Assembly: GCA_028875655.1 (NCBI GenBank)
Contig: JAPPCX010000020.1
Location: 1-36,763, forward strand
Source: Chloroflexota bacterium
Lineage (GTDB): Bacteria; Chloroflexota; Dehalococcoidia; Lucifugimonadales; UBA3495
Direction: 5' to 3'
Length of the DNA: 36,763 bases
In this document: piece after piece, positions 1 to 36,763 of the stretch
Layout of the letters: every line of letters begins with the position of its first letter
Position numbering within the stretch: the stretch's first letter is position 1
Program-made: the position numbers and the translations under genes
The notes under the pieces: generated by a model
Told to the model about the DNA's origin: nothing
The model's database searches: none
Seen by the model: only the letters and a program-made list of their open reading frames with translations

Positions 1-1
1 G

Positions 2-403
2 CTTCCCTTCCCACAGCACCACTGCAAGTTTCCAACAGTTTTTAGGATAGGCTCTAAATACCACAATGGCCATCCGGACCTTGTTGTTCAGGGTGTCTAT
101 GCCGGCAACTCTGTTCGGGCCGGCGATCAAGGTGTGGAGATCAAAACCACGAGAAAGAAGGGAGGAGCCGTCGACACTCACGGTGCGCGAAACCAATGGT
201 TGTGCGTCTTTGTGTACAGCGTCGATAATGAAACTGAGCCCGCAATTGACCGGCTGCCTATGACGTTCACCGAAGTTTATCTGAGCCAGGTAACTACGGC
301 GGATTTTAGACAAAACCCGCGTGGCGAGCTTGGCACCCGGACAGCCACGTTGCATCGCTATGGCATAAGGAAGTTGAGGGAAAACTGGCTGTACAAGGTT
401 TAG
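2..403 (+). CDS. PD-(D/E)XK restriction endonuclease, C-terminal part (5' end outside window)
   Basis: The reading frame is open from the window edge to a TAG at 401-403, giving about 133 residues of a protein whose start is missing. It contains HPDLVVQG (from about 71), then 20 residues after that aspartate the stretch GVEIKTT (about 128-148). This matches the PD...ExK metal-binding core of PD-(D/E)XK nucleases. A conserved-looking ARNQWLCVFVY strand follows the active site. It runs towards the DNA methyltransferase on the opposite strand, with 14 bp between the two stop codons, so I read it as the cutting half of a type II restriction-modification system. The ATGs at 66 and 134 are out of frame or internal to the nuclease core and are not believable starts. 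The fold call is from motif reading only; cleavage specificity cannot be seen. Confidence 0.7.
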   Translation, partial: LPFPQHHCKFPTVFRIGSKYHNGHPDLVVQGVYAGNSVRAGDQGVEIKTTRKKGGAVDTHGARNQWLCVFVYSVDNETEPAIDRLPMTFTEVYLSQVTTADFRQNPRGELGTRTATLHRYGIRKLRENWLYKV

Positions 404-417
404 GCGATCTCTGTCCG

Positions 418-1554
418 CTATGTCGCCAAGTTTGCGAGAGGTTCTATCGCCCTGGTGGCCATGTCAAAGTAATGCGGATCCCTCTCGACCCCTATCGAAG
501 CGTACCCAACCGCCTCCGCCGCAGCCAGCGTGGAGCCGGCGCCAGCGAACGGGTCAACTACCACCCCCTTGCCTAGCGGAAGTACTCCCCTCACCACTTC
601 ACGCAGAAACGTTTGCGGCTTCAGACTGGGGTGCGGCGCGATTGCCTTCTCTTTTTTCCCGGTGGGGGCGGACCGTATCACGTCGCCAAAAGGCGCCGAA
701 TCAGACGGGCGCCGAAATCCTCCCGTTTGCCACTTTCGCAAATTGTCCTGAACCCGGCCTTCAATTGGTTTTCGGAACAAAACCCAAGGCTCCCACATCG
801 ACCTAGGCAATACGCTGACGCCGTCAAACTCTTCATGGGCTGCTTTAGGCCGGTCGCCGCCCCGCATGGTCATAACCAATCTGATAATGGCGCCCCTTCT
901 TTCGAGTCCTGCATCCGAAAGCGCACCAGAAACTATATCTACTAGCAATGGATTCGAAGCCACTAATGTGTTCGCCCCCGGCCTCAGCTTGGGGAAAAGC
1001 AACTTCGCCCAGATGAAAAAGAACTCTCGCAGCTGTGCCTTCTGAACCGCGGTTAGTGTGGTAAAACGCGGTAACGGGGCTCGCGAATGGCCATCATAAG
1101 ATGGTGGGATTCTCCATACGCCGCCTTTGCCGTTACGGAGTTTTGACTGTTCTTTCGGCGTGTATTCCTGCAAGCCATACGGAGGATCCGTTACTACGGC
1201 ATGGATGCTGTTGTCTTCTTGGGTATCCAGCCAGTCAAAACAGTCGCCATGAACCAACGTAGCCTTCTCGAAATGGAACGGCTCTTGCCATAGGGAACCA
1301 TCGGCAAGGGGACGTTGTAGATAACCCCCATCGCCCGTATTAAGGCGATAAACCCCACGACGCTCTCTAACGAACACGCCGGGAGTGTTGAGGCGTAAGT
1401 ATGACCTGATTGAAGACTCCGGCGTTTGGCCGTTGACTTTGGCCACCCGCTCCGCGATTTGCTTGGCAGATAGACCGTCCGACGAAAATTGCATCACCCG
1501 GATTATGGCATCGCGCACCTGACCCGGAGCGTTCTTTTCTGTTCCCGGTTCCAT
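418..1554 (-). CDS. Site-specific DNA methyltransferase, beta class, with N-terminal winged-helix domain
   Basis: This 378-residue protein transfers a methyl group from S-adenosylmethionine to DNA. Motif IV is DPPY at residues 123-126 (HAVVTDPPYG), and the SAM-binding motif I is DPFAGAGST near 334-342. The order IV, then target recognition region, then I is the beta class; DPPY favours N6-adenine but does not exclude N4-cytosine. Residues about 10-72 form a winged-helix region (AIIRVMQFSSDGLSAKQIAE through RRGVYRL) resembling the HARE-HTH domain, which could bind DNA or the gene's own promoter. It is convergent with the PD-(D/E)XK frame at 2-403. The ATG at 1554 lies 6 nt after a good -10 box and has no Shine-Dalgarno, so the mRNA is probably leaderless. 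Confidence 0.88.
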   Translation of the reverse strand: MEPGTEKNAPGQVRDAIIRVMQFSSDGLSAKQIAERVAKVNGQTPESSIRSYLRLNTPGVFVRERRGVYRLNTGDGGYLQRPLADGSLWQEPFHFEKATLVHGDCFDWLDTQEDNSIHAVVTDPPYGLQEYTPKEQSKLRNGKGGVWRIPPSYDGHSRAPLPRFTTLTAVQKAQLREFFFIWAKLLFPKLRPGANTLVASNPLLVDIVSGALSDAGLERRGAIIRLVMTMRGGDRPKAAHEEFDGVSVLPRSMWEPWVLFRKPIEGRVQDNLRKWQTGGFRRPSDSAPFGDVIRSAPTGKKEKAIAPHPSLKPQTFLREVVRGVLPLGKGVVVDPFAGAGSTLAAAEAVGYASIGVERDPHYFDMATRAIEPLANLAT

Positions 1555-1560
1555 GGCTGC

Positions 1561-1589
1561 AATGTAGACGTCTGGACGTCCTTTGTCAA
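1561..1589 (-). promoter_or_regulatory. Methyltransferase promoter with twin GACGTC palindromes
   Basis: On the minus strand TTGACA (1584-1589) is followed by a 17-bp spacer and TACATT (1561-1566), then 6 nt and the ATG. The spacer contains GGACGTCC directly followed by AGACGTCT, two 8-bp palindromes sharing GACGTC; the second runs into the -10 box. Transcription would begin at or next to the A of the ATG. The palindromes could be an operator for the N-terminal winged helix of the methyltransferase, or methylation targets. Confidence 0.6.
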
Positions 1590-1706
1590 CCGCCGGGAGT
1601 CGCGGGCGCCCGTATCTCCAATCCTGCCATTGCTTTGGATCTGGACTGCCCAGAAGCCAGTTTCATCAAAGGAGCAGTCGAGAATTGTCACGCCGTACAG
1701 GTTTGC

Positions 1707-1734
1707 TTGACACCCGGATGGTCAAGGCTATGAT
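1707..1734 (+). promoter_or_regulatory. Likely dapB promoter
   Basis: TTGACA (1707-1712), a 16-bp spacer and TATGAT (1729-1734) form a near-consensus sigma70-type promoter. The predicted start near 1741 gives a leader of about 78 nt before dapB. A 12-bp perfect palindrome, ATGATGCATCAT (1733-1744), overlaps the -10 box and start site and could be an operator. Confidence 0.55.
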
Positions 1735-1818
1735 GATGCATCATACGCGACCAACCGACCCGAGCAACGCAGCAGTATATCTTCCTCAAGCCCACTCTGG
1801 AATCAGGAGCGCTGTATC

Positions 1819-2628
1819 ATGACGTCATCGGCACAAAATGGCACCATTTCGGTTTTGATACACGGCGCCACGGGGCGCATGGGCGCGGAGACGGTACGCG
1901 CCGTATCGGCGGCCGCTGACCTCCACCTGGTCGGCGCAACCTGTCACACTCCAAGGGGCGACACGCTGCCAACGCCGGCCGGCGAGGTGCCCCTGTCAAC
2001 CGATCTGGCATCTTTGTTGGACGCCACGAACCCCGACGTCATGGTGGAATTTACCCATGCCGATGCCTGCATGGTCGCCGCTCCCCTGGCCGCCGACCGC
2101 GGCATCCACATGGTACTGGGGGCCAGCGGCCTGAATGCCCAGCAACTGCAAGAGCTGGATACCATGAGCCGGGAGCACGGCGTCGGGATCATCGTCGCCC
2201 CGAACTTCGCGCTTGGCGCAGTGGTGCTGAAAAGGCTCGCCGAGCAGGCAGCGGCGTTCTTTGACTACGTGGACGTGGTGGAGGCTCACCACGAGATGAA
2301 AATCGATTCCCCGTCGGGCTTTTCCATGGCCATTGCCAGGGGAATGCGCGACCAGCGGGATAGCGATTTCCAGCGCAACGAAACGACCGTGCATCACCTG
2401 CCCGAAACCCGGGGCGGCGACATCGGCGGTGCCGGTATCCACAGCCTGCGCCTGCCCGGACGCAGCGCCCACCACGAGGTGATTTTCGGCGCCGCCGGCC
2501 AGACCCTGAGCATACGGCACGACACCCTCGGCCGCGATTGCTACATGCCCGGCGTCCTTAGATGCGTGCGAGAAGTGGTCAATCGCCCCGGGCTTACGGT
2601 GGGGTTGGAAACCGTGCTTGGCCTGTAG
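1819..2628 (+). CDS. dapB: 4-hydroxy-tetrahydrodipicolinate reductase
   Basis: DapB reduces 4-hydroxy-tetrahydrodipicolinate with NAD(P)H on the cytosolic route to diaminopimelate and lysine. The 269-residue length is normal. The N-terminus has the dinucleotide motif VLIHGATGRMG at residues 12-22. The catalytic/substrate segment EAHHEMKIDSPSG lies at about 155-167, with the paired histidines, the lysine and the SPSG loop of the family. AGGAG at 1805-1809 is 9 nt before the ATG. asd and dapA follow on the same strand, with one small membrane gene between, so this is a lysine/DAP gene cluster; lysA is at 10.5-11.9 kb on the other strand. Confidence 0.95.
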   Translation: MTSSAQNGTISVLIHGATGRMGAETVRAVSAAADLHLVGATCHTPRGDTLPTPAGEVPLSTDLASLLDATNPDVMVEFTHADACMVAAPLAADRGIHMVLGASGLNAQQLQELDTMSREHGVGIIVAPNFALGAVVLKRLAEQAAAFFDYVDVVEAHHEMKIDSPSGFSMAIARGMRDQRDSDFQRNETTVHHLPETRGGDIGGAGIHSLRLPGRSAHHEVIFGAAGQTLSIRHDTLGRDCYMPGVLRCVREVVNRPGLTVGLETVLGL

Positions 2629-2654
2629 CAGGCCCGACCAGCTATGCGACATTA

Positions 2655-2683
2655 TGGACGCAAACGCTCAGTGGGTGTAACCT
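2655..2683 (+). promoter_or_regulatory. Possible leaderless promoter for the membrane coiled-coil gene
   Basis: TGGACG (2655-2660), a 17-bp spacer and TAACCT (2678-2683) end 6 nt before the ATG at 2690. The gene has no recognisable Shine-Dalgarno. Both hexamers are imperfect, so the call rests mainly on geometry shared with other genes here. Confidence 0.3.
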
Positions 2684-2689
2684 GAAATA

Positions 2690-3133
2690 ATGCGCGGCAG
2701 TCGCCAACGGCAAACACGCCAGCGCCGTGTTTCCCGCCGAGTTAATGCCTGGATACTGGGCGGATACGTCGGCGTCGCTGCTTCGGCAGCGGCACTGAAG
2801 GCGTGGCAAATCGTCGTTGGTCCACATATCGTTGGTTGGCTTGCCAAAACCAACGCGATTGTCTGGGATACGATTACGCTGGCCGCCACCCTTGGTGCAC
2901 TGGCCTTGGGAGTGAGGGAAATGGTACTGGCTTACTTCATACGCAAAGAGTACGAAGACGAAATAGCGGCTATCCGTGCGGAACGGGACGCAGCTTTACA
3001 GCAAACTCAGAACGACATGCTGCTGCAACTGATAGAGCAAAACCGCCAACTGATAGAGCAAAACCGTCAACTCATTGAACGCCTTGACCGTCAAAGCAAC
3101 GGTCACAGCCCTGAAACACCCGACGAACCATAG
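2690..3133 (+). CDS. Small membrane protein with C-terminal coiled coil
   Basis: I do not recognise a family for this 147-residue protein. The first 20 residues are strongly basic. Two hydrophobic segments follow, at about 21-50 (WILGGYVGVAASAAALKAW and on) and 60-84 (TITLAATLGALALG and on). From about 88 the chain is charged and helical, ending in a heptad array LIEQNRQ-LIEQNRQ-LIERLDR, then a short polar tail. This suggests a membrane-anchored coiled coil with the helix in the cytosol, perhaps for oligomerisation. Its TAG stop (3131-3133) is part of the TAGGAG that serves as the asd ribosome-binding site, so it is probably translationally coupled to asd. Nothing links it directly to lysine synthesis. 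Confidence 0.7.
   Translation: MRGSRQRQTRQRRVSRRVNAWILGGYVGVAASAAALKAWQIVVGPHIVGWLAKTNAIVWDTITLAATLGALALGVREMVLAYFIRKEYEDEIAAIRAERDAALQQTQNDMLLQLIEQNRQLIEQNRQLIERLDRQSNGHSPETPDEP
3029..3070 (+). repeat. Tandem 21-bp in-frame repeat
   Basis: Two 21-bp units starting CTGATAGAGCAAAACCG differ by one base (CCAA versus TCAA endings). A third, diverged unit follows. They encode the LIEQNRQ heptads of the coiled coil and could expand or contract by slippage without breaking the frame. Confidence 0.85.
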
Positions 3134-3140
3134 GAGCGAA

Positions 3141-4175
3141 ATGGACCTGCAAGGATTGAAACTCGCCATCGTTGGCGCCACCGGCGCCGTCGGTCAGGAA
3201 ACCCTGCGTATCATTGAGGCCCGGTATCCCGAACACCGGAACTTGAAACTCCTGGCCTCCAAGCGTTCCGCAGGCCGCAAGATGGAGGTGAACGGCAAGA
3301 CGTTCACCGTGGCCGAGACCGCCGATGACAGTTTCGATGACGCTGACCTCGTCTTCATCTCCGCTCGCACCGAGGACTCTCGTCGGTTCGGGCCGATCGC
3401 CGCCGCGGCCGGCGCTATGGTCATCGACGACTCCAGCGCTTTCCGGATGGATCCGAGGGTTCCGTTGGTGGTGCCGGAAATCAACGGCGACGATCTGGAT
3501 TGCCACGACGGCATAGTGTCCATTCCCAATTGTTCAACTACGCCGCTGGTGATGGTGGCCCATCCGCTGCGCCAGGCCAGCCCCATCCGCCGGATCGTCG
3601 CGGACACCTACCAATCGGTTTCGGGCGCCGGCGGCGCGGCCATGAACGAATTGCGCGACCAGACCCGCACGGTGATGCACGGCGGCCCCGCCGTACCCGA
3701 GGCGCAACCGCAGCAGATTGCTTTCAACGCCATCCCCCAGATCGACAGCTTCACCGAATCCGGCTACACCCGTGAAGAAGAAAAGATGATCAACGAAAGC
3801 CGCAAGATACTGCACGAGCCGAATATGGCGGTCTCCGCCACGTGCGTGCGGGTGCCGGTGTTCGTTTCGCACTGCGTTGCGGCCCACCTGGAGTTTGAAC
3901 AACCGGTGTCTCCCGGCGAAGCCAGGGAACTGCTCAGCGCGATGCCAGGAGTCACAATACAGGACAACCCTGACCAAAGCGTTTATCCCATGCCTGTGGA
4001 TGCCGCCGGCCGTGACGACGTTTTTGTTGGCCGCATCCGACAGGATGCTTCTCACGCCAACGGGCTGGCGATGTGGATAGTTACGGATAACCTGGTGAAA
4101 GGCGCCGCGCTCAACGCCCTGCAAATCGCCGAACACGCCGTCCGGCGCAACGCAGTCCACGGCCGGCGCAGCTGA
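3141..4175 (+). CDS. asd: Aspartate-semialdehyde dehydrogenase
   Basis: Asd reduces aspartyl phosphate to aspartate semialdehyde with NADPH, the branch point for lysine, threonine and methionine. The 344-residue product starts MDLQGLKLAIVGATGAVGQE, an NADP-binding GATGAVG loop. The nucleophile is Cys131 in SIPNCSTT, with the downstream SGAGGAAMNEL loop and the RVPVFVSH substrate/histidine region. I chose the ATG at 3141 because TAGGAG (3131-3136) precedes it and the family normally starts about ten residues before GATG. An in-frame start at 3075 would add 22 residues lying inside the upstream gene. It sits between dapB and dapA. Confidence 0.94.
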   Translation: MDLQGLKLAIVGATGAVGQETLRIIEARYPEHRNLKLLASKRSAGRKMEVNGKTFTVAETADDSFDDADLVFISARTEDSRRFGPIAAAAGAMVIDDSSAFRMDPRVPLVVPEINGDDLDCHDGIVSIPNCSTTPLVMVAHPLRQASPIRRIVADTYQSVSGAGGAAMNELRDQTRTVMHGGPAVPEAQPQQIAFNAIPQIDSFTESGYTREEEKMINESRKILHEPNMAVSATCVRVPVFVSHCVAAHLEFEQPVSPGEARELLSAMPGVTIQDNPDQSVYPMPVDAAGRDDVFVGRIRQDASHANGLAMWIVTDNLVKGAALNALQIAEHAVRRNAVHGRRS

Positions 4176-4235
4176 CGCCGGAGCCGTTTCATGTACTGAT
4201 TCCGCCGGTCTATCGCCCATTGCAGCGCGAATGTG

Positions 4236-4241
4236 TATAAT
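4236..4241 (+). promoter_or_regulatory. Possible dapA -10 box
   Basis: A perfect TATAAT lies in the 152-bp asd-dapA gap, preceded by TGTG. I see no matching -35 hexamer at 16-18 bp. A start near 4248 would give dapA its own transcript with an 80-nt leader. Confidence 0.35.
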
Positions 4242-4259
4242 GCCGGGAATATGCTTGAG

Positions 4260-4292
4260 ACTCGAGCTGGTTTCAGGCCAGATATGTCGAGT
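4260..4292 (+). promoter_or_regulatory. Stem-loop in the dapA leader
   Basis: ACTCGA (4260-4265) pairs with TCGAGT (4287-4292), and inside it CTGG (4267-4270) pairs with CCAG (4278-4281). The result is a two-tier hairpin between the TATAAT and the dapA ribosome-binding site. It is not a recognisable lysine riboswitch, being far too short. It may be a small leader structure or chance. Confidence 0.35.
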
Positions 4293-4327
4293 AATTCGGC
4301 GCGGGCGCCGGCAAGGAGGGACGGATC

Positions 4328-5230
4328 ATGCCTACTGAGATTGGCCGATTGATCACAGCCATGGTGACACCGTTTGACGCCGAGGGACAGGTTGACTACG
4401 AACAGGCCAAGCGCCTTGCCATCGCCCTTCTGGATTCGGGATCCGACGGCTTGGTGGTGACCGGCACTACGGGGGAAGGGCCGGCCCTCTCCATGGAAGA
4501 GAAGGCGCGCCTTTACGGAGAGGTCAAGGACGCCATCGGTTCGCGCGGCGCGGTGATCGCCGGAACCAGCGACAACAACACCGCCGCGTCCATTGAGCTG
4601 AGTCGAGAGGCCGAGCAGGTGGGAGCCGACGCCCTGCTGCTGACCGTGCCCGCCTACAATAAACCCCCGCAGGAGGGCCTCTACCAGCACTTTCGGGCCC
4701 TGGCGGAATGCACCAACCTGCCGGGAATGCTGTACAACGTTCCCAGTCGCACCAGCCTCAACATGACCAACGACACCACCGTTCGTTTGGCTGAGATTGA
4801 AAATATCATCGGCATCAAGGAAGCCAGCAGCGACCCCGTACAGATTGCCAAAGTCATTCGCGATACCCCCGACGACTTCCGCGTGTGGTCCGGCAATGAC
4901 GACGAGACGTTCGGCATCATGTCCATGGGCGGGTTCGGAGTGGTCAGCGTTGCGGCTCACCTGGTCGGCAATCAGATCAAGCAGATGATTGGGTTGACCC
5001 TGGAAGGCGACGTCGAAGCCGCCGGCGCCGAACATTTGCGGCTGCTCGATATGTTCAAGGGACTGTTCATCGTCTCCAACCCGATTCCCGTCAAGTATGG
5101 CCTGAACCAGTCGGGGTTCGACGTGGGCGACCCCAGGCTGCCTTTGGTGCCGCCCGACGAGCGTACTGCCGCCCAACTTGACGAATTGCTCCAGCGATAC
5201 GACATCGACATTGCAGCGCCGGTGGACTGA
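4328..5230 (+). CDS. dapA: 4-hydroxy-tetrahydrodipicolinate synthase
   Basis: DapA condenses pyruvate with aspartate semialdehyde, the first committed step to diaminopimelate. At 300 residues it is full length for this TIM-barrel family. GTTGEGPALS (about 46-55) is the pyruvate/substrate loop. The catalytic tyrosine is Y136 in YNVPSRT, and the Schiff-base lysine is K164 in IGIKEASSD. YNKPPQEGLYQHF matches the conserved loop before it. A strong AAGGAGGG (about 4312-4319) precedes the ATG. It follows asd after 152 bp and may have its own promoter. A strong hairpin overlaps its stop codon. Confidence 0.95.
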   Translation: MPTEIGRLITAMVTPFDAEGQVDYEQAKRLAIALLDSGSDGLVVTGTTGEGPALSMEEKARLYGEVKDAIGSRGAVIAGTSDNNTAASIELSREAEQVGADALLLTVPAYNKPPQEGLYQHFRALAECTNLPGMLYNVPSRTSLNMTNDTTVRLAEIENIIGIKEASSDPVQIAKVIRDTPDDFRVWSGNDDETFGIMSMGGFGVVSVAAHLVGNQIKQMIGLTLEGDVEAAGAEHLRLLDMFKGLFIVSNPIPVKYGLNQSGFDVGDPRLPLVPPDERTAAQLDELLQRYDIDIAAPVD

Positions 5231-5243
5231 GGTTCCACCGGCG
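5217..5243 (+). terminator. Hairpin at the dapA stop codon
   Basis: A perfect 10-bp stem, CGCCGGTGGA with TCCACCGGCG, and a 7-nt loop span the dapA TGA. No T tract follows, so it is either a weak intrinsic terminator or an mRNA 3'-end stabiliser for the lysine cluster. Confidence 0.45.
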
Positions 5244-5378
5244 TTCGCCAATCCTCCTAACCGACGTTCCGGTTCGCCCGACCGGCGAGGCCATTCCCAT
5301 AACTAACTGTTTTGCCGGTCGGTACGAAATGCATTAAACAGATCGCATACTTTTGCCGGTATGAGCAGGAGCAACGAC

Positions 5379-6275
5379 ATGCCACTCAAAACCGTAATAT
5401 TTGTGGATGGCCAGAACTTCCGGCACAACCTGCGGGACTTCCACTTTCGCTCCGATCCTCCCCACCCGAACAATCCGGAATACCGCCTCGATGAGAAGCA
5501 CTTCCGTTGGCAGGAGTTCTTCCAGGACGCGCTGACAAAATTTGACGACGTTACCGGTTGGGAGCACCAGTTGGTGCGGGTCTATTGGTATTACGCCGAG
5601 AATATCACGCCTTGGTCCCCCAATCTCTGGCGGGCGCAGCGCATCGCAGACGAGCACGGCGCGCGAATCCCCGAGCTGACCCCGGAGTTGGTGATTCAGA
5701 AGGTCCAGGATTGGTACGAGCACGAATACCGGCGATTCCACCAACTTCGCAAATCGGTTTTCGAAGAAATACAGCAGAACACCAATTTCCTGGAGTTCAG
5801 GTACGTGGGTCAATACGTAGTTCAACCGTTCCGGCCTTACCGGTTGGACTATGACTATGATGGCAACATCACCTTCCAGGGGACCCAGGTGGGCGAAAAG
5901 GGCGTTGACATCGGCATCGCCGTGGACATGATCTCCAAGATGAGCAGCTTCGACGCTGCGGTACTGGTCTCGGGAGACAGCGATTTCTTCCCGGTGGTGC
6001 GTTACCTGAAAGACAACCTCAAGTACGTGTACCATTTCTCCGTAGGCCGCGGGGTTGGCCAGGATACCCAGTTCCTGTCTTCGGGGCTGCGCGGGGTGGT
6101 GGACTGTTTCCACGGATTCGACGAACTGGAGTTGCTCAGCAACTACGTCAACGAGAACGCCGGCATCCCGCCGGCCATCATGGACAGCATTAACCTGCGA
6201 ACGGCGGAATTGGAGCGCATGCTTGAGGATTATCCCCTGCATTACCGGCACGAGCCGGAAACGCTCTTGCGCTGA
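5379..6275 (+). CDS. NYN (PIN-like) domain protein
   Basis: This 298-residue protein has the NYN nuclease fold. The first acidic motif is VIFVDGQNFRHN near the N-terminus. The second cluster is DIGIAVDMISKM, and the third is VLVSGDSDFFPVVRYL (about 194-209). The aspartates in VDGQN, GVDIGIAVD and SGDSDF are the expected metal ligands of this RNase-like family. I chose the ATG at 5379 because AGGAG (5367-5371) is 7 nt upstream; the in-frame ATG at 5361 has no ribosome-binding site. It lies downstream of dapA and ends only 3 bp from the stop of the convergent acyltransferase. Its RNA substrate, if any, is unknown. Confidence 0.85.
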   Translation: MPLKTVIFVDGQNFRHNLRDFHFRSDPPHPNNPEYRLDEKHFRWQEFFQDALTKFDDVTGWEHQLVRVYWYYAENITPWSPNLWRAQRIADEHGARIPELTPELVIQKVQDWYEHEYRRFHQLRKSVFEEIQQNTNFLEFRYVGQYVVQPFRPYRLDYDYDGNITFQGTQVGEKGVDIGIAVDMISKMSSFDAAVLVSGDSDFFPVVRYLKDNLKYVYHFSVGRGVGQDTQFLSSGLRGVVDCFHGFDELELLSNYVNENAGIPPAIMDSINLRTAELERMLEDYPLHYRHEPETLLR

Positions 6276-6278
6276 TAC

Positions 6279-6980
6279 TTAGGCTGACCGCTGACCCGGC
6301 GCCTTTTCCCGGTCGCGTTCCCCTTCTTCCGAGGGCCGCGGTCGCAATGCGTCTGCGTACGCGCCCCGGTACGATTCCGGTACCAGCGCCGCGATTCGCT
6401 CCATCACCATGTCGGTCACGGAGTTCAGCAGCGCCTTGGTAATCGGCCCCTCGACCATGGGCGGCGTGAACGGAGTGCCGATGTTGACCTGCCAACTGGC
6501 CAGCGGCACGGGCATGCGCCACGCCGGGAATTTCTCCGAACCGGATATGCCCACCGGCAGGATCGGCGCCTGGGTCTTCAAGGCCAGCCACGCCAGTCCG
6601 GTGCGGGCCTGGCGCAATTGGCCCGTTTGGCTGATCCCTCCCTCGGGAAACATCAGGATTGCCTGGTCTTTCTGCAAAGCGTCCAGCGCATAGCGCAGGG
6701 CTTCGCCACCCCCGCGCTCACGGTCCAGCGGCACCGCTCCCACAGCGTTGCAGTAGAACCGTCCGATGGCTTTGTTCCACAGCTCTTTCTTCGCCAAAAA
6801 AACTATCGGCCTCGGCAGCGCGACCACCAGCGTGCCGGCGTCGTTCATGGACAGGTGGTTGCTGGCCACCAGCAGCGGGCCAAATGGAGGCATTGCTTCC
6901 TGCCCGGTGATGGTTAATCGTCCGGTCAACGACCAGATGACTTGCCCGAAGCGGCGGCTGGGCTGATACAACCAGGCCAA
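6279..6980 (-). CDS. plsC: 1-acyl-sn-glycerol-3-phosphate acyltransferase family (PlsC-like)
   Basis: PlsC-type enzymes acylate lysophosphatidate at the inner membrane during phospholipid synthesis. The 233-residue protein has the catalytic NHLSMND (an NHx4D motif) near residue 36 and the glycerophosphate-binding FPEGGIS near 113. Between them lie the usual hydrophobic stretch and VPLDRERGG. The start is a TTG at 6978-6980, supported by GGAGGAGG just upstream on the minus strand. The C-terminal tail (about 210-233) is charged and probably disordered. It lies 41 bp downstream of cytidylate kinase, an arrangement seen in many bacteria where cmk and plsC are neighbours. Acyl donor and exact acceptor are not deducible. 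Confidence 0.87.
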   Translation of the reverse strand: MAWLYQPSRRFGQVIWSLTGRLTITGQEAMPPFGPLLVASNHLSMNDAGTLVVALPRPIVFLAKKELWNKAIGRFYCNAVGAVPLDRERGGGEALRYALDALQKDQAILMFPEGGISQTGQLRQARTGLAWLALKTQAPILPVGISGSEKFPAWRMPVPLASWQVNIGTPFTPPMVEGPITKALLNSVTDMVMERIAALVPESYRGAYADALRPRPSEEGERDREKAPGQRSA

Positions 6981-6990
6981 TGTTCCTCCT

Positions 6991-7019
6991 CCGTATCTCT
7001 GGTGGCCCGTATCTCTGGT
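6991..7019. repeat. 13-bp direct repeat between cmk and plsC
   Basis: CCGTATCTCTGGT occurs at 6991-7003 and again at 7007-7019, separated by 3 bp. It fills most of the cmk-plsC gap next to the plsC ribosome-binding site and is probably a small local duplication. Confidence 0.7.
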
Positions 7020-7021
7020 CG

Positions 7022-7732
7022 CTAGGAATGGGCGTCGGAGCCGGCGTCAATCCGGGATATGACGGCGGCCACGCATTGAGCAAAGTCCAGGCGTTCCGTA
7101 TTGATGACTATCGCGCCGTTGGGCACCGTTAGTGGAGAATCGGCCCGTTGGCTGTCCAGCCGGTCCCGCAGGTTGGTGTCGGCCAGGGCCTGCTGGTATT
7201 CCAACACGCTGCCCGCCTCTTTCTGCTGCTGCAAGCGACGCCGGGCGCGTTCCTCCGGGGACGCCTCGAAATACAGCTTCACGTCCGCATCGGGCAGCAC
7301 CACCGACCCGATGTCTCGCCCCACCATCACAATTCCTCCGTCGGCGGCAATCGCTCTTTGCTGCATGAGCAGCGCGCGCCGCGCCGCGGACCCGGCCGCC
7401 ACCGCTGAAACGTTCCGGTCGATCTCCTCGGAAGTCAAATCGTCCGCGCCCAGCGTGTGGCCGTCCACTATGATTATCGCTGGCCTTTCGGCGTCTGCCA
7501 CGGACATGCTGCAACTTTCCGCCAGGCGCCCCATGACCTCATCATCATCGACCCGTTGCCCGCAATGCAAAGCCAGCCAGGTCAACGCTCGGTACATGAT
7601 GCCGGTGTCGAGAAAACGCAGGCCGAGCCGGGTTGCCGCCTCCCGCCCCACGGAAGTCTTCCCCGAGGCCACCGGTCCGTCGATCGCGACCACCGGCCCC
7701 CGGCTCACGCTCGTATTACGGCCGGCATTCAT
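7022..7732 (-). CDS. cmk: Cytidylate kinase
   Basis: Cmk phosphorylates CMP and dCMP with ATP for nucleotide supply. The 236-residue product has the P-loop AIDGPVASGKTSVG at about 14-27, then LGLRFLDTGIMYRALTWLAL, the family's CMP-binding region. GRDIGSVVLPDADVKLYFEA and the lid EERARRR follow. The longest frame reaches 7801, but I place the start at the ATG at 7732 because normal family members begin 10-15 residues before the P-loop. An extended -10 box (TGCTATAAT) also ends 7 nt upstream of that ATG, so the message would be leaderless and the extra codons would not be transcribed. plsC follows in the same direction. Confidence 0.93.
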   Translation of the reverse strand: MNAGRNTSVSRGPVVAIDGPVASGKTSVGREAATRLGLRFLDTGIMYRALTWLALHCGQRVDDDEVMGRLAESCSMSVADAERPAIIIVDGHTLGADDLTSEEIDRNVSAVAAGSAARRALLMQQRAIAADGGIVMVGRDIGSVVLPDADVKLYFEASPEERARRRLQQQKEAGSVLEYQQALADTNLRDRLDSQRADSPLTVPNGAIVINTERLDFAQCVAAVISRIDAGSDAHS

Positions 7733-7739
7733 GAGCCGG

Positions 7740-7748
7740 ATTATAGCA
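7740..7748 (-). promoter_or_regulatory. Extended -10 promoter of cmk
   Basis: TGCTATAAT on the minus strand is a perfect extended -10 element, followed by CCGGCTC and the cmk ATG. No good -35 is seen, as is common for extended -10 promoters. It predicts a leaderless cmk transcript. Confidence 0.6.
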
Positions 7749-7765
7749 TCCGGGTATCGGCCCGC

Positions 7766-7794
7766 TTGCGATAACCCAAGGTATCGCGGACAAT
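7766..7794 (+). promoter_or_regulatory. Possible leaderless promoter for the small membrane protein
   Basis: TTGCGA (7766-7771), a 17-bp spacer and GACAAT (7789-7794) end 6 nt before the ATG at 7801. No Shine-Dalgarno is present. The region is divergent from the cmk promoter 20-50 bp away. Confidence 0.4.
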
Positions 7795-7800
7795 TCGTCA

Positions 7801-8148
7801 ATGCTTGACTGGATAATCGAATCCCCGTGGCGCATGCTCGGTTTGGCGGGTTGGTGTTTTTTGATGGGTTGGGGTTTTCGCGTGGGTCTGCTGCGGATGG
7901 CCTTGTCGCTGGGAGCCATCGGGCTGCTCGTCGCCCTGGCCTGGGTGTTCCGGGATGCGGAGTCGGCGGCGCTGGTTTACGGCCCGCTGGCCTTCATCGG
8001 GGTGATCTGCGTGATCAGCATCGGCTACTTTGGCCGGCATCTGGAGCAGAGAATCGGGTACGACTCCAAAACCGTTCGCATCAATCACGCCGGCGGCCTG
8101 GCTCTGGGCCTGCTGATCGGCGCGCTGGTTTGGGTGATATTGCTGTAG
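7801..8148 (+). CDS. Small integral membrane protein, unknown function
   Basis: I do not recognise a family for this 115-residue protein. It is almost wholly hydrophobic, with three or four membrane segments: about 9-24 (MLGLAGWCFLMGWGF), 31-49 (MALSLGAIGLLVALAWVF), 58-76 (LVYGPLAFIGVICVISIGY) and 97-115 (GGLALGLLIGALVWVILL). The loop between the third and fourth is charged (RHLEQRIGYDSKTVRINH). There is no signal peptide distinct from the first segment. It diverges from cmk and is followed by the HNH gene after about 140 bp. The hydrophobic pattern, not homology, is the evidence that it is real. Confidence 0.65.
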   Translation: MLDWIIESPWRMLGLAGWCFLMGWGFRVGLLRMALSLGAIGLLVALAWVFRDAESAALVYGPLAFIGVICVISIGYFGRHLEQRIGYDSKTVRINHAGGLALGLLIGALVWVILL

Positions 8149-8204
8149 CGGCCCCGCAAACGCCGCGTAATCCGAACGGCCTGCCAAAAGCCGGTGTTTG
8201 CCGC

Positions 8205-8210
8205 TATAAT
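8205..8210 (+). promoter_or_regulatory. -10 box upstream of the HNH gene
   Basis: A perfect TATAAT lies 80 bp before the HNH start codon. The hexamer at the proper -35 distance (TGCCAA) is poor. It is the only good promoter element in this gap. Confidence 0.35.
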
Positions 8211-8289
8211 GATTGCAGATTCATTCATTTTCACCACATCTATTGTCAGGACACGGCAACGAGCGCGCGGCCTGCGTTGAGGTTGGCAG

Positions 8290-9027
8290 ATGGCAAGCCG
8301 GGGACGAACCAGTCGGGGAAAGAACGCCGCCAGGGGCAAGGCCCCGGGGCGACAGCCCAAGGGCAGCGGCCGGCAGTCCAACTCCGCCCGCCGAAATGGC
8401 AGCCAGGCGACCGAAACCGCCTCCGAGGAGGGTAAACGACGGCGAGGCAACCCCGCCATTTCGGGCCGTCTCACCGCCCCGGTTCTGGTGCTCAACCTCA
8501 ATTACGTGCCGGTCAACGTTTGCACCGTGCGCCGGGCCATCGTACTGGTAGCCAAGGGCAAGGCTGAAATGCTGGAGCCCCGCTCGGGAGAGACCAGGCT
8601 CCGCACCTTCAACTCCGCTCTCGACGCCCCCTCCATCATTCGCCTGGTGTACCTGGTGAAGCGTCCGTTCGCGCCCCGCCGGCTATCCAAAAAAGAGGTC
8701 TTTCTGCGGGACCATTACACCTGCCAGTACTGCGGCAAGCGCTCCCAGCACCTCACCCTGGATCACGTCGTCCCCCGACGACAGCGCGGCCCGCACACTT
8801 GGGACAACGTCGTGGCCGCTTGCGGACGGTGCAACCTGGACAAAGCCGGACGGACACCGGAAGAGGCCAACATGAAGCTGCGGCGCGCGCCCACTGCCCC
8901 ACAGCCCAACCCCTACCGCATACTCGAAAACCGCACCATCCTGGAAGAGTGGCGGCAGTACATCCCCTGGCAGGCAAACGGGCGTCGCCGGGAAGAAGAG
9001 TCCCCCGCCCTGGCCCTCGCCGATTGA
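8290..9027 (+). CDS. HNH endonuclease family protein
   Basis: The 245-residue protein has a basic, low-complexity first 55 residues (Arg/Lys/Gly/Asn-rich). A conserved segment APVLVLNLNYVPVNVCTVRR follows, then the HNH core. That core has zinc cysteines in YTCQYCGK (about 140-147), the HNH histidines in LTLDHVVPRRQRG (about 153-165), the asparagine in WDNVV and the second pair in CGRCN. This matches the HNH family with a Cys4 zinc site found widely in Chloroflexota, Cyanobacteria and Actinobacteria, usually as a housekeeping-like gene of unknown substrate. The Smr gene starts 6 bp after its stop, so the two are probably cotranscribed and may act on related nucleic-acid structures. Confidence 0.85.
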   Translation: MASRGRTSRGKNAARGKAPGRQPKGSGRQSNSARRNGSQATETASEEGKRRRGNPAISGRLTAPVLVLNLNYVPVNVCTVRRAIVLVAKGKAEMLEPRSGETRLRTFNSALDAPSIIRLVYLVKRPFAPRRLSKKEVFLRDHYTCQYCGKRSQHLTLDHVVPRRQRGPHTWDNVVAACGRCNLDKAGRTPEEANMKLRRAPTAPQPNPYRILENRTILEEWRQYIPWQANGRRREEESPALALAD

Positions 9028-9033
9028 TTATCC

Positions 9034-9492
9034 ATGAGCACTATAGATTTACACGGCAAGACGTGGGCTGAGGCGCTGTCCGACTTCATTGATTTCTACA
9101 ATCGGGTAGCCGTGCCGGGCGGTGCGTCAGCGCCCTCCCTGGACGTGGTGCACGGGTACGGATCTTCCGGCGTGGGTGGTGTTCTACGCAAGCGGTTCCG
9201 GGCTTTCCTGGAAAAGTATCCGAACAGTCTGCAATACCAGCACGGTGAAGATGTTGACGGCAACGCCGGCCACACGCTGGTGCTGCCCATGAAACGCCTC
9301 CCGGATACCGGCGGGATGCTGGCGGAACAAGTCTGGGAATACTGCGAAAACCCGCGCACCGTCGCCAAGATAACCGACCGGTTTCGTCGCTATGGCGATC
9401 CCCAGGTGCAACAGGCCATCCGCACTCTGCAAAAACAGGGAAGATTGCGCCCGGTGAGCAAGGGTCGGTTCAAAGCGTACGCCGCCGCATGA
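9034..9492 (+). CDS. Smr-domain protein with C-terminal winged helix
   Basis: The first 90 or so residues are an Smr domain: IDLHGKTWAEAL at 4-15, with the conserved LHG-type motif, then VVHGYGSSGVGGVLRKRFRAFL (about 31-52), the HGxG loop, and a closing NAGHTLVLPMKR strand. Smr domains are nucleases or nucleic-acid binders related to the C-terminus of MutS2. After a short linker, residues about 95-152 look like a winged helix (PRTVAKITDRFRRYGDPQVQ, LQKQGRLRPVSKGRFKAY). At 152 residues it is a stand-alone Smr protein. There is no clear ribosome-binding site, and it begins 6 bp after the HNH gene, so it is probably coupled to it. It converges on holB. Confidence 0.85.
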   Translation: MSTIDLHGKTWAEALSDFIDFYNRVAVPGGASAPSLDVVHGYGSSGVGGVLRKRFRAFLEKYPNSLQYQHGEDVDGNAGHTLVLPMKRLPDTGGMLAEQVWEYCENPRTVAKITDRFRRYGDPQVQQAIRTLQKQGRLRPVSKGRFKAYAAA

Positions 9493-9498
9493 CCGGGT

Positions 9499-9516
9499 CG
9501 GCGGGCTAGCTCGCCG
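9499..9516. terminator. Hairpin in the convergent Smr-holB junction
   Basis: CGGCGGG pairs with GCTCGCCG-type sequence around a CTAG loop (about 7 bp, one G-T pair). It sits between the convergent Smr and holB ends and overlaps the holB stop. There is no T tract on either strand, so termination is possible but unproven. Confidence 0.35.
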
Positions 9517-10540
9517 GCGCCCCCAGCATCATGGACTCCAGCGCCAGCCGGGGGTTGGCGTTCGCGTCCAGCGCCGCCAGCGTGGCCTGGATGCGCTTCA
9601 GGAACTCCACCACGTCCTCCGAGGCCACGCCCTGCGCCATGGCTTCCAGTTCTCCGCGCCGGTCGGCGTTTTGAACGTGCCCTGGTGCCCCTTCCTTGAC
9701 CAGCAGCACGTCCCGCCACCATCCCTGCCACAGGTACAGCGTCTGCCTTACCGATTCCCGGTCGCGGGAAAACCCGCCGGCCAGCGTGTTGGCGTAGGCA
9801 AACCGTTGGTCCAGCGCCGCCGCCTCGGGGTCGATGATGCGGTCCAGTTCGGCTGCCCTCGCTTCCAGGACCGCGGAGTCTGCCAGGGCACTGATGGCCC
9901 AACCGGGGCAACCCCGCGCTAGCCGCGCCAGCCGGAGTGCGCGTTCCGGCGCAGCGCCTCGTCGCGACACCAGGTACTCCGCCAACGCGTCGCCGGGCAT
10001 GGGCTTCAAAGCCAGCAGGCGACAGCGCGACCGTATGGTGGGCAGGATGGCCTGTTCCTCGGTGGTCAGGAGCAGCAGCAGGACTCGCTCCGGCGGTTCT
10101 TCCAGCGTCTTGAGCAGCGCGTTGGCTGATTCACCCTGCCCCGCCGACAGCGTCTCGGCCCCGTCGATGACGATTACTTTCCAGCCGCCCTCCACCGGCG
10201 TGACCGACAGGAAATTTTCCGCGTCCCGTATTTGCTCGATGCTGATCCGTGTTTGCACTCGCGAATCTCCCCCAACAGTCAGCACGCTCAAATCCGCATG
10301 CACTCCCCGGCGAACGCGGGAGCACGGATCGCATTGCCAGCAAGGGCCGGCTTCACCGTCAGGTAGGGACGAATAATCATTCGCCCCTGCGCAGTTGACC
10401 GCCGCCGCCAGGTCCAGGGCCAGCGTCATCTTCCCCACGTGAGGCGGCCCGGCCAAAAGGTAGGCGTGCCCCAACCGCCCCGCTTGCAGGCTCCCGGACA
10501 ACTGCCGCAGCAGGTGGTCTTGCCCAACGGTTTGCCACAT
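9506..10540 (-). CDS. holB: DNA polymerase III delta' subunit
   Basis: HolB is part of the clamp loader that opens and loads the sliding clamp. The 344-residue protein begins WQTVGQDHLLRQLSGSL, typical of the family. It has a Walker A-like GPPHVGKMT near 32-40 and a cysteine cluster CWQCDPCSRV (about 71-80) for the clamp-loader zinc module. The Walker B/sensor stretch is VIVIDGAETLS followed by NALLKTLEEPP, the most conserved HolB signature. The C-terminal half is the helical collar. It begins 4 bp after lysA's stop (AGGAAA before the ATG), so it is the second gene of a lysA-holB transcript, an ordinary metabolic/replication pairing with no obvious functional tie. Confidence 0.92.
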   Translation of the reverse strand: MWQTVGQDHLLRQLSGSLQAGRLGHAYLLAGPPHVGKMTLALDLAAAVNCAGANDYSSLPDGEAGPCWQCDPCSRVRRGVHADLSVLTVGGDSRVQTRISIEQIRDAENFLSVTPVEGGWKVIVIDGAETLSAGQGESANALLKTLEEPPERVLLLLLTTEEQAILPTIRSRCRLLALKPMPGDALAEYLVSRRGAAPERALRLARLARGCPGWAISALADSAVLEARAAELDRIIDPEAAALDQRFAYANTLAGGFSRDRESVRQTLYLWQGWWRDVLLVKEGAPGHVQNADRRGELEAMAQGVASEDVVEFLKRIQATLAALDANANPRLALESMMLGAPAS

Positions 10541-10544
10541 TTTC

Positions 10545-11858
10545 CTACAAGTCGCAGAGCATCATGTCCGCGTAGGACTCACGCCGACGGATTAGCCTGC
10601 TCTCCCCGTCCTGTACCAGCGCTATCGGCGGCCGGGGATTCAGGTTGTAGTTGCTGGCCATGGACGGGCAATAGGCCCCGGCGGCCGGGATCGCTATGAC
10701 GTCGCCGGCAGCAGGAGCGGGCAGCAGGACGTCGGACGCCAGCACGTCGCCCGACTCGCAGTATTTGCCGGCGATGGTCACGGTCGTGTCGGCGTCCGCG
10801 CCAGGTCGGTTGGCCGACAGCACCTCGTAAGAAGCCTGATAGAGAGCCGGCCTGATGTTGTCGCCCATGCCGCCATCCACGCTGACGTAGGTGCGGACGC
10901 CGGGGATGTCCTTGATCGCGCCGATGCGATATAGCGCGACGCCGGCGGGGCCGATGATGGAACGCCCTGGCTCAACAACCAGGCTGGGATGCTCCAGGCC
11001 CAGCTCCGCGCACGTGGCTTTGAGCGTATCAACAATGGCGTCGGCGTAGTCCGACGCGGCGGGAGGTTCGTCGCTCCGGGTGTAGGCGATGGCAAAGCCG
11101 CCGCCGGGGCTGAATTCCTGCAAGTTCAGCCCCTGTTCCCGCAATCCGGCGGCGAACCGCAGCACCAGGTCGGTGGCGGCCTGGTACGGCTCCAGTTCAA
11201 AGATGGGTGAACCCAGGTGAAAATGCAGCCCAAGCAGATTGAGGTGCGGTGCCGAGATTGCTTGCAGGATCGCCCGCTCCGCGTCCCCGGTCTGTATGGA
11301 GAAGCCGAACTTGGAGTCGATGATCCCGGTGGTGGTATAGGCGTGGGTGTGCGGGTCGATTCCCGGCGATACCCGCACCAGGATGTCCTGCGACTTGCCG
11401 GCATCCGCGCAGATTTGCTCCAGCAGGTCCAGCTCGTGAAAACTGTCCACCACCACCCGGCCGATTCCCGCGGCGACCGCTTCTGCCAGTTCGGCCGGCG
11501 TCTTGTTGTTGCCGTGGAAGTACACCTTGTCCAGGGGCACGTCTCCGGCTCGGGCCACGGCCAGTTCGCCGCCTGAAACCACGTCCAGCCCCAAACCCTC
11601 CTCAGCGAATATGCGGGCCAACGCCGGGTTGATGTACGCTTTTGAAGCGTACACGGCCTGCGAATTGGCATAGCGGTCGGCAAAGGCATCGGCAAACTGG
11701 CGGCAGCGCGAACGCAGCGTAACCTCGTCCAGAACGTACAGCGGCGTGCCGTACTGTTCAACCAGGTCGATGGCGTCGCACCCGCCGACGGTCAGGTGCC
11801 CGGCAGAGTTCGTATCCGTAGTGTCGGGAAACACGTGCGTGAGATGCGGTGGCAGCAT
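10545..11858 (-). CDS. lysA: Diaminopimelate decarboxylase
   Basis: LysA decarboxylates meso-diaminopimelate to lysine with pyridoxal phosphate, completing the pathway begun by dapA and dapB. The 437-residue protein has YASKAYINP, whose lysine binds PLP. It also has LDVVSGGELAVARA, YFHGNNKTPAEL, the HFHLGSPIF loop, EFSPGGGFAI, EPGRSII and the C-terminal YCESGDVLASD with the substrate cysteine. The frame continues upstream to 11915, but I choose the ATG at 11858: GGAG lies 10 nt before it, and a TGCTAAATT promoter element overlaps the codons further upstream. holB follows after 4 bp. Confidence 0.94.
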   Translation of the reverse strand: MLPPHLTHVFPDTTDTNSAGHLTVGGCDAIDLVEQYGTPLYVLDEVTLRSRCRQFADAFADRYANSQAVYASKAYINPALARIFAEEGLGLDVVSGGELAVARAGDVPLDKVYFHGNNKTPAELAEAVAAGIGRVVVDSFHELDLLEQICADAGKSQDILVRVSPGIDPHTHAYTTTGIIDSKFGFSIQTGDAERAILQAISAPHLNLLGLHFHLGSPIFELEPYQAATDLVLRFAAGLREQGLNLQEFSPGGGFAIAYTRSDEPPAASDYADAIVDTLKATCAELGLEHPSLVVEPGRSIIGPAGVALYRIGAIKDIPGVRTYVSVDGGMGDNIRPALYQASYEVLSANRPGADADTTVTIAGKYCESGDVLASDVLLPAPAAGDVIAIPAAGAYCPSMASNYNLNPRPPIALVQDGESRLIRRRESYADMMLCDL

Positions 11859-11905
11859 GAAGGCGGTTCTCCGGAGGATTGATGACGTAGCGTTAGAGTC
11901 CGCAT

Positions 11906-11914
11906 AATTTAGCA
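11906..11914 (-). promoter_or_regulatory. Likely lysA extended -10
   Basis: TGCTAAATT on the minus strand resembles the TGCTATAAT boxes of cmk and the 17.7-kb membrane gene. A start near 11899 gives a 40-nt leader containing the lysA ribosome-binding site. Confidence 0.4.
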
Positions 11915-11962
11915 TACCGCCGGCGGGAAATGTTGCCCGCCGCCCGAAACGACTTGCTCAAT

Positions 11963-11991
11963 TTGACCGCCCCCCGGCTGCCGTCTATACT
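11963..11991 (+). promoter_or_regulatory. Promoter of the molybdenum hydroxylase operon
   Basis: TTGACC (11963-11968), a 17-bp spacer and TATACT (11986-11991) form a near-consensus sigma70 promoter. The leader to the TTG start at 12098 is about 100 nt. Confidence 0.6.
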
Positions 11992-12097
11992 GCCGGGCGA
12001 GGTTTGGACGCCGCCGCTTGACACCTGATTTGTACCGGCGCCGCCTCACGCCGCGTCTCATTGCGAGCGCAGCGTCCTGTACAGAGGAGGTGTTATC

Positions 12098-12577
<480 letters not shown>

Positions 12578-12585
12578 AGACTGCT

Positions 12586-15003
12586 ATGACTACCCGCATT
12601 TTCGGTTCCGGCATCCGGCGTCGGGAAGACCCGCGCCTGATCACCGGCCAGGCATCATATACCGACGACATCAAGCTCACCGGCATGGTGCACGCTGCCA
12701 TCCTGCGCAGCCCCCATGCCCACGCACGAATCAATGGCATCAACACCGACGCCGCGAAAAGCGCTGCCGGCGTGTTGGCGGTGTACACCGGCGCAGACAT
12801 CGAGGGCGTGCTCAACCCCATACCCTGCGCGTGGGCCATCCCCGACTCCGATCTGAAAGCCGTCGCGTATCCGGCCATCGCCTCCGGCGTGGTGCGCTAC
12901 GTCGGCGACGCCGTAGCCGTCGTGGTGGCCCAGAACCGCTACCAGGCCGAAGATGCTCTGGAGCTGATTGAGGTTGACTACGAGCCGCTGCCGGCCATCA
13001 TCAACCCCGAGGCTGCGCTGGGCGACGGCGCGCCTCAGCTCCACGAGGACGCCCCCAACAACCAGGCGTTCCACTGGGTGGCCGCCGGCGGCGACACCGA
13101 CGCCGCCTTCGCCGACGCCGCCGTAACCGTCAGCGAGACCATCCGCCAGCAGAAGCTCATCCCCAACCCCATGGAGACCCGCTCCGCCATCGCATCGTGG
13201 TCGCCGGCCATGGGCGAACTGACGCTGTGGAACACCACGCAGAACCCGCACATCGCCCGCTTCGTAACCTGCCTGGTGACAGGCGTGGCGGAGCACAAGA
13301 TCCGCGTCATCGCGCCCGAGGTCGGCGGCGGGTTCGGCGCGAAAATCGCCGTCTATCCCTGGGAAATGATCACCGCCTTCTGCTCCATGCAACTCGGCGT
13401 CCCGGTCAAATGGACCGAGACCCGCACCGAGAACTACCTGGCCACCACCCACGGGCGCGACCACGTCGAGTACGTGGAAATGGCTGCCAACGCCGACGGC
13501 AAGGTCACCGCCGTGCGCAGCGTCGTGTACGCCGGCATGGGCGCGTACCTGTCCACCGCCGCGCCGGGTATCCCCACTATCCTGCACGGCCTCATGTACT
13601 CCGGCCCCTACGACATCGCCAACATCAAGGCCGACGTGTACGGCGTGTTCACCAACTCCACGCCCGTCGAGGCTTATCGCGGCGCCGGCCGGCCTGAAGC
13701 CACGTTCCTGCTGGAGCGGTTGATGGACAAGGTGGGCGATGCCGTGGGCATCGACAGCGTGGAAGTGCGCCGCCGCAACCTGATCGAGCCCTTCGACAAC
13801 AACCGCGACGTCGCCATCGGCATAACCTACGACAGCGGCAATTACTCCAATGCGCTCGACCAACTGCTCGGCCACATCGGTTACGACCGGTTCCGCCACG
13901 ACCAGGAACACGAGCGCGAGCACGGAACCTTCCGGGGTGTAGGCATCGCCTGCTACTGCGAAATCTGCGGCCTCGGCCCGTCCCAGGTGGCCGGCGCCGT
14001 CGGCTTCGGCGGCGGCCTTTGGGAATCTGCCACCGTGCGCATCTACGCCACCGGCAAGGTCAACGTGTTCATCGGCACGTCGCCCCACGGCCAGGGTGAG
14101 GAAACCACGTTCGCGCAAATCGTCGCCGATGAAATCGGCGTTGACGTGGACGACGTGGAGGTAATCCACGGCGACACCGACACCACGCCCATGGGCTGGG
14201 GCACCTACGGCAGCCGCACCACCGTGGTCGGCGGAGCCGCGGTCGCCCTTACCATGCGCAAGCTCCGCGATAAGGCTCGCGTCATCGCGGCGCACCTGCT
14301 GGAAGCGGACGAGGCCGACATCGAGTACGCCGACGGGCAGTTCTTCGTGCGCGGCGCGCCCGACCGGGCCCAGAGCATCCAGGACATAGCGTTGCAGGCC
14401 AACGTGGCCTGGAACCTTCCCGAAGGCATCGAGCCGGGCATGGAAGCCAGCACCTACTACGACCCGCCCAACTTCAGCTACCCCTTTGGAGCGCACGCTG
14501 CCATCGTCAGCGTTGACCCCGACAACGGGCACATCACGCTGGACCGCTACGTCGCCGTTGACGACTGCGGCCCGCAGATCAACCCCATGGTTGTCGAAGG
14601 CCAGGTACACGGCGGCGTGGTGCAGGGCGCCGGACAAGCCCTCTGGGAAGGCGCGGTGTACGACGACAACGGCCAGCTGCTGACCGGTTCCATGATGGAC
14701 TACGCCATACCGCGCGCCCACCTGGTGCCGGACATTGAGGTTCACTCCACCGTAACGCCGTCCCCGCATAACCCGCTGGGCGTCAAGGGCATCGGCGAAA
14801 CCGGCACCATCGCGTCCACCGCCGCCATCTACAGCGCCGTGATGGACGCCTTGAAGCCCATTGGAGTGACCAGCCTGGACATGCCGCTGACCCCCGAACG
14901 GGTCTGGACTGCCATCCAGGCTGCGGGCTACACCGGCAACGGACATGGACACAGCCACGGACACGATCACGGCCATGACCACGGTCACGGCCACAACCAC
15001 TGA
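12586..15003 (+). CDS. Molybdenum hydroxylase large subunit, form II CODH-like, with His-rich tail
   Basis: The 805-residue protein binds the molybdopterin cytosine dinucleotide cofactor and the substrate. It shows GGGFGAKI, AYRGAGRPEATF, GTSPHGQGEETTF and the GVKGIGETGTIAST loop whose glutamate is the usual active-site base. AYRGAGR is the signature of form II CODH-like enzymes; true form I CO dehydrogenase has AYxCSFR. The substrate is therefore unknown and may be an aldehyde, purine or aromatic. The start is the ATG at 12586, with AAGGAGG upstream; the frame extends further 5' but inside the small subunit. The last 20 or so residues alternate Gly/Asp with His, an unusual metal-binding tail. 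Confidence 0.93.
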   Translation: MTTRIFGSGIRRREDPRLITGQASYTDDIKLTGMVHAAILRSPHAHARINGINTDAAKSAAGVLAVYTGADIEGVLNPIPCAWAIPDSDLKAVAYPAIASGVVRYVGDAVAVVVAQNRYQAEDALELIEVDYEPLPAIINPEAALGDGAPQLHEDAPNNQAFHWVAAGGDTDAAFADAAVTVSETIRQQKLIPNPMETRSAIASWSPAMGELTLWNTTQNPHIARFVTCLVTGVAEHKIRVIAPEVGGGFGAKIAVYPWEMITAFCSMQLGVPVKWTETRTENYLATTHGRDHVEYVEMAANADGKVTAVRSVVYAGMGAYLSTAAPGIPTILHGLMYSGPYDIANIKADVYGVFTNSTPVEAYRGAGRPEATFLLERLMDKVGDAVGIDSVEVRRRNLIEPFDNNRDVAIGITYDSGNYSNALDQLLGHIGYDRFRHDQEHEREHGTFRGVGIACYCEICGLGPSQVAGAVGFGGGLWESATVRIYATGKVNVFIGTSPHGQGEETTFAQIVADEIGVDVDDVEVIHGDTDTTPMGWGTYGSRTTVVGGAAVALTMRKLRDKARVIAAHLLEADEADIEYADGQFFVRGAPDRAQSIQDIALQANVAWNLPEGIEPGMEASTYYDPPNFSYPFGAHAAIVSVDPDNGHITLDRYVAVDDCGPQINPMVVEGQVHGGVVQGAGQALWEGAVYDDNGQLLTGSMMDYAIPRAHLVPDIEVHSTVTPSPHNPLGVKGIGETGTIASTAAIYSAVMDALKPIGVTSLDMPLTPERVWTAIQAAGYTGNGHGHSHGHDHGHDHGHGHNH

Positions 15004-15032
15004 CCGGCTCCGGACAAGGAGGACTGATTGCA

Positions 15033-15911
15033 ATGTTTGCAGCAGAGTTTGAATACCGGAAGGCCGGTTCCATCGCCGACGCCGTCCGACTGCTTTCGGA
15101 AAACCCCGGCGCGAAGCTGCTCGCCGGTGGACACAGCCTGATTCCGCTGATGCGGTTCCGACTGGCCCGCCCCGAGGTCGTCATCGACATCGGCGGCATT
15201 GACGGCTTGCGGGGCATCCGCATCAGCGACGGCTCCATCAACATCGGCGCCCTGGCCACCCACGCCGAGATCGCCAACTCCGCCGACGTGCAGCAGGCCA
15301 ACGGCCTGCTGGCGGAGGCAGCAGGCGGCATCGGCGACCCGGCGGTGCGCAACCGCGGTACCATCGGCGGCAACCTGGCTCACGCCGACCCAGCGTCGGA
15401 CTGGGCTACCGTGCTGACCGCCCTGGGCGCGACCGTGTCCCTGCAGGGGCCGAGCGGCAGCCGGACCATCGCCGTGGGCGACTTCGTTGAGGATGCCTTC
15501 GCCACGGCGTTGGCGGAAGACGAGCTTATCACCACCGTCAGCGTCCCCGTGCTGGCCGCCAACCAGCGCGCTGAGTACGCCAAGATGGCCCACCCCGCCA
15601 GTTTCTACGCGGTAGTCGGCGGCGCGGTCGTAGTGACCATGGACGGCGACCGCTGCACCGCCGCGTCAGTGGCGGTGGGTGGACTGACGCCTCGCCCGGT
15701 GAAGGCCGCCGCTGTGGAACAGGCATTGTCCGGCACTACGCTGACCATGGACAGCATCGCCGACGCCACCTCGCGCCTCAGCGAGGACCTCAGCGCCGCC
15801 GGCGTGGACATCATCGGCGACGTGTACGCCTCGGCGGATTTCCGCTCCCAGGTGGCCCCCGTCGAAGTAAAGCACGCCCTGCTCCACGCCATCGGCCTCG
15901 CCCACCACTGA
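15033..15911 (+). CDS. Molybdenum hydroxylase medium subunit, FAD-binding (CoxM-like)
   Basis: This 292-residue subunit binds FAD and passes electrons from the iron-sulfur subunit to an acceptor. Typical flavin contacts are AGGHSLIPLMRFRLARP (about 31-47) and RNRGTIGGNLAHADPASDW (about 107-125). The C-terminal CO-dehydrogenase flavoprotein domain follows. GAGG-type ribosome-binding sequence (AAGGAGGA) precedes the ATG. It is the third and last gene of the operon, 29 bp after the large subunit, and is followed by a 30-bp perfect palindrome. The operon carries no visible maturation genes such as coxD or coxE, so these must be elsewhere. Confidence 0.93.
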   Translation: MFAAEFEYRKAGSIADAVRLLSENPGAKLLAGGHSLIPLMRFRLARPEVVIDIGGIDGLRGIRISDGSINIGALATHAEIANSADVQQANGLLAEAAGGIGDPAVRNRGTIGGNLAHADPASDWATVLTALGATVSLQGPSGSRTIAVGDFVEDAFATALAEDELITTVSVPVLAANQRAEYAKMAHPASFYAVVGGAVVVTMDGDRCTAASVAVGGLTPRPVKAAAVEQALSGTTLTMDSIADATSRLSEDLSAAGVDIIGDVYASADFRSQVAPVEVKHALLHAIGLAHH

Positions 15912-15931
15912 TTCGGCAATAGGTCGCACCA

Positions 15932-15961
15932 ACAGGGCCGCTTGGTACCAAGCGGCCCTGT
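15932..15961. promoter_or_regulatory. 30-bp perfect palindrome
   Basis: Bases 15932-15961 are identical to their own reverse complement; the left arm is ACAGGGCCGCTTGGT. It lies 20 bp after the FAD subunit and 20 bp before the PIN-pair start codon. With no spacer and no T tract it is an odd terminator. Its position beside a TATATC (15963-15968) fits an operator for the downstream pair. Both roles are possible. Confidence 0.6.
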
Positions 15962-15980
15962 GTATATCGGAGTGTTTGCA

Positions 15981-16370
15981 ATGGCTGACGAACCGCAAAA
16001 AGTCATCGAACGCGGTAATCTGTTGGAAATCAACTGGGCCAATCTTTCCGCCGAGCTGCATACCCCCCTGGGCGTAGTGCGCCTGGAGTTCGCCGAAGCT
16101 CTGGCGGAAACGATGCAAGTCGCTGCTCGTCAGTACGTGGCGATAACAGGTGTCCGCAGAGTCACCGTCGATGGCTATGTCCGCGCTACTGCCGTTGAGA
16201 GCGTGGAGATCCTGGAACGGCCCACAACCCCGTTTGGTATCGTGAACGAAGTGAATTTGGTACGTTCGTCGAACTTCAACCCGCTGGAGTTCGAGCATCC
16301 AGATATGCCCCATGATGATGTGCTGGATGCGTGGGTGGACAACATTTTGAGTGGGAAGTACAAGGGTTGA
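15981..16370 (+). CDS. Putative antitoxin-like partner of the PIN protein, unknown family
   Basis: I do not recognise this 129-residue acidic protein. It has a beta-rich middle (LLEINWANLSAEL, VAITGVRRVTVDGYVRAT, ESVEILERP) and an Asp/Pro/His-rich C-terminal segment (EFEHPDMPHDDVLDAWVDNI) ending SGKYKG. No ribbon-helix-helix, AbrB or Phd motif is evident, unlike usual VapB antitoxins, which are also shorter. CGGAG 8 nt before the ATG supports this start over an in-frame one at 15942. Its TGA overlaps the ATG of the PIN gene (TGATG), so the two are coupled. The 30-bp palindrome just upstream could be its binding site. The antitoxin role is inferred from context only. Confidence 0.6.
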   Translation: MADEPQKVIERGNLLEINWANLSAELHTPLGVVRLEFAEALAETMQVAARQYVAITGVRRVTVDGYVRATAVESVEILERPTTPFGIVNEVNLVRSSNFNPLEFEHPDMPHDDVLDAWVDNILSGKYKG

Positions 16371-16810
16371 TGCTCGACGCTCTGGAGGACGCTGAAGGTT
16401 TGGTGTTGGATACCAGCGTCACGTCGTTGTTGATGGGTGATCCACGACGCCGGTACGCTGCCGAATACCGGTCAATGATTGCTGGTCGTCCCTTTGGGAT
16501 ACCAATGGCCGTGATCGCAGAACTGATGCAGGGCGCACTAAATGACGGCTGGGGTCCAAGACGACGGGCGGCCCTGATTACGTTTGTAAATCGACTTCCC
16601 CATTTTCGACCAACCTTTACAACGGCGTATCACTGGGCCGCCATTCGCGCCGAATGCCGTGGGTTGGGTATAAATGTTACCGAAAACGACGCTTGGATTG
16701 CGGCGACTGCTTTATCATTCGATGGCGTGCTGCTGACACACGACCGCGATCACCTGCGGATGCAAGCCGCCGTCCCGCAGTTGCAAGTGCTATCATTATT
16801 GGCGCCATAG
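16370..16810 (+). CDS. PIN-domain protein (VapC-like toxin)
   Basis: PIN domains are metal-dependent RNases; VapC toxins cut tRNA or rRNA. The 146-residue protein has the four expected acidic sites: VLDTSVTSLLM near 11-21, the helix IAELMQGAL with its glutamate, NDAWIAATAL, and LLTHDRDHLRM near the end. Length and motif order fit VapC. The ATG at 16370 overlaps the stop of the preceding gene, the usual arrangement for a toxin read after its antitoxin. An in-frame ATG at 16331 lies inside that gene and would disturb the overlap. surE follows after about 20 bp. Confidence 0.85.
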   Translation: MLDALEDAEGLVLDTSVTSLLMGDPRRRYAAEYRSMIAGRPFGIPMAVIAELMQGALNDGWGPRRRAALITFVNRLPHFRPTFTTAYHWAAIRAECRGLGINVTENDAWIAATALSFDGVLLTHDRDHLRMQAAVPQLQVLSLLAP

Positions 16811-16831
16811 CAATAATTGAGAGGCCATCCC

Positions 16832-17734
16832 TTGAAAATCCTTCTTACCAACGACGATGGTATTCACGCTTCGGGGCTGTGGGCTGCCGCTCGCAGCCTT
16901 TCCGCTGTCGGCGAGGTGGCCGTGGTCTCGCCTGACCGCGAGCAGTCCGGCGTGGGGGCGTCCATGACCCTCCACGCGCCGGTGTTCGCGCATCAGGTTC
17001 CCGCCGAGCAATACCTGTTGCAGTACGCCCCCGGCGACGACACCCCTCCCCGCAGCGCCGACGCCGTGCCGGAACCGTCCGGGGATGCCGGCCTCGACTT
17101 GCCTAATCCGATCCAGGCCTGGGCCGTGCAGGGCACGCCCGCTGATTCTTGCATCCTGGCGTTGGAGCAACTGGTCAACCCTAAGCCCGATTTGGTGGTA
17201 AGCGGTATCAACCGCGGATCCAACATGGGTTGGGACGTAATCGTTTCCGGCACCGTCGGCGCAGCGATTCAGGGGTTCGTGCGCGGTTATCCTACCATCG
17301 CCATCTCCGTCGGTTCCGTGCAGGCGCCCCGGTACGGCCTGGCCGCGCGGGTAGTGGCTGCCCTTGCCGGAAGACTCGGCGCCGCCCCCCAGGTATCGCC
17401 GCCGTACTTCCTCAACGTCAACGTGCCCAACGAGCCGGCCGACAAGATCGCCGGCGTCAAGATTACGCGCCTGGGCGGACGCGCTTACGGCGAGTCGGTC
17501 CGCACCGAGGATTCCTTCGGACACCGCCGGTACTGGATTTCCCGTAACCGCGCGATACTGTCCGGTGGCGATGGGACCGACATCACGGCGCATAAGGACA
17601 ACCACATCACCATCACGCCGATGGGCTTGGCATTTTCCACCACCGACGAGCGGATAGCGCTGGTGCAGGGTTTGGTGGACCAGGCGGAACTGCTAGCGTC
17701 GCCGGCGCCGGCTGCGAGTGCTGCCCCGATTTGA
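16832..17734 (+). CDS. surE: 5'/3'-nucleotidase SurE
   Basis: SurE is a metal-dependent phosphatase acting on nucleoside monophosphates and is linked to stationary-phase survival. The 300-residue protein starts KILLTNDDGIHASGL, with the metal-binding DD, then VVSPDREQSGVGASMTL. The serine/asparagine loop SGINRGSNMGWDVIVSGTVGAA is the strongest family signature. It is longer than the usual 250-260 residues because of an insertion near 65-100 (DDTPPRSADAVPEPSGDAG) and a C-terminal Ala/Pro-rich tail. The start is a TTG at 16832 with GAGAGG 7 nt upstream; an in-frame TTG at 16817 has no such site. Its 3' end overlaps the convergent membrane gene by 42 bp. Confidence 0.92.
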   Translation: MKILLTNDDGIHASGLWAAARSLSAVGEVAVVSPDREQSGVGASMTLHAPVFAHQVPAEQYLLQYAPGDDTPPRSADAVPEPSGDAGLDLPNPIQAWAVQGTPADSCILALEQLVNPKPDLVVSGINRGSNMGWDVIVSGTVGAAIQGFVRGYPTIAISVGSVQAPRYGLAARVVAALAGRLGAAPQVSPPYFLNVNVPNEPADKIAGVKITRLGGRAYGESVRTEDSFGHRRYWISRNRAILSGGDGTDITAHKDNHITITPMGLAFSTTDERIALVQGLVDQAELLASPAPAASAAPI

Positions 17735-18184
17735 TCGTCGCCTGGGCGCCACGGTGTCCTGGCGCCCGCTGGTGGCGGTGACGTCACCGTTGTCTTGCGA
17801 TTCGTAGGCGGCGAACCCCCCGGCATCCCGGATGCGGCGAATCCTCGGGCGGTCCCGCATCAGCCACAGCGATTGCGTCAGCACGGTCAGAAAGAGGCCG
17901 GGCGCTGCCAGCGCGATCATTGTCGGATCCACCAGCGACTCGCCGTTCCGCCAGTGGATCTGCGTCCGCAGGAAGACCCATCCCCCGCCGACGATCAGCC
18001 ACGCCCACGACAGAGCGCCCGACACCACGCCGTTGTGCCACGGCGACCGGATGAACAGCACCGCGCTGCACGGCCACCAGACAAAGGTGGGAACAATGAA
18101 CCATCCCTGGTAGTACCAGGGTTTGAGCGCGTCAGGAGGAACCGGCGGCGGAGAGGGATTCAAATCAATATCGTCGTTCTCCAT
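17693..18184 (-). CDS. Small membrane protein with basic C-terminus, unknown function
   Basis: No family is recognised for this 163-residue protein. After an acidic, proline-rich start (MENDDIDLNPSPPPVPP) it has three hydrophobic segments: GWFIVPTFVWWPCSAVLFI, VSGALSWAWLIVGGGWVFL, and MIALAAPGLFLTVLTQSLWLM. A cytoplasmic-looking tail ends in repeated arginines. The frame is open to 18367, but an extended -10 (TGCTATAAT) ends 7 nt before the ATG at 18184, so the true start is there and the message is probably leaderless. The last 42 bp overlap the end of surE on the other strand; the arginine tail comes from this overlap. It diverges from the MFS transporter, with start codons only 19 bp apart. 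Confidence 0.65.
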   Translation of the reverse strand: MENDDIDLNPSPPPVPPDALKPWYYQGWFIVPTFVWWPCSAVLFIRSPWHNGVVSGALSWAWLIVGGGWVFLRTQIHWRNGESLVDPTMIALAAPGLFLTVLTQSLWLMRDRPRIRRIRDAGGFAAYESQDNGDVTATSGRQDTVAPRRRSNRGSTRSRRRRR

Positions 18185-18188
18185 TGGG

Positions 18189-18200
18189 TATATTATAGCA
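18189..18200. promoter_or_regulatory. Overlapping divergent -10 elements
   Basis: On the minus strand TGCTATAAT (18192-18200) serves the small membrane protein. On the plus strand TATATT (18189-18194) lies 9 nt before the MFS ATG at 18204. The two boxes share bases, so one RNA polymerase would exclude the other. Neither gene has a Shine-Dalgarno. Confidence 0.5.
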
Positions 18201-18203
18201 GTC

Positions 18204-19469
18204 ATGGCTCTAATCCCCGGCGCTTTCATCCCTCCCTGGATTCGGACGTACGCCGCCGTCGTCCTGGCGGTGGCCCTCGCGGTCAACCTGATTACCAGTT
18301 TCTCCCTGTACGTCCAGGCTCTGACGATTCCGGGGATGAAGAACAGTTTCGACCTGTCGTACACCACGGTGTTCGTGCTGGTGGTGGCGCTGTCCCTATC
18401 CAGGGTCGTGTCGGGGTTGCTCGCCGGAGCCGCTGCGTCCCGCTACGGCGGCCGCTGGTTGGTCATTTGCAGCATCTTCGCCCAGGCCGCCGCCATGGCT
18501 TTCCTGGGTTGGTCCCCGGGTTACTGGACGGCCCTCCTGGCGATGGTAGTGGTCGGTGTTTCTTCCGGCGCGGCTCTGACGCCGATGATGGGGATGCTGG
18601 CGCCCTGGTTTCGGGCCGGAGACCGTGGGGTCGCCGCCGGCATCGCTGCCACCGGCGGCAGCCTGGCCATCGTGTTCACGGGCGTGATCGTGCCGCCGCT
18701 GACCGAACTTTTCGGAGCGGAAGCCTGGCGTTACACTTGGTATGTCCTCGCCGCCACCAGCGTCTTTATTGGCGTTCTTTGCGTCAGCTTCATCCGGGAG
18801 AACGCCGACAGTTTAGCGTTGTCTTCGGAGCCGTCGCCATCATCCGCCAATCCCACGACGCGCTCACCGGCCCATCGGGGCCCGGTCGGTTGGCCGGTAC
18901 AGGTGTACACCAACCCCTTCGTTTGGCTCATTACCGGAATGGCGTTTTGTTCCGGGTTCGTCCACGGCATTTTAACCTCCGGTTTTGGGGCCTACCTCGA
19001 GGTGGAGCATGGCATCGACGTGGCCGTTGTCGGCGCCCTCTTCATGGGCATTGGCATCCTGAGCGTCGGCAGCGGAGTTGGCTCGGGCGCGCTCTCCGAC
19101 CGGGTCGGCCGGGGCATGGCGTTCGGCGCGACGTTCCTCATCGAGGCGGCCTGTCATGCCCTCTTCTGGCTGACTTCCGATCTGGTTTTCTTTGTCATCG
19201 CTTCGGTGCTGGCCGGATTCGCCCTCCGTTCCACCTATACTATCTGCGCGGCGGCGGCGGCCGACTTCGTGCCCGTGTTCATGGCCCCGGCGTCCTTCGG
19301 ATTGATGGGCATGGGCGCCGGTATCGGCAGCACACTTTCGCCGGCCATCTCGGGACCCATCGCCGACGCCACCGGGACGCTGAGCTGGTCTTTCGCCATG
19401 GCCTCGGGGATGGCGCTGGTGGGCGCTTCCCTGGGATTTACGCTTCACTGGATTACAAGAAGGAGATAA
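18204..19469 (+). CDS. MFS transporter
   Basis: This 421-residue protein has about 12 hydrophobic segments in two halves, separated by a polar loop near 205-235 (SLALSSEPSPSSANPTTRSP). The first half has the MFS loop LLAGAAASRYGGRWL between segments 2 and 3, and the second half has the equivalent GALSDRVGRGMAFG. It resembles the oxalate/formate or monocarboxylate antiporter branch, but the substrate is not deducible. I start it at the ATG at 18204, immediately before the first amphipathic/hydrophobic stretch (MALIPGAFIPPW). The frame extends to 18123, but those codons lie across the divergent promoter and gene. The PIG-L gene follows 7 bp after its stop, so the two are probably cotranscribed. 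Confidence 0.87.
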   Translation: MALIPGAFIPPWIRTYAAVVLAVALAVNLITSFSLYVQALTIPGMKNSFDLSYTTVFVLVVALSLSRVVSGLLAGAAASRYGGRWLVICSIFAQAAAMAFLGWSPGYWTALLAMVVVGVSSGAALTPMMGMLAPWFRAGDRGVAAGIAATGGSLAIVFTGVIVPPLTELFGAEAWRYTWYVLAATSVFIGVLCVSFIRENADSLALSSEPSPSSANPTTRSPAHRGPVGWPVQVYTNPFVWLITGMAFCSGFVHGILTSGFGAYLEVEHGIDVAVVGALFMGIGILSVGSGVGSGALSDRVGRGMAFGATFLIEAACHALFWLTSDLVFFVIASVLAGFALRSTYTICAAAAADFVPVFMAPASFGLMGMGAGIGSTLSPAISGPIADATGTLSWSFAMASGMALVGASLGFTLHWITRRR

Positions 19470-19476
19470 GACCCCC

Positions 19477-20193
19477 TTGTTAGAGCAACTGAACGCCGAA
19501 TTTAACCGCGCCATGGTCGTAGTCGCCCACGCCGACGATGCCGAATGGGGCTGCGCTGGTACGGTGGCCCGCCTGTGCGCCGAGGGCTGGGACGTGGCCT
19601 ACGTAATCTGCACCGACGGCAGCAAGGGTAGCGACGACCCGGATATGACTGTCGAGATGATGGTGAAAATGCGCGAGGCGGAACAACGGGAAGCCGCCAG
19701 CATCCTGGGCTTGTCCGAAGTATTCTTCCTTGGTCATCCCGACGCCTATCTTGTGTCCAACTTGGAATTGAGGAAGGACATCTCCCGCGCCATTCGCATC
19801 CACCGCCCCGACGTTCTCATCTGCATGAACCCGGTGCGCAACCTGGACGGCGACGGCTACATCGACCATCCCGACCATTTTGCGTCCGGCGATGCCGCCA
19901 TGGGCGCAGTGTACCCGGCGGCCCGCGACCGGCTTACCTTTCCCGAACTGCTCAATGACGAGGGACTGGAACCCCATAAGGTGCGCGAGGTGTGGGTGAT
20001 GGGCCGCACTGAACCCGACCACGTTATCGACGTTACCGCCCACATTGAAACGGCGGTGGCGGCTCTAAAGGCCCACCGCAGCCAGGTGTCCCCGGAATCC
20101 GCGGACCGCCACCTCAAGGAATGGCGTCGGCGCGACGGCAAGCGTATCGGCGTCGAATATGCCGAGGTCTTCAAAAGGTTCCGGCTGGGCTGA
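19477..20193 (+). CDS. PIG-L/LmbE family deacetylase
   Basis: PIG-L proteins are zinc-dependent hydrolases that remove N-acetyl groups from sugars such as GlcNAc-inositol or bacillithiol precursors. The zinc motif appears as VVVAHADDAEWGC (about 12-24; usually AHPDDxE) and IDHPDHFASG (about 128-137), the HxxH part. TDGSKGSDDP is the following loop. At 238 residues it is full length. The start is a TTG at 19477 with AAGGAG 11 nt upstream; an ATG at 19513 is possible but leaves almost nothing before the zinc motif. The alanine in place of the usual proline in AHPDD is a mild oddity. Cotranscription with the MFS gene may mean import and processing of one compound. Confidence 0.88.
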   Translation: MLEQLNAEFNRAMVVVAHADDAEWGCAGTVARLCAEGWDVAYVICTDGSKGSDDPDMTVEMMVKMREAEQREAASILGLSEVFFLGHPDAYLVSNLELRKDISRAIRIHRPDVLICMNPVRNLDGDGYIDHPDHFASGDAAMGAVYPAARDRLTFPELLNDEGLEPHKVREVWVMGRTEPDHVIDVTAHIETAVAALKAHRSQVSPESADRHLKEWRRRDGKRIGVEYAEVFKRFRLG

Positions 20194-20225
20194 CCGCCTA
20201 CTCACTTTCCTCCCACCCTCACCTG

Positions 20226-20300
20226 CCGCTCATCCTGCCTACCATTTCCGCTCATCCCCTGCCCAGCACTTGCCGCTCATCCTGAGCTTGTCGAAGGATG
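20226..20300. repeat. Intergenic repeat block with hairpin
   Basis: CCGCTCATCC occurs three times, at 20226-20235, 20248-20257 and 20273-20282. The last copy runs into CATCCTGAGCTTGTCGAAGG and ATG (20278-20300), whose ends CATCCT/AGGATG form a stem. This CATCCTGAGC-type element is a common dispersed repeat in bacterial genomes. A related piece, CATCCTGAGCCTGTC, is at 36703-36717. The rest of the 20194-20410 gap shows nothing else apart from the VOC ribosome-binding site. Confidence 0.6.
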
Positions 20301-20410
20301 CCACCGCACTAGCCCATCCGCCGCAAAAGTGGTATCGTTCCACCATGTGACCTGACCTGCTGTTTCGGCTCAATGCAGGTTGCGGATCTTCCGTTTACAA
20401 GGAGGGGAAA

Positions 20411-20836
20411 ATGCCTCAGATCAAGCACATCGCCATCGCCACTAACGACGCCGCAAAGACCGCCAAGTTCTACTCCGAAGTCTTCGGCCTGCGCCAGGTT
20501 GCCGAGCTCAAGAGCGACAACGCCAACGGCTACATGCTCAGCGACGGCAGCGTGAACATGGCCATCCTGGACTTCCAGAACGACGCCGTTGCCGGGGAGC
20601 GCGGCAAGGATTGGGAAGGCATCCACCACATCGGGTTTGAGGTGGAAAGCCTGGAAGAGACGGAAGCGCGTCTCGCCGCCGCCAACTCCAAGCCCATGGA
20701 CGAGGTGAACCACGCTCTTCACGCCGGGATGACCGGCCCCCGGACCCAGAACGTTGAAACCAAGTACGAAGGCCCCAACGGGGAAATGATCGACGTGTCC
20801 GAAACCGGTTGGGTCGGCACCCGCGGCCTCGACTGA
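20411..20836 (+). CDS. VOC (glyoxalase/dioxygenase fold) family protein
   Basis: The 141-residue protein has the two beta-alpha-beta-beta-beta repeats of the VOC fold. The first starts IKHIAIATNDAAKTAKFYSE with a histidine at the metal position and ends NMAILDF. The second starts GIHHIGFEVESLEETEARL and ends YEGPNGEMIDVSE with the expected glutamate. Such proteins are lyases, epimerases or dioxygenases; the substrate here cannot be named. AAGGAGGGG immediately precedes the ATG. It stands between PIG-L and the tandem HicB-like genes on the same strand. A lactoylglutathione lyase or methylmalonyl-CoA epimerase role is possible but not supported specifically. Confidence 0.85.
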   Translation: MPQIKHIAIATNDAAKTAKFYSEVFGLRQVAELKSDNANGYMLSDGSVNMAILDFQNDAVAGERGKDWEGIHHIGFEVESLEETEARLAAANSKPMDEVNHALHAGMTGPRTQNVETKYEGPNGEMIDVSETGWVGTRGLD

Positions 20837-20916
20837 TTCCCGCTTCAACCTCCAGCGAACTCCCCTAAACCGTGACTGACCAGGGCGGCGCTTCACGCGC
20901 TGCCCAAGGAGCAGCC

Positions 20917-21393
20917 GTGAACACTCAGCCCAGGCAACTGACTTGCTACATCAAGAAAACGCGCTCCAACCCCGACATGTGGGAGGCATTCTGCGTGGAG
21001 CTCGACATCCCCGCCGTCGGCGACACTTACGAAGAAGTTGCTGCCATGATGTATCAAGCCGTTGACAACTACATCGACTTCGTGTACCAGAACCAGCCCG
21101 ACGATGAACAACGGTTGCTCTATCGTCCCATGCCGAAGGCGGACGTTTGGAAGTTGCAGTTTGAAGAACGTTTCCTGCAGAAGCTGCCCTTTTCCAGGCG
21201 CCAGGTCCGCAAAATCTTCCTCAACGCTGAGAAAGGCATTCCCATCCAGCTGGACCCGCACTACACCGAACTGTGCCTGACGTGCAAGAAGTACCGCAGC
21301 GTCGGCGAGTTTGAGGTGTTCCACGAACCCAACTCGGCATACGTGTGGTACGACAAAACCTGCAATGCCTGCAAGGGGGCCGGCGTGGCCTGA
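20917..21393 (+). CDS. HicB-like fold protein with C-terminal CxxC pairs, copy 1
   Basis: The 158-residue protein begins with a HicB-like segment: LTCYIKKTRS, then WEAFCVELDIPAVGDTYEEV, AMMYQAVDNYIDFVY, the partly processed-RNase-H-like fold of HicB antitoxins. A central helical, basic part (LPFSRRQVRKIFLNAEKG) follows. The C-terminal part has LCLTCKKYR and CNACKGAG, two CxxC pairs that could bind one zinc. There is no HicA mRNA interferase next to it. The start is a GTG at 20917 with AAGGAG 5 nt upstream; an in-frame GTG at 20872 has none. The next gene is a gap-free paralogue of exactly the same length. Confidence 0.65.
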   Translation: MNTQPRQLTCYIKKTRSNPDMWEAFCVELDIPAVGDTYEEVAAMMYQAVDNYIDFVYQNQPDDEQRLLYRPMPKADVWKLQFEERFLQKLPFSRRQVRKIFLNAEKGIPIQLDPHYTELCLTCKKYRSVGEFEVFHEPNSAYVWYDKTCNACKGAGVA

Positions 21394-21454
21394 TCTCGTC
21401 CCATGAGGACCGGACCCTTTGCGGCGACTCCCCGCGCTCGCTTCGGAGTTGGCG

Positions 21455-21931
21455 ATGCAAGCCAAACCGCGAAAGCTGACCTGCTATATCAAGAAGACCC
21501 AGTCGGAGCCGGAAACCTGGGAAGGATTCTGCGTTGACATCGACGTTCCGGCCATCGGCGATTCCTATGAAGACGTGGTTTCAACGCTGTACGAAACGGT
21601 AGATAACTACATCAACTACGTGTACGAGCGCCAGCCTGAAGACGAACAACTGCTGCTCTACCGTCCGATGTCCGGCGGCGACGCTTTCAAGTTGATGATC
21701 CAGGAACGCATCCTCCAGCATCTCCCGTTCTCAAGGCTCCAAATCCGTAAGGTCTTCATCAACGCCGACCGCGGCCTGCCCGCCCAACTCGACCCTCAAT
21801 ACACCCAGCTGTGTTTCGTGTGCCGGAAGTACCGGGACGTTGGCCTGTTCGACCTGTACCAGTCTTCCAACACCTCCTACGCCTGGTACGACACCGCCTG
21901 CCATCTCTGCAAGCAGGCCGGCAGAGCGTAG
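21455..21931 (+). CDS. HicB-like fold protein with C-terminal CxxC pairs, copy 2
   Basis: Also 158 residues, it aligns to the preceding gene without gaps. Shared blocks are LTCYIKKT, the FCV..D.PA.GD.YE motif, VDNYI, DEQ.LLYRPM, LPFSR, QLDP.YT.LC, and the cysteine pairs CFVCRKYR and CHLCKQAG. By eye roughly half the positions are identical. The ATG at 21455 has GGAG 7 nt upstream; the in-frame start at 21419 does not. The two genes are a tandem duplication that has diverged under constraint, since the cysteines and the HicB-like core are kept in both. Function is unknown; a DNA- or RNA-binding regulator is a reasonable guess. Confidence 0.65.
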   Translation: MQAKPRKLTCYIKKTQSEPETWEGFCVDIDVPAIGDSYEDVVSTLYETVDNYINYVYERQPEDEQLLLYRPMSGGDAFKLMIQERILQHLPFSRLQIRKVFINADRGLPAQLDPQYTQLCFVCRKYRDVGLFDLYQSSNTSYAWYDTACHLCKQAGRA

Positions 21932-21955
21932 GGCGTGTTGGCCGCCTCGCGCGCG

Positions 21956-21984
21956 CCGTCATTCCCCCGAAAGCGGGAATCCAG
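21956..21984. repeat. Dispersed hairpin repeat
   Basis: ATTCCC (21961-21966) and GGGAAT (21975-21980) flank CCGAAAGC in a GTCATTCCC...GGGAATCCAG context. This element is scattered through intergenic regions of many bacteria. Here it lies between the convergent HicB-like and DUF35 genes, where it may help termination. A degraded relative appears near 33825-33860. Confidence 0.6.
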
Positions 21985-22035
21985 AAGGCCAAACCGGCTG
22001 AATCCTGGTTTATCCTGTGCACCCATGCCTGAAAA

Positions 22036-22455
22036 CTAGGCCGGCCTGAACACCAGCCCGGGTTCATCAGGATCAATCTCGCTGAGGTCCAGCCGCAACG
22101 CTATCCCCGTCCGGATGTTTTGCGGATTGCTTGCGTCAACGCCGGCGATCCTGGCCGAAATCCGTGGGCCTTCTTCCAGCGTCACAATGCCCGTGCAGTA
22201 GGGATTGTTCCGCCCGAACCCCTTGGCCTCCAGCGAAGCCGGCGCCACTGAGATGCAGGTAAAGGTGCTCAACGTAGCGCGACCGCTCAGCTCATGCCAC
22301 TCCATGTCGCTGCTGTGGCTCACCGGGTCAATCGGCCGCGCCTCGGCATAGACGTTGCCGTTCTCGCGGCACCGCACGCCCATAAACTTGCCCTCTTTCA
22401 GGAACTCGTAAAACGACGCGGCATTGAACGGACGCGCTGCAGTTTCGGTGGTCAT
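22036..22455 (-). CDS. DUF35 OB-fold protein, thiolase partner, with degenerate zinc ribbon
   Basis: DUF35 proteins have an N-terminal rubredoxin-like zinc ribbon and an OB fold and usually form a complex with a thiolase to channel acyl-CoA. The 139-residue protein has the approach helix FYEFLKEGKFMGVRC and the OB-fold strands (LSTFTCISVAP, YCTGIVTLEEGPRISARIAG, LRLDLSEID). The ribbon normally reads CxxCG...C, but here it is CRENG and the later cysteines are absent, so only C29 remains and zinc is probably not bound. It starts 10 bp after the thiolase stop with GGGAG before the ATG, in the order thiolase then DUF35. Confidence 0.83.
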   Translation of the reverse strand: MTTETAARPFNAASFYEFLKEGKFMGVRCRENGNVYAEARPIDPVSHSSDMEWHELSGRATLSTFTCISVAPASLEAKGFGRNNPYCTGIVTLEEGPRISARIAGVDASNPQNIRTGIALRLDLSEIDPDEPGLVFRPA

Positions 22456-22465
22456 GTTACGCTCC

Positions 22466-23740
22466 CTAGCCGCGCTGCAGCACGTTGACGACGCAGGTGC
22501 CGCCCGTTCCGCCCACGTTGTGCGTCAACCCGAATTCGAGGTTGGGGTTGTCCAGTTGGCGTTCGCCGGCCTCGCCCCGCAGTTGCTTGTACACCTCAAT
22601 TACCTGGGCAACGCCGCTGGCGCCCACCGGGTGCCCCTTGGCTTTCAGGCCGCCGCTGGTGTTGATGGGCCTGTCGCCCGTGCGGGCCGTGCGTCCTTCG
22701 TCCACCGCATGAGGGCCTTCGCCCGGCGCGAAGAACCCCAGGTCCTCACTGGCCACGATCTCAGCGATGGTGAAGCAGTCGTGAACTTCGGCCAGTCCAA
22801 TCTGCTCCGGACCCACCCCGGCCATTTCGTAAGCCTGCGCCGACGCCACCTTGGCTGCGGACAGCGAGGTCAGCTCATCCGCGTCGTGCAGTGGCCGCCC
22901 CGTGGCCTGCCCGATGCCGGCGATACGGATGGGCTTGTCCGTGAACTGCTCGGCAATTTCGCTGGCTACCAGCAGCACGCAGGAAGCGCCGTCCGTGATC
23001 GGTGCGCAGTCGTACAGCCGCAGCGGCCAGGCGATCCACGGGTTCGCCCGCGCATCATTCAGAAAATCCAGCTCGTCCGCCCACTCCGGCACGGTTTCAC
23101 CCCGTTGCTCGGCCCGCGCCTTGCGCCGTTCCATCATGTCCCTGATGGTTACCTGGAACTGGGCCTTGGGGTTCAGCTTACCGTTCTCGTGGTTCTTGAC
23201 CCCTACCTTCAGCAGGTGGTCCAGGTTGGTTTCGTACCGGTCCATGTGGGCCTTGGCGATGGCCCCAAAAATCCCTGGGAAAGTTAGCCCCGCCGGCACT
23301 TCGTACAACCCGTCGGCTGCGGACGCCAGCACGTCGGTTACCCCTTCCGTGGGCAGCGACGTCATCTTCTCCACGCCGCCCACCAGCACCACGTCGTACA
23401 TCCCGCTCGCGATGGCCATCACGCCCTCGCGCAACGCGGAACCACTGCTGGCGCAGGCGTTCTCCACGCGCGTGATCGGCGTTGGAGTCATGCCCAGCCA
23501 GTCAGCCATGATCGGCGCGGTGTGTCCCTGGTGCTCGAACAGGTCGGCGGAATAGTTCCCCAGGTAGCCGGCTTCAATATCGGTTGCCGATATGCCGGTG
23601 TCGATGTTTTCCTGCATGTCCTGGAACGCCTCGACAAACAGGTCGCGGCTCGACTTGTCAGGATACGCGCCGAACTGGGAAAGCCCGGCGCCAACAATGG
23701 AAACCTGCCGGGCCAACCGGCGGGGTCGGGTGGTAGCCAT
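22466..23740 (-). CDS. Thiolase / acetyl-CoA acetyltransferase (SCP2-type)
   Basis: The 424-residue protein belongs to the lipid-transfer-associated thiolases. The nucleophile cysteine is in RVENACASSGSALREGV near residue 92. The other catalytic blocks are EVHDCFTIAE (HDCF) and KAKGHPVGASG near the C-terminus, closing with THNVGGTGGTCVVNVLQRG. It probably cleaves or condenses acyl-CoA or ketoacyl-CoA with the DUF35 partner encoded directly downstream. GAGGAG precedes the ATG at 23740. The pair is common where steroid, fatty acid or aromatic side chains are degraded, but the substrate is not visible. Confidence 0.92.
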   Translation of the reverse strand: MATTRPRRLARQVSIVGAGLSQFGAYPDKSSRDLFVEAFQDMQENIDTGISATDIEAGYLGNYSADLFEHQGHTAPIMADWLGMTPTPITRVENACASSGSALREGVMAIASGMYDVVLVGGVEKMTSLPTEGVTDVLASAADGLYEVPAGLTFPGIFGAIAKAHMDRYETNLDHLLKVGVKNHENGKLNPKAQFQVTIRDMMERRKARAEQRGETVPEWADELDFLNDARANPWIAWPLRLYDCAPITDGASCVLLVASEIAEQFTDKPIRIAGIGQATGRPLHDADELTSLSAAKVASAQAYEMAGVGPEQIGLAEVHDCFTIAEIVASEDLGFFAPGEGPHAVDEGRTARTGDRPINTSGGLKAKGHPVGASGVAQVIEVYKQLRGEAGERQLDNPNLEFGLTHNVGGTGGTCVVNVLQRG

Positions 23741-23774
23741 GGTGTTTCAACTCCTCAATTGCAGTTGCGCTGCG

Positions 23775-23960
23775 TCATCCTACACCAAAAGTCCCCAGCA
23801 ATACTATCGCTGTCGCCAGCCAGGGCAAGTAAGCGTTCATAATGGCCGTTCGCCAATTTTCGCCTTTGGCAGACCGGCGCAACAGAGCATAGGGCATGAC
23901 AGCAACCAGAGATACAAAGATTGCCGACCAGAAGGCTATCGCCGTTTCAACTACGCTCAC
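23775..23960 (-). CDS. Tiny membrane protein, second of a coupled pair
   Basis: This 61-residue protein has two hydrophobic segments, about 6-27 (TAIAFWSAIFVSLVAVMPYALL) and 42-61 (NAYLPWLATAIVLLGTFGVG), joined by a basic loop (RRSAKGENWR). Its GTG start overlaps the TGA of the preceding small gene (GTGA), a classic translational-coupling junction. No family is recognised. With its partner it may form a small two-component membrane complex. It lies between amidase and thiolase on the same strand. Confidence 0.55.
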   Translation of the reverse strand: MSVVETAIAFWSAIFVSLVAVMPYALLRRSAKGENWRTAIMNAYLPWLATAIVLLGTFGVG

Positions 23961-24157
23961 TTACCGACCCAAGAGCAGTGGAAAAAAACGGTGCGGGCAA
24001 ATGAACCACCCCAGCCATTCATCAGTTCGTTGCTGGGATCCAAACCGGCGCAAAACGATACCGGCGCAAAAATCGCCCAGGGAATCACAATGAGGGATAG
24101 GACTACAAACGGAACTACGAAAACGCCCAGCGGCGCCATTTCTTTCAGCTTTTCCAT
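23957..24157 (-). CDS. Tiny membrane protein, first of a coupled pair
   Basis: This 66-residue protein has one strong hydrophobic segment (about 10-36, GVFVVPFVVLSLIVIPWAIF and on) and a C-terminal GGSFARTVFFHCSWVGK that may touch the membrane again. GGGAGGG lies just before the ATG at 24157, so it has a proper ribosome-binding site. Its stop overlaps the GTG of the next small gene. No family is recognised. The strong ribosome-binding site and the overlap are the main evidence that both are real. Confidence 0.55.
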   Translation of the reverse strand: MEKLKEMAPLGVFVVPFVVLSLIVIPWAIFAPVSFCAGLDPSNELMNGWGGSFARTVFFHCSWVGK

Positions 24158-24232
24158 TTCGTTCCCTCCCTGTCTGGTCAGGCTTCAACTTGACAGGGTT
24201 TCCCAATTGATTCCATGATTCAATGTACCACG

Positions 24233-25582
24233 TCACACCGGGGGCGACAAATTCACCCCCATCACGTCCTCGCACCACCTGGCTGCCGCCAACAGCCGCG
24301 CCTCGGCGAATGGCGACGCCACCATCTGGATCCCCAGCGGTAGCCCCGATTCCGCCAGCCCTGACGGCAAGGCTATGGCCGGCAGGCCGCAGGATGTCCA
24401 CGGCCCCTGAAACGCCGGGTTGCCCGTATTCGTCCGGTCTGCCCGGGGCGGCTCCGGTGTAGCCGGCGTCAGCAGGACGTCGCACCGTTCCGCCAATTGC
24501 TGCATGTCGTCGATGTATTCCCGCCGCCTCTCCAATGCGCGAGTATAAGTGATGCCGTCCACCTGCAGCCCTGCCGCCAGCATCGCCCGCAGCTTGGGCT
24601 GATAGTCCTCTGCCTGCTCGCGATACATGGGTTCGTGGAACGCGGCGGCTTCCACCGACATGATCAACATCTGGTCCTCAAACGCAGACTCTATGCTGTC
24701 GGGCATCGGCAATTCTTCAATCTCCGCGCCGGCCTGCGCCAACAGGTCTGCTACGCCATCAAAATGCCGCCGGGTTTCGGTGTCGGCTTTCTCGTAGAAA
24801 TACCGGCGCAACAACCCGATGCGCGGCGCCGGTGGGTCCTGAATCGCCGACAGGTAATCTGCCACTGGCTCACGGGACGACACCGAGTCCGACCCGTCCG
24901 GCCCGGCCATCACTTGCAACAGGAGCGCCGCGTCTTCCACCGTCCGGACCAGCCAGCCCACCGTGTCCAGATTCCAGCTGACCGGTACCACTCCATACCT
25001 GCTGACTCTCCCAAAGGTCGGTTTGAACCCCACCACGCCATTGTACGCCGCCGGCCGCAGCACCGATCCCACCGTCTGCGATCCCATCGCCGCCGGGCAC
25101 ATGCGCGAGGCAACCGCCACCGCGGACCCGCTGCTGCTGCCTCCCGGCGTGTGGGCCGCGTTCCACGGGTTGAACGTCGGTGAGGGGTCAAGACAGGCGA
25201 ACTCCGTGGTAACCGCCTTGCCTAACATAATCGCGCCGGCTCGCTTCAGCAGCTTCAGCGATGTGGCGTCGTAGTCGGGCACGAAGTCCTTGTACACTTC
25301 GCTGCCGGCTCGGGTCGGTATCCCGGCCGTATAGTAGATGTCCTTCATCCCGATGGGAACGCCGTGCAGCGGGCCCAGCGTCCGGTTGCCGGATACGGCG
25401 GCATCCGCCGCTTTCGCGTCCGCCAGCACCGTCTCCCGGTCAACGTAAACCCAGGCCCTGAGCCGGTCGTCCAGCGCGTCAATCCTTTCCAGGCACGCCT
25501 CCGCCAGCTCTATGGCGGTAATCTGTCGCCCTGCAATAGCCCGAGCAGCTTCGGCAGCGGTAAGTTCAGTGGGATTGGGCAT
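24233..25582 (-). CDS. Amidase signature family enzyme (GatA-like)
   Basis: Amidase-signature enzymes hydrolyse amide bonds with a Ser-cisSer-Lys triad. The 449-residue protein has the lysine in GVPIGMKDIYYTAG (about 76-89), the glycine/serine loop TPGGSSSGSAVAVAS with the cis-serine, and the nucleophile region GSQTVGSVLRPAAYNG. The last is an unusual variant of the common GTDTGGSIRxPA, with a valine where glycine is expected. GGAGG precedes the ATG at 25582. It is not gatA of the Asp/Glu-tRNA amidotransferase in an obvious operon, since gatB and gatC are absent. A second, different amidase is encoded 860 bp upstream in the same transcript direction. Confidence 0.9.
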   Translation of the reverse strand: MPNPTELTAAEAARAIAGRQITAIELAEACLERIDALDDRLRAWVYVDRETVLADAKAADAAVSGNRTLGPLHGVPIGMKDIYYTAGIPTRAGSEVYKDFVPDYDATSLKLLKRAGAIMLGKAVTTEFACLDPSPTFNPWNAAHTPGGSSSGSAVAVASRMCPAAMGSQTVGSVLRPAAYNGVVGFKPTFGRVSRYGVVPVSWNLDTVGWLVRTVEDAALLLQVMAGPDGSDSVSSREPVADYLSAIQDPPAPRIGLLRRYFYEKADTETRRHFDGVADLLAQAGAEIEELPMPDSIESAFEDQMLIMSVEAAAFHEPMYREQAEDYQPKLRAMLAAGLQVDGITYTRALERRREYIDDMQQLAERCDVLLTPATPEPPRADRTNTGNPAFQGPWTSCGLPAIALPSGLAESGLPLGIQMVASPFAEARLLAAARWCEDVMGVNLSPPV

Positions 25583-25612
25583 GGAGCGTACCTCCGGGGA
25601 ATGTGTGAAAGC

Positions 25613-26092
25613 TCAATCGCGGCGCGTCCTGAGTAGAACGTGAATGGAAAAAGCGCGGCGTTCACCCGCCGGCGCACTATTGAATTGCCTGATGATTCGT
25701 TCCGTCTCTTCGACGAGATTCATGACTTGGGAACGCTCAAATTCTGTTGATGGAGCATAGTCTGCGTAATGCCGAAAGCGTTGCATGGTAACGAAATGAC
25801 CGCCAAACTCCCGAATGGCCACCGTGAATTGCCTCATGGACTCCAGGTTGCGACACTGGTTCCTGGCATAGCCATGCTCCAGCGCACGGTAGGTCTGCTC
25901 CCATGCTGCTTGATTCCGCCCCGCTCTCGTTATGCCCGCCATCATGTCCGCGCAGCAGCGGGCCAACGTATGAAACTGCGCGTAGTATGTTGCGCTAATG
26001 GCCCGGCATAGATCGGTTTGACGTGGGCGACCCGTCCTCCCGCCACCGCCAGCCAACTGCCGGGCGATTCCAATCAGGTGCGACGGATTCAT
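25613..26092 (-). CDS. HEPN-like domain protein
   Basis: The 159-residue helical protein resembles HEPN-family proteins. It has DLCRAISATYYAQFHTLA in the first helix pair, YRALEHGYARNQ in the middle, and MQRFRHYADYAP, matching the RHxADYxP stretch common in uncharacterised HEPN proteins. FERSQVMNLVEETERIIRQF closes it. HEPN proteins are often RNases in toxin-antitoxin or defence modules, with a catalytic Rx4-6H; the classical spacing is not clear here, so activity is uncertain. I start it at the ATG at 26092, just after the upstream stop (26098); an in-frame start at 26122 overlaps the upstream gene. The two small genes appear to be a pair inserted between two amidases. Confidence 0.65.
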   Translation of the reverse strand: MNPSHLIGIARQLAGGGGRTGRPRQTDLCRAISATYYAQFHTLARCCADMMAGITRAGRNQAAWEQTYRALEHGYARNQCRNLESMRQFTVAIREFGGHFVTMQRFRHYADYAPSTEFERSQVMNLVEETERIIRQFNSAPAGERRAFSIHVLLRTRRD

Positions 26093-26097
26093 CTCAG

Positions 26098-26403
26098 CTA
26101 CTTGGGCGGCCCGGCTTCCCAATCGGATTTTTCGACAAATCCGTAACTTGCCGGTAAGCCCGGCGCCCCGATTTTATCCAGGGCGTCCCAAGTCCGCCAC
26201 TCCATGCCGACCGTCCAGCCCGGATCCAAGGCTTTTACATCGCCGTCGTACACGACTTTGATCTCCAGATATTCATCGCCGTACTGATCGATCCTGGACA
26301 TCACGAGAATCGGGTCAAACACAAAGTCTTGTCCGAACCGTGCTTCCAATATCTCTTTGGTCAGGGCGGCAACCTGGTCCATCGTTTCTGCGCTGACGGT
26401 CAT
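26098..26403 (-). CDS. Small protein paired with the HEPN gene, unknown family
   Basis: I do not recognise this 101-residue acidic protein. After an N-terminal helix (MDQVAALTKEILEARFG) it is beta-rich (FVFDPILVMSRIDQYGDEYL, EIKVVYDGD) and then Trp/Gly-rich (DPGWTVGMEWRTWDALD). It lacks the nucleotidyltransferase motif (GSxxxxxD) of the MNT antitoxins that accompany many HEPN proteins. AGGAGG is well placed before the ATG at 26403; the longer frame to 26523 has no site and would run into the upstream amidase. Its stop is 5 bp from the HEPN start, so the two are cotranscribed. An antitoxin or regulatory role is only inferred from this arrangement. Confidence 0.6.
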   Translation of the reverse strand: MTVSAETMDQVAALTKEILEARFGQDFVFDPILVMSRIDQYGDEYLEIKVVYDGDVKALDPGWTVGMEWRTWDALDKIGAPGLPASYGFVEKSDWEAGPPK

Positions 26404-26440
26404 GGCGCAGCCTCCTGTGCTCTGGCGGGCGGTTGCCTCA

Positions 26441-27862
26441 TTATACCCCCGGAGGCCGGCGCTCTCCCCAGTCCGTAGCCTGCTCGTAGGCGTAGGCCAG
26501 CCGGAACAATGTCGTTTCGTCAAACGCCCGGCCCGCTATCTGCAAGCCGATGGGCAGTCCCGACGCCGTGAACCCGCAGTTGATGGACAACGCCGGCAGG
26601 TTGGCCAGGTTGAACGGCGCGGTGAATCCCCGCCGGCCCTTGAAGCCCGCGATCACGTCGGCTTTCGTTCCCAGTCCTGTAGATTCAGGTATCAACGTAG
26701 CGGGTACGGAGGACGCCGGCATGATCAGCGCGTCAACTTCTTCAAGGGCCGCCAGGATCTGCTGGCGCAGCGCGTCGCGCAGCCGCATCGCTTTCTGGTG
26801 TGCCGTCGCCGGTATCACGCTGCCCATCAACAGGCGCACCTGGTTGTTGTGATCCAACTCGCGAAGCCGTTCCGTCGAAATGATGTCCCAGTTCAGCATC
26901 GCCGCATCGCTGCTGATGATGGCATAGGAAATCTCCGACGAGTTCACGATCAACGGCAGGGAGACGTCGCTCACCTCAGCGCCCAGACCATTAAGGACCT
27001 GTGTCGCCGCTATCACCGCGTCCCGAACCTCGGGGTCATTGGCCTCAGTATGCACGCGCTCGGTAACGACGCCGATCTTCAGGCCTTTGATGTCCCCGTC
27101 TAACGCCGCCGCATAGTCCGGCACCGGCACGTCCCAACTCTGGGCGTCATTGGGATCGTGCCCGGCGATGGCCGCCAGCGTATGCGCGCAGTCCGTAACC
27201 GTCCGCGAGATCGGCCCCGCGGTGTCCATGGACCAGCTGGCGCCGAACACTCCGTGCCGACTCACCAGTCCCAGCGTCGGCCGGATTCCCACCAGCCCGC
27301 AGAACGCCGCCGGCCCGCGAATGCTGCCGCCGGTGTCCTCGCCCAGTGACGTGGCGCAGAGGAACGCCGCCGTTGCCGCGCCCGATCCGCTGCTGGACGT
27401 TCCCGGATTGCGCCGCGTATCCCACGGGTTGCGCGGCCGCCCGTAGGGATGGCGAAAGGCATCGCCGCTGGCGTACTCGCTCATGTTCAGCTTGCCAAGC
27501 AGCACGGTTCCCGCTTCCCTCAGCCTTGTCATGATCGTCGCGTCGCTATCGGGAACGTTCTCCCCCAGGATGGTGGAACCGTTGGTAGTAAGGATACCCG
27601 CCGTGTCGAACTGGTCCTTCACCGCTACCGGAACGCCGTGCAGCGGCCCGCGCCGGTTGCCGGCCGCGATCTCGGCGTCGGCCCTCCGCGCATCCTCCCG
27701 CGCCCGATCCGCCGTGACCGTGATGTACGACGCGTAATTTCCGTCCAGTTGGGCAATTCGGTCAAGGTAGGCTTCGGTCGCCTCTACGGAAGAAACCTCG
27801 CCGGACGCAATTTTTTCGCCCAACTCCGTCGCCGACAGGTAACACAGATTGTTGTCCGCCAT
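26441..27862 (-). CDS. Amidase signature family enzyme, coupled to a GatC/AtzG-like protein
   Basis: The 473-residue enzyme has the lysine in GVPVAVKDQFDTAGI (about 76-90), NPGTSSSGSGAATAAF for the cis-serine, and GEDTGGSIRGPAAFCG, the standard nucleophile loop. Its ATG (27860-27862) overlaps the TAA of the small upstream gene (TAATG), so translation is coupled. Amidases of this kind with a separate GatC-like small subunit include AtzE/AtzG (1-carboxybiuret hydrolase) and the Glu-tRNA amidotransferase. No gatB is nearby, so a small-molecule amide or a ureide is more likely than tRNA. The unknown/HEPN pair begins 38 bp after its stop. Confidence 0.9.
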   Translation of the reverse strand: MADNNLCYLSATELGEKIASGEVSSVEATEAYLDRIAQLDGNYASYITVTADRAREDARRADAEIAAGNRRGPLHGVPVAVKDQFDTAGILTTNGSTILGENVPDSDATIMTRLREAGTVLLGKLNMSEYASGDAFRHPYGRPRNPWDTRRNPGTSSSGSGAATAAFLCATSLGEDTGGSIRGPAAFCGLVGIRPTLGLVSRHGVFGASWSMDTAGPISRTVTDCAHTLAAIAGHDPNDAQSWDVPVPDYAAALDGDIKGLKIGVVTERVHTEANDPEVRDAVIAATQVLNGLGAEVSDVSLPLIVNSSEISYAIISSDAAMLNWDIISTERLRELDHNNQVRLLMGSVIPATAHQKAMRLRDALRQQILAALEEVDALIMPASSVPATLIPESTGLGTKADVIAGFKGRRGFTAPFNLANLPALSINCGFTASGLPIGLQIAGRAFDETTLFRLAYAYEQATDWGERRPPGV

Positions 27863-28065
27863 TATGGGGCCTCCTGCTTCCGCGCCGTCGCTGAAACGAT
27901 TATCGGAAGCGGTTGAATCTCCGATACGTCTGGCTCTTCGATCGCCTCCAACGCCTCTAGCAAGCCGTTCAGCGACTCGCGCACTTCCGTTACCAGGTCA
28001 TCGGGTATGGTTATGTTGGAAGCCTTGGCCAGGGCCAGCACTTCCCCGTCGGTCAAATCCGCCAT
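27862..28065 (-). CDS. GatC/AtzG-like small subunit
   Basis: The 67-residue acidic protein has the size and pattern of GatC/AtzG small subunits: LTDGEVLALAKASNITIPDD, then VRESLNGLLEALEAIEEPDV and a proline-bearing tail (EIQPLPI). In that family the tail wraps round the amidase. AAAAAGGAGG is well placed before the ATG at 28065. Its stop overlaps the amidase start codon, supporting a stable 1:1 complex. The family assignment is from pattern and context, not a search. Confidence 0.65.
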   Translation of the reverse strand: MADLTDGEVLALAKASNITIPDDLVTEVRESLNGLLEALEAIEEPDVSEIQPLPIIVSATARKQEAP

Positions 28066-28123
28066 AGAGCGCCTCCTTTTTAGTGCCCGTCCGTTAATGT
28101 CCGTCCATCCTTTGAGTGCGAGG

Positions 28124-29182
28124 TCAAGGCATGGCCGGGCGGGCGTGGGCGTAGTCGAAAAATGCCGCCGATACCAGGCTGTGCAGTTCTCGGCAATGAA
28201 TCTCCAGTCGTGTCAGGATCCCCCGCTGGTCGTTGGTGTCGGGCCAGTCGTAATGGACCAGGGCCGCCAGCCGGCCGGCCAGCCGCCGAGCCGCGGCGTC
28301 GGATCGCCAATCGGGCCCGGTTGCGATGGCCGTCAATTCCGCCGCCGCCATATCCAGGGACCGGCAAAGGGAGTCCGGCAGCAATGGGTCGGTAACCAGC
28401 AGGTCAAGCACTTGGGGAGGCGCTACTTCCACGCTGTACGCCCGATTGTACGCCGCCATGGCGTGGTACATGCGCAGCAGCGCGATCCAGTCGGATTCGG
28501 AGCCTTCAGAGCCGTTGGGAGAATTCAGGGGAAACAGCTCAATTTGCGACAAAAACAACGCCACCGCCAGTTGCGCGCGTTCGATATACCTTCCCAACTG
28601 CATGAAGTGCCACCCCTCGTCCCGGTACATGGTGGCGGCGGCCACGCCCATGAAGTTGTCGATGTCGGCGTCGATTTCCAGGTAGAAGGCTTCGGGAGAG
28701 GCGCTCCATATATCCAGAATGTCAACTTGCTGGATCCGGAGATAGGCCAGATTCAGAGATCGCCACATTTCGGCGCTGATGCAGTGGCGCATCTGGCGTG
28801 CGTTTTCCCGGCCCATGGCAAAGCAGTTCCACACGGAATCCGGGTTGCTGCGCTCAAAGGTAAGGTCGTCGGCCAGCGTGAACGAGTCCGCCAGCGTGTA
28901 CTCGTCGCCGCCGCTGCGCTGCCAGGCCGCCGTGCCCGGAACGCCCATTACCTGGAGCATTCCGGCGTTGGAGTCCCCGTCGTTGCCGGGAAACAGGTCC
29001 GGCCCGCTCCCCGGTGGCTGTCGGTCCAGGCAGGAATAGATGCGGTTCCACCCGTTGTAGATTTCAGCAATGGGCCGGTCAACCAGCGCCTCCGCCTGGA
29101 GGCGCAACAGCCGACAAAGGTGGTCGGCCCGCTCCAGGTAGCGGCCCATCCAGTAAAGTCCCTGCGCGCTGCGAGCCAGCAT
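28124..29182 (-). CDS. Alpha-E domain protein (DUF403)
   Basis: The 352-residue, mostly helical protein opens with LARSAQGLYWMGRYLERADH, the hallmark of the alpha-E family. The same type of motif repeats late as HFMQLGRYIERAQLAV. Alpha-E proteins occur with circularly permuted ATP-grasp enzymes and transglutaminase-like proteins and are thought to take part in making or modifying a peptide-like compound. The ATG at 29182 lies 5 bp after the ATP-grasp stop; the longer frame to 29275 is inside that gene. No transglutaminase-like gene follows; the next genes are the GatC-like/amidase pair, an amide-hydrolysing function that could be related. Confidence 0.87.
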   Translation of the reverse strand: MLARSAQGLYWMGRYLERADHLCRLLRLQAEALVDRPIAEIYNGWNRIYSCLDRQPPGSGPDLFPGNDGDSNAGMLQVMGVPGTAAWQRSGGDEYTLADSFTLADDLTFERSNPDSVWNCFAMGRENARQMRHCISAEMWRSLNLAYLRIQQVDILDIWSASPEAFYLEIDADIDNFMGVAAATMYRDEGWHFMQLGRYIERAQLAVALFLSQIELFPLNSPNGSEGSESDWIALLRMYHAMAAYNRAYSVEVAPPQVLDLLVTDPLLPDSLCRSLDMAAAELTAIATGPDWRSDAAARRLAGRLAALVHYDWPDTNDQRGILTRLEIHCRELHSLVSAAFFDYAHARPAMP

Positions 29183-29187
29183 GTCGT

Positions 29188-30633
29188 TCAGTCCTGGAGC
29201 ACCCAGACGTCTTTCCCGCCCCCGCCCTGGCTGCTGTTCACCACCAGGCTGCCGCGCCGCAACGCCACCCGGCAAAAAGCGCCGGCCACGATGCGAGTCT
29301 CGCGGCCATGCAGTATGAACGGCCGCAGGTCAACGTGGCGTGGCTCGAAGTTGCCTTCGATCAGGCAGGGAGACCGGGAAAGGTCCAGGGTCGGTTGCGA
29401 AATGAAATCGGTGGGGTCGGCCCGGACTTGCTCAGCGTATTCGGCCCGTTCTGCGGGCGTCGCGTGAGGCCCCACCAACATACCGTAGCCGCCGGATTCG
29501 CCGACCCGCTTGACCACCAGCTTGTCCAGGTTGTCCAGCGTGTATTCCAAATCCTCGAAGTTGCGGCACAGGTGGGTCTCCACGTTTTCCAGCAGCGGCT
29601 CTTCGTTCAGGTAGTAGCGCACCATATCGGGCACGTATGCGTAAACGCTCTTGTCGTCGGCAACGCCGGTCCCGGGAGCGTTGGCCAGGGCCACGTTGCC
29701 GGCCCGGTAGGCGTCCATCAGTCCCGGGACGCCCAGCACCGAGTCGGAGCGGAACACCGACGGATCTAGGAAGTCGTCGTCCACGCGCCGGTAGAGCACG
29801 TCGATCCGCTCCAGCCCGGTGGTGGTGCGCATGTACACGAAACCGTCGCGCACCATCAGGTCCCGCCCCTCCACCAGTTCGGCGCCGATTTCCCGGGACA
29901 GGAACATGTGCTCATAGAACGCCGAGTTGTACACCCCGGGCGTCAACAGCGCCAGCCGGGGATTCTCCCTCCCGTCTGGCGCCAGTTCCAGCAGGGTTTC
30001 CTGCAACAGCCGGCCGTAATGCTCCACTTCCTGCACCCGGGAGTCCCGGTACAGCCGGCGCAGGCTGGCCTTGGTCGCCTTGCGGTTGGCGATCATGTAC
30101 GAGACGCCCGACGGCACGCGCAGGTTGTCCTCAAGCACGCGGAAGCCGTCGTTGGTGCGCACAACGTCGGTCCCGCACACCGCGACCCACGTGCCCTGTG
30201 GCGGGGTGAACCCGCGCATCTCCGGGCGGTAGTGTGGGCATTCGTACACCACCTCCGCCGGAATGACCCCGTCCGCCACGATTCCGGCGTCGCCGTACAC
30301 GTCCTGCAGGAACAGGTTCAGCGTTCGCAGCCGCTGGGTCAGCCCGGCATCCAGGAAATCCCACTCCGCCTTGGGCAGCAGGCGCGGGATGCAGTCCACG
30401 GGGATGATGCGCTCCTCAGCCTCCTCGTCCCCGTACACGGTAAAGGTGATTCCCTCGTTGGAGAACGAGCGGGTCACCCGCTCCTGGACGCTGGCCAACT
30501 GCTCGCCGGAAAAGTTGACAAGGGCGTCGAACAACCGCTGGCAGTGTTCGCGAGGCTCGCCTGCCGGAAGGAACATCTCGTCATAGACGCGTTCGTCGAG
30601 ATTGTAGTCCTGGAATCGGTCTGGCGTGCTCAT
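29188..30633 (-). CDS. Circularly permuted ATP-grasp protein
   Basis: The 481-residue protein is of the permuted ATP-grasp type always found beside alpha-E. The N-terminal part runs YDEMFLPAGEPREHCQRLFD. Conserved blocks follow: RIIPVDCIPRLLPKAEWDFL, LNLFLQDVYGDAGIV, GTWVAVCGTDVVRTNDGFRV, EDNLRVPSGVSYMIANR, and the permuted C-terminal LDKLVVKRVGESGGYGMLVG. ATP-grasp enzymes join a carboxylate to an amine using ATP. I choose the ATG at 30633; the frame to 30696 adds 21 residues with no support. It heads the long minus-strand run and diverges from tRNA-Val. Confidence 0.88.
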   Translation of the reverse strand: MSTPDRFQDYNLDERVYDEMFLPAGEPREHCQRLFDALVNFSGEQLASVQERVTRSFSNEGITFTVYGDEEAEERIIPVDCIPRLLPKAEWDFLDAGLTQRLRTLNLFLQDVYGDAGIVADGVIPAEVVYECPHYRPEMRGFTPPQGTWVAVCGTDVVRTNDGFRVLEDNLRVPSGVSYMIANRKATKASLRRLYRDSRVQEVEHYGRLLQETLLELAPDGRENPRLALLTPGVYNSAFYEHMFLSREIGAELVEGRDLMVRDGFVYMRTTTGLERIDVLYRRVDDDFLDPSVFRSDSVLGVPGLMDAYRAGNVALANAPGTGVADDKSVYAYVPDMVRYYLNEEPLLENVETHLCRNFEDLEYTLDNLDKLVVKRVGESGGYGMLVGPHATPAERAEYAEQVRADPTDFISQPTLDLSRSPCLIEGNFEPRHVDLRPFILHGRETRIVAGAFCRVALRRGSLVVNSSQGGGGKDVWVLQD

Positions 30634-30728
30634 TGCGGGTCCAACCGTCGCTGGGGAATGCTCGGCAAGCGTAGCAAAGAATGCCCGACGGGACAAGGCA
30701 ACGCCGGCGTGGCGCCGGCCCGTCCTTG

Positions 30729-30758
30729 TTGAGCCGCCGTCGGACTATGTGGTAACAT
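30729..30758 (+). promoter_or_regulatory. tRNA-Val promoter
   Basis: TTGAGC (30729-30734), an 18-bp spacer and TAACAT (30753-30758) place the start near 30765, about 8 nt before the mature tRNA 5' end. Confidence 0.45.
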
Positions 30759-30772
30759 CAGGTCAGAAACGT

Positions 30773-30849
30773 GGGCGATTAGCTCAGTTGGTTAGAGTAC
30801 TTGCTCGACACGCAAGAGGTCGGTGGTTCGAGTCCACCATCGCCCACCA
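30773..30849 (+). tRNA. tRNA-Val (GAC anticodon)
   Basis: The acceptor stem GGGCGAT/ATCGCCC, D arm GCTC...GAGT, anticodon arm CTTGC-TCGACAC-GCAAG, variable AGGTC and T arm GGTGG-TTCGAGT-CCACC fold into a complete cloverleaf. The anticodon GAC reads valine GUC/GUU codons. A discriminator A and an encoded CCA follow (30847-30849). Position 33 reads C rather than the usual U. The recombinase gene on the other strand runs into the tRNA and stops inside it. Confidence 0.93.
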
Positions 30850-32435
30850 CGCTGTACCGAATTCATAACACCCCCGCTGAGGGCCACTTCCGCCGTGTCC
30901 GCTCCCCCTATGGGACTGTCCGACGGGGTCGGGATGGTGTAGACGATGGTCGCCTTGCCGGGCGCCACTTCGATCTCCTTCACGAAGGACCGGACGAAGG
31001 CTTTGGTCTCGGTGAGTTCGCTGGTGCGGAGAAACCGGCTCATGTCGGCGGCAAAGGCGGCCACCATGTCGGCGCTGTCCAGCAGATCTCTTCTTTCTGC
31101 CAGCACGGCCCGGGCATCCTCGGCGGCGGCCTCCAGTTGTTCCCGGCGGTGGCGGTGTTCCAGGATGCGCTCCGAGGCGTCGGCCATGTCCAGGCCGGTG
31201 CTCTCCACGAAGTGCCAGATGCGGTCCAGCTTGCGCTTGACCTCCTCCAGCTCCGCTTCGACGGTCTCCAGTCGTTCCCGTTCCTCCTTGGCCACGCCGT
31301 CCATCTCCTCGTCCACCAGCTTCACCAACTCGCGGATGTTGGACTCGGTGAGGATGTTATCGCGGATGTTCTCGATGATAACGCTCTCAAAGTTGCGGGC
31401 GTTGAGCCTGGGGCAATCGCAGGCGTCCTTGCCCTGCTTGAGGAGGGAGTGGCAGACGTAGTAGGTGTATTTGCCGCCCTTGGCCTCGGCGGCGGTCATG
31501 GCCTTGCGGCAGGCTTGGCAGCGGGCCAGGCCGCTGAGCAGGTAGGGGCTGGCGGCGCGGCGGGGGTTGGCCTGTTTCGGGGCGCGGGAACCCAGCAGTT
31601 TCCTGACCTGCCGGAACTCCTCTCCGGTTACGATGGCGGGGAAGGCGTCCTCCACTCTTACCGGCTGCTGCCCGTCCCGGCTCTTCTGTCCCCAGACGAG
31701 AGTGCCGATATAGGCTTCGTTGTTGAGCATGTTGTGGATGGTGGTCTTGATCCACTTCTTGCCGTGGGAGTTGGGGATGCCCTCGGCATTCAGGGTCTTG
31801 GTGACGTCCAAGACACTGTTGCCGTTCAGGACCATATCGAAGACGCGGCGGGCCACGGCGTCCCTGGGCGGGTCGAGTTCCAGGCGGGGGCGTTTCTTGG
31901 CGCCGTCCTGGACGTGGACCTTGCGGTAGCCGTAGGGAGCGTTGGTGGAGACCCAGAAGCCCCGGGAGGCGGCCTCGCGCATTCCCCGCACAACCTCCTG
32001 GGCAAGATTCTCGCTGTAATATTCGTCCACGGACTCGATGATGCCCTCCAGCAGCCGGCCGGTGGCGTTGTCCTCGGCCTGCTCGGTGATTGACACCACG
32101 CGGATGCCCTTGCGCCGCAACTGGGCCTTGAACGCCACGGCGTGCTCCCGCTTGCGGGTGAACCTGGAAAACTTCCATACCAGAATCTCGCGGAATGGGG
32201 CTTCCGGCTTGCTGCCCTCGTCGATCATCTTGCGGAACTGGGGACGGTCGGCGATCCTGCCGCTCTCGGCCTCGTCCACGTACTCCCGGGCCACCGAGTA
32301 GCCGTTGTTCTTGGCGTAGTCCCTGAGTGCCCGCAGTTGGGCGGCCACGGAGAGGTCCACGTCCTGGCGGTCGCTGGAGACCCGGGCGTAGAGGGCCGCC
32401 GGGGTCAGGGGTTGAAACTTGCGATTCTTCTCCAT
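30792..32435 (-). CDS. Large serine recombinase/integrase ending inside tRNA-Val
   Basis: The 547-residue protein is a large serine recombinase that cuts and rejoins DNA at attachment sites. The N-terminal resolvase domain has the catalytic serine S20 in LYARVSSDRQ. The Recombinase domain follows (PYGYRKVHV, LNAEGIPNSHGKKWIKTTIH), then a zinc ribbon with CQACRK and the later CHSLLKQG/CDCPR cysteines. A coiled coil (VEAELEEVKRKLDRIW) and a C-terminal region close it. I choose the ATG at 32435 because AAGGAG is 6 nt upstream; an ATG at 32459 has no such site. The last 18 residues (GGRWWTRTTDLLRVEQVL) and the stop are antisense tRNA-Val sequence, which suggests the element is integrated at this tRNA. 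Confidence 0.9.
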   Translation of the reverse strand: MEKNRKFQPLTPAALYARVSSDRQDVDLSVAAQLRALRDYAKNNGYSVAREYVDEAESGRIADRPQFRKMIDEGSKPEAPFREILVWKFSRFTRKREHAVAFKAQLRRKGIRVVSITEQAEDNATGRLLEGIIESVDEYYSENLAQEVVRGMREAASRGFWVSTNAPYGYRKVHVQDGAKKRPRLELDPPRDAVARRVFDMVLNGNSVLDVTKTLNAEGIPNSHGKKWIKTTIHNMLNNEAYIGTLVWGQKSRDGQQPVRVEDAFPAIVTGEEFRQVRKLLGSRAPKQANPRRAASPYLLSGLARCQACRKAMTAAEAKGGKYTYYVCHSLLKQGKDACDCPRLNARNFESVIIENIRDNILTESNIRELVKLVDEEMDGVAKEERERLETVEAELEEVKRKLDRIWHFVESTGLDMADASERILEHRHRREQLEAAAEDARAVLAERRDLLDSADMVAAFAADMSRFLRTSELTETKAFVRSFVKEIEVAPGKATIVYTIPTPSDSPIGGADTAEVALSGGVMNSVQRGGRWWTRTTDLLRVEQVL

Positions 32436-32461
32436 ATATGGCTCCTTTTTCTCGTTCATCC

Positions 32462-32684
32462 CTATTCCGTCTCCGATTCGTCCCTTCCACTCCGGCGGGA
32501 GCGCCGCCGCATCCGGTCCTTCACCCGCCACTCCCGCTCCTCCATGTACAGGCGGATGGCCTCCCGCAGCAGTTCGCTCACGGTGCGCTCCTCCTCCTGC
32601 GCCACCTCCCGCAGCCGTTGGGCCTGCGGCGGGGGCAGTGAGAAACGTGACGGTCTCGGTGTTCCTGGATATTATGGGGGCCAT
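32462..32684 (-). pseudogene. Ribbon-helix-helix regulator with a one-base frameshift
   Basis: Read from the ATG at 32684 the frame gives MAPIISRNTETVTF. One base later, the next frame continues as SLPPPQAQRLREVAQEEERT and VSELLREAIRLYMEEREW to a TAG at 32462. Joined, the two make a 73-residue ribbon-helix-helix (CopG/MetJ-like) protein: a strand TVTFSLP and two helices. The break is an extra C around 32636-32645 (TTTCTC on the minus strand). As written the gene is broken or read by frameshifting; a sequencing error is possible. Its stop lies 26 bp before the recombinase start, so it would be the recombinase's upstream regulator. Confidence 0.75.
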
Positions 32685-32704
32685 GAGCGCTCTTTGCGCC
32701 GTCC

Positions 32705-32710
32705 ATTATA
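32705..32710 (-). promoter_or_regulatory. -10 box for the ribbon-helix-helix/recombinase transcript
   Basis: A perfect TATAAT (in TGTGGTATAAT) on the minus strand predicts a start near 32698 and a leader of about 14 nt. The best -35 candidate, TTGGAG, is only 15 bp away. GAGCGCTC (32685-32692), an 8-bp palindrome, touches the start codon and could be a regulator half-site. Confidence 0.5.
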
Positions 32711-32938
32711 CCACATTGTCTTACACTCCAACAGAGGGCAACCAGCCTCCGGCCCTCCGGCAGCGGCGCAAGGCGTTGGAGTCTCCGGATCCGTGGTCTG
32801 CAACATTTCGCAACCTTTCCGCCTGTTGCAGCCAGACAAGGGAAGGGTAATCACTTCCTTTTTTACAACTGCCGGAAACCGTGGGAACGGCTCCGCCGAC
32901 GCTATTGGACGCTCCTTACGTCATTGTCCTTCTACTGG

Positions 32939-33466
32939 TCAGCGTCCGTGGATTGGCGCTGGTCGCCGGCATTCGTACCTGAACGGCGTACCCGGCGGGT
33001 GGCGCGGGGCTGGTTGGAGATGTCGGCTTGGCGTGTCTTCTCTGCAACGGTTTGCAGTGGCGGGGGCGTAACGGGAGATGACGGCGGCAAGTTGCCGGAA
33101 AATCGTCCATCCGTGGCTGTTCAGCGACCCCTGTGGGAAATGTCCGGCGCAGGAAGATTGTAGTTTGGGAACTGACTGCAATGCGTCCGGCGGCCTCCGG
33201 GTCCGGCCAGTGGGGCGGCGGCTACGTCCACGCCGCGCCCAGGACGCCGTGTTCCACGCGTGTTCCATGAGGGCCTCCGCGTTGGCGGTGATCACGTCCA
33301 GTGGCTCCATGCCCGGGCATTCGCGGAATAGCACGTGGTAGTTGGCGTTGGAGTTGAACGGCGGGTCCAGGTAGACCGGGTCAACGCTGGCGTCTCCCAC
33401 GTGGTTGCCCAGGAGCTCCAGGTTGTCGCCGAAGCATAGCCGGCTCTTCCAATCCGGGACTGTCAT
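32939..33466 (-). pseudogene. Truncated site-specific DNA methyltransferase
   Basis: The first 50 or so residues match the start of a common DNA methyltransferase family: MTVPDWKSRLCFGDNLELL, then SVDPVYLDPPFNSNANYHV with motif IV DPPF. After about residue 65 similarity ends. The frame continues to 32939 as Arg/Pro-rich sequence without the target-recognition region or SAM-binding motif. The full family has several hundred residues, so this is an N-terminal remnant. Motif IV carries a proline in VDPVY where the family usually has leucine. It overlaps the end of a short upstream frame by 4 bp and lies in the decayed zone beyond the recombinase. Confidence 0.75.
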
Positions 33467-33687
33467 TTCCGGAACCGTCTCAAGCCGAACGATGGCGAGT
33501 ACAGCATTCCGCCTTTCAAGTCATCACGGGTCAATTCCGGCGCGTCATACACGTCAGACGCCGGCCGGTGGCGCTCCGTCCATCGGACCGGCCGGGCCGT
33601 TGCGCCGACGGTTCTGCAACAAAATGCCACTCCGCCGGGCCTGGGGAGACTGACAAGGTAGGTGACCCTCCAATCACGTTTGTTCAA
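33463..33687 (-). CDS. Short ORF overlapping the methyltransferase remnant
   Basis: This 74-residue frame ends in a TGA that overlaps the methyltransferase ATG (ATGA), the usual sign of an operon. The sequence (VYDAPELTRDDLKGGMLYSP at the end) is unfamiliar, with no clear domain, and the first half is Arg/Pro-rich. It may be the remnant of a real gene that preceded the methyltransferase. No ribosome-binding site is convincing. The following 33688-33962 shows only a degraded hairpin repeat near 33825-33860. Confidence 0.35.
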   Translation of the reverse strand: MNKRDWRVTYLVSLPRPGGVAFCCRTVGATARPVRWTERHRPASDVYDAPELTRDDLKGGMLYSPSFGLRRFRK

Positions 33688-33962
33688 GGGCTCCTTACCG
33701 GAAGTCCCTGGGACGGGTTCGCGGACAAAGTTGCAACTTGCCCCGGCGGTGATTGCTCAGCTCCCGGCGGGCGCCGGGAGCGGCGGACGCCTTGCTTCAC
33801 GCGATGCGCCACGCCGGAGGGACAGTGGGGAAATCCGTGGCATCCGGCGTCGGCCGGAATGGCGTTGAGTTTGAATGCCGGGAGAACTGGAAGCGTACTG
33901 CCGCCGCAATCCCGTCGAGCGGGGTGGCAGGCGGCTCCGGGCCGGTTGCGCAATTCCGTCCT

Positions 33963-34760
33963 TCAGCGGCTCTCCCGCAGCCGGTTCAGTTCCTCTTCCA
34001 GCTCCCGGTTGCGGGCCTCGGCTTGGATACGCAACTCCCGTTCACTGCTGGCGCGGGCCTCAGCCTGGACACGCGACTGCCGCTCAGTCTCAACGTGGAC
34101 CTCGGCAGTCTCAGCGCGATCCTCGGCGGCAAGTCGGTCGCGCCGCTCACTCTCCAGGGTGGCGATGGGCGCGCCCGTGGCCGGGTCGCGGAACACCAGC
34201 CGACCCTCCTCCCACCGCAGGTTCAGGTTCAACGCCCGGCTGTATCCCTGCAACACCCCTCCAGCCAGTACCTCGATTTCCAACGGCTCGTACCGTCCCC
34301 CCGCCAGCCGGTCCCCGGCCAGCTTCGTCCCGTGATGCTCCCCCGTCTCATCGAACCGCCAGTACTCTAGGATGCCCAGCGCCGCGTACTCCTCCCGCTT
34401 CTCCAACACGTCCGCCTCCCCCGTGCTCTCCGACGCCACCTCCAGCACCAAGTCCGGCGCCTTCCCCTGCTCCGACACCACGTACCCGTTGCTGGCCCGG
34501 TACAACTCCGGGTCCACCCCGAAGGCCACCAGCAGGTCGGGACGCCTGGCCCGCGCCTTGTTCTCCTCCGGCCCGGCCACGATCCAGCGGTCCGCCTCCA
34601 CCAGCGTGCTTTCAGGGTTGCCCAGGTGCACCGCCAGGGCGTGGGAGTCGCCGTGCTTGAACAGGGTGTCGTACTGGGTCATCTCGTCAGGCTCCCGCTG
34701 CGGCGGGTCCGGCAGCCGGAACCGTTGCTGGACTTTCGGGGTCTTGTTGGCGGCGGTCAC
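33963..34760 (-). CDS. Uma2-family (DUF820) nuclease-like protein with coiled-coil tail
   Basis: The 265-residue protein starts at a GTG (34760) with GAGG upstream. Residues about 50-190 are the Uma2 domain, a PD-(D/E)XK fold: RRPDLLVAFGVDPEL, then APDLVLEVASEST, where the aspartate and glutamate are the expected metal ligands, and KREEYAALGILEYWRFDE. The last 60 residues are a long charged helix (LESERRDRLAAEDRAETAEV and on), a coiled coil often attached to Uma2 proteins. Uma2 genes are abundant in Cyanobacteria and Chloroflexota, often in many copies, and their role is unclear. Confidence 0.87.
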   Translation of the reverse strand: MTAANKTPKVQQRFRLPDPPQREPDEMTQYDTLFKHGDSHALAVHLGNPESTLVEADRWIVAGPEENKARARRPDLLVAFGVDPELYRASNGYVVSEQGKAPDLVLEVASESTGEADVLEKREEYAALGILEYWRFDETGEHHGTKLAGDRLAGGRYEPLEIEVLAGGVLQGYSRALNLNLRWEEGRLVFRDPATGAPIATLESERRDRLAAEDRAETAEVHVETERQSRVQAEARASSERELRIQAEARNRELEEELNRLRESR

Positions 34761-35945
34761 GGCGAACCTCGGCGGGCCTGGCGTTGGGGTTGCGGTTGGC
34801 CATGGGCTGGCCTGCTGGAGGCATTATACACCGGCCCTCCACGCCACGCCCGCTCCCTGGGAAAGGCTCTCTGAAACCTCCGCCGCCCTTCCCACCCCCT
34901 CCGGCGCCGCCTCCCCGGTCCACCCGGCGGTCGTCGTCCGAGTGGACGCCGTCTGACACGTGGTTTGACACGGGTTTCGCCTGGTCAACGGCGATGCGTC
35001 AGGGGATTGCGCTTTTGCCAGAATCACCCCCGCTGTTTTAGCCTGGGTTTTCAAACTTGCAGAAATGCAATTCCTGACCGGTCAAAGGATTTCACAGCCT
35101 GTTTCGTACTTGAAATCAGGCAAGATGACGCCTCGCCGCGTTCCGGCGAGCCGCCGAAAACGACCCGGATGGCGCTTTTGCGCCCCCGGACAAGAGAACG
35201 GGAAGATAATGCCGTGTCAGCGTGATTGACGGGTCTCTTCCGGACGCATCCGTCGGCGCAACGTGTCCCACCGGTAACCTGCCAATTCCCGCAGCACCGG
35301 GGCTCGCTTTCACCGACCCACAGAGACCCCGGGACCGCCCCAGTACCCCCTTATCGGACGGCGCCGCTCCATTGGACACCGGGATGGGCAGCGTTACGGC
35401 GGACAGAGCGCAGTGGTGCGTCGTCGCCAGCGGCCAGCCCAGCGTCAACGCCAGTTCCCCTCCGTCTATGAAGGGCAGCCGGGCCGGGGAGTCCAGCTTC
35501 CGCGCGCGTGAAAAGGCCACGCCGCCAGCGTAGCAGCCGACGGCCGCCACCGCCGCCAGATTGGCGCCACCGCATGGGACGACGCCGGGACCGAGCGATT
35601 GGTGCAGATACCCAGGACGCGCGGCGTTGCCGGAAATCCACGCTTGGCGCCTCCTCTCCGGCCGGCTCCCGCCCTTTCCCCAAGCGGCCCGGCCGTGTAG
35701 AATCTCACCAGTGAAACGACGCCTCCACCGGGAAGGCGAAGCGTGCTGCGGCAGGTGTGACATGAGCATGCCCAAGACCCTCAGCGACACCTCACATACG
35801 AAGACCGCCAGAAGGACTTATCAACTCATCGACATCGCCGAGCCGCTTACCGCCACCTTCATCTCTGCGGTGGGTTCAGGATGAGGCGGCATGGTAGCCA
35901 AGCACTTGAGACAGATGGTCAATGCCAATGCAAGGAGTATTTCTC
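34761..35945. other. About 1.2 kb with no convincing gene
   Basis: The longest frame is 35116-35790 on the minus strand (224 codons). It has one plausible stretch (LPFIDGGELALTLGWPLATT) but no recognisable domain, and open frames also occur on the plus strand over the same bases, as expected at high GC. A 40-codon plus frame at 35763-35884 (MSMPKTLSDTSHTKTARRTY and on) is also unsupported. The TGTAGAAT near 35695 could be a -10. I see no RNA gene or repeat. The stretch may be decayed DNA. Confidence 0.4.
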
Positions 35946-36416
35946 ATGCCACAAGTGGAGAACAAGTTGAAGGAGTTGGGCTATGAACTCCCACCGCCCC
36001 GGCGCACCCAGCGGGGCAACTATGTCCCCGCCGTGCGCACCGGCAACCTGGTGAGTCTGTCGGGCACAGGCCCTGATCTGCCTGATGGCGCCCCGCTCCA
36101 CGTGGGGAAGCTGGGATCAGGCCTGACCATAGACCAGGGATACGACTGCGCGCGCCTGGCGACGCTGCACCTGCTGACCAACCTGAAGGAGGAGATAGGA
36201 GACCTGGACAAGCTGAAGCGGGTGGTCAAGCTGCTGTGCATGATCAACGCCGCCCCCGGCTTCTGCGACATCCCCAGGGTTGCTAACGGCGCGTCAGACC
36301 TGCTGATCAGCCTGTACGGGGAACGGGGCCGCCACGCCCGTTCCGCAGCGGGCATGTCCACCCTGCCCGGAGATATGCCGGTGGAGATAGAGATGACCGT
36401 AGAGGTGGAGGACTAG
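35946..36416 (+). CDS. RidA family protein (YjgF/YER057c/UK114)
   Basis: RidA proteins deaminate reactive enamine/imine intermediates from PLP enzymes. This 156-residue member belongs to the longer subgroup: NKLKELGYELPPPRRTQRGN at the start, then YVPAVRTGNLVSLSGTGP, YDCARLATLHLLTNLKEEIG, LLCMINAAPGFCDIPRVANG and a closing MPVEIEMTVEVED. The conserved arginine of active RidA (near the end, usually PRxxVxV) is not obvious, so it may be a non-deaminating relative. I choose the ATG at 35946 because AAGGAG (35932-35937) is 8 nt upstream; the start at 35922 has none. Confidence 0.88.
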   Translation: MPQVENKLKELGYELPPPRRTQRGNYVPAVRTGNLVSLSGTGPDLPDGAPLHVGKLGSGLTIDQGYDCARLATLHLLTNLKEEIGDLDKLKRVVKLLCMINAAPGFCDIPRVANGASDLLISLYGERGRHARSAAGMSTLPGDMPVEIEMTVEVED

Positions 36417-36763
36417 CAATCGGCCAAACCTGATTCTGGTGATGGACCGGAATTCCTGTTTCGGATGGTACGCCGGCACCGGTTTGTGTTGCATGAGGTA
36501 TCGTGTGGACTGCCCATGGATGAGTCCGGCTCGGGTTGCGACTCTGGCTGGGGTCCTGCTGAAGAGCGCCGAAGAGCGGTCGGCGTCCGGGGCGCCCAGG
36601 CCCACCGGTTTCGCAAGACGGATGACCGGTCAGAGGCCCACGTAATAGCCTTGGCCTGTGGCCCGGCCCCGCCTGCCAGCGGCGAATGATCTCCTGTATT
36701 TCCATCCTGAGCCTGTCTCAAAAGTCGGGATGCCGGTTGGGGTGTAGACTGTGAGCAAGCCTG
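36417..36763. other. No gene seen
   Basis: Only overlapping open frames of low-complexity composition are present. A fragment of the dispersed CATCCTGAGCCTGTC repeat lies at 36703-36717. Confidence 0.5.

Follow-up and report, generated by a model that had tools for sequence, protein, structure and literature searches.

A large serine recombinase gene ending in an antisense tRNA-Val, and a related family of probable integration junctions at tRNA 3' ends in Chloroflexota

Results

The large serine recombinase gene (recombinase A) found in the analysed stretch of 36,763 nucleotides, here called the window, has no stop codon of its own, and its reading frame ends inside a tRNA-Val gene on the opposite strand. 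We consider it highly probable that the following features hold together: the window contains the attL of an element that used a tRNA gene as attB, crossover occurred within CCA, the tRNA was left intact, the stop codon of A is contributed from across the junction, and the far end of such elements is either a related recombinase B or a non-coding half-site.

Overlap of the recombinase gene with tRNA-Val

The tRNA-Val(GAC) gene, with encoded CCA, was detected at 30773-30849 of the plus strand by ARAGORN and by Rfam (68 bits). Translation of the minus strand gives the C-terminus of A as ...NSVQR-GGRWWTRTTDLLRVEQVL followed by the stop; 18 codons (30848-30795) and the TAA (30794-30792) all lie inside the tRNA gene. 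That the frame crosses tRNA-Val and obtains its last 18 residues and stop codon from it had been proposed in a sequence-only reading of this DNA, and both the tRNA calls and the translation agree with it. The mechanical open reading frame of A opens at 32684, the first in-frame ATG, and its part upstream of 32435 overlaps a separate ribbon-helix-helix gene in another frame. The true start is at 32435, as indicated by homology and by the ribosome-binding site AAAAAGGAG. The features of the overlap are:

30773..30849, plus strand: tRNA-Val(GAC), putative integration target and chromosomal half of attL, unchanged in the empty site of the relative G008
30847..30849, plus strand: CCA (TGG on the recombinase strand), putative crossover core, judged by the first divergence from the empty site and by TGG at the tRNA junctions of the family
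30792..32435, minus strand: large serine recombinase A, 547 codons plus TAA when integrated
30792..30848, minus strand: last 18 codons and stop of A, from the antisense tRNA, by translation of the frame
30850..30880, no strand: element-side half of attL, encoding the conserved A end ..GVMNSVQR, conserved among the junctions of the family, attP-like ones included

Recombinase A carries the Pfam domains Resolvase (PF00239), Recombinase (PF07508) and Zn_ribbon_recom (PF13408), all above cut-off, and DUF4368 is absent among the Pfam matches of the window copy. It matches the PHROG integrase phrog_95 (E=2.6e-107). CcrB is the best curated NCBIfam match, with 113.9 bits for A and 163 bits for B, at an equivalog cut-off of 900 bits that A does not reach. 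A phage origin of A was considered and rejected, there being no evidence for it: among the matches listed, phage records were at 27-35% and viral contigs at up to 43%.

Targets of the recombinase family

A homologue search gave nine matches in the genome of the window and matches in 46 of 60 relatives. From 219 confirmed loci in named genomes, 99 distinct A-type junctions remained after dereplication. Most listed loci are from Chloroflexota/Dehalococcoidia/SAR202 metagenome-assembled genomes, and a few are labelled Bryobacterales, Acidimicrobiia or Gammaproteobacteria. By our reading of the isolate names and of an Aplysina study (PMC5649159), many of these genomes come from sponges. The A-type recombinases L087, L101, L108 and L154 lie on contigs binned as Acidimicrobiia, Bryobacterales and Gammaproteobacteria, which reflects either cross-phylum transfer or a binning error.

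The overlap with a tRNA is not due to chance, since antisense tRNA 3' ends form the junction in 57 of the 99 distinct family members, whereas a rough estimate of the chance expectation is ~2e-5 per copy. These 57 junctions represent 17 anticodons and 9 amino acids at a constant offset, and all but two have TGG at the junction, the exceptions (L126 and L129) both being at tRNA-Ile. No tmRNA target was found among the family A junctions. A stop before the junction is lacking in 96 of the 99 copies; the three with their own stop form a small group that has no tRNA at the 3' end.

Copies of A that are 93-97% identical occur at Met, Ala and Ile tRNAs, as with L113, L114, L118, L125 and L185 at Ala(cgc), Ala(ggc), Ile(gat) and Met(cat), for which the range applies to the pairs compared. 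The tree requires the target amino acid to have changed at least 30 times. Several tRNA genes would thus be open to one A lineage, probably with the antisense acceptor/T-arm side (TGG...TCGAAC) as the recognised part.

Some A copies lie at non-tRNA sites, including a CaiB-like gene (L040/L139) and an IS3-type transposase (L051/L149), both recognised by eye from translation only; no single motif common to all non-tRNA sites was found. L055 and L101 have a T-arm-like appearance, and were counted as 'other' since Rfam finds no tRNA there. A subfamily of A (L152, L155, L158, L159, L161 and L165, mostly SAR202 bin16) ends at GGGGAGCYTGTCGAACCA in varied non-tRNA places and looks as if it has switched to a dispersed short repeat.

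The C-terminal tail

The C-terminus had been expected to depend on integration context, and the nearest relatives of the window copy (94-95% and about 90% identical) bear this out, as they are not at a tRNA and continue with GGPDW(TKSRT...) instead. After the GG, tails from different contexts show no relation to one another and vary from about 16 to 115 residues. In an AlphaFold2 model of modest overall confidence (mean 67.9), the window residues beyond 521 (the last 27) have pLDDT values of 31-34.

A tail derived from a tRNA or from an element end could act as a functional switch that tunes A for integration or excision. This would agree with the absence of an own stop in every att-side copy and with the different tails of integrated and attP-like copies, and a like idea was proposed by McMurdie et al. 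for DsiB (PMC3146451). We nevertheless regard a switch as unlikely. The tRNA-encoded tail is probably incidental because tails are unconserved, differ widely in length and, in the window copy, are predicted to be unstructured. On the simplest reading, A has no stop because the end of its gene also serves as an attachment half-site.

Empty sites and the left junction

In G008, which belongs to the same genus, the ATP-grasp gene (98% identical at the protein level) and tRNA-Val (identical) are followed by different DNA from the base after CCA, the junctions being CCA followed by TTCGTTTACG in G008 and by CGCTGTACCG in the window. The two loci have 879 15-mers in common in the 2 kb upstream and none in the 2 kb downstream. 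Because the match ends exactly there, the recombinase side is the insertion and its boundary is at the CCA of the tRNA. The comparison with a relative lacking the recombinase, suggested along with the sequence-only reading, thus revealed an empty site from which the window diverges exactly after CCA. Among the relatives compared, tRNA-Ala(GGC) is a second site, empty in G002, G007 and G008, and occupied by one A in the genome of the window (G000) and by another A in G005, G006 and G011, always directly after CCA. Judged by these sequence comparisons, tRNA-Val and A meet in the window at the left junction (attL) of an element that appears not to rebuild this tRNA. The neighbours of the overlap are:

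29191..30633, minus strand: circularly permuted ATP-grasp gene (Pfam), left chromosomal flank, in the same place by tRNA-Val in G008
32466..32690, minus strand: ribbon-helix-helix regulator gene preceding A, frameshifted by one base in the window, with intact homologs before A or B in L042, L043 and L095
33200..33466, minus strand: 5' fragment of a DNA methyltransferase-like gene (..VYLDPPFNSN..), family suggested by the translation
33963..34760, minus strand: Uma2-family gene (Pfam Uma2), probable element cargo
34938..35552, no strand: element-associated sequence, apparently internally deleted, matching contigs with other A copies or element ends

The frameshift in the regulator is either real decay or a sequencing error, and the methyltransferase-like fragment at 33200..33466 has no Pfam match. 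A stretch homologous to the Uma2 region adjoins a 95% identical recombinase in the closest relative (G011:C49). The sequence at 34938..35552 matches contigs C71 and C65 of G000, C191 of G005, and C94 and C98 of G006, where its halves lie ~1.4 kb apart. With the upstream regulator and part of the cargo damaged, the window copy may no longer be mobile.

The probable far junction

Contig C1 of the same genome has a junction between ...GTCAAGTCAGGCCCACCA and CTCGTTTCAC, followed by an 89% identical ortholog of the G008 gene that follows tRNA-Val. This ortholog sits at the end of the small contig, directly after ...CGAAGATGGTACTGTCTACCGTCAAGTCAGGCCCACCA, and in the reverse search the G008 gene was the only strong match in the genus for the C1 flank gene. 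The spacer on C1 is roughly 200 bp shorter than in G008. C1 carries the motif ...GGCCCACCA, which identifies an element end since the motif is also found opposite another recombinase A on C107, and again on C65, C36 and C61. Because this element end is joined to the ortholog of the gene flanking tRNA-Val in G008, C1 is best read as attR at the tRNA-Val site and is the probable far junction. Together, the empty site and the matching junction support the earlier claim that an element integrated at the tRNA 3' end. C1 would be the far end of the window element itself or may instead end another element in a tandem array at tRNA-Val, an ambiguity that arises because the window contig stops in a repeat at 36763, so that the assembly does not run unbroken through the element. 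The terminal 55 bases of the window (36709-36763) are common to the ends of at least nine other contigs, as is typical of an assembly break at a repeat. No far end was found inside the window, where motif GGCCCACCA occurs only with a mismatch and is no commoner than chance; a candidate at 36599 (GGCCCACCG) was not supported.

The sequence-only reading had noted no second copy of the tRNA 3' end in the window. This stands, as the 36,763 nucleotides hold no long repeat of the tRNA 3' segment. A long direct repeat does not exist, because the empty site contains an identical tRNA, at whose CCA the junction falls. In a classical tRNA island, the element would carry a tRNA 3' half and rebuild the gene, with the long far-end repeat missing from this contig. 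This is the usual design of tyrosine-integrase islands, and Dehalococcoides ssrA islands have a 20-bp repeat (PMC3146451). We find it improbable here: near-identical A copies are found next to tRNAs whose acceptor stems differ, so that the stem cannot come from the element; the C1 junction and the tRNA-Val end have only CCCACCA in common; and the empty site has the same tRNA. Another account, an accident of gene order in which a resident recombinase decayed or lost its stop and ran into a neighbouring tRNA, can practically be dismissed. In its favour, antisense tRNA frames are often open and the upstream regulator is frameshifted. Against it, the same register and junction base recur at 17 anticodons, and the empty site, which lacks the recombinase, breaks exactly at CCA; the empty sites and this recurrence already refute the account.

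Recombinase B and the 51-kb element

In 17 cases, A meets the related recombinase B tail to tail around TGGTGGGCC, forming attP-like junctions. B constitutes one clade on the tree. The antisense tRNA side and the B side look alike by eye (TGGTGGGCCnGGAnTGGAC), which suggests that the B half-site may mimic the tRNA. Elements of the C1 and C107 types end in a non-coding half-site, not in B. The B/A junctions can be tandem copies or circles, which look the same in the assemblies.

On contig C49 of G032, the order is tRNA-Ile, A1, about 50-51 kb, and B1 joined to A2. This gene order is consistent with an element that has A beside the tRNA, B at its opposite end and both genes facing outward, with a second copy adjoining. 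The cargo of this 51-kb element includes McrBC-like, type I restriction-modification, Dsr1-like SIR2, type IIG/ISP and Avs4-like genes, as well as two Replication-relaxation proteins and one Mutator-type transposase. Replication-relaxation proteins were located at L067 1743-3764 and L069 4395-6662, near opposite ends of the 51-kb element, and possibly belong to its transfer or replication.

At L216 (1548-1600) and L218 (1551-1606), element ends adjoin A(A/G)CTGGACAAAATCAAGAACC, a half-site resembling that of B in which the core is reversed; no recombinase was found at these two half-sites. A third recombinase type, with its own stop, is present in L167, L170 and L173, in the same orientation as A and 0.5 to 18 kb from it.

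Discussion

Proposed mechanism

In the mechanism that we propose, A would take the 3' end of a tRNA gene as attB and catalyse crossover within CCA, leaving the tRNA intact. The A gene would point at the junction, with its 3' end forming one half of the attachment site of the element, and A would have no stop of its own because its end has this second role. The DNA across the junction would then supply the C-terminus, i.e., the antisense tRNA-Val in the window and the opposite element end in attP-like junctions. The far end of the element would be a non-coding half-site, or B with its 3' end as the other half-site. In a bolder version, which we put forward only tentatively and consider rather doubtful, these are defence-carrying elements whose attachment site consists of two convergent recombinase 3' ends, and integration at many CCAs separates the pair and swaps the C-termini, thereby recording the state of the element.

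As a rule, an integrase uses a single tRNA or a single gene. Because tRNAs have the CCA/T-arm end in common, a recombinase that accepts many of their 3' ends and leaves them unaltered would find a safe place to insert in practically every bacterium. This helps explain the repeated spread among sponge-associated Chloroflexota genomes, with at least one element loaded with restriction and defence genes, and a multi-tRNA recombinase could be useful for genome engineering. That the repeats are little more than CCA also shows why screening for long direct repeats misses such islands.

Comparison with known systems

Like the CcrA/CcrB/CcrC systems of SCC, the elements can have two related large serine recombinases, although both A and B score far below the CcrB cut-off. 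In SCC, the target is a single gene and the ccr genes are clustered. Tyrosine-integrase islands resemble the A elements in using tRNA 3' ends as attachment sites, with a different enzyme class. In such islands, each integrase usually uses a single tRNA, whose 3' end is rebuilt (PMC4383910).

Durrant et al. (2022) described multi-targeting recombinases, >~90% identical copies of which occur in several different target genes; their set has relaxed, often AT-rich motifs and usually DUF4368 (63% of members), and the word tRNA is absent from the paper (PMC10083194). Near-identical copies at several targets are thus found in both groups, whereas A lies at tRNA 3' ends and is without DUF4368. In the literature covered, which is incomplete, we found no description of serine recombinases using many tRNA 3' ends, and the use of CCA to target many tRNAs appears new, as do the A/B ends.

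The missing stop itself has a precedent. McMurdie et al. (2011) reported that the 3' end of dsiB always overlaps attL and that its stop occurs only outside the island, in ssrA or in a neighbouring island; DsiB is a CcrB-like large serine recombinase of about 540 residues from the ssrA-specific genomic islands of Dehalococcoides (PMC3146451). Since this was reported in the same bacterial class, the window observation is a new instance of a described phenomenon. By the published description (PMC3146451), DsiB and A also have in common that they point at attL by an RNA gene. A thus has the DsiB-type trait of a 3' end that overlaps attL with an outside stop, but not the integration at ssrA (tmRNA), its target in the window being tRNA-Val. 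DsiB uses a single tmRNA gene and a 20-bp repeat, whereas A uses many tRNA genes and essentially CCA; the 200-residue DsiA is encoded in the same operon, whereas a full-size B can hold the opposite end here. The family of A generalises the unexplained missing stop of DsiB.
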